DNA of 45,002 nucleotides from positions 1 through 45,002 of the IMG/VR virus record IMGVR_UViG_3300031566_006752. One strand, given 5' to 3'. Shown here piece after piece: positions 1 to 45,002 of the stretch. Source of the stretch: a virus. Numbering within the stretch: position 1 is the first letter of the stretch; the number at the start of each line of letters is the position of its first letter. The position numbers were made by a program, and so were the translations under genes. Under the pieces are notes generated by a model. That model made no database searches, was not told the origin of the DNA, and worked only from the letters and a program-made list of their open reading frames with translations.

Positions 1-249
1 TGATGGAGTGTGTTGTAACAATCCAGCTGGCTCCATTTCCCTACCGCGAAAATCAATCTCTTGAGGAGTTAAATTTTTGAATGAAAACGGTGTTGATTTG
101 GTTGCCTTATACGAGGCTGTTACGGTGATTTCTTCTACGGAAATCGTATCTTCCACGATGTTTCCGTTTTGGTAATAAAAAACAGAGTCTTGTCCGATCG
201 CTGTTGCGCTTATAAATACGCTTAATAACAGTACTAAAATTTTATTCAT
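1..249 (-). CDS. TonB-dependent receptor-like protein, N-terminal part (runs off window)
   Basis: The first 83 codons are present and open. Residues 1-19 form a Sec signal peptide ending near AIG|Q. Residues 38-46 (VEEITVTAS) look like a TonB box, and residues 52-83 (STPFSFKNLTPQEI, then LLQHTPS) match the start of the plug domain of outer-membrane TonB-dependent receptors. In hosts such proteins import large nutrients through the outer membrane and serve as phage receptors. The rest of the gene lies outside the window, so the barrel is unseen. It could instead be a short plug-only decoy. Confidence 0.75.
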   Translation of the reverse strand, partial: MNKILVLLLSVFISATAIGQDSVFYYQNGNIVEDTISVEEITVTASYKATKSTPFSFKNLTPQEIDFRGREMEPAGLLQHTPS

Positions 250-331
250 GATGGTTTAAGTTTAATTACTTTTACTTATAATTATATGATTATAACGTCA
301 AATGTTTTAACAGATTCCTTGTTTATTTGTA

Positions 332-649
332 TCATAATTCTGTTTTTGCATTGTCGATTAAATATCGCTTATGATCGTACACAAAATGATAGCGATCATT
401 GCTTTCTTTCCAAACATATGACATCATGTCAGATGGTATATCAATTGGAAGCTTGCCCTCAACGTAAATGGGGCTAATGAGATTTTCAACCGTTATGATT
501 GAATATCCGCTAGTTTCAATTACATAAGTGACTTTTCCAATTTCTTCGACTTGTCCATTTCTTGGAACGAAATGATAAGAGGTCGCAGGCTCGATCGTCG
601 CGCAGGAAACCATTGCGAAAATTCCAATAATAAAGAATATTTTTTTCAT
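332..649 (-). CDS. Small lipoprotein, unknown
   Basis: 105 residues. The signal peptide ends in a lipobox (VSCA, Cys16), so it is probably lipidated and membrane anchored. The rest is a short beta-rich domain with several Tyr and Val repeats. No family recognised. It is followed by the TonB-receptor-like gene after an 82-nt gap and preceded by another lipoprotein 3 nt away, so the pair is probably co-transcribed. Confidence 0.75.
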   Translation of the reverse strand: MKKIFFIIGIFAMVSCATIEPATSYHFVPRNGQVEEIGKVTYVIETSGYSIITVENLISPIYVEGKLPIDIPSDMMSYVWKESNDRYHFVYDHKRYLIDNAKTEL

Positions 650-652
650 GAT

Positions 653-1078
653 TTAAGGATTAGGTATGATATATTCTAACGTTCCTCCCCAGATAAATCC
701 ATTACTTTCATAAACCTTTTCAGCTACAAGCGTGGCACCATCAAATATTCTGAGTTGTAATGATGATCCTGGATTTCCACTGGCTAATGCGGATAATTTT
801 ACGGGGTGTCCGACACATGTGTTGGTCACAATGGCCCATGGTAGAGTTTTGTCCTCAACTGATACATATTCCCATATCAGTGAATCGGGATAATTTGAAT
901 TTGAATATTTCAAATCTCCATAAGTGATAGAACCTGCGGCTGCTATTCCATTACCATTGACTTGATAAGTAATGTCAGTAAACAATTCAGGATCATCTGG
1001 TGGTACAATACTGTCTTCACACCCAAATAATATAAAAGATGCGAATAATGCGAATAATAATTTTTTCATGTTTTTCAT
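653..1078 (-). CDS. Lipoprotein, unknown
   Basis: 141 residues with a lipobox FGCE (Cys20). The start could be this ATG or the one three codons on, just before MKKLLFAL; the second gives a more usual signal peptide. The mature part begins with an acidic linker and resembles an immunoglobulin-like beta domain. No function recognised. Confidence 0.75.
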   Translation of the reverse strand: MKNMKKLLFALFASFILFGCEDSIVPPDDPELFTDITYQVNGNGIAAAGSITYGDLKYSNSNYPDSLIWEYVSVEDKTLPWAIVTNTCVGHPVKLSALASGNPGSSLQLRIFDGATLVAEKVYESNGFIWGGTLEYIIPNP

Positions 1079-1093
1079 GTTTTATGTAAAATA

Positions 1094-1303
1094 TTATGGT
1101 GTCGGTACGTTTTCACAAAAATGTGTTATTCCATACTGTTCTAAATCATAGTGGTCGAGAGTCATGAATTTCTTTTTCTTGAAATCATACACTGCTTCAA
1201 ACCAACATTTTTCCTTCTTAGAGTATGCTAGCAAGTGATTCGAATATCCCATTGGCATGAATGGCTCTTCCGGTTCCTGTTCTTTTCTGTTAATCCAGTC
1301 CAT
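1094..1303 (-). CDS. DUF551-like small protein
   Basis: 69 residues. It opens with MDWINRKEQEPEEPF and closes with GITHFCENVPTP, the two ends typical of the phage DUF551 family (W-I near the start, THW..LP-P at the end). Function unknown. Its start overlaps the stop of the upstream gene by one base (TAATG). Confidence 0.65.
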   Translation of the reverse strand: MDWINRKEQEPEEPFMPMGYSNHLLAYSKKEKCWFEAVYDFKKKKFMTLDHYDLEQYGITHFCENVPTP

Positions 1304-1677
1304 TAGTTTTGGTTTAGTGATTCGTATACTTCAGTTGTTTTGGTAAAGGTTCTCTCAATTTCTTGACGAGAAGGATCAAGTTCACTTATCAATTTTCTCC
1401 TCTTTCTTTCGGCTTCTTTTTTTCTCCATTCAGATCTAAGAAACCTCTTGATTCTTTGTCTTATTCTGTAACTACAACGTATGTAATTGTTGTTTGAATG
1501 GATGTCTGAAATGTAATATCCAGTACCTTCTATTAAATATTCCGTTAAAATAAAAGACCAAGTTTCATACTCATACACATTGGAGTATTCATGAGTAAGA
1601 AGATTTCTATCAAAATTTTCTTTCAATCGTTTGAAGAAATCTCTAGCAATCTTGTTTTGTTCTTTTCTTAGTTTCAT
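1303..1677 (-). CDS. Basic hypothetical protein
   Basis: 124 residues with a very basic helical segment near residues 75-105 (RQRIKRFLRSEWRKKEAER). It could bind nucleic acid, but no family is recognised. Both ends use one-base stop/start overlaps with the neighbours, so it is translationally coupled. Confidence 0.65.
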   Translation of the reverse strand: MKLRKEQNKIARDFFKRLKENFDRNLLTHEYSNVYEYETWSFILTEYLIEGTGYYISDIHSNNNYIRCSYRIRQRIKRFLRSEWRKKEAERKRRKLISELDPSRQEIERTFTKTTEVYESLNQN

Positions 1678-1880
1678 TATTCAAACAATTTTTCGGCAGC
1701 GGCGGATGGAAATCTAGCTCCTTTTTCCATTATTTTATTTCTATCTTCTTCCTCATCTTCGCCGTTACAAGTGCCAATATAATACTTTATTTCGAATCCA
1801 TTGTCAACTTTTACAATTCCAATGGGTTTAAATGAACCCATTTCGTGAAACCAAATAGAATCTAATACTGTTGCTGTCAT
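1677..1880 (-). CDS. Hypothetical protein
   Basis: 67 residues. The ATG at 1880 was chosen over the GTG one codon earlier; it overlaps the pth2 stop by one base. An acidic patch (GEDEEEDRN) lies mid-protein. No family recognised. Confidence 0.6.
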   Translation of the reverse strand: MTATVLDSIWFHEMGSFKPIGIVKVDNGFEIKYYIGTCNGEDEEEDRNKIMEKGARFPSAAAEKLFE

Positions 1881-2314
1881 CACAATAATTTTAAGTGTCC
1901 GGTTATTTTATCAATCTTATCGGGATCATCGGGACCTATTGCACAACAGGTAATGGTTATTTCCCCTCCGAATTCCGTCAACCCCTTATCCTCAATAAGA
2001 GAGCAAGGAATTTCAGTTTTTTTAGCTTCTTCATAAACCTCCACAACTTCGGATAAAGTTCCCCCAACTACTATTTTAACAAATGATCCTTCAATCCATT
2101 TTTTTATATTTTCGCCAACATCTCCTTTAGGCAGCCAAACCTGGTATTTATATTTTTCGCCACCATTTTTTACAGTATAAAGACCATATTCTGGGGACAT
2201 ATAATTAAATATGACTCCAAGAGATGCATGAGCACCTTGAGCTATCATTTTACCTTTCCTCATTTTAGGATTGGTATCGGTTCGCATTACTATAACTTGT
2301 TTAGGATCTTTCAT
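1880..2314 (-). CDS. pth2: Peptidyl-tRNA hydrolase, Pth2 family
   Basis: 144 residues, the usual length of the Pth2 catalytic domain. Visible family marks are MRTDTNPKMRKGKMIAQGAHA near the N-terminus (basic loop followed by the AQ..HA helix), then the IEDKGLTEF segment and the C-terminal IGP...ID.ITGHLKLL. Pth2 releases tRNA from peptidyl-tRNA dropped by ribosomes and is typical of archaea and eukaryotes, with scattered copies in bacteria and phages. Two further Pth2-fold genes lie in this window (12843-13610 and 18962-19294). Confidence 0.85.
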   Translation of the reverse strand: MKDPKQVIVMRTDTNPKMRKGKMIAQGAHASLGVIFNYMSPEYGLYTVKNGGEKYKYQVWLPKGDVGENIKKWIEGSFVKIVVGGTLSEVVEVYEEAKKTEIPCSLIEDKGLTEFGGEITITCCAIGPDDPDKIDKITGHLKLL

Positions 2315-2658
2315 TTCCTTCTTGCGTATTCATTTAAGTCAAAACACCATCCAATTTCTTCTTTACTAGTTGGATATTCACACGTGTCATAACATATTAG
2401 TTTTTGATCATAACATTCTATAATTCCTGGCCATAAACCTAACCACTTATCGTGTTGAACGTTGTCACAACAATCTTCAAATATTGTTTGGTCTCCACAA
2501 TTTAAACAATGAGATATATCGCAGCAACTTCCATGGGTTTGGCCCGGTTTTACACCGCAGTCGGGGCAGTTACTAACCTTTTCTTTTTTCCAAAGTTGTT
2601 CAACAATTTCGTCAATCTCACTTTGTGATAAACCTTTTTCTTTTGGTGTCAAAAACAT
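2311..2658 (-). CDS. Cys-rich zinc-binding protein, unknown
   Basis: 115 residues. Three Cys clusters (CPDCG, CCDISHCLNCG, FEDCC) suggest one or two zinc sites in residues 30-70. The stop overlaps the start of pth2 by 4 nt (ATGA), so it is coupled to it. No family recognised. Confidence 0.65.
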   Translation of the reverse strand: MFLTPKEKGLSQSEIDEIVEQLWKKEKVSNCPDCGVKPGQTHGSCCDISHCLNCGDQTIFEDCCDNVQHDKWLGLWPGIIECYDQKLICYDTCEYPTSKEEIGWCFDLNEYARRK

Positions 2659-2669
2659 TGCTTTATTTT

Positions 2670-3050
2670 TTAATCATTGGTCCCTTCAATTAACGATTTA
2701 ACATAATCATCAGTGCTTCCTGGATCCGGATTGTATGGGACAAGTTTTTCTTCCATCTTTGATAGAAGTTCGGATTTACATTTATGTGTTTCTATTTCAC
2801 CATTATCATCTTTGTATTGTATTGTATAAGTTTCAGAGCTCCACTTCTCTTCATCGCTCCATCGAATTTTTATCAAAAAATAACTGGTGACAGCTCCATC
2901 AACAGAATCCTCAGATGTTATTTTCATGGTAACATCATCACCAATCTTAAACAGGGCATCCATTTTTTCAGGATCTGTGGAAATTTGAATTCCTCCAACC
3001 AATAGGCCGATGATTACGATCCAAATAAGCAAATTTAAAAAGTCTCTCAT
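2670..3050 (-). CDS. Single-pass membrane protein
   Basis: 126 residues. An N-terminal membrane anchor (LLIWIVIIGLLVGGI) is followed by a soluble, charged beta-type domain. No family recognised. Its ATG overlaps the upstream stop by 4 nt. Confidence 0.65.
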   Translation of the reverse strand: MRDFLNLLIWIVIIGLLVGGIQISTDPEKMDALFKIGDDVTMKITSEDSVDGAVTSYFLIKIRWSDEEKWSSETYTIQYKDDNGEIETHKCKSELLSKMEEKLVPYNPDPGSTDDYVKSLIEGTND

Positions 3051-3424
3051 TTCCTTTTAATTTTAATAGTATCTACCGGAATAGTTTTCTTATCATCCCA
3101 AGGAGACTTAGTCCAAACAAATGTGCTATCGGTAACAGACTTGATACGAATATCTCCTGTAACAGCATCGTCATGTCCTTGGGCATAAGCGGATTTTTTT
3201 GCCTTATCAATGTCATTATCTGAATCCGAAATTAGAACCTTATAATTTACAGTTCCATGGATTCCATCAAATTGTCCTTCTGCATAGGATTGGGCTGTGG
3301 CTTGATTGAGGCCCCTTTGTCCAACAGACATTACCGCAGAAAAGGCCGCAAAAAGAAGTACTAAGATTATTAGTACTGCTAAAGTACCGCCGGTCCACTT
3401 GAGAAATTTTACTACTTTTTTCAT
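3047..3424 (-). CDS. Single-pass membrane protein
   Basis: 125 residues. A transmembrane segment spans about residues 14-33, followed by a domain with two repeats of the form SYAEGQFDG / AYAQGHDDA. The repeats suggest a small helical repeat unit. Function unknown; it is probably paired with the membrane protein that follows. Confidence 0.65.
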   Translation of the reverse strand: MKKVVKFLKWTGGTLAVLIILVLLFAAFSAVMSVGQRGLNQATAQSYAEGQFDGIHGTVNYKVLISDSDNDIDKAKKSAYAQGHDDAVTGDIRIKSVTDSTFVWTKSPWDDKKTIPVDTIKIKRK

Positions 3425-3426
3425 GA

Positions 3427-4599
3427 TTACTTTATTTTTAAAATGTGTTTACAAATTTCAATTTCTTTTTCATCCCCGAGGTGTTTACCATTGGTATCAG
3501 AGAGTTTAATGGTTGGAGTCCAGTCGTCGCCCTCGGGCTTCGCCTCTGTCATCTTTATTACCATGTTTAATGGCTTTAATCCAACATCATTGGTGAAGTT
3601 TGTGCCAATGCCGAATGAACACATGATCTTTCCTCTGCAGTACTCTTTGATTTCGACTGCTTTTTCAGGATTTAAACTATCTGAGAAGATAATTACTTTC
3701 GATTTGGGATTTATTCCCAATTTATTGTAATGTGCGATGGTTTTATCCACAAATTCTACGGGATCTCCACTATCCTGACGAATTCCATCATAAAGTTTGG
3801 CAAATTTCGTTTCAAATGACTTGAAGAAAACATCGGTCGTGAATGTATCTGATAGCGCAATACCAAGGCTCCCCCTATAAACTTCAGACCAGTGTTCCAT
3901 TGCAAGTGAATTGGCCATCTTGTAACCATACTTTGCGGCATGAAACATGAACCACTCATGGGCTTGGGTGCCCAGCGGTTTGATGTTATTTAGAAATGCA
4001 AGGTATACATTAGATGTTCCTGTGAAGTTTTCATTTCTTCCATTGTTAGCAAACTGCGCAACAACCTCTGCATGGTTATCAAATGATTCTCTTCGGCGAG
4101 TTCCTAAGTCTCCATAATGTATACCATTCATACGGAAGAGTAACATCTTTTGGGCGTTGTTTTTTTCACGAGTCTGAGCATCCCATTTTTTACCGCCTGT
4201 CATCTTAAAATACAATTCAGAAATGGCAGCCATTAAATTTGTTTCCCATAGGATTGTACGGTGCCAATAACCCTCTATTGAAACGTCAAGGTCAGAACCA
4301 GACTGAATGATACCAACTTCAGAAGAATCAAATCTGTATCCGTATAAGAAATCAAGATACGTTGGTTCAAGGAAACCATTACACCTCGTATGGAGAAATA
4401 TTTTTTCATGTTTAGTCATTGCGAGGGCTTCCATTTCCTTTACTTCTTGACGAAGCGCTTCTCCAAACCCCTCCGGAAACGCAGTTTTTCCCCTATTGAT
4501 AAACTTATAGCGTACCTTCGCTCTCGGAAAGAGCTTGATCACTGCTTGTTGCATTGTTAATTTATAGAGGTCGAGATCTAAAATGCTTTTTATAATCAT
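3427..4599 (-). CDS. pncB: Nicotinate phosphoribosyltransferase
   Basis: 390 residues, full length for the family. It converts nicotinate and PRPP to nicotinate mononucleotide in the Preiss-Handler NAD+ pathway. Diagnostic segments are DLYKLTM near the start, GYWHRTILWETNLMAAISEL, GTSNVYLA followed by GTQAHEWFM, DTFTTDVFF, YDGIRQDSGDP and SDSLNPEKA. A nicotinamidase and an NAD synthetase lie 5-8 kb downstream in the same orientation, so this phage carries three of the four steps from nicotinamide to NAD+. Confidence 0.9.
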   Translation of the reverse strand: MIIKSILDLDLYKLTMQQAVIKLFPRAKVRYKFINRGKTAFPEGFGEALRQEVKEMEALAMTKHEKIFLHTRCNGFLEPTYLDFLYGYRFDSSEVGIIQSGSDLDVSIEGYWHRTILWETNLMAAISELYFKMTGGKKWDAQTREKNNAQKMLLFRMNGIHYGDLGTRRRESFDNHAEVVAQFANNGRNENFTGTSNVYLAFLNNIKPLGTQAHEWFMFHAAKYGYKMANSLAMEHWSEVYRGSLGIALSDTFTTDVFFKSFETKFAKLYDGIRQDSGDPVEFVDKTIAHYNKLGINPKSKVIIFSDSLNPEKAVEIKEYCRGKIMCSFGIGTNFTNDVGLKPLNMVIKMTEAKPEGDDWTPTIKLSDTNGKHLGDEKEIEICKHILKIK

Positions 4600-4892
4600 G
4601 ATTCAAATTCCTCCTTTAGTTTCAGATAAGTTTGGTATCTTCTTTTGCGACTGTCCTCTTTCATGAACGTTTCTCGCTTGGTTCTTTCTTCATGTTCTCC
4701 ATCCGTCTCAAGGCGTGTTCTTTCAACGATTAAATAAAAATGAGGATCCCATGCTTCATTTTCGGATTGGTATCCTTCGTCATATCCAGCAGTGATGATG
4801 TCATCAGGCTGAAGTTCGATTTTTATGGAGCTTACTGGAATCGGATGATTTTCCTGTAAATGTAAGGCTTCATATTTTACTTCTTTTTTCAT
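4596..4892 (-). CDS. Hypothetical protein
   Basis: 98 residues, strongly charged, helical C-terminus. Overlaps pncB by 4 nt (ATGA) and the upstream gene likewise, so it is part of the same operon. No family recognised. Confidence 0.65.
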   Translation of the reverse strand: MKKEVKYEALHLQENHPIPVSSIKIELQPDDIITAGYDEGYQSENEAWDPHFYLIVERTRLETDGEHEERTKRETFMKEDSRKRRYQTYLKLKEEFES

Positions 4893-5146
4893 TGTTGTTT
4901 GTTTTTATAATGGAATCCCACGGGCCTGAGTGAATCGTTGTCCTGTAGAAGACTTTGTAATGGGTCTTTAAATGGTCCAACTGGTCCGTTGTGGATATCT
5001 CTAATGTCAATTTCTTTTAGCTCTCCTATATCTGGTGGAGTTTCTCCAATCAGTCTCCAGAGAATGTCCATACCAGTATAATAATCATCATCTGTATGAA
5101 TCGTTTTAATAGCTAATCTTATCAATGCCTTCTCTTTTGCTGTCAT
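4889..5146 (-). CDS. Hypothetical protein
   Basis: 85 residues. The first 30 look helical (TAKEKALIRLAIKTIH). No motif recognised. It has 4-nt overlaps at both ends. Confidence 0.6.
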   Translation of the reverse strand: MTAKEKALIRLAIKTIHTDDDYYTGMDILWRLIGETPPDIGELKEIDIRDIHNGPVGPFKDPLQSLLQDNDSLRPVGFHYKNKQQ

Positions 5147-5376
5147 AATATTGGAGGATTTTTCTGCATTTCTCTGTAAATATAATCACTTATTTTAATT
5201 AAAGTCAATTTTCTTCTTATAAAATACCAAAAATTGTTCCAGTCTCTTGCTAAATTTAAGTCAATCTTTACTGGCGTGAAGCACTTCCACTTCTCCTTTT
5301 TTGGTACCTGAAACCTTACTTTAAATTGAATTTCAAGTACGTATCCATTTATGGTCATCCAATTTCTTGGTTTCAT
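5143..5376 (-). CDS. Hypothetical protein
   Basis: 77 residues, basic and aromatic, with no signal peptide or membrane span. No family recognised. Coupled by 4-nt overlaps to both neighbours. Confidence 0.6.
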   Translation of the reverse strand: MKPRNWMTINGYVLEIQFKVRFQVPKKEKWKCFTPVKIDLNLARDWNNFWYFIRRKLTLIKISDYIYREMQKNPPIL

Positions 5377-5822
5377 TTGAGTAAAGTAAGCGGATTATAA
5401 ATAATGGATAACAATAGTATGGTAAACACTCCATCAAGAAACAATATTAACCATACGTTAAAACTAAATTTTTCTCTCCTTCCAATCATCGGTTTTATTG
5501 CATACATTGAGGCTGTTGATAAACCTATCATTAAAAGTCCTATCCACCACCATGGAGTGAAAAATGTAAGAAGAACAAAAAGCAAATAGATGTATCCAAT
5601 AAATTGCAATACCGGATTCTTTTGCATTAAGAAACTCCGATTATTTTTTTCGGTGCTTAAACTAAGTTTTAGTTTTTCGCCAGTATGTTTCTTTTTAAAA
5701 TCTGCGATCTTTAAAGAAATAAGAACGTTATTCCAAATTATTTTTGGAATAATAACGATTTTTACGGCCTCCCATAATATGAAAGCCAATGCGATGTGTT
5801 GTACTACTTGGTCGAAATTCAT
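5373..5822 (-). CDS. Multi-pass membrane protein
   Basis: 149 residues with about four membrane spans: residues 8-30, 73-93, 94-110 and 122-143. A charged loop sits between spans 1 and 2. Function unknown. Confidence 0.65.
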   Translation of the reverse strand: MNFDQVVQHIALAFILWEAVKIVIIPKIIWNNVLISLKIADFKKKHTGEKLKLSLSTEKNNRSFLMQKNPVLQFIGYIYLLFVLLTFFTPWWWIGLLMIGLSTASMYAIKPMIGRREKFSFNVWLILFLDGVFTILLLSIIYNPLTLLK

Positions 5823-5832
5823 GTTAATGTTG

Positions 5833-6765
5833 TTAAAAAATTAAACTTCCTTCGTCATCCCACTGGCAATATAGCTTTCCGTTCTCACGTAGGATTACAT
5901 ATTTTAATGAATCTAAATTATCTTTGCTCATACAGTCATCGTCAACTGCTGTTGACATTCCATCAATTGAATAAACCATGGGTCCAAAGGGAAGTCTGTA
6001 AAGTGGTGTGCCTTCACCATTGTGATGATACCCGGTTTGAAATTCCTCATCTTTTTCTCCAGCGATATATTCGTTAATGCGCCTAAACACAGTTTCGTTA
6101 CATGCATTTTCATCCACCCAAATGGATTCTGGGTTATCTTCTCCTCCTCCATATAATTTTCTGAAGGTAATTTGGTCTGCGCCCAATTCTTTGCATCGTA
6201 TTAGGATGTCTTCAGGATACATTTTATCATAGACATTTGTCATATTAAGGGATAAACGAAGGTTAAACCCGCTGTCTTTGATGAATCCACAGAGCTCTTC
6301 CAGCTCTCGTCTTAAATTCAAAGGGGTTCCAATTAAATCCCAATTATTTGCAGAATCATTAATATCAGAAACTGATAGCGAAATGGTATTTACGCCTAAT
6401 GATTTCAACAGTTCCACATTTGGGTAACGATCATCTGTTCGTATCGTAGAACCTGGAATAGATTTTTCACAATCCATCAACATGACACCCGTTGTTTGAA
6501 GTTCAACGTTTGGAAAGGGGTGTCCCTCTTTGTTCAGGGCATCCCATAATTGGTTCAAAAACCACTTATTTTGAAGGGCCTCTCCGGTGCCTGTGATGAT
6601 AAGGGTGTTTACGTTGTTGTTAGCTGCGTATTTAATTCTTTTGCGATATGAGATCATATCGAATCTGGTTTCATACGGGTTGTTGTGCATCCTCGATACA
6701 CAGAATGGGCAGTTGTTTACACATCCTTTTGTGGGAATAACTACTGATATGCTTTGGATTTTCAT
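5833..6765 (-). CDS. Radical SAM protein
   Basis: 310 residues. Cys15, Cys19 and Cys22 form the CxxxCxxC cluster (GCVNNCPFC) that holds the 4Fe-4S centre, and TGTGEAL at about residue 60 matches the GGE motif region. It cleaves S-adenosylmethionine to start a radical reaction. The substrate cannot be told; the short C-terminus argues for a small tailoring enzyme rather than a large methylthiotransferase. Neighbours are small membrane and hypothetical genes. Confidence 0.8.
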   Translation of the reverse strand: MKIQSISVVIPTKGCVNNCPFCVSRMHNNPYETRFDMISYRKRIKYAANNNVNTLIITGTGEALQNKWFLNQLWDALNKEGHPFPNVELQTTGVMLMDCEKSIPGSTIRTDDRYPNVELLKSLGVNTISLSVSDINDSANNWDLIGTPLNLRRELEELCGFIKDSGFNLRLSLNMTNVYDKMYPEDILIRCKELGADQITFRKLYGGGEDNPESIWVDENACNETVFRRINEYIAGEKDEEFQTGYHHNGEGTPLYRLPFGPMVYSIDGMSTAVDDDCMSKDNLDSLKYVILRENGKLYCQWDDEGSLIF

Positions 6766-7016
6766 TTTTTGAGTATAAAAACTTTGAATAATAAAAAGAA
6801 CATAGATGCTAATAATATCGTTGTGAAAATCATTGCGTAAGCACCCACATAAAACTTCTCAAAAAGGTTGTATTTGTTAACAACATCGAGTGTCTCAAAG
6901 AGATTACCGTCCGCTAATTTAAAAAACATAACGGCGATGTATGTATCTGCGATCATCATAAACACCAAAAAGATGCTTAGAATGATTAAAGCTATTTTAA
7001 TTAGATTATTTTTCAT
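6762..7016 (-). CDS. Two-span membrane protein
   Basis: 84 residues with membrane spans at about 7-33 and 58-80. Overlaps both neighbours by 4 nt. Function unknown. Confidence 0.65.
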   Translation of the reverse strand: MKNNLIKIALIILSIFLVFMMIADTYIAVMFFKLADGNLFETLDVVNKYNLFEKFYVGAYAMIFTTILLASMFFLLFKVFILKK

Positions 7017-7402
7017 GCTACCGCAACGTTAAGTTTGTTGTGAATGTCAATTACGGTCTCTTTCTCAATATGGAATCCTTCAGGAATCATCGCCTTGAGC
7101 TTCTCCTCGTCGGAGATAGAAATGATTTGCTTCCAATACTTAGGCATTTTCTTCATCAAAATTGCCATTTGCTTCTCTGACAACCACTTCCGATTGTTAT
7201 ACTGCTTAGCAAAGGATGAAAGGATCTCTCCGTCAACCCCAGTAAAACCTACACCGTTATATTCGGATGTGGTTTCATACTCTTGTTCGTCTGCGGTTTG
7301 GAATTCAAAAATCTTGGTGAGTCCGTGGAGTGCCCAACGGGTGTCGTTTGCGAGTTTACCTCTTACGAATTCTTTGATCTGTTGTTTTGTTATTTTTGCC
7401 AT
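7013..7402 (-). CDS. Conserved phage-type hypothetical protein
   Basis: 129 residues. The pattern WALHGL, QTADEQ, NGVGFTGVD, LSSFAKQ, LSEKQM is one I recognise from many large phages, but its function is not known to me. A promoter of the repeated phage type lies just upstream (7432-7472), so it leads an operon running to lower coordinates. Confidence 0.75.
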   Translation of the reverse strand: MAKITKQQIKEFVRGKLANDTRWALHGLTKIFEFQTADEQEYETTSEYNGVGFTGVDGEILSSFAKQYNNRKWLSEKQMAILMKKMPKYWKQIISISDEEKLKAMIPEGFHIEKETVIDIHNKLNVAVA

Positions 7403-7431
7403 TGTCTTAAAGTTTAATTACTTTTATGATA

Positions 7432-7472
7432 GCTAATATAACAATAATACCCGAAATAAAAAAATTTTGGTG
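7432..7472 (-). promoter_or_regulatory. Repeated phage promoter, site 1
   Basis: Minus strand: A/T run, TATTTCGGG, T-rich, GTTATATTAGC. Lies 30 nt before the gene starting at 7402. The TATATTAG box resembles the Bacteroidota -7 element TAnnTTTG. Confidence 0.65.
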
Positions 7473-7506
7473 AATTTTTATCACCTAAGGACTAAAATTT
7501 ATCATT

Positions 7507-7986
7507 TTATAGCTGTTGAGGACCATTTGGTGTCCCAAACATCAATTGTCCAGTAGCATCATCATAAAAAACCACACCATCGGCTACTTGAGGCGGATCG
7601 TCAAGATTTAGTTTTGGGGTTGGCGCCTTATCCTCTTTCATTAAATTCCTAATGATTTCCTTTTCTTTTTTGGTACGTTCAGAATTCTTCTTTTTGAGAA
7701 TGTCCTCAATTACTGCACCACCAGGACCACATATGTCAAAGTGTTCTATAAAATTTTCTATCATTGATAAAGTTTTTGGTCCGCAAGTTCCAGTTCCTGT
7801 CCAAACCATACTAGTTCCATCCCAAGTTAATATGTGTCCCTCAAAAGGGTTTGTTTCAATATTTATGCTTAGTGTATCCCCATCTATAACACCACCTAAT
7901 AGAACTTCATTACATGGATTCGCTATAATGCTCCTGTCAGAATAGGCTTCCTGATAATCTACTGAGTATGTAAGTCCATCAGCCAT
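7507..7986 (-). CDS. Hypothetical protein
   Basis: 159 residues. The first half is beta-rich and acidic (GGVIDGDTLSINIE). The second holds a charged helix (ILKKKNSERTKKEKEIIRN) that is similar to the SERSNTDKKLLKKI segment of the upstream gene. This could be a short adaptor shared by a pair of virion or scaffold proteins. Not recognised. Confidence 0.6.
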   Translation of the reverse strand: MADGLTYSVDYQEAYSDRSIIANPCNEVLLGGVIDGDTLSINIETNPFEGHILTWDGTSMVWTGTGTCGPKTLSMIENFIEHFDICGPGGAVIEDILKKKNSERTKKEKEIIRNLMKEDKAPTPKLNLDDPPQVADGVVFYDDATGQLMFGTPNGPQQL

Positions 7987-8473
7987 GTTGTCTCGTTATT
8001 TTAATTTTGGGTTTCTTCTTCTTTGATTTTGCGATAATTTTCTTAAGAAGTTTTTTATCAGTATTGCTGCGTTCAGAGTGAGGTTTATCAAGTATTCTTG
8101 TTAGTTTTGGAATGTCTCTTATAGGAACATCATATGCTTCAATGAATGCTTCAACGTGTCCTATTATTTCGTCATCCTCTTCGTCATCCTCTTCGACTTC
8201 GTTTATTCTTCTTCTTTGTACTGCTAATAATCTTTCTTGAAGTTCGTTCAATCGTTCTTGATGTGTGCGGGTTTGTTCTTCATCACGTCTATCTCGTTCT
8301 CGTCTGTGTCTGCCCCATATACCTGAATCCCATATACCATCACGATGTGCCTGTTCAGCAAGTTCCGATGCAGCTTCTGCAGCAGCTTCTACCTCTTTTT
8401 CATAATCACTTTGAAGACCTCCCCCAAAGTCTTCATATGATTTATCATACCATCCGTCTGTTATATCAGCCAT
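7979..8473 (-). CDS. Charged coiled-coil protein
   Basis: 164 residues. Residues 25-95 are almost wholly charged helix (RHRRERDRRDEEQTRTHQER), followed by an acidic patch (EVEEDDEEDDE) and a basic tail. The C-terminal motif is related to the downstream gene. Function unknown. Confidence 0.6.
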   Translation of the reverse strand: MADITDGWYDKSYEDFGGGLQSDYEKEVEAAAEAASELAEQAHRDGIWDSGIWGRHRRERDRRDEEQTRTHQERLNELQERLLAVQRRRINEVEEDDEEDDEIIGHVEAFIEAYDVPIRDIPKLTRILDKPHSERSNTDKKLLKKIIAKSKKKKPKIKITRQHG

Positions 8474-9002
8474 CTTTTAATAATTTATCTAGGTGTTCCC
8501 ACATTTCTTCAAATCTTCCATCACGCAAATTCTTTGAGAAAAATTCATGTTCATCACGGTACATGTTTATCATTGAAGATTTTTCGGTAACGGAAAATGT
8601 AACGTTAGCAATTCTATCACATAGCTTGATGAAAGTACAGTGCTTGTATGCTTTTATACCATCATAATACGTTTTGTTAGCTCTTTCTTTTCGTGTCTTT
8701 CCCTTTTCGTTACAACACACATAAGAATATTCCGCAATTGTTTTGTTGGTTTCGTCTTTTACGTTATTGTAGGTTTCTCTTGCGTCTTCAATGATATCAT
8801 GACACCAACACCCGCCGATTACATCAGATCTATCGATCTCAGGTATTAGGTGAATGAACTCTATCGCTGTATCAACTGTCATCTGTAAGTGATACGCATA
8901 GGGATACAAAGCATTGTAGTGATGATTTACTTCTCTATGCCGTCTTATCGCATAATCTTTTGCTATCTCATCTACTGAGAGGAATTCTCTGTATTCTGGC
9001 AT
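8466..9002 (-). CDS. HD-domain phosphohydrolase, (p)ppGpp-hydrolase-like
   Basis: 178 residues. The metal site is visible: H22 and a neighbouring histidine, CWCHDIIEDA (HD followed by ED, as in SpoT/MESH1 hydrolases), and KLCDRIANV, which matches the ADRLHN segment of that family. It may degrade alarmones or another nucleotide. The insert around KGKTRKERANKTYYDGI fits the RelA/SpoT hydrolase layout. The exact substrate is uncertain. Confidence 0.75.
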   Translation of the reverse strand: MPEYREFLSVDEIAKDYAIRRHREVNHHYNALYPYAYHLQMTVDTAIEFIHLIPEIDRSDVIGGCWCHDIIEDARETYNNVKDETNKTIAEYSYVCCNEKGKTRKERANKTYYDGIKAYKHCTFIKLCDRIANVTFSVTEKSSMINMYRDEHEFFSKNLRDGRFEEMWEHLDKLLKDG

Positions 9003-9127
9003 TTTTTCTTATTTTTATCTCTATAACCTTGCCATCCAAATTCTCGGATGCGTTCTTGCAATCCGTTCCTCTTAGGACGAGTTCTGTTTTTGCTTCTTTT
9101 TTCTCGGTGTTGTTGCTTTTCTGGCAT
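8972..9127 (-). CDS. Small very basic protein
   Basis: 51 codons starting MPEKQQHREKRSKNRTRPKR and ending with TAG. It fills the gap between two called genes but overlaps both (31 and 56 nt), so it is less certain. It could bind nucleic acid. Confidence 0.4.
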   Translation of the reverse strand: MPEKQQHREKRSKNRTRPKRNGLQERIREFGWQGYRDKNKKKCQNTENSSQ

Positions 9128-9308
9128 TTATGTATCTTCTTTCGGTTGTTTGTATTTGATCATAATTAACGAATAAATTTCTGTCACCACACATTTCGCA
9201 TTCTGGAGATGCTTTACCCCAGTTTTGTAAGTATGGAATTTGAGGTGTAATCATTCTACACTGGGAACACCAACTCCATCTGTGTTCCCAAGATTCACTA
9301 TCGCCCAT
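9072..9308 (-). CDS. Zinc-ribbon protein
   Basis: 78 residues. A CSQC and a CEMCG pair about 20 residues apart form a zinc ribbon, followed by a basic tail (TTPRKKKQKQ). The first CxxC needs the start at 9308, which overlaps the next gene by 58 nt. Confidence 0.55.
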   Translation of the reverse strand: MGDSESWEHRWSWCSQCRMITPQIPYLQNWGKASPECEMCGDRNLFVNYDQIQTTERRYINARKATTPRKKKQKQNSS

Positions 9309-9469
9309 CGACTATCATTTACTATTCGGTCCATCACATTTATTCCAGACTCCATGCTTGCAACAGCATGGGCCATTATATATGGAACATAAATGTATCC
9401 ACCATATTCCATGGCCAAGGAATTTTCTTGACCAGTTTCCCAATGCCTTATGAATTCTTCTTTAATCAT
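9251..9469 (-). CDS. Hypothetical protein with duplicated N-terminal motif
   Basis: 72 residues beginning MIKEEFIRHWETGQ. The 27-codon reading frame immediately upstream begins with nearly the same residues, so the 5' end has been duplicated. The last residues overlap the zinc-ribbon gene. Function unknown. Confidence 0.5.
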   Translation of the reverse strand: MIKEEFIRHWETGQENSLAMEYGGYIYVPYIMAHAVASMESGINVMDRIVNDSRWAIVNLGNTDGVGVPSVE

Positions 9470-9545
9470 CGCAAAACATTGATTCTATTACTAAGAGATC
9501 TAATTGTCTCGTTTCCCAACGTCTTATAAATTCTTCTTTATTCAT
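9462..9545 (-). CDS. 27-residue peptide, duplicate of the next gene's start
   Basis: It reads MNKEEFIRRWETRQ and then 13 unrelated residues before TAA. It overlaps the end of the nicotinamidase gene by 8 nt and the next gene by 8 nt. It is probably a truncated copy of the downstream gene rather than a functional protein. Confidence 0.4.
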   Translation of the reverse strand: MNKEEFIRRWETRQLDLLVIESMFCDD

Positions 9546-10185
9546 ATAAATGAGAATAGAATTCTTCTACAACCACCCCAGAATCATCAAATTCCAAAAG
9601 TACATCATTAACATCTTCAGCGATTGCTCGTGTTCCTTCAATGAATATTCTCGTTTCATACCCAAAATACGCGGCATCTTTTGCCGTATCTTTAACGCAG
9701 TAATCAAGAGCGAGCCCAACAATGTCCACAGCTCTAACTCCCTTTTCGATTAGGAATTCATGGAGCCCAGTATTTTCATGACCATCTCCAAACGCTCCAT
9801 ACGGGTGGCAGTGGCTTTCAATTCCTTTCTTGATGATATAAAATTCTCCGTTTATTAAACTAAAGTCAATATCATCATGTAACTCAGCCCCTTTTGTATT
9901 CTGTACACAATGTATAGGCCATAGAACTTCAGGCTTCCCGTGTATCTCCATCTCTTCAAACGGCTTCTTCCCCGCGTGCGATGCCGCGAAATAGATATTA
10001 TCCGGTTTGTGCCAATCTTTCGTAAAAATAACGAGGTCATATTTTGGTAGTAATTCATTTATCACTGGAACTATCTTATCTCCTTCTTTCACAGCTAACG
10101 CTCCGCCCATCCCGTTATCGTAATCTTCTTTACTTGCGGGCATAAAATCATACTGTGCGTCAACCACTATCAGTGCTTTCTTCAT
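9538..10185 (-). CDS. pncA: Nicotinamidase
   Basis: 215 residues, isochorismatase fold. The catalytic triad is D9 (VVDAQYDF), a lysine at 119/120 (IIKKG) and C163 (GLALDYCVKDTA). Metal ligands are D57, H59 and H70 (KDWHKPDN...ASH). It hydrolyses nicotinamide to nicotinate, which PncB (3427-4599) then uses. It is part of the phage NAD+ salvage set. Confidence 0.9.
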   Translation of the reverse strand: MKKALIVVDAQYDFMPASKEDYDNGMGGALAVKEGDKIVPVINELLPKYDLVIFTKDWHKPDNIYFAASHAGKKPFEEMEIHGKPEVLWPIHCVQNTKGAELHDDIDFSLINGEFYIIKKGIESHCHPYGAFGDGHENTGLHEFLIEKGVRAVDIVGLALDYCVKDTAKDAAYFGYETRIFIEGTRAIAEDVNDVLLEFDDSGVVVEEFYSHLYE

Positions 10186-10230
10186 TTTTGAATTTTTAGA
10201 GGTTCATACTATTATAGTATTCATTTGTTC

Positions 10231-10533
10231 TTAGTTTTCATTATCAAACGTAAATTCTTCATTACAGTGCGGACACAACCACGTTTCTTTCCATGTGTAT
10301 AATGGTTCCGGGGCAATGGCGTATTTGCTGATAATGTGAGTGTGGTGACCACTTACGTGTTCTATCTTTGGATAGTATTCAGGCGGTACGGGTAATTCAG
10401 TTTCTACGATATCATCGTGGCACAAATCAAACACCTGTTTTCCATTATCGTCTAACCGATAATACGTGCCATCAAATTCGGCTTCATCCCATCCGCATTG
10501 TGGGCAATTATATTGCTCTAAGTTAAACTCCAT
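10231..10533 (-). CDS. Zinc-ribbon protein
   Basis: 100 residues from the ATG at 10533, which overlaps nadE by 11 nt; a longer frame would overlap by 89. CPQCG near the start and CPHC near the end form a zinc site spanning the protein. A metal-rich HHTH stretch lies between. Function unknown. Confidence 0.65.
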   Translation of the reverse strand: MEFNLEQYNCPQCGWDEAEFDGTYYRLDDNGKQVFDLCHDDIVETELPVPPEYYPKIEHVSGHHTHIISKYAIAPEPLYTWKETWLCPHCNEEFTFDNEN

Positions 10534-11347
10534 CAATTGCAGATTTTGGTATGTTAAAGGGGTTATTCCTTTTAAACTCAGTTCGATGGTATCTTTGAAG
10601 AACCGGATCATCTAAATCGCCAATTCCCGATGCAAGGTGAGACTGTAATCTTAAATCGACGAGTTTGTATCCATCTCTTGAAGATCCCTCCCATGTTGGT
10701 AAAATTTGGTCAAGATCAGTCTTTGAAATTCCAAGACCATCAGTTGCCTGGCATTCAATACATTCTTTTAGGGCTTTTTTCTGGAAATCAAATTCTGATT
10801 CATTTTCCATGATCCAATCTGCCATTTCATAAACCTCAGTTTTCCAGAGGTTCTGAATCATTCCATAATCCCCAACATCTCCATGCAACGTCCAAAAACC
10901 AAGAAGATATTCCGTATAATTATCTGTTGATAAAACCATACCTTTATGAATTTGCGCCAAATCATAAAGATAAATCATCCGTAAACGAGCCTTAATGTTT
11001 CCCCTGCGAATCTTCTCGTTGGGTTCTTCAACGTCCCATCCCTCTGGTCCGGTTACTCCCCATATGCTCGTAAAGGCTGATCCCAATTCATATACATCAT
11101 CAAATGTATGGCAAAAAGCTTTTCCAACCAGTTCTCCTCGATCTACTTCATCAATTCCATTTCCAAGAGTGATGCTTCGCCCATGCAATTGGATTCCCAA
11201 TTCGTCGCATACGGGTTTTGCTAATGCAGCACATAGCGTACTGTCAATCCCACCAGATATTCCCATTACAAGGGATTGAATTTTGTTTTTTTCAATGTAA
11301 CTTTTTAATTCTGCCCTGATGTTTTGTGTTGCTTTTTCGTAGTTCAT
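10523..11347 (-). CDS. nadE: NAD synthetase (ammonia-dependent type)
   Basis: 274 residues. The ATP-pyrophosphatase loop is GISGGIDST (residues 29-37). GNIKARLRMIYLYDLA and STDNYTEYLLGFWTLHGD match the deamido-NAD binding segments. It amidates nicotinate adenine dinucleotide to NAD+. There is no glutaminase domain, so it would use ammonia. It starts 4 nt inside a small upstream gene (ATGA). No adenylyltransferase (NadD/NadM) was seen in the window, so the middle step would fall to the host or to a gene elsewhere. Confidence 0.9.
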   Translation of the reverse strand: MNYEKATQNIRAELKSYIEKNKIQSLVMGISGGIDSTLCAALAKPVCDELGIQLHGRSITLGNGIDEVDRGELVGKAFCHTFDDVYELGSAFTSIWGVTGPEGWDVEEPNEKIRRGNIKARLRMIYLYDLAQIHKGMVLSTDNYTEYLLGFWTLHGDVGDYGMIQNLWKTEVYEMADWIMENESEFDFQKKALKECIECQATDGLGISKTDLDQILPTWEGSSRDGYKLVDLRLQSHLASGIGDLDDPVLQRYHRTEFKRNNPFNIPKSAIDGV

Positions 11348-11511
11348 TTATGTTTTCTTTCGTTAATTTCTTTTTCTTCCATTTTGCTGATGTATTGATC
11401 CACTGTTTTTAGTTCGGATTTCATTTCTTCTAACAGCTCTTCATCAACCTCGTTTTTGATGGACTCCTTGAGTCTATCTCTGTACTGATAATAATCTCTT
11501 ACTGTTTCCAT
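11344..11511 (-). CDS. Small charged protein leading the nadE unit
   Basis: 55 codons (METVRDYYQYRDRL and a charged helix), ending in an ATGA overlap with nadE. A promoter of the repeated phage type lies about 20 nt upstream (11533-11566). It is too short to appear in a length-filtered gene list. Confidence 0.65.
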   Translation of the reverse strand: METVRDYYQYRDRLKESIKNEVDEELLEEMKSELKTVDQYISKMEEKEINERKHK

Positions 11512-11532
11512 GATTTCCTAAAATTGGTTGTT

Positions 11533-11566
11533 GCTAATATAACAAAAATCCACGACAAATAAAAAT
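11533..11566 (-). promoter_or_regulatory. Repeated phage promoter, site 2
   Basis: GTTATATTAGC box preceded by TTTTTATTTGTCG; 22 nt before the small gene leading nadE. Confidence 0.6.
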
Positions 11567-11895
11567 CAATCCACTTTTAGTTTATATGGTGGTTGAGATG
11601 CAATTTGAACGTAAATGTTGTTGTACTCTTCAATCTCTTCTTTCGTGAGCTCCCGTGTTGTTGACTTTGGGAAGCATACATTAAAGAATCCGAATCCAGT
11701 TACCCAGTTTCCGATAACATACTCATCTGTCTCATTACCAACAATACAGAGATCTGCTTTTTCTCTTGAAAGCTCTCCCATTTTATGAAAAGCTTTGGTA
11801 GCCATTAGATATCTGTGGCCGCCTTCAATTTCAGTCATTTTGGAGGTTTGTGCTTCAACTATTCTAGCACTTTCTTCAGTTGTAATTTTATCCAT
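11566..11895 (-). CDS. Hypothetical protein
   Basis: 109 residues from the ATG at 11895 (MDKITTEESARI), which overlaps the deaminase gene by 8 nt. A mixed alpha/beta protein; not recognised. It ends just before the promoter at 11533-11566. Confidence 0.6.
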   Translation of the reverse strand: MDKITTEESARIVEAQTSKMTEIEGGHRYLMATKAFHKMGELSREKADLCIVGNETDEYVIGNWVTGFGFFNVCFPKSTTRELTKEEIEEYNNIYVQIASQPPYKLKVD

Positions 11896-12391
11896 TTTGT
11901 CTTTGTTTAGGTACATATAATAGTCCACGATCTTCAACCCATTTCTTTAATTCTTCTGCATTAGGAACTTCTTGAACGTTTACTTTTTTCAACAACGCAG
12001 GGTTTATCTTTACGCGATCATATAAATAAAGATAATAGACGTTCTTAATCCCAGTCATTGAGATGTTCTTGAGACATTCATTACAAGGAGAAAGGGTTGT
12101 ATACATATCACAACCTTCTACCTCAACAGGGTGTCTTGCAGAGAACATGAGAGCATTCATTTCAGCATGAATCTCATTATCATCACTCCATGCTGAGTGT
12201 TTTACCCTATCAAAATTGTCTTTATCGAACACGTTACAACAATTTGGCATTCCTCCAGGAGTACCATTAACTCCACTTGAGATAATCCTTCCATCCCTTA
12301 CAATCAACGCGCCAACATGGTGCGAAACGCACTTACTCTCGTCTGCCAAAAGAAATGCCATTTTAATATATAGCCCGTGTTTTGTTTTCAT
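11888..12391 (-). CDS. Deoxycytidylate (dCMP) deaminase family
   Basis: 167 residues. Zinc and catalytic residues are seen as HAE (H75, E77) and SPCNEC (C103, C106). It deaminates dCMP to dUMP to feed dTMP synthesis, a common function in large phages. The stop and start overlaps on both sides place it in the operon. Confidence 0.85.
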   Translation of the reverse strand: MKTKHGLYIKMAFLLADESKCVSHHVGALIVRDGRIISSGVNGTPGGMPNCCNVFDKDNFDRVKHSAWSDDNEIHAEMNALMFSARHPVEVEGCDMYTTLSPCNECLKNISMTGIKNVYYLYLYDRVKINPALLKKVNVQEVPNAEELKKWVEDRGLLYVPKQRQNG

Positions 12392-12843
12392 GTTATTTTA
12401 GTTTTGTGTTTGGTACCATCTTCATCTACATATGTAAGTTTGACGCCTTCAAACACCAAAAACGAATATTCAGTATCGCCCTGTACTCCATCTACAAATT
12501 CCCAGGCATGTTCATCATTTTCATCATAATCTTCAGAATCAACAGCACAATTTTCAAACATCATCCTTTCTAAAAATTTACATTCCTCTTCTGTGATCTG
12601 TTTTTCTTCAACAAATTTGCTCATGTCATTACGGTCAAATACGATTCCCCAATGACCGCCAAGAGGTTTCAACGCATTCAACAACCTAACATATCTTTCT
12701 AGGTATGGGTTATCAGCAGAAACATGCACCTTTTCGCTCGTGTTTCCATTAGCATCACCTATCATGTATTCATACTTGAGAATGTAATAGGGATCACTCT
12801 TCTTTTTGTTTTTCTTTTCTTTTTCTTTTACTATTTCTATCAT
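12388..12843 (-). CDS. Hypothetical protein
   Basis: 151 residues from the ATG at 12843; a GTG lies one codon earlier. The N-terminus is lysine-rich and the middle strongly acidic (SEDYDENDEHAWEF). No family recognised. Confidence 0.6.
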   Translation of the reverse strand: MIEIVKEKEKKNKKKSDPYYILKYEYMIGDANGNTSEKVHVSADNPYLERYVRLLNALKPLGGHWGIVFDRNDMSKFVEEKQITEEECKFLERMMFENCAVDSEDYDENDEHAWEFVDGVQGDTEYSFLVFEGVKLTYVDEDGTKHKTKIT

Positions 12844-13610
12844 CACGCTAGTTTTTTACCTTTTAATAATTCTCTTATAAATCTATTTTCCTCAGTGCCC
12901 ATAACTTCTTTTATCCATTGCTTATAGACATTTGGGAATATCAGGCTTATTTCTTCATATGTTTTTCCTGTAATAGAATATGAATCAAATTTTTGTTTGG
13001 TGTTATCCGGAAAATCTATTGAAAGAATATAATCTATCAAATCTGGATAATCCTTATAATTAAATACCCTTTCATCCGCAATAAAACATACTGCAGTTAA
13101 GGCATCTTCTAAATCAGGTTCAGTGAAATATGACATTTTTATAGATCTCGCAATGCCGTCCCCTAATGATAACTGGTCGGCTAATTGATTTAGACTGCCC
13201 TTTGAAACTCCATCAAAATCTCTTTGAGAATTTGTGGTTCCACCATTAAGTATAATCCAGGTTTTCCAGTTTTTTGCAAAATCAATGAACTCCTCATCAT
13301 CTTTGTAATTTAGAGCATATTCTACTGCAGCATGTCCTGCTTGTATTGCCTGTTGTATCGGCGAAAGATTATAGGGTACGAAAAAATACATTCTTAATTC
13401 CATGTTGTTATTTTTAATATTTACGATTTTTCTCGTGGTAACCATCGTGCACTTATCCGCGATTTCCTCGATTCTCTTTTTTGGAATGTCGTAATGATCT
13501 TTATGAAACCAACAATGTTTGATGTTAAGATCATCAGCCATTACATGTAAATTGTCTATAGAATAAGGTTTACAGACAAGGTGTCTCTTGCTATCGCAAA
13601 AGTATTTCAC
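12843..13610 (-). CDS. DUF4031 domain fused to a Pth2-like domain
   Basis: 255 residues with a GTG start that overlaps the upstream stop (GTGA). Residues 1-65 match DUF4031: D6, LHVMADDLNI, WFHKDHYDIP and a closing TTRKIV. Residues 73-200 resemble the Pth2 fold: LSPIQQAIQAGHAAVEYA, WIILNGGTTN, YFTEPDLEDALTAVCF. DUF4031 has no known activity. The fusion suggests a two-domain tRNA- or nucleotide-related enzyme, but that is inference. Confidence 0.65.
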   Translation of the reverse strand: MKYFCDSKRHLVCKPYSIDNLHVMADDLNIKHCWFHKDHYDIPKKRIEEIADKCTMVTTRKIVNIKNNNMELRMYFFVPYNLSPIQQAIQAGHAAVEYALNYKDDEEFIDFAKNWKTWIILNGGTTNSQRDFDGVSKGSLNQLADQLSLGDGIARSIKMSYFTEPDLEDALTAVCFIADERVFNYKDYPDLIDYILSIDFPDNTKQKFDSYSITGKTYEEISLIFPNVYKQWIKEVMGTEENRFIRELLKGKKLA

Positions 13611-13867
13611 TCCTTATAATTTTTGATCATTTCCTTAATTTCTGGTGTCACTTCTGCTTTAGGAATGTAAGCAAGCCCAATTCCTTCTTGTTGCATGCTC
13701 ATTTGTTTACGAATTATTATAACCGCAAAGACCGATCCAACATCATCCTGAAAATACGTTACCCCGTCCTTAAATTCGTTGGGGTTTGTACGATCTGAAA
13801 CTTTGACATTGCAGGATGTTGTTGCGAAAGCAACAACTATTAAAAATACTGATAAAATTTTCTTCAT
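13607..13867 (-). CDS. Small lipoprotein
   Basis: 86 residues with a lipobox TSCN (Cys19). The mature part is short and mixed. Function unknown. Confidence 0.7.
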   Translation of the reverse strand: MKKILSVFLIVVAFATTSCNVKVSDRTNPNEFKDGVTYFQDDVGSVFAVIIIRKQMSMQQEGIGLAYIPKAEVTPEIKEMIKNYKE

Positions 13868-14103
13868 GATTTTGTTATTTGTTTAAGAAATATACGTTTG
13901 TTTTTTATGCCTATATAAGGATCTTTAGCATATGATTCATAAGCCCCCATTAACATGACTAACATAAACAGGACTGTTGATATTGAGGCGAAAATAAGCA
14001 CGCTCATTGTACCGAATGAAAATAAAATACAAAACACAATAAAGGTTTTTAGTGTAAGTATCCAAAATTGTTTGGCTGAAATTCTTTTTATGAATCGTTT
14101 CAT
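13864..14103 (-). CDS. Two-span membrane protein
   Basis: 79 residues from the ATG at 14103; a longer frame would run into the upstream gene. Basic N-terminus, then two membrane spans at about residues 14-53. Function unknown. Confidence 0.6.
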   Translation of the reverse strand: MKRFIKRISAKQFWILTLKTFIVFCILFSFGTMSVLIFASISTVLFMLVMLMGAYESYAKDPYIGIKNKRIFLKQITKS

Positions 14104-14107
14104 GTTT

Positions 14108-14401
14108 CTATTTTTCAGGAAGCATATACCAATTAATTGTTCGTTTTTCAGTAATTGGCCCATTTTCTTCGTTTGGTATGATAATGATAGTCATCTGACC
14201 ATAAAATTCTTCTTTCTTTATTTCCATTTTAATATCACCGCATTTTAAAATAACGAGACTGTCAGTCCTTTCCACTAATGGCATGCAAAAAACGAAAGAC
14301 ATTGCTGTATCGTTAGTGGTGGCTTCATCTAACTTAAGCTGCCCAAATGACACTGTTGAGAAGGTTATTAAGATGGCGAGTACTATGTAAATTCTTTTCA
14401 T
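14108..14401 (-). CDS. Secreted small protein
   Basis: 97 residues. Signal peptide ends at SFG|Q, about residue 20. The mature part is a short beta domain. It starts only 3 nt after a promoter element that overlaps the cold-shock terminator (14404-14446). Confidence 0.7.
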   Translation of the reverse strand: MKRIYIVLAILITFSTVSFGQLKLDEATTNDTAMSFVFCMPLVERTDSLVILKCGDIKMEIKKEEFYGQMTIIIIPNEENGPITEKRTINWYMLPEK

Positions 14402-14403
14402 AG

Positions 14404-14436
14404 GCCAAATATAACAAAAAACCCCGAGATAAAAAA
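14404..14436 (-). promoter_or_regulatory. Repeated phage promoter, site 3
   Basis: TTATCTCGGGG then GTTATATTTGG, nested in the cold-shock terminator, 3 nt from the next ATG. Confidence 0.6.
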
Positions 14437-14446
14437 TCCCGGGGTT
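14420..14446 (-). terminator. Rho-independent terminator of the cold-shock gene
   Basis: Arms ACCCCGAGA and TCCCGGGGT with an A-rich loop, followed on the minus strand by a T run. It overlaps the promoter of the next gene. Confidence 0.8.
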
Positions 14447-14468
14447 GTTAATAATCCGTTAAAAAGTT

Positions 14469-14663
14469 TTATACTAAAGATACGTTTACCGCATTTAATC
14501 CCTTTTTACCTTCAACCAGTTCAAATTCAACTTCATCGTTTTCATTTAAAGTGGTTTCATTAATACCAGAAACGTGAACAAAATGTTCTTTTTCTGAATC
14601 ATTTTCTTTGATAAAACCAAAACCTCGGTCTGTGTCAAAGAATTTTACTTTTCCTTGTTTCAT
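14469..14663 (-). CDS. csp: Cold-shock domain protein
   Basis: 64 residues, full-length CSD. The RNP1 motif is seen as RGFGFIK and RNP2 as HFVHVSGI. It binds single-stranded RNA or DNA and melts RNA structure. It has its own terminator (14420-14446), and upstream lies the terminator of the TROVE gene, so it is monocistronic. Confidence 0.9.
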   Translation of the reverse strand: MKQGKVKFFDTDRGFGFIKENDSEKEHFVHVSGINETTLNENDEVEFELVEGKKGLNAVNVSLV

Positions 14664-14691
14664 TTAATTTGTTTATTTAATTTATAATAAA

Positions 14692-14717
14692 GAAGACCGA
14701 GAAAACTCCCGGTCTTC
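14692..14717 (-). terminator. Rho-independent terminator of the TROVE gene
   Basis: Arms GAAGACCG and CGGTCTTC, then TTTATT on the minus strand. It lies 8 nt after the TROVE stop. Confidence 0.75.
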
Positions 14718-14725
14718 GTTCATTC

Positions 14726-16402
14726 TTATATCTCGATAGCGTTTATAGCATCGATGACTTCGTTGATATTTACTTCCATTTGTGGAATTTTTTCGTAAAT
14801 ATCTTGAGTGTATCCGTAAAGACGGAATACCTTTTGTCCACCCTTTATAGGAGCGGTTGTTGAATATCCAACAACATCAATCAAGTAAACGTATGGGGTT
14901 CCAAACTTGTTTACATACTTCTTGAAGTTGTCTTCAACTCTACTGTATCCATCTTGCATGTCAGAGATTATTACAACTCTGTCATACTGAGTGTTATTAT
15001 CTGCGAACAGATTGAAGCAAGACGCAAAGTCAGTACCGTGACTACACTTTCCGTTGTAAGAAGTAAACTTCTTCTTCAGAGTGTTAACAGAATCAGTTGG
15101 GTTCCATCCAGTAATCTTTTCAGACCATGATGCAAAGTGATAAACATCACCTCCGATGCCCTTTGCAAAAGTAGCGGCAACTAGTGCAGCCTTCTCAGCA
15201 GGGGTTGAGCTGGATCTCTTACCACCTGGAAGCGCAACGCCTCTACCAGTCATAGAACCAGATGTATCGAATACAACTGCAGTTCTACCTTCAGGAAGCA
15301 ATTCCTTAAGGTTTGGAATGGAAGCTTCATACGCCTTTCCAAGCGCATCGGCAACCTTAGCCAATTGACGACCGTTGAATTCAAGAAGCATAACTTCAAG
15401 AGCAAGGTCAATTTGGTGTGGCCATACAAGTGACTTCTTAATGAACTTAGGTTCAATAAGCAATTCACACGCAGCATCCAATAGAGGAGTATCATTAGTC
15501 TTAAGAATGTTTCTCAAGTTACGAAGCAATGCCAAGTAACCAATCTTCTTAGTCTTGATAAGTTCCGCATAGTTTTCAGTCTTTTGTTCAACGAGAACCT
15601 TTTCAGCTTCCGCCTTAGTGATTTCGCCTGACTTAACTGCTTCTGCAACCTTCTTACCAGTTTCAGTGTTCTTATCTTCAACAGTATTGAACTGCTTTAG
15701 GATTCCAAGAACAAGAGCACGAAGTGCAGGAACTCTTACAGTTCCTTCAACAACTTCGTTGAATGTGTCCTTTTCGAACTTTGTACCAACAATAGCCTTG
15801 ATGTAATCTGCAGTTGGTACATCAACGTAGCCATTCTTTTCAGTTGGAACTGGGTGAACAGCGTTAACGATGTCAACCAAACTCAAAGTGCTAGACTTCA
15901 TTTGGTACTTAGCAAGTTCGTACGCATCAGCGTTTTCAATAGCGCCCTTGAAACCTCTCTTCATGGCACCTGGAATGGTATTGGTCTTATTCTTCGCACG
16001 GTAGCACGCAAGAATTTCCATCATATCGTCAAGACGATAGATTATACCACCTTCGTTGCCCTTACGGTTTCTCTTAGAGAAGAATCTCTTTCCAAGTTCA
16101 TCACCAGAAAGGTGAGGCAATAGATTAACCGCTCCAACGTGGGTAACGGATCTTTGACCGAATACGCTACGTGCATAGACGAGTGCCTTTGCAGCAAAGA
16201 GCTTATCTTTCTTCGCGATGGTATCAATAACTTCGCGCAAACGAGTTTCGCGTTCTGATTCCTTTTCATAAAAGGTATTCTGGATTCCTGTGGATAGGAT
16301 TCCTACGAGTTCATGTTCTGGTCTTTGGGTTTGACCGGATCCACCTTGGTGAGTAGTAGTCTTTTGAACTACAGGTTCTCTCTTTTGATTGTACTTAGAC
16401 AT
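14726..16402 (-). CDS. Ro60/TROVE-family RNA-binding protein
   Basis: 558 residues, full length. An N-terminal TROVE helical-repeat ring (about residues 25-365; note RSVFGQRSVTHVGAVNLL and LLRNLRNILK) is followed by a von Willebrand A domain with the metal site DTSGS (379-383) and later SHGTD and ISDMQDG. Ro60 proteins bind Y RNAs and misfolded RNAs. A strong Shine-Dalgarno (AAAGGAGG) precedes the ATG, unusual among neighbours, and the gene is visibly less AT-rich. It is flanked by terminators at 14692-14717 and 16442-16476, with candidate partner RNAs just upstream. Confidence 0.9.
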   Translation of the reverse strand: MSKYNQKREPVVQKTTTHQGGSGQTQRPEHELVGILSTGIQNTFYEKESERETRLREVIDTIAKKDKLFAAKALVYARSVFGQRSVTHVGAVNLLPHLSGDELGKRFFSKRNRKGNEGGIIYRLDDMMEILACYRAKNKTNTIPGAMKRGFKGAIENADAYELAKYQMKSSTLSLVDIVNAVHPVPTEKNGYVDVPTADYIKAIVGTKFEKDTFNEVVEGTVRVPALRALVLGILKQFNTVEDKNTETGKKVAEAVKSGEITKAEAEKVLVEQKTENYAELIKTKKIGYLALLRNLRNILKTNDTPLLDAACELLIEPKFIKKSLVWPHQIDLALEVMLLEFNGRQLAKVADALGKAYEASIPNLKELLPEGRTAVVFDTSGSMTGRGVALPGGKRSSSTPAEKAALVAATFAKGIGGDVYHFASWSEKITGWNPTDSVNTLKKKFTSYNGKCSHGTDFASCFNLFADNNTQYDRVVIISDMQDGYSRVEDNFKKYVNKFGTPYVYLIDVVGYSTTAPIKGGQKVFRLYGYTQDIYEKIPQMEVNINEVIDAINAIEI

Positions 16403-16441
16403 AATTGCCTCCTTTCATTAATTAAATTTATACTAAAATAA

Positions 16442-16476
16442 AAAAGCCCGAGTGACGTGTGTCTTCTCGGGCTTTT
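16442..16476 (-). terminator. Strong terminator upstream of the TROVE gene
   Basis: Perfect arms AAAAGCCCGAG and CTCGGGCTTTT around a 13-nt loop, followed by TTATTTT on the minus strand. It closes the transcript that contains the two covarying repeats and separates it from the TROVE gene. Confidence 0.85.
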
Positions 16477-16518
16477 GTAATCCAAATAATCGTAATAAAA
16501 TGGAATATAAAGTTAGTC

Positions 16519-16603
16519 GAGAAAATTGGTGAGAGTTTTTCTGTCTGGCTTTCGCCTGATCTTTCTTATGGTTGAAACGAAGTATCTCTTACCTTACTAC
16601 AAC
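16519..16603 (-). ncRNA. Candidate Y-like RNA element, copy 1
   Basis: On the minus strand it starts GTTGTAGTAA and ends AATTTTCTC, exactly as copy 2. Inside, arms GGTAAGAG and CTCTCACC pair (one A-C mismatch). The variable middle holds a GGC-GAAA-GCC tetraloop hairpin. A boxA-like GTTCTTTA lies 18 nt upstream and a strong terminator about 43 nt downstream. It sits next to the Ro60 gene, as bacterial Y RNAs do. The Y-RNA identity is inference. Confidence 0.5.
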
Positions 16604-16640
16604 AGTGCTTTTCAATATTTTAAAGAACAAAAATTTTGTT

Positions 16641-16702
16641 GAGAAAATTGAGCAGAGTATTTTTTCATTTTTCCTACGAAGTAACTCTATTCTTACTACA
16701 AC
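16641..16702 (-). ncRNA. Candidate Y-like RNA element, copy 2
   Basis: Same ends as copy 1. Its arms are GAATAGAG and CTCTGCTC. Against copy 1 one outer pair changes G-C to A-T and another A-C to T-G, so pairing is partly kept while sequence changes. The middle is shorter and lacks the tetraloop hairpin. Confidence 0.5.
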
Positions 16703-16713
16703 TAAATTTTATA

Positions 16714-16748
16714 TTGGTAAATATATACCAAGTTTCGCTTCTGCGAAA
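16714..16748. promoter_or_regulatory. Two inverted repeats ahead of the Y-like elements
   Basis: A palindrome TTGGTA-6nt-TACCAA (16714-16731) and a hairpin TTTCGC-TTCT-GCGAAA (16733-16748) lie just 5' of copy 2 on the minus strand. They may be an operator or leader structure. With the repeats they account for most of the 325-nt stretch 16480-16805, which has no gene. Confidence 0.4.
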
Positions 16749-16805
16749 ATATTTTTTGTTAATTTTTTGTTAAGATTCAATTTATATATAGAATCCCATT
16801 TTTAC

Positions 16806-17030
16806 TCAATTGATACTTAGTGCCGAGGATGCTTGATATGTTATGTCGCCGATATAAGGTTGGCTCCAGTCTTGCACATACACATCCTCATATTCTTCGG
16901 TTATTATCTCTCTTCCGAGATAACGTCCTTCACAATCGTACTTGTCGATTGTTTTGGTTACTCTTTTGACCATCTTCATTTGTGGGTTCCATGTTGAGAT
17001 ACCCGGATAAGTTACATTACAATTTTCCAT
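16806..17030 (-). CDS. Hypothetical protein
   Basis: 74 residues from the ATG at 17030; a GTG lies one codon earlier. It overlaps the APS kinase gene by 14 nt. Rich in Tyr and in charged residues; not recognised. Confidence 0.6.
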   Translation of the reverse strand: MENCNVTYPGISTWNPQMKMVKRVTKTIDKYDCEGRYLGREIITEEYEDVYVQDWSQPYIGDITYQASSALSIN

Positions 17031-17844
17031 CACAGTTTATTATTTTACATTCAATCAATTCAAATATACGTTGTGCCTGTAACTTTGTGTTTTCTTTTCC
17101 ATCTATGTTTCCATCCACTTTAATAAGAGGATTTTTTGGAACTTCATAAGGTGCACTTATTCCTGTGAAATTTTTTATCTTTCCGTCAATTGCCTTTTGG
17201 TAGAGTCCCTTCACATCTCTATCCATACATTTTTCAATATCTGTGTTAACATAGATCTCGTTAAACCCATCACCAATTATCTTTTTAGCATTGGCTCTTG
17301 AAGATCTATATGGAGATATGAAAGCTGTTAATACTATTATGCCCGCATCGTTGAAAAGTTTTGCTACTTCGGCAATCCTTCTTATGTTTTCTTCGCGATC
17401 GGTTTTCTTAAATCCTAAGTCAGCATTAATTCCCCATCGTATGTTGTCACCATCAAGAATGAATGTTTTATATCCTTTATTGAATAATAATTTGTCAAGT
17501 TCTTCAGCTATTGCAGATTTTCCGCTACCCGATAATCCGGTAAACCAAAAAACCGTGGGGTTCTGGTGTAGTTGTGCAGCCCTCTCTTCCTTGCTTTCAC
17601 CCAACGGTTTAGGATGAATATTGGCAGGTTTTAATATTTTCTTAGCGAACCTAATTCGCGTAAACCAAAATCTCTCATGATAATAATAAGCAAGCATTTT
17701 CACAAACACTTCGATCAATCCTATATTAAGGGCCATTTGTATGTCGCCACTTAGAAACCATGCAATGGCAATTGTAATTAACGTAGCTGTTATCCTCCAT
17801 GTTACTGTCTTTAGAAGATGTCTCTTTTTATCATTTCCAACCAT
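17017..17844 (-). CDS. cysC: Membrane-anchored adenylylsulfate (APS) kinase, DUF2061 fusion
   Basis: 275 residues. Residues 5-60 are a DUF2061 membrane domain (KRHLLKTVTWRITAT, two spans, YYYHERFW). Residues 95-265 are an APS kinase: Walker A GLSGSGKS (103-110), LDGDNIRWGINADLGF, REENIRRIAEVAKL and AFISPYRSSR. The kinase phosphorylates adenylylsulfate to PAPS, the sulfate donor. The membrane anchor suggests action at the inner membrane. It faces the only plus-strand gene across 48 nt. Confidence 0.85.
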   Translation of the reverse strand: MVGNDKKRHLLKTVTWRITATLITIAIAWFLSGDIQMALNIGLIEVFVKMLAYYYHERFWFTRIRFAKKILKPANIHPKPLGESKEERAAQLHQNPTVFWFTGLSGSGKSAIAEELDKLLFNKGYKTFILDGDNIRWGINADLGFKKTDREENIRRIAEVAKLFNDAGIIVLTAFISPYRSSRANAKKIIGDGFNEIYVNTDIEKCMDRDVKGLYQKAIDGKIKNFTGISAPYEVPKNPLIKVDGNIDGKENTKLQAQRIFELIECKIINCDGKL

Positions 17845-17892
17845 CTTAAAATAAATTGTAGGTACAAAATATATATTAAAACATTAGAATTA

Positions 17893-18312
17893 ATGAGGGC
17901 GAAATTCATACATGAATCTTTGAAAGATATACTTAAACCAAAGGATTTGGTCGATGTAATTAAGGAGATGGATTGGAAACAAAAAATTGTATTTTACTAT
18001 TCCAATTATACTTACTATGATGGGATGCCTCTAATAACTAAAATCGGAGATGAATTAAAAAAATATCCTCGATTTAGTAAAATTCATATGGCTTTAAGTA
18101 GTGGTTTTTCACATCTCCCAATGGCATCTCTTACATTTGATTATAAAGAAAAGAAACTTGCATATTTTGAATTTAGGTTGGCAGAATTTGAAAATGCAAA
18201 CGATACTCGTTTAATTTTACCAGGTGATAATCCATATGCCGGTCAAGGCACGCCAGTAAAATCAATCCACGACGTTATTAAGTACATTACTCGATATCAA
18301 AAATCTGCTTAA
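17893..18312 (+). CDS. Hypothetical protein, only plus-strand gene
   Basis: 139 residues from MRAKFIHESLKDILKPK; an in-frame earlier start would run into the divergent gene. Openings of this kind (M-A-K-I-E-L-IL-PK) are common in marine phage proteins of unknown role. No catalytic motif seen. It is divergent from the APS kinase, and the 48-nt gap must hold both promoters. Confidence 0.75.
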   Translation: MRAKFIHESLKDILKPKDLVDVIKEMDWKQKIVFYYSNYTYYDGMPLITKIGDELKKYPRFSKIHMALSSGFSHLPMASLTFDYKEKKLAYFEFRLAEFENANDTRLILPGDNPYAGQGTPVKSIHDVIKYITRYQKSA

Positions 18313-18329
18313 TCACATCCTTCTGGTCG

Positions 18330-18403
18330 CGATCCCAGCGGGACTCGAACCCGCGACGCTTGCTTTTAGAGAGCAACGCTCTGACCAACTGAGCTATGGG
18401 ACC
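18330..18403 (-). tRNA. Suppressor tRNA, anticodon CUA (reads UAG)
   Basis: Cloverleaf is complete: acceptor GGTCCCA/TGGGATC, D-stem GCTC/GAGC, anticodon stem TTGCT/AGCAA, T-stem GCGGG/CCCGC. The 7-nt loop is CTCTAAA, giving anticodon CTA with U33 and A37, the same loop as the classical supF suppressor. The variable arm is short, so it is not a Tyr or Leu type. Amino-acid identity cannot be read with certainty. Confidence 0.85.
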
Positions 18404-18406
18404 ATA

Positions 18407-18420
18407 GGGGCCGAAGCCCC
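18407..18420 (-). other. TTCG-tetraloop hairpin ahead of the suppressor tRNA
   Basis: GGGGC-TTCG-GCCCC read on the minus strand, between the stop of the upstream gene and the tRNA. On the plus strand it is followed by ATTTTT. It may be a processing or mRNA end signal. A twin precedes tRNA-Leu(GAG). Confidence 0.6.
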
Positions 18421-18424
18421 ATTT

Positions 18425-18733
18425 TTATGATCTATACTTTTTAAGGATTTCCTCAAGAGAAGTTTCGAAATGAGACTTATCATATTCAGTTTCGAATTTT
18501 CCGCTATCAATCTCTGACAGTTCTCTTCCTCTTAAAATCGCATAAGCTGCGTACATCACTCTTAATTTTTGGCGATTATGAAAGTGATTCATTGTCGCTT
18601 CCCAAGGTTCCATCGTTCTGGTTCCCGAAAACCTTACGGTTTTTCTTTGGTTTCTTAATTCTTTCTGCTCTGCAGCTAACACTCGGATATCTTCCTTTAA
18701 TTGTTTTACGTTTACTTTTTCTATTGTTTCCAT
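18425..18733 (-). CDS. Hypothetical helical protein
   Basis: 102 residues, charged and largely helical, with a basic patch (KELRNQRKTVRFSGTR). No family recognised. It is followed by the suppressor tRNA. Confidence 0.65.
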   Translation of the reverse strand: METIEKVNVKQLKEDIRVLAAEQKELRNQRKTVRFSGTRTMEPWEATMNHFHNRQKLRVMYAAYAILRGRELSEIDSGKFETEYDKSHFETSLEEILKKYRS

Positions 18734-18834
18734 GATTTTTCTTATTTTATTTATGAATTTTAATTACTTACTATGAAAAGTGATTACTTTTCGTCTAAAA
18801 ATATGAAAAATCATTATGGCGGCCGTATGTGTAT

Positions 18835-18960
18835 CTAGGTTTCTTTCATGGTTTCTTTCTTTTTTAAAATATAAATTATTCCATTCTTTTTTGAGACTGT
18901 ATATCCAAAAATATTTAAAACTTCTTCCCAGGTTGGATTTTTATTTTCAGATTTTTCCAT
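18835..18960 (-). CDS. Small protein, TAG stop
   Basis: 41 codons beginning MEKSENKNPTWEEV and ending in TAG; read-through would add six residues before TAA. It starts 1 nt after the stop of the amber-interrupted Pth2-like gene. Confidence 0.5.
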   Translation of the reverse strand: MEKSENKNPTWEEVLNIFGYTVSKKNGIIYILKKKETMKET

Positions 18961-18961
18961 T

Positions 18962-19294
18962 TTAATTTAATGTTAACGGTAAATGTGCACAAAGTTTTCG
19001 AGCTTTATCCGTCGGTTCCAACGCAATCGCCGTAACCTGGTTCCCTATATCAGGTTCCTTAAAAACTGAATAGTCTAAACCACGCATCTGCGCCTTTTTT
19101 AATAATTTGAGGAGTGATTGTTCGTCCGGAACGGACAAGAAAACTAAATACTTTGATTCTGTATTCCATTTTGTAGCAATTTCTGGGTGCTCATGTTGAA
19201 ACTCAATTGCCGCGTGTGCTGATTGAACAGCTTGGTAACCCGGAGATATGTCTCGACGGGTGATAACGATTAATTTGCTCTAAGTGTCTTTCAT
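18962..19294 (-). CDS. Pth2-like protein with an in-frame TAG at codon 5
   Basis: From the ATG at 19294 the frame reads MKDT, TAG (19280-19282), then 105 residues of an intact Pth2-fold protein: KLIVITRRDISPGYQAVQ, SAHAAIEF, FKEPDIGNQVTAIAL, ending LCAHLPLTLN. No ATG, GTG or TTG lies between the TAG and the conserved start, so translation seems to need suppression of the TAG. A CUA suppressor tRNA is encoded 0.9 kb away. Alternatives are a rare ATC/ATT start or a recent nonsense mutation. Confidence 0.65.
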
Positions 19295-19352
19295 TTTGTT
19301 TAATTTATATATTTATATATCAAAAATTGTGCCAAGTTTTAACTTAATGACA

Positions 19353-19649
19353 CTATGTCACTACTTCATTCTTTTTTATGACATTATATGTCAATTCTAA
19401 TTCGAGGGCATCTATTTTATCTTGCATCTCTTCTTGCATCTCTTCAAACGCTCGTGTCATATCCTCTTCCATAGATTTTAGTTCCACTTTTAGTTCTTCA
19501 ATCGTAGTTTCCATACACTCGCAGGGTTCAACCTTTATTTCGAAGGATTTACTTGACCCCACCCAATATGTTTTTTCTGATGTGGATAAAGTAGATTTAC
19601 ATACATCGCATGTAACGTCAATTTCTATTTCGCTTTCAAATGATGCCAT
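19353..19649 (-). CDS. Cys-containing coiled-coil protein, TAG stop
   Basis: 98 residues. CDVC and CEC pairs in the first half suggest a zinc site; residues 50-90 form an acidic coiled coil (EELKVELKSMEEDMTRAF). The stop is TAG, with a TAA two codons later as a backup. Starts by a TAATG overlap. Confidence 0.65.
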   Translation of the reverse strand: MASFESEIEIDVTCDVCKSTLSTSEKTYWVGSSKSFEIKVEPCECMETTIEELKVELKSMEEDMTRAFEEMQEEMQDKIDALELELTYNVIKKNEVVT

Positions 19650-20041
19650 TATTTATAAACTCTACGATGATGAGGTGTATGACGAGATCTAAATGTACGT
19701 TCTTTCTTAACAGGAAGATCATTATTCATTACAAAATCTATGAATTCCTGCGGGGGCAAATAATCATGTTCCTCAATGTAATGTATTATCATTTCGGGGA
19801 CATCATAGTGAAGTTTACCTTTTATCTGCCATATAAACTGTGTGCTGCTTGTAGCATTTTTACAAAATGGGCAAGTATGCCAACCTTTCGTATGAACGCG
19901 AACATCAAGTGTTTTGAGTTTTTCAACAAATTCAGAAGGACATTTCCCTTTGGTGTACTGTTTTCCTTCATCAAGCCACGCAATTTTTGTGTGCTTAATG
20001 CCGAAGTGGGTCTCTTCTATGTGTAGGTCTTCGAAATACAT
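19649..20041 (-). CDS. Conserved phage-type zinc protein
   Basis: 130 residues. The run ETHFGIKHTKIAWLDEGK and HTKGWHTCPFCKNA look like a conserved phage family with one CxxC. Histidines near the C-terminus could complete a metal site. Function unknown. The repeated promoter lies directly upstream (20045-20080). Confidence 0.65.
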   Translation of the reverse strand: MYFEDLHIEETHFGIKHTKIAWLDEGKQYTKGKCPSEFVEKLKTLDVRVHTKGWHTCPFCKNATSSTQFIWQIKGKLHYDVPEMIIHYIEEHDYLPPQEFIDFVMNNDLPVKKERTFRSRHTPHHRRVYK

Positions 20042-20044
20042 ATT

Positions 20045-20080
20045 GCTAATATAAACTAAAAACCCGAATTAAAAAATATT
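20045..20080 (-). promoter_or_regulatory. Repeated phage promoter, site 4
   Basis: TTAATTCGGG then GTTTATATTAGC, 3 nt before the ATG at 20041. Confidence 0.6.
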
Positions 20081-20082
20081 TG

Positions 20083-20166
20083 TGACCATAGGGAGAGTCG
20101 AACTCCCACATTCTTGCGAACACTAGCCCCTCAAGCTAGCGCGTCTACCAATTCCGCCATATGGCC
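20083..20166 (-). tRNA. tRNA-Leu(GAG)
   Basis: Class II tRNA with long variable arm. Acceptor GGCCATA/TATGGTC, anticodon arm CTAGC-TTGAGGG-GCTAG. Confidence 0.9.
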
Positions 20167-20170
20167 ATGA

Positions 20171-20184
20171 CCCGCCGAAGCGGG
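20171..20184 (-). other. TTCG-tetraloop hairpin ahead of tRNA-Leu(GAG)
   Basis: CCCGC-TTCG-GCGGG on the minus strand, between the stop of the upstream gene and the tRNA. On the plus strand it is followed by CTTTAATT, but no plus-strand gene precedes it. Confidence 0.6.
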
Positions 20185-20190
20185 CTTTAA

Positions 20191-20562
20191 TTAACGTAAA
20201 ATTTTAAAGTTGTCTTTGTACTTTTCGTCAACCGTAATCCAGATTCTTACATTATCTGGACCCTTTTCAACCTGTTCTTCAACCTTTTTTCTATAATCTT
20301 CACCTGGCATGATGTAGATTGATTTGGTTGGATAATGAACCAGAACATAGGCAAAGATATACTTTGCTTGATGTAGTTGAGCTGGATGGCTTTGAAATTC
20401 GAGGTTACCCTCGGTTGAGGATGTAGAAATGATGATGGGTTTGTTACCACCAACGATGAATGCACTACGTGCGCGCTCACCTGCAGCGCTTTTAACAACG
20501 TTAAATCCTTTTTCGGTAAGTGTACCGAGGGCATGGATACGGCCTTCTCTTTCTTTACTCAT
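20191..20562 (-). CDS. Hypothetical protein
   Basis: 123 residues. The layout (basic N-terminal helix, GERARSAFIVGGNKPIIIST, TEGNLEFQSH) is reminiscent of small nuclease-like folds, but no catalytic set is certain. It sits upstream of tRNA-Leu(GAG) and is driven by the promoter at 20621-20656. Confidence 0.6.
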   Translation of the reverse strand: MSKEREGRIHALGTLTEKGFNVVKSAAGERARSAFIVGGNKPIIISTSSTEGNLEFQSHPAQLHQAKYIFAYVLVHYPTKSIYIMPGEDYRKKVEEQVEKGPDNVRIWITVDEKYKDNFKILR

Positions 20563-20620
20563 TTTATATAAATTTAGTTTAACTTAACGAGCCATCAACG
20601 ACCCGCATTAATAATATACT

Positions 20621-20656
20621 TGAATATAACAAAAATATCTGAGATAAAAAAATTTT
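20621..20656 (-). promoter_or_regulatory. Repeated phage promoter, site 5
   Basis: TTTTATCTCAGA then GTTATATTCA, 58 nt before the ATG at 20562. Confidence 0.55.
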
Positions 20657-20663
20657 GGGGCAA

Positions 20664-20936
20664 TTATTTTCGCCTTTTTTTCACCTTCTTATGATAAGAG
20701 TTTGTCTTCCTTTTCTTTATTCTCTCCAGAAGCAATGGAAGATATCCTAAATCTTTTATGACCATTCTCATGGCATTGTGCTTTCTATGAAGAGCTTTTG
20801 ATATAGAAGAAGTGCTGTAAACTTGATGCCACTCTCCAGTTTTTTTACTGATTTGTGAGACGATATATTTCTTTCCTTTTTTCTCGAGTTTAACTCGATC
20901 GGAAATCTTATCGTATATTCTCATTCTCGAACCCAT
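20664..20936 (-). CDS. Very basic protein
   Basis: 90 residues from the ATG at 20936; the longer frame would start inside a tRNA. Rich in Lys and Arg (tail KKVKKRRK), so likely nucleic-acid binding. It lies just downstream of tRNA-Leu(CAA). Confidence 0.6.
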   Translation of the reverse strand: MGSRMRIYDKISDRVKLEKKGKKYIVSQISKKTGEWHQVYSTSSISKALHRKHNAMRMVIKDLGYLPLLLERIKKRKTNSYHKKVKKRRK

Positions 20937-20959
20937 GGCTTTTATTTTATTTATCTTCG

Positions 20960-21041
20960 TAGCTCCCAAGGGAATCGAACCCTTACTCCCAAAAGAACTG
21001 GATTTTGAATCCAGCGCGTCTACCTATTCCGCCAGGGAGCC
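20960..21041 (-). tRNA. tRNA-Leu(CAA)
   Basis: Class II. Anticodon arm CTGGA-TTCAAAA-TCCAG. Acceptor GGCTCCC/GGGAGCT has a G-U at 1-72. The upstream gene ends 18 nt inside its 5' end. Confidence 0.88.
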
Positions 21042-21344
21042 TTTTTTATTTAAAGAATGAGCAAGCTCTCTACCATTCTTTGCTTGCCACTCAAGTTGAT
21101 CATAAATAAATTCCACTTCGTTTTCTCCTGGTGGAATTCCTTTTACTGTATCATCGTGTACAGCTATTGAAAAATATTCATGTTTATCTTCAGTGTACAT
21201 TTCTGCTCTTCCAGAATTTGAATTTTCATTCATCATTTGAAACGTGAGGCTTTGAATCAAATTCAACGCCTCTTTTGGAGATACCTGGATCATGTATCCC
21301 GGCCCACTCTGGGAGTCCATTTTACTCCATTTAATAACTTTCAT
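21024..21344 (-). CDS. Hypothetical protein, TAG stop inside a tRNA
   Basis: 106 residues. The stop codon TAG lies within the tRNA-Leu(CAA) D-loop, so the tRNA is cut from the mRNA 3' end. Acidic; no family recognised. Confidence 0.6.
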   Translation of the reverse strand: MKVIKWSKMDSQSGPGYMIQVSPKEALNLIQSLTFQMMNENSNSGRAEMYTEDKHEYFSIAVHDDTVKGIPPGENEVEFIYDQLEWQAKNGRELAHSLNKKGSLAE

Positions 21345-21726
21345 GTGCGTGTTGTTTTATTGTTTGATAAATTCTTTCCAAACTATCATCGATAACAACT
21401 GATTCGGCGGTTACCTTGTAAAATTTCTGTATGGCTTTTTTTGTTTTGAATATGTATTTCCAGGATGGACGAGATCCATGATACCTAAGGAGGGTTTTCT
21501 TATCTACTTCGTCATAAAACTCACCTTCACTCATCCATGCGTAATACTTGTTTGCATTCCAAAATGAGTATCGAACCCCATTATTAAATGTAACAATTCG
21601 TTTATATTCTTGTGGGGGTCCAACCTCTAAAATTCCACTGTCTAAGCAGGCACGCAATAAAGAAGTTGCGCCTTTATTTTCTTCATATAATCCTGTAACA
21701 ACACCAAGTCTTAATTTATAGAACAT
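21331..21726 (-). CDS. Hypothetical protein
   Basis: 131 residues, many aromatic residues in the middle (YSFWNANKYYAWMSEGEFYD). Overlaps both neighbours (14 and 11 nt). Not recognised. Confidence 0.6.
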   Translation of the reverse strand: MFYKLRLGVVTGLYEENKGATSLLRACLDSGILEVGPPQEYKRIVTFNNGVRYSFWNANKYYAWMSEGEFYDEVDKKTLLRYHGSRPSWKYIFKTKKAIQKFYKVTAESVVIDDSLERIYQTIKQHAHESY

Positions 21727-22135
21727 CTTTTTCTTTTATGGGTGTAAATCCTGCGAGTCCAATATCTATTGCGTCAGCAAAGTGATGCATAGTATCTTCA
21801 AATGTGTGGCCAAACTTTGTTCGAGTATAGTAAAACATTCCAATCTTTTCGTCCCACCTCGCCTCTTCTGTATGTCTGGTAAGGCTTCCTGTACCTTCCA
21901 TGGCAATATAAGTAACTCCGTCTTTCAGTTGATCCTTTGGGATGATTGCTTTTAAAGTATCTTGTTCAAATTTCAAAACATATTCATGACCCTTGACACG
22001 ATTTATTACTTCTTTTTTCGCGTCATAACGAGTAGGAATTCTTTTTTCTATTCGCTCGGCTTGAGCAATTATATCTTCCCATTTTTCGGGCCAATATTCC
22101 TGTAATTTTTGTAATATGTCTTTGTCTAGATCCAT
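21716..22135 (-). CDS. Hypothetical protein
   Basis: 139 residues. Mixed charged helix then beta segment (GVTYIAMEGTGSLTRHTEEARWDEK cut here at GSLTRHTEEA). No known family. Coupled to the SiaC-like gene by one-base overlap. Confidence 0.6.
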   Translation of the reverse strand: MDLDKDILQKLQEYWPEKWEDIIAQAERIEKRIPTRYDAKKEVINRVKGHEYVLKFEQDTLKAIIPKDQLKDGVTYIAMEGTGSLTRHTEEARWDEKIGMFYYTRTKFGHTFEDTMHHFADAIDIGLAGFTPIKEKDVL

Positions 22136-22494
22136 TATTCAGGTTTTTCAATAAAATTAAAATCAATGTCTTTCATCATGGAATCATAGTCTTCACCTGC
22201 TTCTTCCATATCATCATCTCCATACTCAAACATCCAAGTTATCTTTCCTTTCATTTTCTCTATCTCACTCATGAGTTTGAGAAGCATCTTTGCAGCTCCC
22301 GTATTAAAATACTCAAAATCGAAAGTTACGTCCAACTTATTTCCCTTTTTTGTTTTGCTGATGATTTCAATAATTTCGTTGTAAAACTCTTGAGGATGCT
22401 CATGAACAGAACGACCTCCAATGTATAAAATCCCTTCGTTATCAAAAATAACTTGTGGTGTCTTTTCTCCGGCTTTGATATTTAAAATTTCCAT
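22135..22494 (-). CDS. SiaC-like regulatory phosphoprotein (DUF1987)
   Basis: 119 residues, full length. It begins MEILNIKAGEKTPQVIFD and continues IGGRSVHEHPQEFY, FDFEYFNTGAAKMLL and AGEDYDSMMK, all hallmarks of DUF1987. In Pseudomonas SiaC is switched by a kinase/phosphatase pair and binds a diguanylate cyclase. The family resembles anti-sigma-factor antagonists. The phosphorylatable Thr/Ser region is FNTG. Its phage role is unknown; it may interfere with a host partner-switching system. Confidence 0.8.
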   Translation of the reverse strand: MEILNIKAGEKTPQVIFDNEGILYIGGRSVHEHPQEFYNEIIEIISKTKKGNKLDVTFDFEYFNTGAAKMLLKLMSEIEKMKGKITWMFEYGDDDMEEAGEDYDSMMKDIDFNFIEKPE

Positions 22495-22502
22495 AAGGCT
22501 TT

Positions 22503-22703
22503 TTATTTATTTATCCAATAGGTCTTACTTAAATATCGTTCTCTTGTTTGCTCCTCTGTTTCGTTTAACTTGGTAAAGACGTATATTCTAAGTTCGGGTA
22601 TGTGAATTCGTTTTCGTCCCTCAAGACTTTTCTTTTGGGCTTCCCGCAACTTAGGGCTCAGTTTATCTCCTTCACCAGTCAACTTGTAAAATTTCTGTGC
22701 CAT
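22503..22703 (-). CDS. Hypothetical protein
   Basis: 66 residues, basic (KSLEGRKRIHIPELRIYVF). Lies immediately downstream of tRNA-Met. Not recognised. Confidence 0.55.
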   Translation of the reverse strand: MAQKFYKLTGEGDKLSPKLREAQKKSLEGRKRIHIPELRIYVFTKLNETEEQTRERYLSKTYWINK

Positions 22704-22716
22704 AATTAAAGTTTAG

Positions 22717-22789
22717 TAGCGGGTACCAGGATCGAACTGGTGGCCTTTGGGTTATGATTCCAACGCTCTGCCAGCTGAGCTAACCCGCC
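22717..22789 (-). tRNA. tRNA with CAT anticodon (Met or Ile2)
   Basis: Loop ATCATAA gives CAT. Acceptor GGCGGGT/ACCCGCT, with G-U at 1-72. D-arm is of the elongator type. CAT could be Met or, if lysidinylated, Ile. Confidence 0.85.
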
Positions 22790-22790
22790 A

Positions 22791-23024
22791 TTAAATTTTT
22801 ATTTTGAACGAATCTTGAACTATTATTCTATCAGGATACGTCCATCCTATTTTTTGGTTACCATCGGTAATGATTCCAACACTATCATTATATTTTCGTG
22901 TTGTATCAATTTGTTCAATGGTTACTTTTTTAAAATCTTTACTGTGACCATAAGAATGCACTCTTACGCCACGTGAACCTACAGTAATAGGTGTTCCAAG
23001 AAAATCGTTTACTTCTACTTTCAT
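22791..23024 (-). CDS. Hypothetical beta-rich protein
   Basis: 77 residues with a beta pattern (GTPITVGSRGVRVHSYG, then SVGIITDGNQKIGWTYPDRI), like a small SH3/KOW barrel. Overlaps clpP by 4 nt. Confidence 0.6.
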   Translation of the reverse strand: MKVEVNDFLGTPITVGSRGVRVHSYGHSKDFKKVTIEQIDTTRKYNDSVGIITDGNQKIGWTYPDRIIVQDSFKIKI

Positions 23025-23689
23025 TTTTCTTCTTTTAATAAAATTTCGTCAACCATACCATAATCTTTGGCTTCCTGTGCAGTCATCCAGAAATCTCTGT
23101 CTGAATCTCCTTCTACTTCTTCGAAGGTTTTACCGGAGTGTTTAGCGATGATTTCATAAAGTTCTTTTTTCATCTTTAAGATCTCTCTAGTAGTGATCTC
23201 AATATCTGATGCTTGTCCTTGTGCTCCTCCAAGGGGTTGGTGTATCATTACCCTTGAGTGTGGAAGCACTGACCTTTTTCCATCAGTTCCTGCACAAAGT
23301 AAAACGGCTCCCATTGAAGCTGCCATTCCTGTACAGATGGTGGCAATGTCACATTCGACATATTGCATGGTATCATAAATTCCCAATCCCGCATGAACCG
23401 ATCCTCCAGGGGAATTGAAATAAATTTGTATGTCCTTTCCTGGATCCGCAGAAGCTAAGTAAAGCAACTGTGCCTGGATGATATTTGCAACGTAATCGTT
23501 GATTGGTGTTCCAAGGAATATGATCCTGTCCATCATCAACCTGGAAAATACGTCCATGGATGCGACATTCAATTGTCTTTCCTCAATAATCGTTGGCGAA
23601 ATATAGTTATTATAAGCCGCTGTGATGTTGTGTAAAGACATGCTTGTGATGCCCCTGTCCCTTGCAAATAATTCAAAATCTCTGTTCAT
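23021..23689 (-). CDS. clpP: ATP-dependent Clp protease proteolytic subunit
   Basis: 222 residues from the ATG at 23689, which overlaps the upstream stop (ATGA). Catalytic Ser125 (GMAASMGA), His150 (SRVMIHQP) and an Asp near 203 (SDRDFWMTA) are visible, with the SPGGS turn. It forms the barrel protease that works with ClpX/ClpA-type unfoldases. No unfoldase gene is seen nearby, so it may use host ClpX or act alone. Confidence 0.9.
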   Translation of the reverse strand: MNRDFELFARDRGITSMSLHNITAAYNNYISPTIIEERQLNVASMDVFSRLMMDRIIFLGTPINDYVANIIQAQLLYLASADPGKDIQIYFNSPGGSVHAGLGIYDTMQYVECDIATICTGMAASMGAVLLCAGTDGKRSVLPHSRVMIHQPLGGAQGQASDIEITTREILKMKKELYEIIAKHSGKTFEEVEGDSDRDFWMTAQEAKDYGMVDEILLKEEK

Positions 23690-23874
23690 GTTATTGTGTT
23701 TTTTATTATACATATTATCATGGATATTATCACGAATACTATCATTCCTATGGATCCAAAAATGGAAATATTAAATAAACTTATGTGTAATTTTATTCCT
23801 ATTAAAACCCATATCAAATATAGAATTATGGAAACTATCCAAATTTTTTCTCCTGTAGAAAACACTTTTTTCAT
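23686..23874 (-). CDS. Two-span membrane protein
   Basis: 62 residues, almost wholly hydrophobic after residue 11, with two spans. It precedes clpP with a 4-nt overlap and so may place ClpP activity near the membrane, but this is speculation. Confidence 0.6.
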   Translation of the reverse strand: MKKVFSTGEKIWIVSIILYLIWVLIGIKLHISLFNISIFGSIGMIVFVIISMIICIIKNTIT

Positions 23875-24305
23875 ATGACTCTAAATGTTTGTGATTCCAT
23901 TACTGGCCAGAAATATTTAGCATCATTAAATCCTTCATCATCAGGAAATTTAGAAAGATAAAAATCTCTATCCTTTTCAATTAAACGAGCTCTCATGCCC
24001 CTATGAAAATTTTCGTCTCCTAACCACCAAGGTTTGTTACCATCACTTTCAGCTTTAAAGTATTCATATTTCGTATTAATTCCGTGTTTTACTTTAGAAA
24101 CCCTTAAGAACGTATCGAAATAAACTTTAAACTCATTTGTAAAACCAACCCACATTTTAACTGCTGGGTGATTTGCCCATCCAGCACTTCGTCCTTCAAG
24201 AACATTTAAAATTTGTGCAGCTTCTACAACTTGTTTCCAACAACGTTTTTTATCTAAAACAACTGCAGATTCTAAATATCCTTCGTAAGGTAAAAATGTT
24301 TGCAT
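23871..24305 (-). CDS. Pyrimidine-dimer DNA glycosylase-like protein
   Basis: 144 residues from the ATG at 24305 (MQTFLPYEGYLESAVVLD). KKRCWKQVVEAAQILNVL and GWANHPAVKMWVGF follow the pattern of the Pyr_excise/MSMEG_6728 family, which contains proteins related to T4 endonuclease V. It may repair UV dimers. The assignment is by overall pattern; catalysis is not proven. Confidence 0.7.
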   Translation of the reverse strand: MQTFLPYEGYLESAVVLDKKRCWKQVVEAAQILNVLEGRSAGWANHPAVKMWVGFTNEFKVYFDTFLRVSKVKHGINTKYEYFKAESDGNKPWWLGDENFHRGMRARLIEKDRDFYLSKFPDDEGFNDAKYFWPVMESQTFRVI

Positions 24306-24317
24306 ACTTTTTATTTT

Positions 24318-24349
24318 GGGTAAATATAACAAAAATAATTGTAACGAGG
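24318..24349 (-). promoter_or_regulatory. Repeated phage promoter, site 6
   Basis: CCTCGTTAC, T-rich, GTTATATTTAC, 12 nt before the glycosylase-like ATG. Confidence 0.55.
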
Positions 24350-24355
24350 AAATGG

Positions 24356-24427
24356 TAGCCCGTAGGGGAATCGAACCCCTGTTACCAGGATGAAAACCTG
24401 GCGTCCTAACCCCTAGACGAACGGGCC
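24356..24427 (-). tRNA. tRNA-Glu(TTC)
   Basis: Acceptor GGCCCGT/ACGGGCT, anticodon arm CCAGG-TTTTCAT-CCTGG. Normal-sized D-loop. Confidence 0.92.
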
Positions 24428-24429
24428 AT

Positions 24430-24510
24430 TTATTTGGAAAGTATTCTTGCCCACCCTCTTGCTATTAGGTAGCTTAATCCCCAAATTCCTATAATTATTA
24501 GTGTAGCCAT
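24430..24510 (-). CDS. 26-residue membrane peptide
   Basis: MATLIIIGIWGLSYLIAR followed by WARILSK. One membrane span. It ends 2 nt before tRNA-Glu. Confidence 0.45.
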   Translation of the reverse strand: MATLIIIGIWGLSYLIARGWARILSK

Positions 24511-24514
24511 ATTA

Positions 24515-24712
24515 TTAATTATAAAAAACAACAGAATCTCTTGTTATGGTATGAAGACCATCCTCTTCAAATTCAATTCTATCAAAATAAATAATTTCTT
24601 CTTTCACCTCAACTTTAGGTTTAAAATCAAGGTGAATTGGCGGAGATTTTTGTATGGTGTAATCCGTAATAAGCAAAAATCCACCTAATAAAAATATAAT
24701 TATTGTGCTCAT
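24515..24712 (-). CDS. Single-pass membrane protein
   Basis: 65 residues from the ATG at 24712; a longer frame would start in tRNA-Leu(TAA). One N-terminal span (IIIFLLGGFLLI), then a charged domain. Confidence 0.55.
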   Translation of the reverse strand: MSTIIIFLLGGFLLITDYTIQKSPPIHLDFKPKVEVKEEIIYFDRIEFEEDGLHTITRDSVVFYN

Positions 24713-24714
24713 AG

Positions 24715-24800
24715 TACCCGGAGTGGGAATCGAACCCACACGGCCATTACTGGCCACTGGATTTTAAGTCCAGCGCGTCTACCAATTCCGCCACCCGGGC
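24715..24800 (-). tRNA. tRNA-Leu(TAA)
   Basis: Class II. Anticodon arm CTGGA-CTTAAAA-TCCAG, acceptor GCCCGGG/TCCGGGT. Confidence 0.92.
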
Positions 24801-24881
24801 AGGTAGTTAAATTTAACAATACAGTCTAACCCACGATCGTTGCTGCAACTGCACCCCATTCAGCTTTTGGGTGTTAAATAG

Positions 24882-25099
24882 AGACGGGGGACGGATTCGA
24901 ACCGCCGACCTCCAGGTTGTTGTACTTCCTCCTTACCTTCAAATCTCTTTTTTACAATTACCAGGGAGCGACCCCAGATCAAGCAAAATGACCTAAATGA
25001 TGATTTATCAGAAGTATCGATACCCATACTTAAAGCTTAATGCATGCTCTTTAAGATGTCATCGATCCTGACGCTCTGTCCGGGCTGAGCTACCCCGCC
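24882..25099 (-). tRNA. Interrupted tRNA with about 143 nt in the anticodon loop
   Basis: The 5' part is acceptor GGCGGGG, D-arm GCTC-10nt-GAGC and stem TCAGG. The 3' part is stem CCTGG, T-arm GGCGG-TTCGAAT-CCGTC and acceptor CCCCGTC. All stems pair. Between TCAGG and CCTGG lie 150 nt instead of 7. The insert forms local hairpins, such as CTTAAAG-GC against GC-TTTAAG, and TAAAT-CATC-ATTTA. The expected terminal G of a group I intron is not at the right place and 143 nt is short for that class. The anticodon cannot be read. Confidence 0.6.
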
Positions 25100-25282
25100 A
25101 TTCGTATTTCAGAACTCCAGAACGGAGCACCGTGGAACCTTTCCTCACTTTCATAAATATCGGTCTACCACACATTTGGGTAACAACTCCCAATGCGAAC
25201 TGTTTCGTCTGCCCAGGTTGCCTTAACGGCTGGCTTACTTATCAGTTCAGGCTATTAACAACACAACAAAGAACGTTAACTG
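25100..25282 (-). other. Structured leader of the interrupted tRNA
   Basis: No gene. A boxA-like GTTCTTTG (25267-25274) begins it, and hairpins such as CTCC-GTTCT-GGAG follow. It joins tRNA-Tyr to the interrupted tRNA. Confidence 0.3.
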
Positions 25283-25365
25283 TGGGGAGAGGAGGATTCG
25301 AACCTCCGAAGGCGAAAGCCAATGGATTTACAGTCCATCCCATTTAACCACTCTGGAATCTCCCC
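25283..25365 (-). tRNA. tRNA-Tyr(GTA)
   Basis: Class II. Acceptor GGGGAGA/TCTCCCC, anticodon arm ATGGA-CTGTAAA-TCCAT, T-arm GGAGG-TTCGAAT-CCTCC. Confidence 0.92.
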
Positions 25366-25620
25366 GTTTGATGGGTTAAAGTTGCAACTAAAACCCATCT
25401 AAATGACATCAACCGCCGTTTTATCTATCATATCTATAATTATTATCCATATTTGATTTTCTAATACCGGATTTTTATAAGTGATATTAAGGTAATCAAG
25501 GACCAACAATTCTCCGTAGAGAATGAATCTAATTAACATTTGGCTAACAGCTTTCTAGAACACTGCCGGATAAATCGTTTACCTTGCTCTCATCTGTACT
25601 GGTATGCACAGCAAAAGCGC
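25366..25620 (-). repeat. Structured leader of tRNA-Tyr, copy A of a duplicated unit
   Basis: No gene. It shares with 25828-26090 a hairpin unit ending CTGTTAGCC (25542-25569), a CGGCGGTT box followed by AT and TTAG (near 25400-25419), and a perfect hairpin (GATGGGTT/AACCCATC) directly before the tRNA. Confidence 0.45.
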
Positions 25621-25624
25621 ATGA

Positions 25625-25692
25625 CGTGGGAGTTGCACCCACTTCTCCTTGTGTATAGACAAGGTGACTTACCTAATAGTCTAAATCAAAAG
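25625..25692 (-). tRNA. tRNA-like sequence lacking an acceptor stem
   Basis: D-arm GACT-8nt-AGTC, a hairpin CCTTG/CAAGG with an 8-nt loop (TCTATACA) and T-arm GTGGG-TGCAACT-CCCAC are present in order. The flanks do not pair and the T-loop lacks TTC. It is either a decayed tRNA or one with a displaced acceptor half. Confidence 0.4.
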
Positions 25693-25721
25693 GTTAACGA
25701 AACCTAGTTGAATCAAGTATT

Positions 25722-25731
25722 TTCAAAGAAC
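25722..25731 (-). promoter_or_regulatory. BoxA-like element
   Basis: GTTCTTTGAA on the minus strand, then AATACTTGA. Nearly the same 20 nt recur at 26080-26100. The sequence matches rRNA-leader boxA, which binds NusB/NusE for antitermination. Confidence 0.5.
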
Positions 25732-25742
25732 TCTTTCTTTAG

Positions 25743-25827
25743 TGGGAAGGGAATGGACTCGAACCATCGAAGACCTGAAGGCCACCCTATTTACCATAGG
25801 GCCCGTTTGCCGCTCTGGAACCTTCCC
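25743..25827 (-). tRNA. tRNA-Tyr-like (GTA) with G33
   Basis: Class II. Acceptor GGGAAGG/CCTTCCC, anticodon arm CCCTA-TGGTAAA-TAGGG. Position 33 is G instead of the near-universal U, and one extra base separates T-stem and acceptor. It may be a duplicated, degenerating Tyr tRNA. Confidence 0.7.
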
Positions 25828-26090
25828 GTAACGTTAGGAAGATTCGCGTAATCTTCCTAACTAAGTGAATTAACCGCCGTATTTCCATGGGCTAACAGAT
25901 TTTCGAAACCTGCTGGGTCGGCTCTTAATAGTTTCCTGATGTGGCATATGATCCTCCACCTTGCGGTTTCCTCATGAGCATAAGCACCTCCACTACTCGT
26001 CTGCCAAACGGCCGTCTGCTGTTTTGGAACAACGTAATTGGTCACCACAGACGAACATCTTTAATTCTCTCCCAGTTAATTCAAGTATTT
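25828..26090 (-). repeat. Structured leader of Tyr-like tRNA, copy B of a duplicated unit
   Basis: No gene. It repeats copy A features: hairpin unit ending CTGTTAGCC (25890-25915), CGGCGGTT box (25872-25880) and a 12-bp hairpin GTTAGGAAGATT/AATCTTCCTAAC (25835-25863) just before the tRNA. Confidence 0.45.
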
Positions 26091-26100
26091 TTCAAAGAAC
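26091..26100 (-). promoter_or_regulatory. BoxA-like element
   Basis: GTTCTTTGAA followed by AAATACTTGA. It begins at the stop codon of the preceding gene and leads the copy B unit. Confidence 0.5.
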
Positions 26101-26354
26101 TAATACAACCAGTTAATCACTGATTCATATCTAAAATCACTATCTTCATTTAACTGCTCCAATTCTTCTTCTGTCATCTCCCTTCCGTCATATTCTGCGT
26201 AGGATATAAAGGCATCGCAAAAGTCTGGAGCATCTCTGTGATCAATATCTTCTATTTCAATGCTTCCGATTTTGGAGTAATCAAAAATAAATTTATTTCT
26301 AGCATTCTCTTTTTGATTGTGCTCCCAATTTTCTATAGTTTTATCTTTTGACAT
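26100..26354 (-). CDS. Acidic hypothetical protein, TAG stop
   Basis: 84 residues from the ATG at 26354, chosen because it overlaps the upstream stop (TAATG). Strongly acidic (YDGREMTEEELEQLNEDSD). No family recognised. Stop codon TAG. Confidence 0.6.
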   Translation of the reverse strand: MSKDKTIENWEHNQKENARNKFIFDYSKIGSIEIEDIDHRDAPDFCDAFISYAEYDGREMTEEELEQLNEDSDFRYESVINWLY

Positions 26355-26500
26355 TAGTTCAACCATATATCTCGTTCAACACACCAAGTATTCATTTTCA
26401 TTCCAATGTTAAACCAAACGTCAACGTCGGTTTGAGTGTTGGCATTTTGAATCCTCTTGCAAATAAAATCGGCTATTTTTTGAAGAATCTTTGTTTTCAT
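26354..26500 (-). CDS. Small protein leading a two-gene unit
   Basis: 48 codons starting MKTKILQKIADFICKR and ending TAA that overlaps the next ATG. It follows the promoter at 26525-26560. Confidence 0.55.
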   Translation of the reverse strand: MKTKILQKIADFICKRIQNANTQTDVDVWFNIGMKMNTWCVERDIWLN

Positions 26501-26524
26501 TATGTGTTGTTTTGTTAATCTGAG

Positions 26525-26560
26525 GCTAATATAACCATAATTACCGAAACGAGAAAATTT
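26525..26560 (-). promoter_or_regulatory. Repeated phage promoter, site 7
   Basis: CTCGTTTCGG then GGTTATATTAGC, 24 nt before the 48-codon gene. Confidence 0.55.
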
Positions 26561-26588
26561 TTAATTAAAAAAGTAGAGAAAATTTAAG

Positions 26589-26671
26589 AGTGTATTGAGG
26601 ATTTGAACCCCGTGTCCCGAAGGACGCCTGTTTTTCAGACAAGTGTGTATACCAATTTCACGATGAAACAC
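26589..26671 (-). tRNA. Class II tRNA with GAA anticodon, degenerate
   Basis: Loop CTGAAAA in stem CTTGT/ACAGG gives GAA (Phe), but a long variable arm (GTCC-TTCG-GGAC) and D-arm AAATTGG follow the Leu plan. Acceptor and T-stem contain mismatches. It may be a Leu tRNA with altered anticodon. Confidence 0.55.
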
Positions 26672-26693
26672 TACTTAGTTACTACTACTATTG

Positions 26694-26778
26694 TGGAACC
26701 AAGAGGACTCGAACCTCCGACCTCTGGTATTTCACACCAGCGCTCTACGCGTATTGCTACCATCTGAGCTACGGTTCC
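26694..26778 (-). tRNA. tRNA-Phe(GAA) with 12-nt D-loop insertion
   Basis: Acceptor GGAACCG/TGGTTCC, anticodon arm CTGGT-GTGAAAT-ACCAG, T-arm GGAGG-TTCGAGT-CCTCT. The D-loop is 20 nt instead of 8: GCAATACGCGTA follows the conserved GG. Confidence 0.8.
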
Positions 26779-26857
26779 ATAAAGACGAGGAAAACCCTAA
26801 AGTTTATTACGATGAGAAGTCTGCCACCAAAAAGGCAGCCACAACAACCCGTCAGTG

Positions 26858-26930
26858 TGGGGAGAGGCAGAATCGAACTGCCGACACATGGATTTTCAGT
26901 CCATTGCTCTACCAACTGAGCTACCTCCCC
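26858..26930 (-). tRNA. tRNA-Phe(GAA), normal
   Basis: Acceptor GGGGAGG/TCTCCCC, anticodon arm ATGGA-CTGAAAA-TCCAT. Standard cloverleaf. Confidence 0.93.
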
Positions 26931-26934
26931 ATAG

Positions 26935-27014
26935 TGGGATGAGACGGAGTCGAACCATCACAGCCAAGGCGGGGGTTTTACAGACCCTTGGGCTCACCCA
27001 TGCCCAGCCATCCC
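26935..27014 (-). tRNA. tRNA-Tyr(GTA)
   Basis: Class II. Acceptor GGGATGG/TCATCCC, D-stem GGGC/GCCC, loop CTGTAAA. One mismatch at the foot of the anticodon stem. Confidence 0.85.
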
Positions 27015-27021
27015 ATAATAG

Positions 27022-27105
27022 TCACCGGTACGGGGGTCGAACCCGTGTTTGTAGCTTGAAAGGCTACTGTCCTAAGCGCAATGCAACCGACTAGACGAAC
27101 CGGCG
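27022..27105 (-). tRNA. tRNA-Glu(TTC) with 12-nt D-loop insertion
   Basis: Acceptor CGCCGGT/ACCGGTG, anticodon arm GTAGC-CTTTCAA-GCTAC. The D-loop carries GCATTGCGCTTA after the GG, at the site and with 9 of 12 bases of the tRNA-Phe insertion. Confidence 0.8.
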
Positions 27106-27112
27106 ATTAATA

Positions 27113-27156
27113 TGTTAGCCATTTTTACTGTTTTTATACAGTTTTAGCTAACATGT
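27113..27156. repeat. Inverted repeat at the end of the HNH gene
   Basis: ATGTTAGC and GCTAACAT enclose a second hairpin ACTGT/ACAGT. It covers the HNH stop and may be its terminator or an element boundary. Confidence 0.5.
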
Positions 27157-27591
27157 TAGTCTATTTTTATGATTTCTTCCTCTAAATGTCGGAGTTTGAG
27201 AATGGCAATTTGGACAAAGAATTTGTAAATTTTTTAATCTATTGTCTTTATTATTTCCATTTATATGATCAAGCTCCAAAACTAAAACTTCTTCAAACCA
27301 TTCTTCCCCTTGACCACATTTTTCACATTTAGGTTTTTTGTATCCTTCAGCAATCAATCTATTTTTTAAATTATAAGATCTCATGTTTTTCTTTCCTGAA
27401 AAAACATCTTCTAAAAGAGTAACAAGTTTTTGCGTTCCTTTGCCCCCTTGATTTGGTTTCCAACATTCAAGTTTTAAAGCTCTTCTTTTAAAAGTTTGAT
27501 ATGGAATTCCTACTCTTTTTGCTGCTAATGACATTGTTGCCTCTTCATTACAGGCTTTAATAATATCATCCATTAATTCTTTTTCACTCAT
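27148..27591 (-). CDS. HNH endonuclease, probably homing
   Basis: 147 residues from the ATG at 27591. An N-terminal helix-turn-helix (AAKRVGIPYQTFKRRALKL) is followed by a zinc-bound HNH: CEKCG, LELDHINGNNKDNRLKN, CPNCHS. Such stand-alone HNH genes are mobile in phages and often land in tRNA or intergenic sites. Stop codon is TAG, with read-through reaching TAA after 11 residues. Confidence 0.85.
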   Translation of the reverse strand: MSEKELMDDIIKACNEEATMSLAAKRVGIPYQTFKRRALKLECWKPNQGGKGTQKLVTLLEDVFSGKKNMRSYNLKNRLIAEGYKKPKCEKCGQGEEWFEEVLVLELDHINGNNKDNRLKNLQILCPNCHSQTPTFRGRNHKNRLTC

Positions 27592-27637
27592 GGTAAACAC
27601 TTTATTTTATATATCTAAGTGTCTACCAAATTTTAAG

Positions 27638-27722
27638 TGACCTCGGAGAGACTCGAACTCTCACTCCCTTAACGGGAACTAGGGCCTAAACCTAGCGCGT
27701 CTACCAATTCCGCCACGAGGCC
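27638..27722 (-). tRNA. tRNA-Leu(TAG)
   Basis: Class II. Acceptor GGCCTCG/CGAGGTC, anticodon arm CTAGG-TTTAGGC-CCTAG. Its 5' part overlaps the stop of the DUF1593 gene. Confidence 0.92.
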
Positions 27723-29170
27723 AGATGTCTTGGTACAGAAGGAGGAATGATATCTATGAATGTTTCAAACACAGATATTATCACTCTTTTGTACCTTGTT
27801 AAAGATGGATTTCCATTGTCTGTTACTGATAATATTATGTGTATCTCTGTATTTTCTGCATCTAACGGAATGTTCACATATGATTGTTGAGATGTTGGAT
27901 TGTCTATCGTCACATTTCCATTATATGTTCCTGGCTCTTTATAATACCACCATTCGTAACTTAAAACATCTCCATCAGGATCGGTTGCAGTTGATGATAG
28001 GTTTATTACATCTCCTTTAAACGCATCAATGTATAAAATTTCATTATCCACTATCGGAGGGTGATTAACATTTTCATATGAAGGTGTCAAGCTCCAATCC
28101 ATCATAGCCGCAAATTCATTTTGAAAAGGTTCCCACCACCTAAATATTGTTGCATATTTGCTTGTGTATCCGTTCCATGTATCTTCAGCCGGTCCATACA
28201 TATAATATGGATCAAAATCACTTTCTGCATATTCCCTTTGTCTTGGGGGTCCTAAATTAAGATAAGACCGTATACCTGTGACTGGAACTTTTGTTGAACG
28301 TCCACCCCAACTCCCGTGCCAAGGTTGTTCAGGATCATTAAGTCCATTGTTTACTAAGTATAACAAAACTGGAGTATCTCCTTCTTTTAAATATCTTCTC
28401 GGAGGATACATTGCACCTAAAACTCCATGACTTCTTACATTGTTATTTGCCCATTCATCACTAGCAAAGGAAGGATCACCTTTCGCACATTCTCCACAAA
28501 AAGGATAAAAATAAAGTTGTTCATCTGCTATGGGATCCATTGCACAAAACATATTGTCCCATCTTAAATACCAAAGATCTGGATAATGAGAGGCATCCAT
28601 CAACCAAGCACCACTATCATCTTGACCAGCATTATCTAATACTCTTAATTTACTTACAGCATTATTAACTGCGTCAACCCCTTCAGTTTTTCTTATGTGT
28701 TCCAACGCCTGAGCTAAAACGGCTCCATCGCCCCATATACTTATCCAAATCGGTCTATCATCATCTCTATTGATTGCATCTATTATTATTTGAGCTCCAT
28801 CTGAAATAGGTTCTTCATTTAATGCATAAGCAGTACCATAGTCTGCAGGGCCAAGTGCTGTTACCGATCTTAATGATTCAGGAGAAGGATACCCATTTGC
28901 ATGAACAGATAGGTTAGGTAAAACGATTTCATAAGCATCTATCACATCGTAAATAGGTTCCACAAACCTGTAACGCATATTGTGAGAGCATGTAGCTACC
29001 AATCCTTCGATGTCAAACATATATGAATATGTCATTAGTCTGACTAAGCTCATCGCATCATCTGTTTCTTTATTGGGATCAATGTTTGGGTCTGCCAAAA
29101 CAATTAATCGGTGTTGGCCAGAAACAAATACTGCTATGAATAAAAATAAAATTATGAGGAACGATCTCAT
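27701..29170 (-). CDS. Secreted DUF1593 (nucleoside-hydrolase-like) protein
   Basis: 489 residues from the ATG at 29170 (MRSFLIILFLFIAVFVSGQ signal peptide). Residues 22-310 follow DUF1593: LIVLADPNIDPNKETDDAMS with an aspartate cluster as in nucleoside hydrolases, SIWGDGAVLAQAL, YLRWDNMF. The C-terminus (NHPPIVDN, DPDGDVLSYEWW) is the beta domain usual after it. Family members are secreted and linked to glycan use. The frame runs on into tRNA-Leu(TAG) and stops at TAG; the real fold ends near ISVFE. Confidence 0.8.
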   Translation of the reverse strand: MRSFLIILFLFIAVFVSGQHRLIVLADPNIDPNKETDDAMSLVRLMTYSYMFDIEGLVATCSHNMRYRFVEPIYDVIDAYEIVLPNLSVHANGYPSPESLRSVTALGPADYGTAYALNEEPISDGAQIIIDAINRDDDRPIWISIWGDGAVLAQALEHIRKTEGVDAVNNAVSKLRVLDNAGQDDSGAWLMDASHYPDLWYLRWDNMFCAMDPIADEQLYFYPFCGECAKGDPSFASDEWANNNVRSHGVLGAMYPPRRYLKEGDTPVLLYLVNNGLNDPEQPWHGSWGGRSTKVPVTGIRSYLNLGPPRQREYAESDFDPYYMYGPAEDTWNGYTSKYATIFRWWEPFQNEFAAMMDWSLTPSYENVNHPPIVDNEILYIDAFKGDVINLSSTATDPDGDVLSYEWWYYKEPGTYNGNVTIDNPTSQQSYVNIPLDAENTEIHIILSVTDNGNPSLTRYKRVIISVFETFIDIIPPSVPRHLASWRNW

Positions 29171-29189
29171 TTTTATTTTATTTATTTGG

Positions 29190-29262
29190 TCGAGGTGGCC
29201 GGGCTCGAACCGACGGCCCCGTGCTCCCAAAGCACGTAATCTACCAACTGATCTACACCTCG
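29190..29262 (-). tRNA. tRNA-Pro(TGG), copy 1
   Basis: Acceptor CGAGGTG/CACCTCG, anticodon arm CGTGC-TTTGGGA-GCACG. 19 nt upstream of the DUF1593 ATG. Confidence 0.92.
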
Positions 29263-29302
29263 AAAATATGGCAGCCAACCCGCCTAATGCAGGCACTTAC
29301 CA

Positions 29303-29322
29303 TAAAAAATTAGCTAATTTTT
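29303..29322 (-). terminator. AT-rich hairpin between Pro tRNAs
   Basis: AAAAATTAG/CTAATTTTT palindrome followed by T on the minus strand. Could be a weak terminator or spacer hairpin. Confidence 0.35.
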
Positions 29323-29323
29323 G

Positions 29324-29396
29324 TCGGGGTGGCCGGGCTCGAACCGACGACCTCCTGGTCCCAAACCAGGCACGCTACCAACTGCGCTACACCCCG
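29324..29396 (-). tRNA. tRNA-Pro(TGG), copy 2
   Basis: Acceptor CGGGGTG/CACCCCG, anticodon arm CCTGG-TTTGGGA-CCAGG. T-arm CGTCGG-TTCGAGC same as copy 1. Confidence 0.92.
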
Positions 29397-29432
29397 TTTT
29401 GTAGTCTTTCCCACTGTCACTCATCTCGACCA

Positions 29433-29505
29433 ACGGTCACGGGAATCGAACCCGTACCTATACCCCTAATGGGTAGTGACTTGCCATTTGTCCATTCCGG
29501 CAGTG
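29433..29505 (-). tRNA. Degenerate tRNA-like gene, possible TTA anticodon
   Basis: T-arm ACGGG-TTCGATT-CCCGT is perfect. The anticodon hairpin pairs as TACC/GGTA around loop CATTAGG; a central reading is TTA, but U33 is A. The acceptor ends pair poorly. Identity uncertain. Confidence 0.4.
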
Positions 29506-29514
29506 TTGATTCAG

Positions 29515-29595
29515 TTACCCTGAGAGGAATCGAACCTCTGTCTCCGGGGCCAAAACCCGACGTGTTGTGCTTGCGCTCCTTTATACTACAGGGCA
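29515..29595 (-). tRNA. tRNA-Gln(TTG) with 9-nt D-loop insertion
   Basis: Acceptor TGCCCTG/CAGGGTA, anticodon arm TCGGG-TTTTGGC-CCCGG, T-arm AGAGG-TTCGATT-CCTCT. The D-loop holds GCGCAAGCA after GGA; the insert can fold as GC-GCAA-GC. Confidence 0.8.
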
Positions 29596-29603
29596 ATGTA
29601 GTT

Positions 29604-29679
29604 GAGTCCACACCCAGGATCGAACTGGGTTCCCCGCCATACCAAGGCGGCATTCTATGCCTTCTAAACTATGCGGACT
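29604..29679 (-). tRNA. tRNA-Thr(GGT)
   Basis: Acceptor AGTCCGC/GTGGACT, anticodon arm CCGCC-TTGGTAT-GGCGG, T-arm CCCAG-TTCGATC-CTGGG. Slightly long D-arm. Confidence 0.85.
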
Positions 29680-29734
29680 GGTAAGAGGCTTTGCACCTCG
29701 GATGAGAGTCACTTAATCACTCTTAAGTTTTTGG

Positions 29735-29860
29735 TGGGGAAGGTTGGAGTTGAACCAACTGACTTTAGTATTTCAAACTAACGTTTAACCGATGAAACTC
29801 TATGCGTTACTATGAAGAAATTCAAGAAAATTGCGAGAGCATTTTTAAAACTTCTTCCCC
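29735..29860 (-). tRNA. tRNA-Phe(GAA) interrupted by 53 nt after the acceptor strand
   Basis: Acceptor GGGGAAG (29860-29854) pairs 7/7 with CTTCCCC (29742-29736). D-arm GTTT-CATCGGTT-AAAC, anticodon arm TTAGT-TTGAAAT-ACTAA and T-arm GTTGG-TTCAACT-CCAAC are perfect. Between base 7 and base 10 there are 55 nt instead of 2. The 5' strand begins 4 nt after tRNA-Gln, so the placement is tight. Confidence 0.75.
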
Positions 29861-29864
29861 ATTG

Positions 29865-29937
29865 TTGACCCTCCAGGGCTCGAACCCGGACTCTTGTGGA
29901 CCAAAACCACACGTGTTACCAATTACACTAAGGGTCA
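29865..29937 (-). tRNA. tRNA-Gln(TTG), normal
   Basis: Acceptor TGACCCT/AGGGTCA, anticodon arm TGTGG-TTTTGGT-CCACA. D-stem GTGT/ACAC with 8-nt loop. Confidence 0.93.
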
Positions 29938-29976
29938 ATTTGCACGTCTTTCCGTGCTGTCAATCATTTCGATCCC

Positions 29977-30091
29977 AAATGGATGTTTACCGCTTACACT
30001 AATTGAACTTTAACGACAATGCTAATGATGCATTGTGCGGTTCAATGATGGATTCGAACCATCCTCCCATTATTTTGAGATGTCCATTCAG
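29977..30091 (-). tRNA. Candidate circularly permuted tRNA 1
   Basis: On the minus strand the 3' part comes first: AATGG, T-arm GATGG-TTCGAAT-CCATC, acceptor ATTGAAC (30046-30040). After 31 nt holding hairpin CAATGC/GCATTG comes the 5' part: acceptor GTTCAAT (30008-30002), TA, D-arm GTGT-9nt-ACAT and CCATT. Acceptors pair 7/7 and CCATT/AATGG 5/5. The break falls in the anticodon loop, so the anticodon is unclear. An alternative local hairpin CATTT/AAATG exists in the 5' part. Confidence 0.55.
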
Positions 30092-30164
30092 AGCCGGAGA
30101 CAGGAATCGAACCCGCGACATCTTCATTACAAGTGAAGCGCTCTACCTACTGAGCTACTCCGGC
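30092..30164 (-). tRNA. tRNA-Thr(TGT)
   Basis: Acceptor GCCGGAG/CTCCGGC, anticodon arm CTTCA-CTTGTAA-TGAAG. Standard cloverleaf. Confidence 0.93.
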
Positions 30165-30200
30165 ATTACAAACTGAGAAAATTGACTAGAGATATTTTAT

Positions 30201-30285
30201 CGTGCTACCAATTACACTAATCCCGCATAAACATGGAGCGGGACCCAGGATTCGAACCTGGACTAATCGTTCCCAAAACGAAGTA
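30201..30285 (-). tRNA. Candidate circularly permuted tRNA 2, anticodon TGG
   Basis: Minus-strand order: anticodon arm TTCGT-TTTGGGA-ACGAT, T-arm CCAGG-TTCGAAT-CCTGG, acceptor GTCCCGC (30244-30238), then TCCA and 7 nt, then acceptor GCGGGAT (30226-30220), TA, D-arm GTGT-AATTGGTA-GCAC and G. Acceptors pair 7/7 (one G-U). The loop is identical to both normal Pro tRNAs. The break lies between D-arm and anticodon arm. The bases after the acceptor read T-CCA, as if a CCA end were encoded. The D-arm itself resembles tRNA-Gln. Confidence 0.65.
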
Positions 30286-30304
30286 ACTCTTGGTCGTTAC
30301 TACA
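30286..30304 (-). other. Hairpin before permuted tRNA 2
   Basis: GTAAC-8nt-GTTAC on the minus strand directly precedes the anticodon arm. It could mark the 5' processing site. Confidence 0.35.
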
Positions 30305-30312
30305 GTCTATAG

Positions 30313-30383
30313 AGGTCCCTCCCAGATTCGAACTGGGGTCTCTGGTTTTGCAGACCAGCGCCTAACCGCTCGGCTAAGGGACC
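30313..30383 (-). tRNA. tRNA-Cys(GCA)
   Basis: Acceptor GGTCCCT/AGGGACC, anticodon arm CTGGT-CTGCAAA-ACCAG. First tRNA of the array in the direction of transcription. Confidence 0.92.
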
Positions 30384-30397
30384 ATGGAAAACAGTAC

Positions 30398-30407
30398 GTC
30401 AAAGAAC
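30398..30407 (-). promoter_or_regulatory. BoxA-like element at the head of the tRNA array
   Basis: GTTCTTTGAC on the minus strand, 14 nt before tRNA-Cys and directly after a terminator-like hairpin. Confidence 0.5.
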
Positions 30408-30472
30408 ATATAACTTCTTCTAAAAAGAAAAACCCTCCAGTCTGTGTAGAAAGGAGGGTGAAGAAGTTATAT
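30408..30472 (-). terminator. Large double hairpin before the tRNA array
   Basis: Outer arms ATATAACTTCTTC and GAAGAAGTTATAT (13 bp) enclose inner arms ACCCTCC/GGAGGGT. On the minus strand the inner hairpin is followed by TTTTCTTTTT, so it looks like a terminator ahead of the boxA. Confidence 0.65.
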
Positions 30473-30694
30473 ATGATATGATAATTTCCTTAACCTGTCT
30501 CTCCTTTCTGAGCGTAAAATGGCTCCTCACAGAGTTGCGTTAGCATCTGAGTTAAAAAGGGTTGATATGTTAAAGTTGTTATCATCACAATTTTTCTTAT
30601 ATTATTATATATAGCGTTCGTTGTTAAAAGTTTTGTAACTGAGTGCAAATATTACACTTTTTTCTGAAATAAAAAAATTTTGGTGAACTTTTTT
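30473..30694 (-). other. Gene-free leader of the tRNA array
   Basis: It holds a promoter (30643-30685) and a possible structured RNA with arms CTCA/TGAG near 30520-30560. A 31-codon plus-strand frame starting MAPHRVALASELKR is not convincing. Confidence 0.35.
30643..30685 (-). promoter_or_regulatory. Repeated phage promoter, site 8 (tRNA array)
   Basis: TTTTATTTCAG, then GTGTAATATTTGC. The box TAATATTTG fits TAnnTTTG well. It is positioned to drive the leader and tRNA array. Confidence 0.55.
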
Positions 30695-30976
30695 TTAAAA
30701 TTTTTCTGCCATTACGTGTTCAAACTCGCGTTTTTTAGCTTTCTTTCTCCTTATCTTTCCATCAAATTTATGGGATAAATTTAATTCTTCTCTCTTTTCG
30801 TTTATCCTTATATAAAGAGTTTCATGCACCAGGGTTGGATTTATTACCCCGCTTCTTTTAACCATATTGGTATAAAGTTCGGCTAATCTTTCACATGTTT
30901 TGAGTTGTTTTACATTCGTACAAGAGTCTATGACCTTGAAAATTTTTTTTATTGGTACAATTTTAATTTCGTCCAT
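30695..30976 (-). CDS. Hypothetical protein
   Basis: 93 residues, basic, helical, tail KIRRKKAKKREFEHV. Last gene before the tRNA array in transcription order. Not recognised. Confidence 0.6.
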   Translation of the reverse strand: MDEIKIVPIKKIFKVIDSCTNVKQLKTCERLAELYTNMVKRSGVINPTLVHETLYIRINEKREELNLSHKFDGKIRRKKAKKREFEHVMAEKF

Positions 30977-31027
30977 TTATTATATTATTTGAATAGTGGT
31001 ATCTTGAAAAATGCAATACTTTACAAT

Positions 31028-31993
31028 TTATATATTATCGACACATTGTATGGTATTGTATAATTTTTGTACATAATCTTCATCCTGAACGTTTGCCGTT
31101 AACCTTTCTGGGTTTGTGATAATTTGCGTATCTCTATCATTTATCCAAGGATTTAATATCCCGGTCCATCTTCCACCTTCCATAGATTTATATTCAAAAA
31201 CATCATCATGATTTACAATATCTTTAAATCCCAATAACATTTGAATTACATAATTGTGTTTTGGACAAATACGTAAGGCTTCCGTTTGTATTTTTCTCTT
31301 TCGTTTTGAATCCGGTAAGAGATATAATTGCCACGCGTGTTGGTGCAGTGCGTAAATAGGATATAACCTACGTGCCCACCTTTTAATTATATCTGGTTTC
31401 ATGTTATTATTTATCTTCACAAAATCCTCTTGATGGCTTTCTTCTTCAAAAGGAACTAACTTATAAATAATATCATTCCACCAACGACTTACTTTCGTTA
31501 CTGGTAAACTAACTGCCAAATATAACCACGTATAAAATTTAGATCCACAAATAGCTCTCATCCAGCACCATAATTCTGGAGTGAATCTAGCAAATTTACT
31601 TATCCTAAATCTAAGGTGAGTTACAAATTCTTTTATAAATTCATCGGAATAACCGGCATATTTATACGCTAGAACAGTGTATAATGTATGATCTCTTGAT
31701 AGGCCAATTTCATCCGGGAAGCGATGTGGATACCTATATCCTTGATAATAATATTTACCAAATAGTAAGCGTTTTATTCCTTTACGCTCAACTTTTTCCC
31801 AACACGATTCAATCCCTTCAAGAAACCTTTCATCGCCATAACAATAATATGCTATGAAATTTCTTCCTATTGCGTCTCCTTTTCCGTTTTCGCCGTTAGG
31901 TTTCCAACCGGGATTTTGTCCCAACATCATTTTGTATTCCTGATCCACAAACCACTGTGTTTCAGTTGCTTCCCAATTAAATTCTGAGGCCAT
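31028..31993 (-). CDS. Large hypothetical protein
   Basis: 321 residues, rich in Trp and Tyr, with GKGDAIGRNFIAYYCYGD near the start and DHTLYTVLAYKYAGY mid-protein. The helical, aromatic repeats suggest an alpha/alpha-barrel-like fold as in glycan-active enzymes, but I cannot assign a family. No signal peptide. Confidence 0.65.
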   Translation of the reverse strand: MASEFNWEATETQWFVDQEYKMMLGQNPGWKPNGENGKGDAIGRNFIAYYCYGDERFLEGIESCWEKVERKGIKRLLFGKYYYQGYRYPHRFPDEIGLSRDHTLYTVLAYKYAGYSDEFIKEFVTHLRFRISKFARFTPELWCWMRAICGSKFYTWLYLAVSLPVTKVSRWWNDIIYKLVPFEEESHQEDFVKINNNMKPDIIKRWARRLYPIYALHQHAWQLYLLPDSKRKRKIQTEALRICPKHNYVIQMLLGFKDIVNHDDVFEYKSMEGGRWTGILNPWINDRDTQIITNPERLTANVQDEDYVQKLYNTIQCVDNI

Positions 31994-32025
31994 TTTTATT
32001 TTATATATTAGGCCTCAAAAACCGC

Positions 32026-32454
32026 CTATATATTATACTTTTCCTCTAATTTTTTGGCTATCTCTTCGGTTGGTACTTCTTCTGGATAAGCAAATTTTTT
32101 CCAAACGAGCTTATCACCAACATAAAAACCGTAACGTCTTTCGTTTTCAAGAGGTTTAATCGTTAATTTCGGGAAACCATCTGGAAAGAATTCTTCTAAA
32201 AACTCCCCTGCATCTTCCCACTCCCCATATGCGTCAGTATGTTCTAGCAAATATCCTACGGCCGTTTGAATATTTTCTTTAACAGAGATAGGAGATTCAG
32301 ATTCAAATGTAATACTTCCGGTACATGGTTCAGCCCATCCTTCATCTAGGTGGTCTTGGTCCCATTCGATCAATTCTTTTGATTCCATCCATTGGGGGTA
32401 AGCCGACCCATCACCCCCATTCTGGACAGAATAATAAACTGTTAATGTATGCAT
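32026..32454 (-). CDS. Hypothetical protein
   Basis: 142 residues, acidic, with aromatic-rich start (LTVYYSVQNGGDGSAYPQW). Coupled by one-base overlap to the glucosaminidase gene. Not recognised. Confidence 0.6.
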   Translation of the reverse strand: MHTLTVYYSVQNGGDGSAYPQWMESKELIEWDQDHLDEGWAEPCTGSITFESESPISVKENIQTAVGYLLEHTDAYGEWEDAGEFLEEFFPDGFPKLTIKPLENERRYGFYVGDKLVWKKFAYPEEVPTEEIAKKLEEKYNI

Positions 32455-33209
32455 TAATTCATTGCTTGTAACTGTGAATAATCTACTTCGTTATCTACAG
32501 GACCAAAGTACGCTATAATTTCCATATCACTCAACGAACGAATTTGTTGATATAATTTAATTGAAGACTCCATGTCAATTCTGACAATAAGCTTTCGGAG
32601 ACCATTTTCATAGCCTCTTGCGCTCGCAAATCTTTTTCCATCATCATTCGTATATCCTCTATCTTGTACAAGATTGTGAATGTCTTTATCCACAAGGTAC
32701 CTCTCCTTAAGCAATTTCATATAAGGTTCGATAGATTCATTTGGGTGATTATACTTATAGAGTATCTGTCCATCATCATAGGTTCCAACATTCCATACGG
32801 AATGGGTTGCTGCAGCTTTTCCTTTTGTCCCTAAGTGTGATTCTAATATACCTTGCGCAAGAACAAAAACTATGTCCATTTTATACTCTTCGCATTTCTC
32901 GACAAGATATTCCAGATCTAATTCTGTGTCCGGGACAATTTCATATGTAATTCTCTTTACTTCATTAATTAATTGCGTTTGCGCTCTTTCCCTTACAGTA
33001 TTCGAATACATCGTATTAGGATCTATTAGAATGGTTTGTGCGTTCGCTGGATTTGCGTCCCCGCTAGGAGACGATCCAACCGAGCCGGCAAAAAGCAAAA
33101 ATGTTGCCAATAAAGCAACTTTGAACAGTTTTGAAGATTTAGTCGGCAAACTTCGTAAGAAGCTCCAAATAATTGCAACTCCTTTTTCGATTTGTGTTTC
33201 TACTCTCAT
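32454..33209 (-). CDS. Glucosaminidase (GH73/Bax-like) with N-terminal anchor
   Basis: 251 residues. A hydrophobic signal or anchor lies at about 25-45. The domain at about 90-215 shows VFVLAQGILESHLGT (catalytic Glu in the ILESH helix), HSVWNVGTYDD and FASARGYENGLRKLI, as in Bax-like glucosaminidases that cut peptidoglycan. It may be a lysis or entry enzyme. A 164-nt regulatory gap precedes it. Confidence 0.8.
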   Translation of the reverse strand: MRVETQIEKGVAIIWSFLRSLPTKSSKLFKVALLATFLLFAGSVGSSPSGDANPANAQTILIDPNTMYSNTVRERAQTQLINEVKRITYEIVPDTELDLEYLVEKCEEYKMDIVFVLAQGILESHLGTKGKAAATHSVWNVGTYDDGQILYKYNHPNESIEPYMKLLKERYLVDKDIHNLVQDRGYTNDDGKRFASARGYENGLRKLIVRIDMESSIKLYQQIRSLSDMEIIAYFGPVDNEVDYSQLQAMN

Positions 33210-33373
33210 AAATTGTTTTTTAGTTTAACATAGTGTCGTAAGAGACACATTTAAAGTATAAAAGTAACAACATTTTTGACACGGTGACACAAAATACTGA
33301 CTTTTTTACATAAAAATGATCTATTTTTACATAGATGCTCTCTTATAACATTTTTTTTGGGTTGTTTTAAGTA
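33210..33373 (-). promoter_or_regulatory. Gap with repeats upstream of the glucosaminidase
   Basis: Two copies of TTTTTACATA lie 22 nt apart (near 33303 and 33325). Two GTGTC inverted repeats (GTGTCGTAAGAGACAC and GACACGGTGACAC) lie nearer the gene. The pattern looks like operators of a regulated promoter. No gene fits here. Confidence 0.45.
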
Positions 33374-33910
33374 CTAATCGTCGAACAAGGAAACATTACT
33401 TCCTGATGAATCAGTACTGGCCTCTCCAGAGGCTATATGGTTGGGTAATATTAAGTTATGCTCAGAAATCATTTCTTCTTTGCTTTCTTCTATATATCTA
33501 TCGGATTTTACTAGTTTTTCACCCAATTTGATGGTCCTAAACCTCATGTAAGGTTTATCTTTTATTTTACCATCAATAAGTTTAAGTGTATCAAATACGG
33601 TAACTTCTTCTTCTTCAATAAGCCTTGCGATGGTTATTTTGTCATCCTCACCACTCAGAAGTACATATTGTCCGTGGTTTTTATTATGAAACCAATTTTT
33701 TAAATCTTTGTAAAAGATTCCGCCTCTTCCGTTCTTCCATTTAACATAAGCAGCGCCGGTACAGTCCTTATCCAAGTGCAGCTGTAATTCATTATCAACT
33801 AAGCCAATTATTATTCCATCCACTTCGTTTGGAACTAATTCATCAATTTTTACATCTTTGATTGATAGGTTTTTTTCTTCTACTGCGTCAAGAATCTTTT
33901 CTATGTCCAT
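33374..33910 (-). CDS. Hypothetical protein with acidic tail, TAG stop
   Basis: 178 residues. The C-terminus (SGSNVSLFDD) is acidic, like tails of single-strand DNA-binding proteins, but no OB fold is certain. Stop codon TAG. Confidence 0.6.
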   Translation of the reverse strand: MDIEKILDAVEEKNLSIKDVKIDELVPNEVDGIIIGLVDNELQLHLDKDCTGAAYVKWKNGRGGIFYKDLKNWFHNKNHGQYVLLSGEDDKITIARLIEEEEVTVFDTLKLIDGKIKDKPYMRFRTIKLGEKLVKSDRYIEESKEEMISEHNLILPNHIASGEASTDSSGSNVSLFDD

Positions 33911-34142
33911 TGTTAAATATGTTAGGATTGTATAATTTATTTCTAAGATCTAAGTTAAAAGAGATCAATCTGATTTCTTCGTCTGCTGATTTTATATTGC
34001 CGTCTTCTATTAAAGTTTTAATTTTATGAAGCCACGTATCTTCAAACACTTCATATTCATTTAAGAATATTTTCGCTCCATCTATTCCTCCTTTTTCCCA
34101 ATGGAGAATTAATCCCTTTACTGTTGCTTTTAGCTTGTCCAT
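33888..34142 (-). CDS. Hypothetical protein
   Basis: 84 residues, helical. Overlaps neighbours by 23 and 13 nt. Not recognised. Confidence 0.55.
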   Translation of the reverse strand: MDKLKATVKGLILHWEKGGIDGAKIFLNEYEVFEDTWLHKIKTLIEDGNIKSADEEIRLISFNLDLRNKLYNPNIFNNGHRKDS

Positions 34143-34540
34143 TTTTCAAATCTCAACAATTCTTTTTTAAATTCGTCTGGAAAAATTTCTGTAGCCTCTC
34201 TCACAGCCTTCTGATCAAAACCCATTTTAGAAGCATAATCATTCAATGTACTTTCTTTAAAGTTTGATTTCTTTTCCTTAGATTCCTTGGCTTTTTTAAC
34301 TCCCTTAGTGAACATCCAATATGGAGTCTTGGTGAATTGTTTTCTTAAGAAATGCTGCCAAAAATCAACAACACCAACTTCGTTTATCTTTTGGTGTTGT
34401 AAAACTTGAGCTTGTAATGGGAACTGAATGGACATTCTACGATTTATCATGAAGAAATGTTTTCTCTTCTCGCCGGGAGTTACATTCTTGTAACTTTGTG
34501 GGTCCTCAAACATTATCTTGGTGAGTTCAAATAGCTCCAT
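34130..34540 (-). CDS. Hypothetical helical protein
   Basis: 136 residues, helical and basic. The mix of FFMINRRMSIQFPLQAQ and a C-terminal FPDEFKKELLRFEKW is reminiscent of small replication accessory subunits such as T4 gp62, but the match is weak. Confidence 0.55.
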   Translation of the reverse strand: MELFELTKIMFEDPQSYKNVTPGEKRKHFFMINRRMSIQFPLQAQVLQHQKINEVGVVDFWQHFLRKQFTKTPYWMFTKGVKKAKESKEKKSNFKESTLNDYASKMGFDQKAVREATEIFPDEFKKELLRFEKWTS

Positions 34541-34637
34541 TTATCTCTATTTATATAAAGGGTCTTTTCCTGAGGGCTTGGTTACCCAATTATATGTATG
34601 CTCAAGAAAAAGTTTTGGTACATGTGTTAAATTTTTG
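34541..34637. other. Short gap
   Basis: No gene and no clear hairpin. An AAGGGTC stretch and AT-rich sequence only. Confidence 0.3.
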
Positions 34638-34970
34638 TTAAGATCCTATGGATCTTGTTTTGGTTTTTAATTTTATTCTATTGTTTGTTTGTTGACATTC
34701 TGGTACTAATCTGTTAATGGACCAATATATGTTAGCTGAAGGATCATACATATTCAATGCTGATTTGATTGTTCTTAAAACCCATGTGGCTTCTTTTATT
34801 GTGTCAAAAACAACGGCATAAGGACCCTCATCATCCTTTTTTATATCCTCAAGCACAATGCTTATAAGTGCAATTTCGCCATCACGGATTTTTCCAATAT
34901 AATAAAATGCGGCATCTTTTTTCAGACCCAATTCCAATCCTGTTATTGTACATTTAATCGCCTTCCCCAC
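34638..34970 (-). CDS. Hypothetical protein, GTG start
   Basis: 110 residues. The first codon is GTG and overlaps the next gene by 17 nt; no early ATG exists. Not recognised. Confidence 0.55.
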   Translation of the reverse strand: MGKAIKCTITGLELGLKKDAAFYYIGKIRDGEIALISIVLEDIKKDDEGPYAVVFDTIKEATWVLRTIKSALNMYDPSANIYWSINRLVPECQQTNNRIKLKTKTRSIGS

Positions 34971-35235
34971 TTGCCAAATTTATTCGTATGTTATTTAATG
35001 CGGTTGTTTTGCCGAGTTCTGCTAATAAATCAGTATATTCTTGAACTTTAGTTTCTCCTGGGTAAAACACTTGGACCGAAGTGTTCTGTTCAGCCACAGG
35101 TAAAATAATGATATGATAATCTTCGCCTATTGATTTTCGAATAAAATCTGTGTATTCCTTTGATACCTGCTTCCAATCTAAACCTTCTTTTGCGGTCGCA
35201 AGATTTAAAAGCATTACAAATATTGGTTTTATCAT
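34954..35235 (-). CDS. Hypothetical protein
   Basis: 93 residues with a mildly hydrophobic N-terminus (IKPIFVMLLNLATA). ATGA-type overlap with the DUF6794 gene. Not recognised. Confidence 0.55.
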   Translation of the reverse strand: MIKPIFVMLLNLATAKEGLDWKQVSKEYTDFIRKSIGEDYHIIILPVAEQNTSVQVFYPGETKVQEYTDLLAELGKTTALNNIRINLASGEGD

Positions 35236-35645
35236 AATTTACCTTCGTTAACTTGAGGTGAGTTTTCTGCCCAGAATTTACGATAATGTTTTGTTTGATC
35301 ACCTATTTTCTTCTTCTTGCCGTTTAGCGCTCGGTGCCAAGAGGTGAGTATTATGGCACTCATATCATCTGGGTGATAGATACCCTTCTCGTTAAACCAT
35401 TGAACGAGGGGCGCTCTCTCATCTGCCGGTTCTTTTTTACAATCTGCCCACAATCCGAGATTGTTTCGGATGTACATTCCAAGTCCCATGTGAGATACAG
35501 CGATCGCTTTTTTCTCTTTCATTCGAGCAAATTCTCGATGATCAACTACCGTGTTTGCGAGCCAATCAAAACACTCATCCAAATTTTGAATTCGGTAAAC
35601 CAGATTTTCCTGTTTGGTTTCCCATTGTTTAATTTCTTTTGACAT
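35232..35645 (-). CDS. DUF6794 protein
   Basis: 137 residues. HMGLGMYIRNNLGLW and IYHPDDMSAIILTSWHRAL are the two signatures of DUF6794, a small domain of unknown role common in Bacteroidota and phages. Confidence 0.75.
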   Translation of the reverse strand: MSKEIKQWETKQENLVYRIQNLDECFDWLANTVVDHREFARMKEKKAIAVSHMGLGMYIRNNLGLWADCKKEPADERAPLVQWFNEKGIYHPDDMSAIILTSWHRALNGKKKKIGDQTKHYRKFWAENSPQVNEGKL

Positions 35646-35650
35646 TTTGT

Positions 35651-36835
35651 TTAAAATAATTCTTTGTTTAATCTGTCTACTTCTCTAAATATGGACGATT
35701 CGTTTCCTGAATTCTTACCATTTACGTATTGAGTTCCTTCAAGGATGGTGTTCATGTTCCAATCCTGTGGACGTACATTGGGACGTTCAAGTTGTTCTTG
35801 TAACTTTTCGTCAAATCCCTGTGCGATATTCTCTGGAAACACGTGTCTCGCAAGAACAACGAGTTTAATTTGCCTCTGCAAACGCTCATTAATATCAAAT
35901 GGCGGGCGCTGTCCAGAAAAATTGACCAATTGGTCATAAATAAGATTGGCTTTCTCTCCGAGATCAAGATAATCCGAGGCACCGATAAACTCGATTATTT
36001 TCTCGAATTTCGAATTCGTAATGCGAGTAGACATTTCCTCGCCTTTTTTGTTTTTACGAATTTCTCCATTTGGTTCTCTAACCATCCAACTATAAATAGA
36101 AGGAACGTTATCTCCATCATCTCCACAAAAAATCTTCTTCAAAGCAATGTGATCTCCTTTCACCTCCTCAAAAAGCATCTTGTCAGTATTCTTTAACCTA
36201 AGGAAATCCTCTTTGTCCACATCGATAGCTCTATTAAATATGTCTCCTTCTGCACTGTTGTTTAACCATTCATCGAAGTGATCTGGAATAAAGAGTTTCT
36301 TTGAGGAATTCTTCCCCGTTGCAAATGGATTGAACACGGTAGAGAAAGCCATTTTTCCGTGATCGTGGGGCCAAAACTTTACCAACTGACGAATGTCTTC
36401 GTCCCCAGACACCAAAATTACATGCTGGTTCTGTTTATACAAAAGTTCATCTCTCCACAAACACATTATGTCATCAGCTTCCGCTGTATCAATCTTTGTT
36501 ACTATGAATCCGGATTCATTCAGTATATCACCGAATTCTCTCATTACATTAAATACATTATCCCAATTTATCCCGGGACTTCTTTCACGATCTCCTTTGT
36601 ATCCTTCATTCTCGTCAATTGGGATATCTTTACGCCAGGACCTTGAGTCGAGTGCAAAGAGTACACGAGAGGGGTTTGTTTGCCTTATGATGTAGGTTAT
36701 ATCAGTTGCAATCTTTCTCATTAACTGATCTACCTCAAATTGATTGTCAAAACTATAATTCTTTGCGCCGTATCCACCAACGATGAATAAACTTCTAAAG
36801 AACATGTTTGGTAAGTCAAAAATTACGTTAGTCAT
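35651..36835 (-). CDS. 5'-3' exonuclease (T4 RNase H-like FEN family)
   Basis: 394 residues. Metal aspartates appear as FDLPN, FALDSRSWR, AEADDIM, SGDEDIRQL and CGDDGDNVPS. The family removes RNA primers and flaps during lagging-strand synthesis. It belongs with the clamp loader and ligase in this arm. Confidence 0.85.
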   Translation of the reverse strand: MTNVIFDLPNMFFRSLFIVGGYGAKNYSFDNQFEVDQLMRKIATDITYIIRQTNPSRVLFALDSRSWRKDIPIDENEGYKGDRERSPGINWDNVFNVMREFGDILNESGFIVTKIDTAEADDIMCLWRDELLYKQNQHVILVSGDEDIRQLVKFWPHDHGKMAFSTVFNPFATGKNSSKKLFIPDHFDEWLNNSAEGDIFNRAIDVDKEDFLRLKNTDKMLFEEVKGDHIALKKIFCGDDGDNVPSIYSWMVREPNGEIRKNKKGEEMSTRITNSKFEKIIEFIGASDYLDLGEKANLIYDQLVNFSGQRPPFDINERLQRQIKLVVLARHVFPENIAQGFDEKLQEQLERPNVRPQDWNMNTILEGTQYVNGKNSGNESSIFREVDRLNKELF

Positions 36836-36836
36836 A

Positions 36837-37151
36837 TTATTTTTCTAATTTTATTCTGATATTTTCTCCTGCTTTTTCAAGTACCTTTTTAATAAGATCT
36901 TGAATATTTGCCGCTATGAAATCTTCATTAACTTCTCTGAATTCTATAAATTTTCGAGTCACTTCACACCGAGAATCTATGTTATACATAATACGAGGAG
37001 TGGGCCACTGTTTGTAATAAACAGTTTGTACATTAGTAACTTTCCCTTTTATTATTCTAACATCGCCAATTTGTGCCGTGGAATCTTTAAGATATCGTTC
37101 TGTTAAAAACACTACATCGTCGTCGATACTAAATTTAGTTTTAAATTCCAT
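36837..37151 (-). CDS. Hypothetical protein, paralogue of next gene
   Basis: 104 residues, small beta-barrel-like. It shares the plan F-x-D-D-V-F-L, GDV, I-KG and Y with the gene at 37154-37498, so the two look like tandem duplicates. Confidence 0.6.
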   Translation of the reverse strand: MEFKTKFSIDDDVVFLTERYLKDSTAQIGDVRIIKGKVTNVQTVYYKQWPTPRIMYNIDSRCEVTRKFIEFREVNEDFIAANIQDLIKKVLEKAGENIRIKLEK

Positions 37152-37153
37152 AT

Positions 37154-37498
37154 TTAAAATGGTAAATCATCAGGGTCCTCATTTATGATAGCTTCCTCAA
37201 GTCTTTTTCTTTTGGATTCTGCGTTTTCAAGTTGAATTTTCATGTTGCTCTTGAAAAATTTCATTACATCATGTTCATTCCTAAATAAAAATTTTTCACT
37301 TATTTCAGGCCAATTATTATTGTTGTAACTATCCGTATCTAATAATAATTTATAAACTATTTCTTGAACTCCATTATCAGTACAAAGTATTTCAAATCCT
37401 TTAATCATTCCACACCTTACGTTTACATCTCCGGTTTTATTACCGTGTTCCAAGAAGAAAACATTCTCCCGTAAATTATATTCGGTTTCTATTTTCAT
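37154..37498 (-). CDS. Hypothetical protein, paralogue of previous gene
   Basis: 114 residues. ENVFFLEHGNKTGDV and MIKGFEI match the same plan as its neighbour. Acidic C-terminus. Function unknown. Confidence 0.6.
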   Translation of the reverse strand: MKIETEYNLRENVFFLEHGNKTGDVNVRCGMIKGFEILCTDNGVQEIVYKLLLDTDSYNNNNWPEISEKFLFRNEHDVMKFFKSNMKIQLENAESKRKRLEEAIINEDPDDLPF

Positions 37499-37578
37499 CG
37501 AGGATCGTAATCGTTATCATAATATGGAAGTATGGGATAAATTTAATCAATAAAAAATGAAAAAAGAAAGAATTTTTG

Positions 37579-37923
37579 TTAAGAGTTCGTTAAAATATTA
37601 TTCATCTCCGTTTTATAAAGATGTTTTCGAACTTTGTTCTCAGGAATTTCCCGCTTTTTTCGAAGTGAATATCTCTTATTTAATTCATCAAAACGGGGCG
37701 TTAATGTCCAGTATCCTCGTTCAAAGTCCTTGCGATCTTTAAACAAACTCTTAATGTTATTTGTGGAGCGTTGTTGATATATGAACATCCCGATGAAAAT
37801 AAATCCAAGAAAAAGTGCTTCCTTGGCCGCTACAATAAAATAAGCAGTACCAAGGAGCAGGGGTGCTACGTGAGCAAATACTTGAAAACACCACAATATG
37901 TAAAATGTTACCCGACCTCCCAT
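37579..37923 (-). CDS. Two-span membrane protein
   Basis: 114 residues from the ATG at 37923. Spans at about 5-27 and 32-50; a long basic cytoplasmic tail follows. Not recognised. Confidence 0.55.
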   Translation of the reverse strand: MGGRVTFYILWCFQVFAHVAPLLLGTAYFIVAAKEALFLGFIFIGMFIYQQRSTNNIKSLFKDRKDFERGYWTLTPRFDELNKRYSLRKKREIPENKVRKHLYKTEMNNILTNS

Positions 37924-38141
37924 GATTTTTCCATCCAAGGATCCTCTTCCTTGTGTTCGTTATCGATTCGTTCTTTCATATATCCTATGTACTCTCGTAC
38001 AGTTGCTTTTTCATCCGTGAAATCACCTTCGCATAGATATCCGTCTGACTCCCTTGTTATGGTAAAATACAGGAATTCATCACCGCCCATTGACATTTCA
38101 CGCTTTACTTCTATTTCGTATCCCTTATAATGTGAGATCAT
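37908..38141 (-). CDS. Hypothetical protein
   Basis: 77 residues. The start MISHYKGYEIEVKRE is like small phage proteins that accompany replication genes. It overlaps the clamp-loader gene by 4 nt. Confidence 0.6.
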   Translation of the reverse strand: MISHYKGYEIEVKREMSMGGDEFLYFTITRESDGYLCEGDFTDEKATVREYIGYMKERIDNEHKEEDPWMEKSWEVG

Positions 38142-39085
38142 CGTAAAATATGTTGAATTTTAAAAACACACGCTAATAACGTAATTAGAGGATCTATGAC
38201 AAATTGTTTTTGGTATTGATACTCAGCAACAGCAATAATAACTTCTGGTATTTTGTCAATTTTTCCTGGAGAAGCATTTTTTAAATATTCTACAAAATCT
38301 TTTCCAAGTGCTGCTAGGGCATCATCAATCTTTGCTCCATATTGAGCAGAAATGAATTTATAATTAGTAATTGGATCTGGTTTCAATAAACAAACATCGT
38401 ATAATTCCTTAAAATCATAATTGATGTTGAAATTCTTTGGATCAAGTTTTTTAACTCCTCTTCGATAAAATGCCTGAACTTTTTGTATAAGGGTTCTCAT
38501 GTCTGGATAATCATTCCTTACAAACTTAACAAGCAATTCATCTGTATACTCTACCTTAATGGCATCCAATATTTTAGCTATTCGTTTTGCATATTCTCCA
38601 ACAAGAAATTCCTCTTCTTCAATATCCACAGAATCATATGAAATCATGTGAAATCTTGACTGCATTGGTTCAGGAACTTTGTGTATGAAATTACACGTTG
38701 CTACAAAGCGAGTGGTTGAGCTGAAACGCTCCATGACTGATCTAAGGGCCTTAAAGAATTCATCTGATGCTCCATCTATTTCATCTAACATTACTACCTT
38801 AATGTTCTCAGAACCACCTTCTAATGACATCGTTGAACAGAAGTGTGTAATTGTTTCGCGAATCGTATCTATTCTACCTTCTGATGATGCGTTGATATAT
38901 TTGTGTGGGTGATTTTCTGCAAGGAAAAACATTGTTGAAGTTTTTCCTGTGCCGGCCGAACCATACAACAAAAGATTGTCATTAATTCCTTTTGACAATT
39001 CTTCTTTAATTCTCGGCGGCGCAATGAGTTGCGCTAGATTTTTTGGTCTGAACTTCTCTGTAAACAATTCATTTACAACACTCAT
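38138..39085 (-). CDS. Clamp loader ATPase (T4 gp44 type)
   Basis: 315 residues. Walker A GSAGTGKT (42-49), Walker B VVMLDEIDG and the arginine finger region QSRFH are present, with sensor CNF. It loads the sliding clamp on DNA. The small subunit is not identified with certainty. Confidence 0.88.
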   Translation of the reverse strand: MSVVNELFTEKFRPKNLAQLIAPPRIKEELSKGINDNLLLYGSAGTGKTSTMFFLAENHPHKYINASSEGRIDTIRETITHFCSTMSLEGGSENIKVVMLDEIDGASDEFFKALRSVMERFSSTTRFVATCNFIHKVPEPMQSRFHMISYDSVDIEEEEFLVGEYAKRIAKILDAIKVEYTDELLVKFVRNDYPDMRTLIQKVQAFYRRGVKKLDPKNFNINYDFKELYDVCLLKPDPITNYKFISAQYGAKIDDALAALGKDFVEYLKNASPGKIDKIPEVIIAVAEYQYQKQFVIDPLITLLACVFKIQHILR

Positions 39086-39123
39086 ATGTTTTTATTGTAA
39101 TATGTAAAAAATATGTAAAGGTT

Positions 39124-39360
39124 TTATCCTTTTCGTTCTTTGATCTTCTTTATGAGAGCTCTTAATGGATTGATGATCCAAGCAAAAACGATACCAACCA
39201 CTATAAATAGTGACAATGGTGCCCATGGAATGATTGCTGCGTAATACATCCACTCTGCACCAATAAATTTGTACAAAAAGCCAAATATTACGGATAGCGC
39301 CAATAAAACGCCAATCCAAAACCAAGGTCTTTTGATCCTTTCTTTTAAGTTAAGCTTCAT
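39124..39360 (-). CDS. Two-span membrane protein
   Basis: 78 residues with spans at about 12-34 and 38-62. Function unknown. Confidence 0.6.
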   Translation of the reverse strand: MKLNLKERIKRPWFWIGVLLALSVIFGFLYKFIGAEWMYYAAIIPWAPLSLFIVVGIVFAWIINPLRALIKKIKERKG

Positions 39361-39731
39361 TCGAACATTACGATTAATTTATTATCATCTGTAATCAGAC
39401 GGTGCCCCTTCCAATTATTTCCGATAGCATTCTTAACGTCTCTTACGAAATTAGGAGACTTTTCGATAAATGTAAATTCAATGGCGGGTCCGTTCCATTT
39501 TACAGATTCTACGTTTTCATCGGGACCACTATACACAGTAAAACGAGTAACGATATTAACGGGTTTATCTGCCAACCCGTTTGCTTCATTAGCAAGGCGT
39601 TCTTCAAGATCTTGATAATTATTTCTCCACCAACTTAAGTTGTTGTCTAACACTACGATAGCTGATTCTATAAATGGAAAGGTATCTTTAATAGAGTTGG
39701 TAAATGTTGTGGCACCTATAAGTTTTTTCAT
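39357..39731 (-). CDS. Hypothetical protein
   Basis: 124 residues. Central EFTFIEKSPNFVRDVK; no known family. 4-nt overlap with the membrane protein. Confidence 0.55.
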   Translation of the reverse strand: MKKLIGATTFTNSIKDTFPFIESAIVVLDNNLSWWRNNYQDLEERLANEANGLADKPVNIVTRFTVYSGPDENVESVKWNGPAIEFTFIEKSPNFVRDVKNAIGNNWKGHRLITDDNKLIVMFE

Positions 39732-39747
39732 TACTCTTTTATTTTAT

Positions 39748-40317
39748 TTATCTCTTCGCCCAGGGCAACCGTGTAATAAAATCATAATAGGATCGAATTA
39801 TTTGATCGTGACCCCACGCCCAATCGTAATGATGCAAATCTTCAATGTGTACCCATTTCATTTTTCCTACTTCTCCTTCAATCTCGTTATTATCAGCGTG
39901 TAATACAGGAAACCACCTTTGTTTAGTGTATAAACCATATCTCAGTGATACATTTTGTTTATTGTTATCGGTGGGATTTGTTTGAACGTGCCATGGTTGA
40001 TCGATGTTAACGCTATAAACCTGAATAGCGTCCTCAATCATATTGGATATATTGATGCCAACTTCTTCCCAGGTTTCCCGTATGAGCGCATCTGTACCTG
40101 ATTCATCATAATCAAGATATCCAGCGACGTTATTCCATAATCCGATATTATCTGCCGCATTTTTACCTCGTTCAGAAACAAGTGCGTATGGTCCTGGACT
40201 ATCAAAATCTATAACATCTATAAGTATTACACCATTGACAGCAACGCTTCTGCTTTCCCAGATTATTCTTCCGTCTTTAACTTTGTGCCATTTATTTGGC
40301 GTATTATTGAATGTCAT
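39748..40317 (-). CDS. Nudix hydrolase
   Basis: 189 residues. The Nudix box is GYLDYDESGTDALIRETWEE then VGI (66-88). Such enzymes cleave nucleoside-diphosphate linkages; the substrate is unknown. It overlaps the ligase gene by 4 nt. A link to NAD+ metabolism is possible but not shown. Confidence 0.88.
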   Translation of the reverse strand: MTFNNTPNKWHKVKDGRIIWESRSVAVNGVILIDVIDFDSPGPYALVSERGKNAADNIGLWNNVAGYLDYDESGTDALIRETWEEVGINISNMIEDAIQVYSVNIDQPWHVQTNPTDNNKQNVSLRYGLYTKQRWFPVLHADNNEIEGEVGKMKWVHIEDLHHYDWAWGHDQIIRSYYDFITRLPWAKR

Positions 40318-41612
40318 ACGTCTCTCCCTTCATTATAAATTGCTTTTACTGTTGGAAACCTTAAACTTATTTCTCCGTGTTGATTTACGGTTTCTTCAAA
40401 ATATTGAACCGTTATTTCCTTGCCCACAATTCTGTCAGGGTATTTGTAGAAATACTGGCGTTGTTCAATTGAAAATCCAGATCCAACCGAAACTGGGTAT
40501 CCTTTATGTTCTATCCAGACACTCCTGACCATATCCTCGGTGACCTCCAGGCCGTCAACTATGATCCTAAATGGACCAATATCAATGTCCTGTACAATGT
40601 ACTCGGCGTCAAAAAACTGCTTACATTTAAGAAGATTGTTTGATCTCTTTCCCTCATATGGAGCGTCCTTACGTATCATAATTCCTTCCCATCCATTCTT
40701 TTGGGCCATTGTATTTAGTTCGGTCAAGTGTTCACCTGACTCAACTTTCCATTGTTCAACGTGGCTAAGAACATCTCCATAATAATTATCCATCATAAAC
40801 CTGATAAACTTTTGTCTTTCTGATGAAATTTGAGAGCTGTACTTCTTTTGAAAATGATCAAGATCTAACAAATCAAATATCTTAAACCGGGGATTTTGAA
40901 TGGTGTGATCTTTTTTATTGTATTCCTTTAAGATAGCCTGGAAATCTTCGTCTCCGTTTTCGTTTACTATACATAATTCACCATCAAGCACAGTATCTAT
41001 TAAATTTAAAGGTAACAATGCTTCTTTTACTTTATCAAGTGTAAGAAATTCATTACCGTTTCGAGAGTATGCTTTGATGCTTCCGTCGTGATCGATAATT
41101 ACAATACATCGAACTCCATCAAGTTTCCTACTAGCATACCAAGTATCCTTTTTAAAATCCACCTTCTTCACCATCTTCTCATCATACTTATTTGCCAACG
41201 CGACATCAAATGTAGGAATAAGATCAGGGAAAACTTTGTTTATGATTTTCTCAGACACCCTCGTTTTAAGGTTACGATCAAATATATTAAGAATGATTTC
41301 TTTATATTCAATATTATCTCTGATAAATGCATTGACATCGGCAATAGCTTCGTGCCCCGTTATTCTTCTATTTCCAAGATCGTCCAATAAATCTAGAATA
41401 TCTTCATGAGATTGACGTGATACCAAATCAGATCTTTTGATTATATTCTTTGGGGTTACATAATATTGTACGAATGGGTTATGAGTAGCTTTCAAAATGG
41501 CCTTTATGAATTCTGTATCATATTCAGGCTTTGAAAGTGTAGCAGTTTTTTCGAGTGTTGAATTCGAAACATTGAGCTCATCAATGAGCTGTTTGAGAAG
41601 ATTAAATTCCAT
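40314..41612 (-). CDS. ATP-dependent DNA ligase
   Basis: 432 residues. Motif I is SRKLDGVR (adenylated Lys163), motif III region VLDGELCI, motif IV EGIMIRK, motif V LLKCK. An N-terminal helical domain (1-140) and a C-terminal OB domain follow the T4/cellular ligase plan. An RNA ligase reading is less likely. Confidence 0.85.
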   Translation of the reverse strand: MEFNLLKQLIDELNVSNSTLEKTATLSKPEYDTEFIKAILKATHNPFVQYYVTPKNIIKRSDLVSRQSHEDILDLLDDLGNRRITGHEAIADVNAFIRDNIEYKEIILNIFDRNLKTRVSEKIINKVFPDLIPTFDVALANKYDEKMVKKVDFKKDTWYASRKLDGVRCIVIIDHDGSIKAYSRNGNEFLTLDKVKEALLPLNLIDTVLDGELCIVNENGDEDFQAILKEYNKKDHTIQNPRFKIFDLLDLDHFQKKYSSQISSERQKFIRFMMDNYYGDVLSHVEQWKVESGEHLTELNTMAQKNGWEGIMIRKDAPYEGKRSNNLLKCKQFFDAEYIVQDIDIGPFRIIVDGLEVTEDMVRSVWIEHKGYPVSVGSGFSIEQRQYFYKYPDRIVGKEITVQYFEETVNQHGEISLRFPTVKAIYNEGRDV

Positions 41613-42708
41613 ATCTTTGTTTTCTTATTTTTAGTAACAGATCATCTAAAAGTTCTTGATCTATGTCTTTTGGTAAATCACATTCATCATAAACCTTATC
41701 GAGTTCTTCGATCATCGCCTCTGCTTCTTTAACGAGTTTGTCATATTCATATTCTCCTCGTCTTATCTCCATAAGAATTTTTATTTCTTCATCGGGTCTG
41801 CGAACGTTGATAAATTTGATCTTTGGGATTTCCAATGCAACATTCAAAAGACGAAATGTATGCATCATATTTTTGGAATCGTAATTTTTTCCGTGAGACT
41901 TATTCATCTTAACACGATCAGGGTTTCTTTCTTTCAGCCACGTTTGATATTCCTTATATCTTTTGCAATGTGTTGAGTACGCGTCCTTATTAAATATAAG
42001 GTATCCAATAACCATTAATCCTTTGGGAATGGAAGTTAACTGTACATCATTTGCTGTAACAGGATCAGAAACTATGCCGCTTCCTTCGTGTCTACGGTGA
42101 AGTTGATACATTGCATAAACATCATGTGCGTGGTCAACTTTTGCTAAACCAAAATCTCTTTGATCTATAGTATCTAACGTTCCAGATTGGTAGTACCTGT
42201 TAAAGTATTCATTAAGAGTGATTGAACCTCCTTCTTGAAGAACATAACAGAAGTCCAATACATTCTTACGAGTCATCTGTGATTCTTCCCAGTTCATCTT
42301 CTTGTTATACCCTTTGGCCTTTTTGATTTGATCGATAGCATATCCAGCAAAGGAGTAACGACACGTTTTCGTTAGAAATTTTGATGCGTGATAAGAAATG
42401 GATCCCCATTCTGTAGAATCGTGTTGAACACAATCTTCCGGGGCAAAAAGCAGTTCAAGAACTGTTGGGTTGTTTGTGCGAACAAGAGCAAGAAATCTAC
42501 TAAGTTCGTAGTAGACGATATCATTTAAGTCGTCTGCAACCTGCTCAACATACCCATGTTTGAGTATGTCTTCCAACGGTTGCACAAAAACTCCTCGCAA
42601 ATCTGTGTCGGATGTCGGTAACGATGTCCCATATGCATGGGATCCCATTATTGCTTCGAAGATAATTAAATCTTCGTCTTTTAAATATTGTATCGTGTAG
42701 TTTTTCAT
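41602..42708 (-). CDS. RlaP-family nucleotidyltransferase (predicted RNA repair)
   Basis: 368 residues. The polymerase-beta-type site is GSHAYGT (22-28) with SDTDLRG (33-39); NNPTVLELLF and YSFAGYA follow as in RlaP/MJ1435-like proteins. The family is predicted to act in RNA repair, adding nucleotides to cleaved RNA. It overlaps the ligase gene. It fits the tRNA-rich theme of this phage. Confidence 0.8.
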   Translation of the reverse strand: MKNYTIQYLKDEDLIIFEAIMGSHAYGTSLPTSDTDLRGVFVQPLEDILKHGYVEQVADDLNDIVYYELSRFLALVRTNNPTVLELLFAPEDCVQHDSTEWGSISYHASKFLTKTCRYSFAGYAIDQIKKAKGYNKKMNWEESQMTRKNVLDFCYVLQEGGSITLNEYFNRYYQSGTLDTIDQRDFGLAKVDHAHDVYAMYQLHRRHEGSGIVSDPVTANDVQLTSIPKGLMVIGYLIFNKDAYSTHCKRYKEYQTWLKERNPDRVKMNKSHGKNYDSKNMMHTFRLLNVALEIPKIKFINVRRPDEEIKILMEIRRGEYEYDKLVKEAEAMIEELDKVYDECDLPKDIDQELLDDLLLKIRKQRYGI

Positions 42709-42759
42709 TTTAACTTTTCATTTTATCCATAGCGGGCCCATCATTTATTCATTGTGTTA

Positions 42760-43137
42760 TTACCAGCTCCAGTCGTAATGATGATGCCATTTAACGAATG
42801 GAAATATTATCATAAAAAGACAACCACCTAACATAACAGCGGCTTGTACAATATTTAAGAATTTTCCTTTAAAACCCTCAAAACCCTCAATCAACCATGG
42901 AAAACCACCGTCTGACATTTCCCATATTATGGAAATTCCTGAAGCCAACCCAATTATCAAGAGGGGTATGGTCCATACGAGTAACCAATGTTCCCATCTT
43001 ATAGTTAAGTGTATTTTTGGTTTTTCACAATAATTTACCAACTTATGGAAAGTTTCAATTGCTTCATATCCTATATTAAGACGATCTCTGAATTCTTTGA
43101 GTATTTCGTCTCTAGATTTTCCAACTAAGATTTTCAT
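42760..43137 (-). CDS. Two-span membrane protein
   Basis: 125 residues with spans at about 50-72 and 92-115. The soluble start is helical. Function unknown. Confidence 0.6.
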   Translation of the reverse strand: MKILVGKSRDEILKEFRDRLNIGYEAIETFHKLVNYCEKPKIHLTIRWEHWLLVWTIPLLIIGLASGISIIWEMSDGGFPWLIEGFEGFKGKFLNIVQAAVMLGGCLFMIIFPFVKWHHHYDWSW

Positions 43138-43454
43138 ATCTTCTTAATTTCGGCCTTTAATTTTTCACAAACGGTTTTTTGTCCACGAACAAAGTTCTTT
43201 ACCATAACTTCGTCTTTACCAAGTTGTTCGAGTTCAATATCCATATCTTTGTCGATTTCGTCTATCATTTCTGTAAATGATTCAACAGCCTCATCAACAC
43301 TCTTTGCATTCTTTGCTGTAAGAGTACGATTCAAATCCAACTTTGTGATTATTGCGTCTGCAAAATCTTGTGGGCTAAAATTTGAAGATGGATCAATCTT
43401 TCCGGCAAGTGATGCCTGAATTAAATTAATTAATATGGTTTTTTCGTCTTTCAT
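43134..43454 (-). CDS. Helical hypothetical protein
   Basis: 106 residues, coiled-coil-like acidic second half. Overlaps both neighbours by 1-4 nt. Not recognised. Confidence 0.6.
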   Translation of the reverse strand: MKDEKTILINLIQASLAGKIDPSSNFSPQDFADAIITKLDLNRTLTAKNAKSVDEAVESFTEMIDEIDKDMDIELEQLGKDEVMVKNFVRGQKTVCEKLKAEIKKI

Positions 43455-43837
43455 TAGTCGTCTGCGTTAGTGTATGATTGAGCTACTTTTACTATTGACC
43501 AAACTATGGCTGCGGTTGGAACCGCAAACCATAAAATTACCCAAAAAATATTTATGAATGAAAGCATGCTTGGTGTTCCAGGTTCTATCGGAAACCAAAA
43601 GAACTTTTCGGTAAGGGCAACACCGGCCTGAATCATCCATGATAAACAAAAAACCCAGACAAAAACAGCTAAAGCCCATATCCTTGTTCTTTGTGGACGA
43701 GTGTATCCTCTTGCGAATCGTTTTAGGTCGCGTTTATATTGATGATTACCTTCATGCCCTTCTAAACGATGAATGGTCATAAAATCATCTATCATTTGTG
43801 ATCTCGTCTTTGGTTTTAAAATGCTTCTGAAACTCAT
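43454..43837 (-). CDS. Two-span membrane protein
   Basis: 127 residues with spans at about 54-77 and 92-117, basic soluble start. Leads a three-gene unit behind promoter site 9. Confidence 0.6.
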   Translation of the reverse strand: MSFRSILKPKTRSQMIDDFMTIHRLEGHEGNHQYKRDLKRFARGYTRPQRTRIWALAVFVWVFCLSWMIQAGVALTEKFFWFPIEPGTPSMLSFINIFWVILWFAVPTAAIVWSIVKVAQSYTNADD

Positions 43838-43853
43838 GTTGTGTTTATTTGAT

Positions 43854-43887
43854 TGCTAATATAATAAAAATACCCGAGAAATAAAAT
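43854..43887 (-). promoter_or_regulatory. Repeated phage promoter, site 9
   Basis: TTATTTCTCGGG, T-rich, ATTATATTAGC, 16 nt before the ATG at 43837. Confidence 0.6.
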
Positions 43888-44717
43888 TATTCTGTTAAAA
43901 ATTTAAACCCACCAGAGGCCATTAATGCTTCTATCTTATTTCCGTCTAAATCTTTAAGAAATGCTGAAAGGTCCTCATTGACCCTTTGAAACGTATCTTT
44001 TATTTGCTGGCAAAAGGCTTCACGTTCTTCAGTCCATTCTACTATGGAGAATTCATTCTCGAATGACTCGACGCTCTGGTTGTGATTGGGTAGCGGAAGG
44101 AATAAATCATCTCTCTCCTTAAAATGGCTGTTATGGTGTTGAATGGATGCTCCTGGGGATGCATATCCAATTTTTGTAATGTACCTTTTCTTTGGACCTT
44201 TTGTTTTTTCCATTATTCCTGAAAATGCCGTAGTCATTACTTCATATCCAATAAAATAATTAAACAATTGTTTAATAACCTCTCCTTTATATGCGCCATT
44301 TAGATTATTTCCCCAATGATTACGATCATGCTCAAACTTTATGAAGATCATTTTTTTCAGTGTGGCATTCTCAATGCTATGTTTTTCATTTATTTTAGAG
44401 GTGAGTTCATGGAAATAATCCTGAAGCGTGCTTATTAGTTTGGCTGTTTGTGTCTTTTTGAATTTATAGGTGATTTCTCTATCTGCAAAACAACCACTTA
44501 CTTTCTTGTTATTCACATCGTATGATGTCTTGAATTCCGGCTCTGTGTCTGCAAGTTCTTTAAACATAAAATCTGGAATTGTCACTTTAAACTCAGGGTT
44601 TCCACGAAGCATACTATCTTCAGGAATTGTTGAATTAACAGGCAGCTCTACCCACTCCCATTTTTTGAGATCTTTTGTAGGTATACAAAATTCCGCTTTA
44701 AATTTTTGATATTTCAT
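43887..44717 (-). CDS. Hypothetical protein
   Basis: 276 residues, mixed fold, with no catalytic pattern I can name. Its ATG overlaps the rhomboid stop by one base (TAATG), so the two are coupled. Confidence 0.6.
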   Translation of the reverse strand: MKYQKFKAEFCIPTKDLKKWEWVELPVNSTIPEDSMLRGNPEFKVTIPDFMFKELADTEPEFKTSYDVNNKKVSGCFADREITYKFKKTQTAKLISTLQDYFHELTSKINEKHSIENATLKKMIFIKFEHDRNHWGNNLNGAYKGEVIKQLFNYFIGYEVMTTAFSGIMEKTKGPKKRYITKIGYASPGASIQHHNSHFKERDDLFLPLPNHNQSVESFENEFSIVEWTEEREAFCQQIKDTFQRVNEDLSAFLKDLDGNKIEALMASGGFKFLTE

Positions 44718-45002
44718 TATGATTTTTCTAAAAATTCTTTTTCTTCTTTCGACAATGAATTCATTCCGCTTTTGGAAATTTTATCCAATATTCTATCCAT
44801 ATTCATTGATGAATTTGACTGTACAGATACCTTTTGTCGGGGCTTGCGGTATGTTGTTTTTTCTGCGGCACAACGAGATTCCTTTCCCAATCCGATAGAT
44901 GCAAACCATTTATCAAGCCACCCAAGAATGTTATGTCCTTTTCTTCTATATGAATATCCATACCATGCTCCAAATAGGGCCCCTCCGAGGTGTCCAATCG
45001 TT
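44717..45002 (-). CDS. Rhomboid-family intramembrane protease, C-terminal part
   Basis: 94 codons of the C-terminus; the gene continues past the window edge. GHLGGALFGAWYGY carries the rhomboid catalytic His and the last membrane helix. The tail MDRILDKISKSGMNSLSKEE is the short domain that ends many Bacteroidota rhomboids (DUF6576-like). The catalytic Ser half (GxSG) lies outside the window. Confidence 0.8.
   Translation of the reverse strand, partial: TIGHLGGALFGAWYGYSYRRKGHNILGWLDKWFASIGLGKESRCAAEKTTYRKPRQKVSVQSNSSMNMDRILDKISKSGMNSLSKEEKEFLEKS

What the first reader, a model, noticed from the sequence alone, without database searches (positions are those of the whole stretch)
16519..16702. 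Two covarying repeats beside the Ro60 gene: candidate Y-like RNAs
Copies share both ends, differ in the middle and keep a stem through compensating changes (G-C to A-T; A-C to T-G). They follow a boxA-like element and end at a strong terminator, next to the gene whose cellular homologues bind Y RNAs.
Basis: partly seen in the sequence, partly recalled or inferred. Interest (0 to 1): 0.8.

Follow-up and report, generated by a model that had tools for sequence, protein, structure and literature searches.

The report
Phage Y RNAs beside a Ro60 gene
A large bacterial virus carries a gene for the RNA-binding ring protein Ro60 and, beside it and in its tRNA cluster, at least four small RNA genes with the stem by which Ro60 grips its partner "Y RNAs"; two of them are stripped-down versions without the tRNA-like part of known bacterial Y RNAs.

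Summary
On the minus strand (the TROVE strand), 16636-16704 (B) and 16514-16605 (A) share one RNA architecture: outer stem, single bulged U, two pairs, YRA, inner stem, UACUUCG, variable loop, then the 3' strands. A covariance model from 14 other phage units, with no window sequence, finds only these two places in 45 kb (E 1e-8, 3e-4). A wider model (58 sequences, none from the window) adds C 30170-30308 and D 26571-26690 in the tRNA cluster. Across relatives all 17 pairs show compensatory changes. It finds 190 units in 80 viral TROVE loci, all on the TROVE strand, against none in 518 kb of control phage loci. The module also lies beside TROVE genes of bacteria and of cultured crAss001. Copy C has the permuted tRNA-like domain of YrlA, the known bacterial Y RNA; A and B lack it, so they are minimal Y RNAs, a variant of a known kind. 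Most likely A and B bind the phage Ro60 ring as gates or stabilisers, while C and D could also tether a tRNA-binding partner. Expression and binding are untested. The boxA-like element lies between B and A; a strong terminator follows A.

The parts
16636..16704 (-). Y-like RNA copy B, minimal form: outer stem, bulged U, AG/CU, UAA, inner stem, UACUUCG, 19-nt A-rich loop, AAUUUU linker
   Evidence: R1 51.7 bits E 1e-8; R2 60.7 bits E 8e-12; neither model holds window sequence
16514..16605 (-). Y-like RNA copy A: same stem, 42-nt interior with a small GGCGAAAGCC hairpin and no tRNA-like domain
   Evidence: R1 30.6 bits E 3e-4; R2 53.8 bits E 3e-10
16613..16629 (-). boxA-like element TGTTCTTTAAAATATTG, 23 nt before copy A
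   Evidence: motif enriched 15-29 nt before Y units: 14 copies, 1.0 expected
16436..16476 (-). strong intrinsic terminator (AAAAGCCCGAG...CUCGGGCUUUUUU) between copy A and the TROVE gene
   Evidence: fold -19.8 kcal/mol, z -7.4
14726..16402 (-). TROVE (Ro60/Rsr-like) protein, 558 aa, with DxSGS MIDAS-type motif and K165 and H183 aligned to human Ro60 K170 and H187
   Evidence: PF05731 E 9e-8; AF2 pLDDT 85; Z 22.6 to D. radiodurans Rsr 2nvo; residue alignment
30170..30308 (-). Y RNA copy C: same Ro stem around a circularly permuted tRNA-like domain (T arm, acceptor, D arm), YrlA architecture
   Evidence: R2 45.5 bits E 3e-8; RF02553 matched full length 18.5 bits E 0.007, below gathering 69; sequence
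26571..26690 (-). Y-like RNA copy D: Ro stem in the place of an acceptor stem around a tRNA-like body in normal order, UUUCAUCG replacing UACUUCG
   Evidence: R2 42.4 bits E 1e-7; best relaxed stem score in the window, 30 against a maximum of 22.5 in six shuffles
29735..29862 (-). tentative copy E: tRNA-Phe-like sequence with a circularly permuted Ro stem inserted before the D arm
   Evidence: pattern found nowhere else as well formed in 1.76 Mb, 0 in 1.78 Mb shuffled; sequence

Best explanation
A and B are phage-encoded Y RNAs: small trans-acting RNAs whose paired ends form the binding stem for the phage's own Ro60 (TROVE) ring. Shown by comparison: the stem, its conservation and covariation, its genomic link to TROVE, and that the same stem carries the YrlA-type tRNA-like domain in copy C and in many relatives. 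Inferred: both are transcribed towards TROVE, with a boxA-like antitermination site ahead of A, and end at the terminator before the gene; the bulged stem docks on the outside of the ring. Inferred with less certainty: the minimal RNAs A and B act as gate or stabiliser only (occupying the RNA-entry surface and stabilising Ro60), whereas C and D, with tRNA-like bodies, tether the ring to a tRNA-binding partner (PNPase in Deinococcus). The phage could then switch one ring between tasks in RNA decay or repair during infection.
For: Independent model finds A and B only, and C and D with the wider model. Covariation in all 17 pairs (14 of 17 in the smaller set). R1: 58 of 58 hits on the TROVE strand; R2: 190 of 190, in 73 of 80 viral TROVE loci; zero hits in 518 kb of phage loci chosen by other genes. 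In seven whole bacterial genomes 16 of 17 hits lie at the TROVE locus. In 296 Bacteroidota genomes the 5 with hits are all among the 24 with TROVE, and TROVE-flank searches give 32 hits. YrlA matches coincide with these units and with copy C. TROVE model matches Rsr and Ro60 structures, including Ro60 of Thermus phage phiLo. Gate and tether roles are known for D. radiodurans Rsr/Y RNA (PMC8394870; PMC6340977).
Against: No expression or binding data. Folding energies of A and B alone are ordinary. The Rfam YrlA gathering score is not reached anywhere here. Known Y RNAs have a bulged C (PMC4030889); here it is U. Seven of 80 viral TROVE loci gave no hit, some of them truncated. R2 was trained on hits from some of the same loci, so that count is partly circular; the control and the window tests are not. 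The proposed gate/tether division between short and tRNA-like forms is inference.
Confidence: 0.85

Rival explanations
1. The repeats are a cis-acting leader (attenuator or protein-binding autoregulatory site) in the 5' region of the TROVE mRNA, by which Ro60 controls its own synthesis.
For: They lie directly 5' of TROVE with a terminator between; 71 of 101 distinct units in relatives lie within 600 nt 5' of TROVE.
Against: Other units lie 3' of TROVE or kilobases away (15 units 3', 9 more than 1.5 kb 5'), as in crAss001 and window copies C and D 10-14 kb away; many carry complete tRNA-like domains.
Confidence: 0.08
2. They are decayed or decorated phage tRNA genes, or processing signals of the tRNA array, with no Ro60 partner.
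For: The window has a tRNA cluster and several units hold T and D arms; C and D lie inside the cluster.
Against: A, B and about half of all units have no tRNA feature; the conserved and covarying part is the stem, not the tRNA; control phage loci gave no hit, while bacterial genomes show them at TROVE loci.
Confidence: 0.04
3. Mobile repeat (MITE-like) or chance duplication with a DNA-level function.
For: Two similar copies in tandem with shared ends.
Against: Compensatory changes in every pair, fixed strand relative to TROVE, no dispersal.
Confidence: 0.01

Closest known systems
YrlA, bacterial Y RNA-like RNA (Rfam RF02553; Salmonella, D. radiodurans and others)
   Same: Gene beside the Ro60/Rsr gene; 5' and 3' ends form a stem for Ro60; copy C has the tRNA-like domain with the T arm before the D arm and matches the model over its full length
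   Different: Scores below the Rfam cut-off; UACUUCG (UUUCAUCG in D) where the Rfam consensus has AUGCUU; A and B lack the tRNA-like domain; D has a tRNA-like body in normal order
Animal Y RNAs (RF00019)
   Same: Outer stem with a single bulged base, short internal loop, inner stem, large variable loop; partner is Ro60
   Different: Bulged U instead of the conserved C; no Rfam match; no La-type ending tested
Ro60/Rsr proteins with solved structure: D. radiodurans Rsr 2nvo, human Ro60 9nen, Thermus phage phiLo Ro60 9l5y, TROVE 9kop
   Same: Whole-length fold match Z 18-23; human K170 and H187 equivalents present (K165, H183)
   Different: 13-23% identity; phage of another clade
YrlA reported in phages (Sim and Wolin 2018, as cited by PMC7765460)
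   Same: Phage-borne Y RNA
   Different: Minimal, tRNA-less forms and tRNA/Y chimeras were not described in the papers I could read; the primary papers were not held

Membership tests
Y RNA (general) | 5' and 3' ends pair into an interrupted stem conserved by covariation | tested here: met
Y RNA (general) | bulged cytosine in the stem (PMC4030889) | tested here: not met
   a single bulge is present but it is U in A-D and in nearly all relatives
Y RNA (general) | gene associated with a Ro60/TROVE gene | tested here: met
Y RNA (general) | physical binding to Ro60 | not testable with these tools
   needs pull-down or gel shift
Y RNA (general) | expressed as a discrete small RNA | not testable with these tools
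   terminator and boxA-like site present, no transcript data
YrlA (RF02553), copy C | tRNA-like domain (T, acceptor and D arms) inside the stem | tested here: met
YrlA (RF02553), copies A and B | tRNA-like domain inside the stem | tested here: not met
   19- and 42-nt interiors without T or D arm
YrlA (RF02553) | Rfam gathering score of 69 bits | tested here: not met
   C 18.5 bits; relatives up to 50 bits
Ro60/TROVE protein | TROVE domain by Pfam | tested here: met
   PF05731 32.1 bits, cut-off 23
Ro60/TROVE protein | ring plus VWA fold of solved Ro60/Rsr | tested here: met
   Z 22.6 to 2nvo over 426 residues
Ro60/TROVE protein | Y-RNA-contacting histidine (human H187) | tested here: met
   H183 aligns with H187; the function of H187 is from PMC4030889

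The most novel reading that the evidence does not exclude
Large phages use one Ro60 ring with a set of exchangeable RNA adaptors: bare gate RNAs (A, B), permuted tRNA mimics (C), and chimeras in which the Ro60-gripping stem replaces or is inserted into parts of a tRNA (D, E). Together these would present tRNAs or tRNA-binding enzymes to the ring, for example to repair or sequester tRNAs cut by host anticodon nucleases alongside the phage's RlaP and ligase genes.
Probability: 0.2. Interest if true: 0.85.

Novelty: new variant of a known kind. Interest (0 to 1): 0.62.

Why it matters
The role of Ro60 and Y RNAs outside Deinococcus is a long-standing open question. Here the module appears as a compact set in viruses, including the cultured crAss001 in Bacteroides intestinalis, so gate and tether functions can be separated experimentally: minimal Y RNAs lack the tether. 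Annotation gains too: these RNAs are missed by Rfam cut-offs and by tRNA finders, although most viral TROVE loci examined (73 of 80) carry at least one.

Tried and rejected
Rfam at the gathering score found only tRNAs in the window and low-score chance matches in the repeat region. Blastn of the repeat region against plasmids found nothing. Single-sequence folding energy does not separate A or B clearly from shuffles. A MAFFT alignment mixing 8- and 9-pair inner stems was misaligned at the 3' end (A4) and was replaced by A5. Rfam did not identify the long (160-310 nt) units of the L005 type. A first descriptor for the permuted stem missed E because its inner stem is interrupted; a looser one found it. 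The cis-leader reading was considered and put low because many units lie 3' of or far from TROVE. The primary papers on bacterial Y RNAs (PMC4201824, PMC6047535, PMC6281776) were not held, so whether short Y RNAs were already described there could not be checked. No paper on the phiLo Ro60 structure was found.

Full report
What is there. The window (45,002 bases) is a virus record with a tRNA cluster on the minus strand and a TROVE gene at 14726-16402, minus strand. Upstream of that gene on the same strand lie two related units, then a strong terminator, then the gene. In transcription order: B (16704-16636), a boxA-like element (16629-16613), A (16605-16514), terminator (about 16476-16436), TROVE.

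Architecture. Each unit reads: outer stem of 4-6 pairs, one bulged U, two pairs (AG/CU), UAA, inner stem of about 8 positions, one base, UACUUCG, a variable interior, then the 3' strands separated by a six-base linker AAUUUU. Copy A and copy B alone give only one clean compensatory exchange and their folding energies are ordinary, so the claim had to be tested on relatives.

Relatives. TROVE-guided searches gave 80 viral loci, bacterial loci and known phages. The motif UACUUCG with a preceding stem occurs repeatedly on the TROVE strand. A descriptor that also asks for the 3' strands gave 97 units at score 30 or more against 0.7 expected with shuffled 3' regions. In 55 non-redundant units 92% of cells pair, against 57% when 3' arms are exchanged; the 3' arms were chosen by pairing, so that figure is biased upward.

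Independent models. R1 was built from 14 phage units without any window sequence. In the window it finds only B (51.7 bits, E 1e-8) and A (30.6 bits, E 3e-4). In 69 other loci it finds 58 units, all on the TROVE strand. Their alignment shows double changes in all 17 pairs and a covariation score of 0.788 against 0.198 in shuffles and at most 0.187 when the pairing is slid; it was fitted to the model, so it leans towards the structure. The MAFFT alignment of the 14 training units, not fitted to a structure, gives 0.562 against 0.182. R2, built from those 58, adds C (30170-30308, 45.5 bits) and D (26571-26690, 42.4 bits) in the window's tRNA cluster; the next match has 12.9 bits.

Specificity. 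R2 finds 190 units at E up to 0.01 in 80 viral TROVE loci, all on the TROVE strand, in 73 loci (part of these trained the model). In 55 phage loci fetched through Clp protease and nicotinate phosphoribosyltransferase genes, or by DNA similarity (L008), it finds none at E up to 1 in 518 kb (one of them, L132, has a weak TROVE-like match). In seven whole bacterial genomes 16 of 17 matches lie at the TROVE locus. In 296 Bacteroidota genomes five have matches, all among the 24 with TROVE; those TROVE flanks hold 32 matches at E up to 1, some only about 70 nt long. Cultured crAss001 has one just 3' of its TROVE gene (43.1 bits), a gene reported as early-expressed (PMC8375218).

What it is. Units with tRNA-like interiors coincide with matches to YrlA, the bacterial Y RNA, and copy C matches that model over its full length (18.5 bits, below the cut-off). 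In C the order is T arm, acceptor, D arm, with the Ro stem where the anticodon arm would be, consistent with the D, T and acceptor arms described for YrlA (PMC8394870). A and B share the stem but have short interiors. Interiors across relatives fall into four sorts: short and tRNA-less, permuted tRNA-like, tRNA-like in normal order, and long structured. The bulged base is U rather than the C of known Y RNAs (PMC4030889).

The protein. AlphaFold2 on 30 relatives gives pLDDT 85. The best structural match is D. radiodurans Rsr (Z 22.6, 4.4 A over 426 residues), followed by TROVE and Ro60 structures including Ro60 of Thermus phage phiLo. K165 and H183 align with human K170 and H187; H187 contacts Y RNA (PMC4030889).

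How it may work. In Deinococcus, Y RNA gates the Ro ring and tethers it to PNPase (PMC8394870, PMC6340977). By analogy, A and B, which lack a tether, would gate or stabilise the phage ring; C and D would recruit a tRNA-binding partner. The same window encodes an RlaP-type nucleotidyltransferase and an ATP-dependent ligase, in line with RNA repair. The boxA-like element, enriched 15-29 nt before Y units (14 against 1.0 expected), suggests transcription under antitermination. All of this paragraph is inference apart from the cited facts.

Verdict. Observation confirmed; interpretation supported; new variant of a known kind, mainly for the minimal forms and the tRNA/Y chimeras D and (tentatively) E. 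Short units also occur beside bacterial TROVE genes, so the minimal form is not a phage invention.

Noticed in passing
window 29735-29862 minus: tRNA-Phe-like sequence (anticodon GAA, encoded CCA) with about 50 nt before the D arm forming a circularly permuted copy of the Ro stem (CUCUCGC AAUUUU CU UGAA-UUUC-UUCA U AG UAA C GCAUAGAG).
   Followed up: partly
window 29950-30090 minus: Another circularly permuted tRNA-like sequence (T arm GATGGTTCGAATCCATC, acceptor ATTGAAC...GTTCAAT, D arm) without a clear Ro stem.
   Followed up: no
window 24880-25100 minus: tRNA-like halves separated by about 150 nt at the anticodon loop position, a possible intron or insertion.
   Followed up: no
window 29435-29595 minus: Two divergent tRNA-like sequences with enlarged or unusual D arms, not reported by ARAGORN.
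   Followed up: no
window 40314-42708 minus: ATP-dependent ligase gene next to an RlaP-family (RNA repair) nucleotidyltransferase gene in the same record as TROVE.
   Followed up: partly
L005 2625-2920 and similar places in L051-L072, L079, L084, L089, L092: Long (160-310 nt) interiors inside the Ro stem with conserved blocks (e.g. GGUGAAAAAGUCCG, CUAUCGGC) and no Rfam match: a possible new structured domain.
   Followed up: partly
L010 1830-4712 (Arthrobacter phage Atuin): Five R2 matches, all on the TROVE strand, between the tRNA genes on both sides of the Ro-like gene.
   Followed up: no
window 18329-18403 minus: ARAGORN calls a tRNA with CUA anticodon (labelled Pyl), a likely amber-reading tRNA.
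   Followed up: no

Follow-up and report, generated by a model that had tools for sequence, protein, structure and literature searches.

A tRNA array on the minus strand of a phage genome contains, at positions 30091-29957, a unit in which a T half is placed before a D half. Such an order raises the question of whether the locus is a circularly permuted tRNA gene, as the initial annotation had proposed, or an RNA that imitates a tRNA. It was addressed within the window (the whole 45,002-nucleotide stretch of the virus record IMGVR_UViG_3300031566_006752) and by comparison with other viral and bacterial sequences.

Read along the minus strand, the order is tRNA-Thr(UGU), CTGAATGGACATCTCAAAATAATGGGAG, a T-arm, ATTGAAC, a spacer, GTTCAAT, the dinucleotide TA, a D-arm, CCATTTGGGATCGAAATGATTGACAG, a small hairpin, and tRNA-Gln. 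The 28-nt 5′ flank (30064..30091), which provides the 5′ strand of a closing stem, starts one base past the discriminator base of the upstream tRNA-Thr and includes CTGARTGRACATC, common to a counterpart in a related phage (L305). It is followed by a perfect T-arm, GATGG-TTCGAAT-CCATC (30047..30063), which lies in no ordinary tRNA, the 3′ acceptor strand ATTGAAC (30040..30046), a 31-nt spacer devoid of CCA (30009..30039), the 5′ acceptor strand GTTCAAT (30002..30008), and TA with the D-arm GTGT-AAGCGGTAA-ACAT (29983..30001, the D-arm itself occupying 29999-29983). The 3′ strand of the closing stem, CCATT-T-GGGAT-CGAAATGATTGA-CAG (29957..29982), completes the unit, and GATTGACAG within it is again common to L305. 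The tRNAs called by ARAGORN include neither arm. Every letter of the reversed arrangement reported by the initial annotation, with ATTGAAC after the T-arm and GTTCAAT before the D-arm, is present on this strand, and the spacer, described there as a hairpin, can fold through ACAATGC/GCATTGT at 30039-30009.

The acceptor match had been judged hard to ascribe to chance, and this judgement holds. The minus strand has 40 T-arm/D-arm pairs with a separation below 130 nt. Only two of them reach 7/7 acceptor pairs, namely the focal element (all Watson-Crick) and a second one, element X, at 30261/30226, while ordinary tRNA-tRNA junctions reach at most 6/7 in the same scan. A set of 31 viral loci was also fetched through a T-arm plus D-arm pattern, leaving acceptor pairing free. 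There, at least 6/7 acceptor pairs were found in 10/15 cases when the arms lay outside ordinary tRNAs and in 0/15 when an arm lay within one, after exclusion of one RNA called tRNA-Cys by ARAGORN, by all signs a misassignment. Acceptor covariation in alignment A2 is very high but partly circular, since its members were chosen at ≥6/7 pairs; it was therefore set aside, and the unselected set and position-matched counterparts were relied on instead.

The focal counterpart lies in L305 (IMGVR_UViG_3300044580_000271), between the tRNA-Gln and tRNA-Pro of a related array, and also starts directly after its upstream tRNA. It reads CTGAGTGAACATCGTC...GAGGG-TTCAAAT-CCCTC ATATCGG ttcataaa CTGATAT TAGTGTAACGGTAAC...GATCAACACGATTGACAG, with a spacer of 8 nt. 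Its acceptor strands, ATATCGG and CTGATAT, form 7/7 pairs; compared with the window, both partners differ in four pairs and a single partner in one, whereas two pairs are identical. The end motifs CTGARTGRAC / GATTGACAG are common to both elements, and are known from this one counterpart only. Since complementarity is kept through four double changes, the reversed order of the focal element is probably under selection, as far as can be judged by sequence comparison. In this single counterpart, the 5′ part alone does not form a complete tRNA and the acceptor match is not lost, the two outcomes that the initial annotation had named as telling against its proposal. Another match, in L004 (IMGVR_UViG_3300031565_014856), is 99.98% identical over 21 kb, hence the same virus, and gives no independent evidence. 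A blast search of the focal element against phage records returned no match.

Beyond this pair, the order T-arm, acceptor hairpin, D-arm recurs across many viral contigs. Element X (30170..30311, minus strand; acceptor GTCCCGC/GCGGGAT, with TCCA in the spacer), presumably the first candidate of the initial annotation, has counterparts in four other phages (LR745206, G034, G025, and G037), with acceptors CACCGGC/GTCGGTG, ATCCAGC/GCTGGAT, ATCCCTA/TAGGGAT, and TTCCCCG/CGGGGAA, all complementary at 7/7. Neither of its arms falls in an ordinary tRNA. Searching IMG/VR with two narrow DNA patterns derived from X gave no match. L009, L010, L013, L014, L018, L027, and L030 carry related permuted elements whose stems are AGGATAC/GTATCCT or AGGTTCT/AGAACCT and in which CAGCAA is conserved.

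How the two ends of the focal element pair is less clear-cut. The initial annotation had completed an anticodon stem with CCATT (29982-29978) and AATGG (30071-30067) and had placed the break of the tRNA in the anticodon loop. The letters are there, but a second AATGG copy, in the 30087-30083 region, competes for CCATT, and the anticodon stem is not established. In the minimum-energy fold, a 9-bp stem, CTGAATGGA/TCCATTTGG (30091-30083/29983-29975), closes the whole unit, and the anticodon place is taken by a hairpin with a 6-nt loop. An alternative pairing sets 5′ CTG, an AATGGAC loop, ATCTC, and AATGG against CCATT-GGGAT-loop-CAG; its ATCTC/GGGAT helix is matched by ATCGT/ACGAT in the L305 counterpart. 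Compared with shuffles, the focal fold has a modest advantage (z −0.7 to −2.1 by choice of ends), and the closing stem has p 0.006 with the ends fixed and 0.16 over the whole flank. What stands of the permuted tRNA is the swapped halves, the acceptor pairing, and the conservation with compensatory changes; the reading as a tRNA gene with its break in the anticodon loop is not supported.

Parts of the focal ends also occur elsewhere. An odd tRNA-like element at 29514-29404 (minus strand), with a mismatched acceptor and an Rfam tRNA score of 28.5 bits, partly shares the focal end motifs (CTGAAT..AC and GA.TGACAG). TGACAG followed by a hairpin with a GAAAGA loop is found at 29957-29942 (minus strand) in the window, at 16548 (minus) in L297, at 9489 (minus) in L301, and at 8600 (plus) in L030. 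The stem of this hairpin varies compensatorily, and it is repeatedly placed before tRNA genes, perhaps as a leader or processing element. Because TGACAG with this hairpin also stands alone before tRNAs, CTGARTGRAC/TGACAG was dropped as a candidate second Ro motif.

The closest described layout is that of YrlA. This bacterial Y RNA, which functions together with the Ro protein Rsr, has its two ends paired, bears a D-arm, a T-arm, and an acceptor arm, and mimics the tRNA elbow (PMC8394870). In phages, both Y RNAs and Ro proteins are known in outline (PMC7765460, PMC7824862), including jumbo-phage TROVE proteins with a tRNA-like partner (PMC7824862). Like YrlA, the focal element has the order T-arm, acceptor hairpin, D-arm, and a Ro gene is encoded in the same genome. 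Its ends may form a 9-bp stem, which is modest against shuffles and has end motifs kept in one counterpart. Unlike YrlA, the element is part of a large tRNA array at a distance from the Ro gene, and has a long spacer hairpin and none of the YrlA consensus motifs GGCGAAUGC/CUUGUCGCC. Many of its phage relatives also carry a canonical anticodon arm, whereas in a sample of bacterial YrlA, 1/21 passed the test for an anticodon hairpin with a 7-nt loop, some others having 3-bp versions. When bacterial genomes were scanned with the YrlA stem motif, RNAs were returned that show this order, flanked by GGCGAATGC and CTTGTCGCC; bacterial YrlA copies that are broken in the D-loop and have an entire anticodon arm were noticed in L061, L111, L153, and L163.

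Covariance searches have to be read with caution. At low scores, the Rfam YrlA model (RF02553) also responds to tRNA junctions and matches most control genomes, and only end-to-end matches were used. Two L021 phage RNAs align end to end, at 44.8 and 43.4 bits, so even clear phage relatives stay below the threshold of 69 bits; X reaches 18.5 bits, a score close to those of tRNA-tRNA junctions, and the focal element gives no match. With a core covariance model built without window sequences, X scores 56.9 bits and the ordinary junction 26906-26963 scores 43.2 bits; the family model does not rank the focal element above ordinary junctions (17.9-30.9 bits). As ordinary junctions also match, the core model alone is no proof of the focal element. 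The latter is not filed in RF02553, because it gives no match to that model and does not carry the stem motif seen in its sisters; by analogy, it would nevertheless work like YrlA.

The Ro gene of the window (14726..16402, minus strand) encodes a full-length protein of 558 aa with a TROVE domain (Pfam TROVE, 9e-8), which matches the TROVE proteins of PDB 9l5y/9kop (6e-15) and is 40% identical to the Ro of LR745206. A Ro gene is also found in G009, G010, G013, G019, and LR745206, all of them carriers of permuted elements. Across 79 viral Ro loci, the 157 kb lying within 1 kb of Ro contain 20 permuted elements, whereas the remaining 1,170 kb contain 8, and 724 kb surrounding the control gene RlaP contain 1; these kb bases are approximate, as Ro ends were set by default for some loci. 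No Ro gene was found in the examined contigs of several phages with permuted elements, among them L009, L010, L013, L014, L018, L027, and L030 (one contig being 184 kb long).

Directly upstream of the Ro gene are two Y RNA-like genes (16500..16708, minus strand) with a TAGTAA / AATTTTCT stem motif. In X, this motif takes the form AGACTG-TAGTAAC / AATTTTCT-CAGTTT, which consists of an outer helix, the internal loop TAGTAAC/AATTTTCT, and an inner helix, and the paired ends clearly form a long stem. Element W (26570..26694, minus strand) is a tRNA-like RNA of ordinary order enclosed by the shared stem (AGTAG-TAGTAAC / AATTTTCT-CTACT), with a counterpart in L295 that has a different outer helix. 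A Phe(GAA)-like tRNA of ordinary order (29742..29861, minus strand) has the shared stem, closed by a small loop, inserted between its 5′ acceptor strand GGGGAAG and its D-arm; L305 carries a counterpart with the same insertion (GGGGAGA...TCTCCCC). The motif is present in X, W, the Phe-like element, and the two RNAs upstream of Ro, and is absent from the focal element.

None of 2,000 simulated sequences of the same dinucleotide make-up brought the motif halves as close together as in the array, and about a dozen copies, from the window and its relatives, keep 5/5 outer pairs with varied helix sequences. A pooled permutation test gave p 0.001, a value that covers the whole regex list, chance matches included. 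There is therefore good support for X and W being Y RNAs that belong to this phage. The stem is attached at the junction of D-arm and anticodon arm in X, which is permuted; it replaces the acceptor end in W, of ordinary order; and it forms an extra arm in the Phe-like element. It is thus the attachment point of the stem that makes the order permuted.

The focal element is accordingly well supported as a tRNA mimic of YrlA layout. This reading relies on the YrlA layout itself, the conserved acceptor pairing, the Ro gene, the clustering at Ro genes, the motif-sharing sisters, and the short acceptor loops of relatives, which cap the acceptor with 2-6 nt, some of them UUCG-like; with loops of this size, many relatives cannot give a tRNA 3′ end without being opened. 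Taken as a whole, the claim that it is a YrlA-like, Y RNA-type phage tRNA mimic, and not the precursor of a decoding tRNA, is given a probability of roughly 70%.

As a mimic, it would be transcribed together with the tRNA array, and its spacing suggests that processing at the 3′ end of the upstream tRNA-Thr probably frees its 5′ end. The ends would then pair into a stem bearing an anticodon-arm-like hairpin, the T-arm, the closed acceptor hairpin, and the D-arm, and the T and D loops could dock like a tRNA elbow. The permutation would follow from a tRNA-like body hung on the stem at the junction of D-arm and anticodon arm. Judging by the company of the element, the stem may be held by Ro or a Ro-containing complex, while the tRNA-like body might engage tRNA-binding factors during infection, such as tRNA-modifying enzymes, PNPase, or host tRNA-cleaving nucleases that it would decoy. 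A decoy of anticodon nucleases has been raised as a possibility for YrlA (PMC7790460).

Several features of the wider family bear on decoding. CCA stands directly past the 3′ acceptor strand in 21/85 permuted members, and in 19 members the anticodon place is occupied by a hairpin whose 7-nt loop always has U33 and a purine at 37 (19/19); shuffles would yield about seven such hairpins, and the 19 are related members, not independent events. The loop of X at this place, TTTGGGA, is Pro-like. The permuted phage RNAs thus copy tRNA more fully than the described YrlA domain, and may have a role in translation or as anticodon-nuclease decoys. The focal element and its L305 counterpart have neither a 7-nt anticodon loop with U33 nor an encoded CCA. 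Assigning a specific anticodon by running ARAGORN on rotated halves was rejected, as many artificial joins were accepted with different anticodons.

A true circularly permuted tRNA gene, whose transcript ends would be joined and whose spacer would be opened by RNase P and a 3′ processing enzyme to give a decoding tRNA, is an unlikely account of the focal element. The permuted tRNA genes of algae and archaea also have the 3′ half before the 5′ half, complementary acceptor strands, and a sequence between these strands, of 1-74 nt in known cases, but their ends form a bulge-helix-bulge; bacterial viruses are not among the carriers reviewed (PMC3978253). A reversed order conserved with compensatory acceptor changes, a window spacer long enough for excision, the CCA and anticodon loops of family members, and the RNA-repair nucleotidyltransferase family protein RlaP encoded in the window (41602..42708, minus strand; Pfam RlaP, 5e-21) would all suit such a gene. 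Nevertheless, inspection of both pairings of the focal ends (ATCTC/GGGAT, AAAAT/T, and AATGG/CCATT, or nine continuous pairs) revealed no bulge-helix-bulge, defined as a 3-nt bulge, a 4-bp helix, and a 3-nt bulge, and the L305 counterpart has none either. The lack of CCA and of a suitable anticodon loop in the element and its counterpart, the 2-6 nt acceptor loops of the family, and its link to Ro genes also argue against it, and the candidate RNA ligase beside RlaP turned out to be a DNA ligase. Two-piece (circularly permuted) tmRNA likewise has a permuted tRNA-like domain, but the focal element has no tag reading frame or tmRNA signature, and neither ARAGORN nor Rfam matched a tmRNA in the window.

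About equally improbable is a closed-stem tRNA-like RNA that does without Ro binding, for example, a decoy of tRNA-cleaving nucleases or a sponge for tRNA-modifying enzymes. The missing Ro stem motif is what this alternative would predict of the focal element, but Ro and motif-bearing sisters keep it company in the same genome and array. The RNAs of this phage group could, lastly, be both Y RNAs and complete tRNAs, with a whole cloverleaf joined at one of several points to a Ro-binding stem, many having a decoding-competent anticodon loop and CCA, and part of them being cut, joined, or charged for translation or tRNA repair. This proposal is speculative, and no better placed than the two before it; if true, these would be the first permuted tRNAs of bacterial viruses. 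Least probable, and already largely contradicted, is that the locus holds the remnants of two adjacent tRNA genes, each having lost the half that the other kept, their acceptors matching by chance or common origin: the array is crowded and has other irregular tRNAs, but the L305 pairing and end motifs, as well as the contrast between orphan arm pairs and those involving ordinary tRNAs, speak against it.

Read as a mimic, the apparent permuted tRNA becomes a companion of the Ro protein that the phage encodes. Mimics of this kind are present within phage tRNA arrays, and tRNA-finding programs overlook them or report them as broken tRNAs. Relative to the literature examined, what is new is that one array can hold several such RNAs, which frequently have a canonical anticodon arm, and that a single Ro-type stem is grafted onto tRNA-like bodies at different points. 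Their copy number, the strict U33/purine-37 rule, and the varied stem attachment would link Y RNAs, in a way that can be tested, to the supply of tRNAs by phages and to host defence through tRNA cleavage.

The minus strand of the window holds further unusual features. At 29594-29515, a Gln(UUG)-like tRNA with a D-arm insertion is missed by ARAGORN. A D-arm/acceptor half, GGCGGGG TAGCTCAGCCCGGACAGAGC, and a T-arm/acceptor half, GGCGGTTCGAATCCGTCCCCCGTC, lie about 190 nt apart at 25099-24890 and constitute a tRNA with a long insertion. The tRNA at 18403-18329, called Pyl (anticodon CUA) and also present in the related phages L295, L297, and L299, is a possible amber suppressor. Finally, the same strand encodes an NAD metabolism set, made up of a nicotinate phosphoribosyltransferase (3427-4599), an NAD synthase (10523-11347), an isochorismatase-type hydrolase (9538-10185), and a NUDIX protein (39748-40317).

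Follow-up and report, generated by a model that had tools for sequence, protein, structure and literature searches.

In the permuted tRNA genes of red and green algae and of Thermofilum, the 3' half is encoded before the 5' half with a short spacer between them, as in the locus described here, and the halves are spliced at a bulge-helix-bulge junction. In the permuted two-piece tmRNA (RF04321), too, the 3' strand of the acceptor stem precedes the 5' strand in the gene. The consensus of YrlA (Rfam RF02553) is also permuted and runs stem, T arm, loop-closed acceptor, D arm and stem again; YrlA-type RNAs are found, like the phage elements that we report, beside the Ro60/Rsr gene and on its strand, with their ends paired into a stem. 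Many bacteria and phages were reported by Chen et al. in 2014 to encode Y RNAs with tRNA-like domains close to Ro. According to Iyer et al. (PMC7824862), the RNA repair of some jumbo phages includes TROVE proteins, which have a tRNA-like partner.

We have analyzed a stretch of viral DNA of 45,002 nucleotides (IMG/VR record IMGVR_UViG_3300031566_006752, hereafter the window), for which a preliminary description had proposed a circularly permuted tRNA gene with a UGG anticodon. Our analysis indicates, with a probability of about 0.85, that the scrambled tRNA serves as the tRNA-like module in a Y-like RNA of the phage, one belonging to a new Ro-linked, Y-RNA-like family. RNAs of this kind are already known; the stem family and the range of modules that it carries appear to be undescribed in the searchable literature. 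A literature search, with most subscription papers and preprints lying outside it, turned up no article describing permuted tRNAs in phages.

A permuted proline module within a longer RNA

Read on the minus strand, the module runs from the anticodon arm (UGG) through the T arm, 3' acceptor strand, UCCA, spacer and 5' acceptor strand to the D arm:

30267-30281, minus strand: anticodon arm UCGU-UUUGGGA-ACGA, with the anticodon UGG at 30273-30275
30262-30266, minus strand: variable loop
30245-30261, minus strand: T arm CCAGG-UUCGAAU-CCUGG
30234-30244, minus strand: 3' acceptor strand GUCCCGC (30238-30244) followed by UCCA (30234-30237)
30227-30233, minus strand: spacer UGUUUAU between the 3' end and the 5' end of the tRNA
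30202-30226, minus strand: 5' acceptor strand GCGGGAU (30220-30226), UA (30218-30219) and D arm GUGUAAUUGGUAGCAC (30202-30217)

The structural claims of the preliminary description were borne out. The 3' part is encoded ahead of the 5' part on the minus strand, with 11 nt between the halves including the UCCA that was said to follow the 3' strand, and together the halves make a full tRNA. The acceptor strands pair at 7/7 positions, with one G-U, and the two normal Pro tRNAs (29187-29262 and 29323-29396) have an identical anticodon loop, UUUGGGA. As for the claimed folding, only 2 of 200 shuffles beat the fold of the module (z -2.6). Neither ARAGORN nor Rfam called a tRNA at this place. No ordinary 5' half was found upstream, where tRNA-Cys ends at 30312; since tRNA-Cys (30312-30383) and tRNA-Thr (30091-30164) flank the region tightly, none is hidden there. 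The same permuted layout was found in other phages with different anticodons. A chance origin is ruled out by this recurrence, by the covariation and by the shuffles; the permuted layout is genuine and is maintained by selection.

The module is the loop content of a longer RNA of ~145 nt whose 5' and 3' ends are paired. A conserved stem, absent from the earlier account, flanks it at 30282-30311 and 30167-30191. The element starts one base past tRNA-Cys, stops 2 nt short of tRNA-Thr, and is organized as P1, a bulged-U internal loop (UAGUAA...UUUCUC), P2 and UUACUUCG:

30167-30311, minus strand: whole Y-like RNA element, ends pairing
30303-30311, minus strand: P1 5' strand UAUAGACUG, from the fold and the P1 covariation
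30297-30302, minus strand: conserved loop UAGUAA, near-invariant, its second base covarying with a partner on the 3' strand
30287-30295, minus strand: P2 5' strand GACCAAGAG, from a constrained fold
30279-30286, minus strand: conserved UUACUUCG, its UCG doubling as part of the anticodon stem
30184-30201, minus strand: A-rich linker GAUAAAAUAU and P2 3' strand CUCUAGUC
30167-30181, minus strand: conserved UUUUCU, then P1 3' strand CAGUUUGUA

In the window copy P2 consists of 7 pairs plus an internal loop, weaker than in most copies, and in the free minimum-energy fold a local leader hairpin takes its place.

The window contains other unusual features, all but the NAD-synthesis genes on the minus strand. 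A second permuted tRNA-like structure (29981-30091) runs T arm, 3' acceptor AUUGAAC, hairpin spacer, GUUCAAU and D arm; it is closed by a 9-bp helix (CUGAAUGGA/UCCAUUUGG), lacks UAGUAA/UUUCUC, has an odd anticodon arm and gave a fold z of -1.1. At 29735-29865 a tRNA-Phe-like sequence (GAA) has its D arm separated from the 5' acceptor strand by an insertion of ~50 nt, and at 24880-25100 some 180 nt split a tRNA-like gene within or close to its anticodon arm. A tRNA called as Pyl with a CUA anticodon (18329-18403) is a possible reader of UAG. Besides, we found an RNA-repair pair (40314-42708), made up of the nucleotidyltransferase RlaP and of a ligase carrying DNA/RNA-ligase domains, and NAD-synthesis genes at 3427-4599 and 10523-11347.

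A family of elements with a covarying stem

The 634-kb phage LR745206 aligns to the site of the window element at 72%. The permuted tRNA of this phage is laid out in the same way; its anticodon is that of Cys (GCA), and both acceptor strands are altered, indicating compensatory change in the permuted orientation. The two copies have in common the leader GUAGUAA-N8-GUUACUUCG. Scanning viral contigs with the leader and with the D-arm/trailer gave many further copies, and a second conserved part was recognized after the insert (...ACA-P2-AAUUUCUC-P1), so that two helices close the element. With scanners of our own in place of a covariance model, and with thresholds set by hand, we found 124 and then 130 non-redundant copies of the full element in phage contigs; a broader version gave 137 matches, and for 771 kb of shuffled DNA it gave 0. 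Most of the element-bearing contigs are fragments. A single contig can have as many as 7 copies, and some copies lie within tRNA arrays.

The pairing of the stem is well marked. P1 strands pair at 5.0 of 6 positions with their own partner, against 3.32 +/- 0.12 with swapped partners, and RNAalifold on 24 copies with small inserts gave 11 pairs, 10 of them with compensatory change. The second base of UAGUAA and its trailer partner are A-U in 100 copies, G-C in 34 and something else in 3; as this loop base pairs with the trailer, the stem is a long helix broken by bulged U's. The elements therefore have the paired ends and the conserved bulged helix of a Y RNA (P1/P2 covariation and a single-base bulge). 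A member can be spotted by UAGURA or UGGURA followed by GUUACUUCG and after that by UUUCYC, all between flanks that pair. The window has three more:

26568-26692, minus strand: second element, with a linear tRNA-like module and a long variable arm; a weak copy (score 8.3, two mismatches, below the other copies)
16636-16706, minus strand: third element, with a small insert, upstream of the TROVE gene
16511-16607, minus strand: fourth element, with an insert of ~45 nt, 108 nt upstream of the TROVE gene

Linkage to a Ro60-like protein

14726-16402, minus strand: TROVE/Ro60-like protein of 558 aa, the presumed partner of the elements

This protein matched Pfam TROVE at 9e-8 (32.1 bits, cut-off 23); in a stretch-wise Pfam search the same gene scored 19.6 bits, under that cut-off. 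With phmmer it matched the TROVE structures 9l5y and 9kop at 6e-15. An AlphaFold (AF2) model had a mean pLDDT of 81.5 and a pTM of 0.59, and the 13 Foldseek matches of this model at E<=0.001 were all Ro60, Rsr or TROVE, including the Ro60 of Thermus phage phiLo, which gives the protein a Ro60 fold. Two window copies lie directly upstream of the gene; the permuted copy shares its strand at a distance of 14 kb. The elements are thus encoded near a Ro60 orthologue, as Y RNAs are.

The association is general. Of the 36 element-bearing records 23 had TROVE, against 2 of 12 controls, and most of the 13 records without a detected TROVE are fragments. The contigs had been chosen by the RNA motif only, so the linkage to Ro is not circular. 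A second set, independent of the first and retrieved with the UGGUGA form of the motif, gave 12 of 15 against 1 of 25 controls, the lone control having its match at the edge of the available DNA. When 4.8-15 kb around the gene were examined at the 23 TROVE loci (the whole contig for the window), 22 had elements near it, 1-7 copies each and all on the strand of the gene, with element-to-TROVE distances usually within 2.5 kb. The sole element match in a scan of GTDB genomes had TROVE ~540 nt downstream. In LR745206, searched on both strands, one of the four copies lies 388 nt upstream of TROVE and three are inside tRNA clusters, where the permuted copy is ~128 kb from the gene. The scanners found no element at the Ro loci of cr111_1 and of one Vibrio, one Streptomyces, one Desulfovibrio and one Arthrobacter phage (L188-L192). 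At one locus (L186, 400-440) a hairpin with a T run resembling an intrinsic terminator stands between the element and TROVE, suggesting that the element has its own short transcript.

What the stem carries

The same stem holds very different inserts: permuted tRNAs, whole linear tRNAs, hairpins similar to bare anticodon stem-loops, minihelices of T arm and acceptor, D-arm-first modules with the acceptor closed by a short hairpin, and longer RNAs (the smaller inserts were classed by eye). Complete tRNAs opened between the D and anticodon arms include the Pro of the window, the Cys of LR745206, and Gly, Met, Pro and others; other inserted tRNAs are opened in the anticodon stem or the variable loop. 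An automatic search for the order T arm, 3' acceptor strand, loop, 5' acceptor strand and D arm, which required at least 5/7 acceptor pairs in modules and swapped-partner controls alike, gave 36 permuted modules. Acceptor pairing is 7/7 in 31 of these and 6/7 in 5, a full seven being reached by 2.1% of swapped partners. After some joining of the halves ARAGORN called a tRNA in 36/36 modules, against 42/108 swapped combinations. In all 36 a tRNA-like module sits distal to the stem, as in Y RNAs of the bacterial and phage type.

Among modules split at the anticodon arm, the distance from UUACUUCG to the first tRNA base differs by several nucleotides. Some modules have an acceptor loop of 2-4 nt, which leaves no space for a CCA end, and many retain CCA and a spacer of 7-21 nt. 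Two inserts (L038 at 4341 and L108 at 3102) have UUA anticodon loops that would read the UAA stop if used as tRNAs. Inserts of 220-250 nt were seen in elements of L122 (near 10958-11220), L133 (near 8460) and L130 (near 7743), and the beginning of the L122 insert, AACTATAACGGTCCTAAGGTAG, presumably equals a stretch of 23S rRNA around helices 69-71. It is possible that the long inserts are modules mimicking rRNA; Rfam at its threshold gave no LSU match for them.

Proposed mechanism and alternative explanations

We infer that the Ro protein is the putative binder of the elements, and their function likewise. In the window the RNA would be freed from the transcript of the tRNA array by processing of the flanking tRNAs (the 3' end of Cys and the 5' end of Thr), and the phage Ro protein would then bind its stem. 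The halves would need no joining: moving the ends to the D/anticodon junction would hang the tRNA shape on the stem, as in YrlA. The Ro particle could then present mimics of tRNA to enzymes that bind or cut tRNA and engage them as a decoy or tether, which we tentatively take as the most likely use while giving it somewhat less than even odds. In a study of the Salmonella operon, competitive inhibition of an anticodon nuclease by YrlA was suggested as a possibility (PMC7790460); the bare anticodon hairpins and the many different anticodons of the elements fit this idea. The main alternative use would be tethering of an exonuclease, as in Deinococcus (PMC7790460). A wider and more doubtful proposal is that large phages carry Ro particles with a swappable library of RNA mimics, one module per target, as decoys against host defence nucleases that cut tRNA or rRNA. 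If true, the library would span permuted tRNAs, anticodon hairpins, acceptor minihelices and perhaps pieces of rRNA. As the modules comprise many isoacceptors and bare anticodon hairpins, the proposed role of Ro/Y RNPs against tRNA-directed defence is directly testable in laboratory phages.

The preliminary description took the locus for a permuted tRNA gene that depends on the joining of its halves. The permuted order is real, and the joining is unsupported, given the variety of inserts and the variable offsets. For a genuine gene of this kind, leader and trailer would pair, an endonuclease and a ligase (for example the RNA-repair enzymes of the phage) would join the D arm to the anticodon arm, and RNase P and 3' nucleases would open the acceptor loop to give tRNA-Pro. 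The complete cloverleaf with its CCA agrees with this, as do the ARAGORN calls on all the joined modules, and the RlaP (41602-42708) and ligase (40314-41612) genes in this genome are the reason for keeping such a gene in consideration. However, the leader/trailer pairing showed no bulge-helix-bulge, its consensus being P1, bulged loop, P2 and conserved sequence, and fixed cut sites could not rebuild a tRNA when the offset from UUACUUCG varies. Inserts without any tRNA, such as bare hairpins and T-arm minihelices, cannot become tRNAs, several acceptor loops are of 2-4 nt, and the window already has two normal Pro(UGG) tRNAs. We therefore regard a spliced permuted gene as very unlikely. Somewhat less improbable, although still unlikely, is a tRNA working in two pieces, in which cutting by RNase P and a 3' nuclease is confined to the acceptor loop while the acceptor and P1/P2 stems clamp the halves, as in permuted tmRNA. 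It is retained on account of the CCA and spacer present in many modules; besides, it is compatible with Ro binding, and one acceptor part resembles tmRNA_permuted in Rfam (24.9 bits, below threshold). Against it, decoding should suffer from a stem attached at the D/anticodon junction, and acceptor-closed modules exist.

The high conservation of the internal loops and a stem that is independent of its many types of insert might also suit a self-circularising ribozyme (a natural permuted intron-exon), the stem excising itself and the insert being closed into a circle. This was dropped as very improbable when the linkage to Ro emerged, which binding accounts for better, and given that the boundaries vary, with no constant exon limits; Rfam gave no ribozyme match, and whole linear tRNAs are also among the inserts. 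The several disrupted tRNAs in the array of the window could evoke a degenerate relic of a tandem tRNA duplication, which we rejected as scarcely credible: different tRNAs are permuted alike within the same stem, and unrelated phages show the same architecture with different anticodons, covarying acceptors and conserved flanks. The Y-like RNA that we favor has to contend with the position of permuted copies in tRNA arrays, distant from TROVE (14 kb and ~128 kb), with the 13 of 36 records that showed no TROVE, with the weak P2 of the window copy and its lack of a match to the Rfam Y RNA models, and with the CCA and spacer of many modules, which could allow processing of the ends into tRNAs. It accounts for a phage permuted tRNA without new splicing chemistry.

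Comparison with known systems

The claim of the preliminary description that such genes are not known in phages has to be corrected, since YrlA-like RNAs adjoin, on the same strand, the Ro genes of Streptomyces phage Quantum, Arthrobacter phage Atuin and the crAss-like csAssE-Sib (all below the Rfam threshold of 69 bits). Another lies next to Ro, on its strand, in a phage contig free of elements (L184). In csAssE-Sib (L187) we read three elements of the UGGUGA form, two of which the broader scanner found. Upstream of the Ro gene of this phage (5505-5920) the annotated tRNA-Tyr and tRNA-Lys sit inside UGGUGA-type elements, and may be modules of Y-like RNAs. An abundant Ro-linked RNA family is without an Rfam match, and some of its members (these two) are annotated as tRNAs.

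The two-piece tmRNA differs in its tag-coding part, which the elements lack, and in an unrelated flanking stem. In vertebrate Y RNAs (RF00019) the ends similarly pair into a stem that includes a bulged helix, but there is no tRNA module. As a lead, hY1 presumably has GUAGUGAGUUAUCU, similar to the UAGURA...GUUACUUC of the elements. The window element gave no match to the YrlA and Y RNA models (RF02553 and RF00019) at E<=10, and for this reason we call it Y-like and place it in neither Rfam family. The closest approach to YrlA comes from an element-bearing phage in which the element is 28 nt upstream of Ro and its module matches YrlA positions 23-89, whereas its stem does not. Unlike YrlA, then, the phage elements have a stem outside the Rfam model, and their modules, which often include complete anticodon arms, represent many isoacceptors with several opening sites and in some cases are just hairpins or minihelices, in as many as 7 copies per contig and partly within tRNA arrays.
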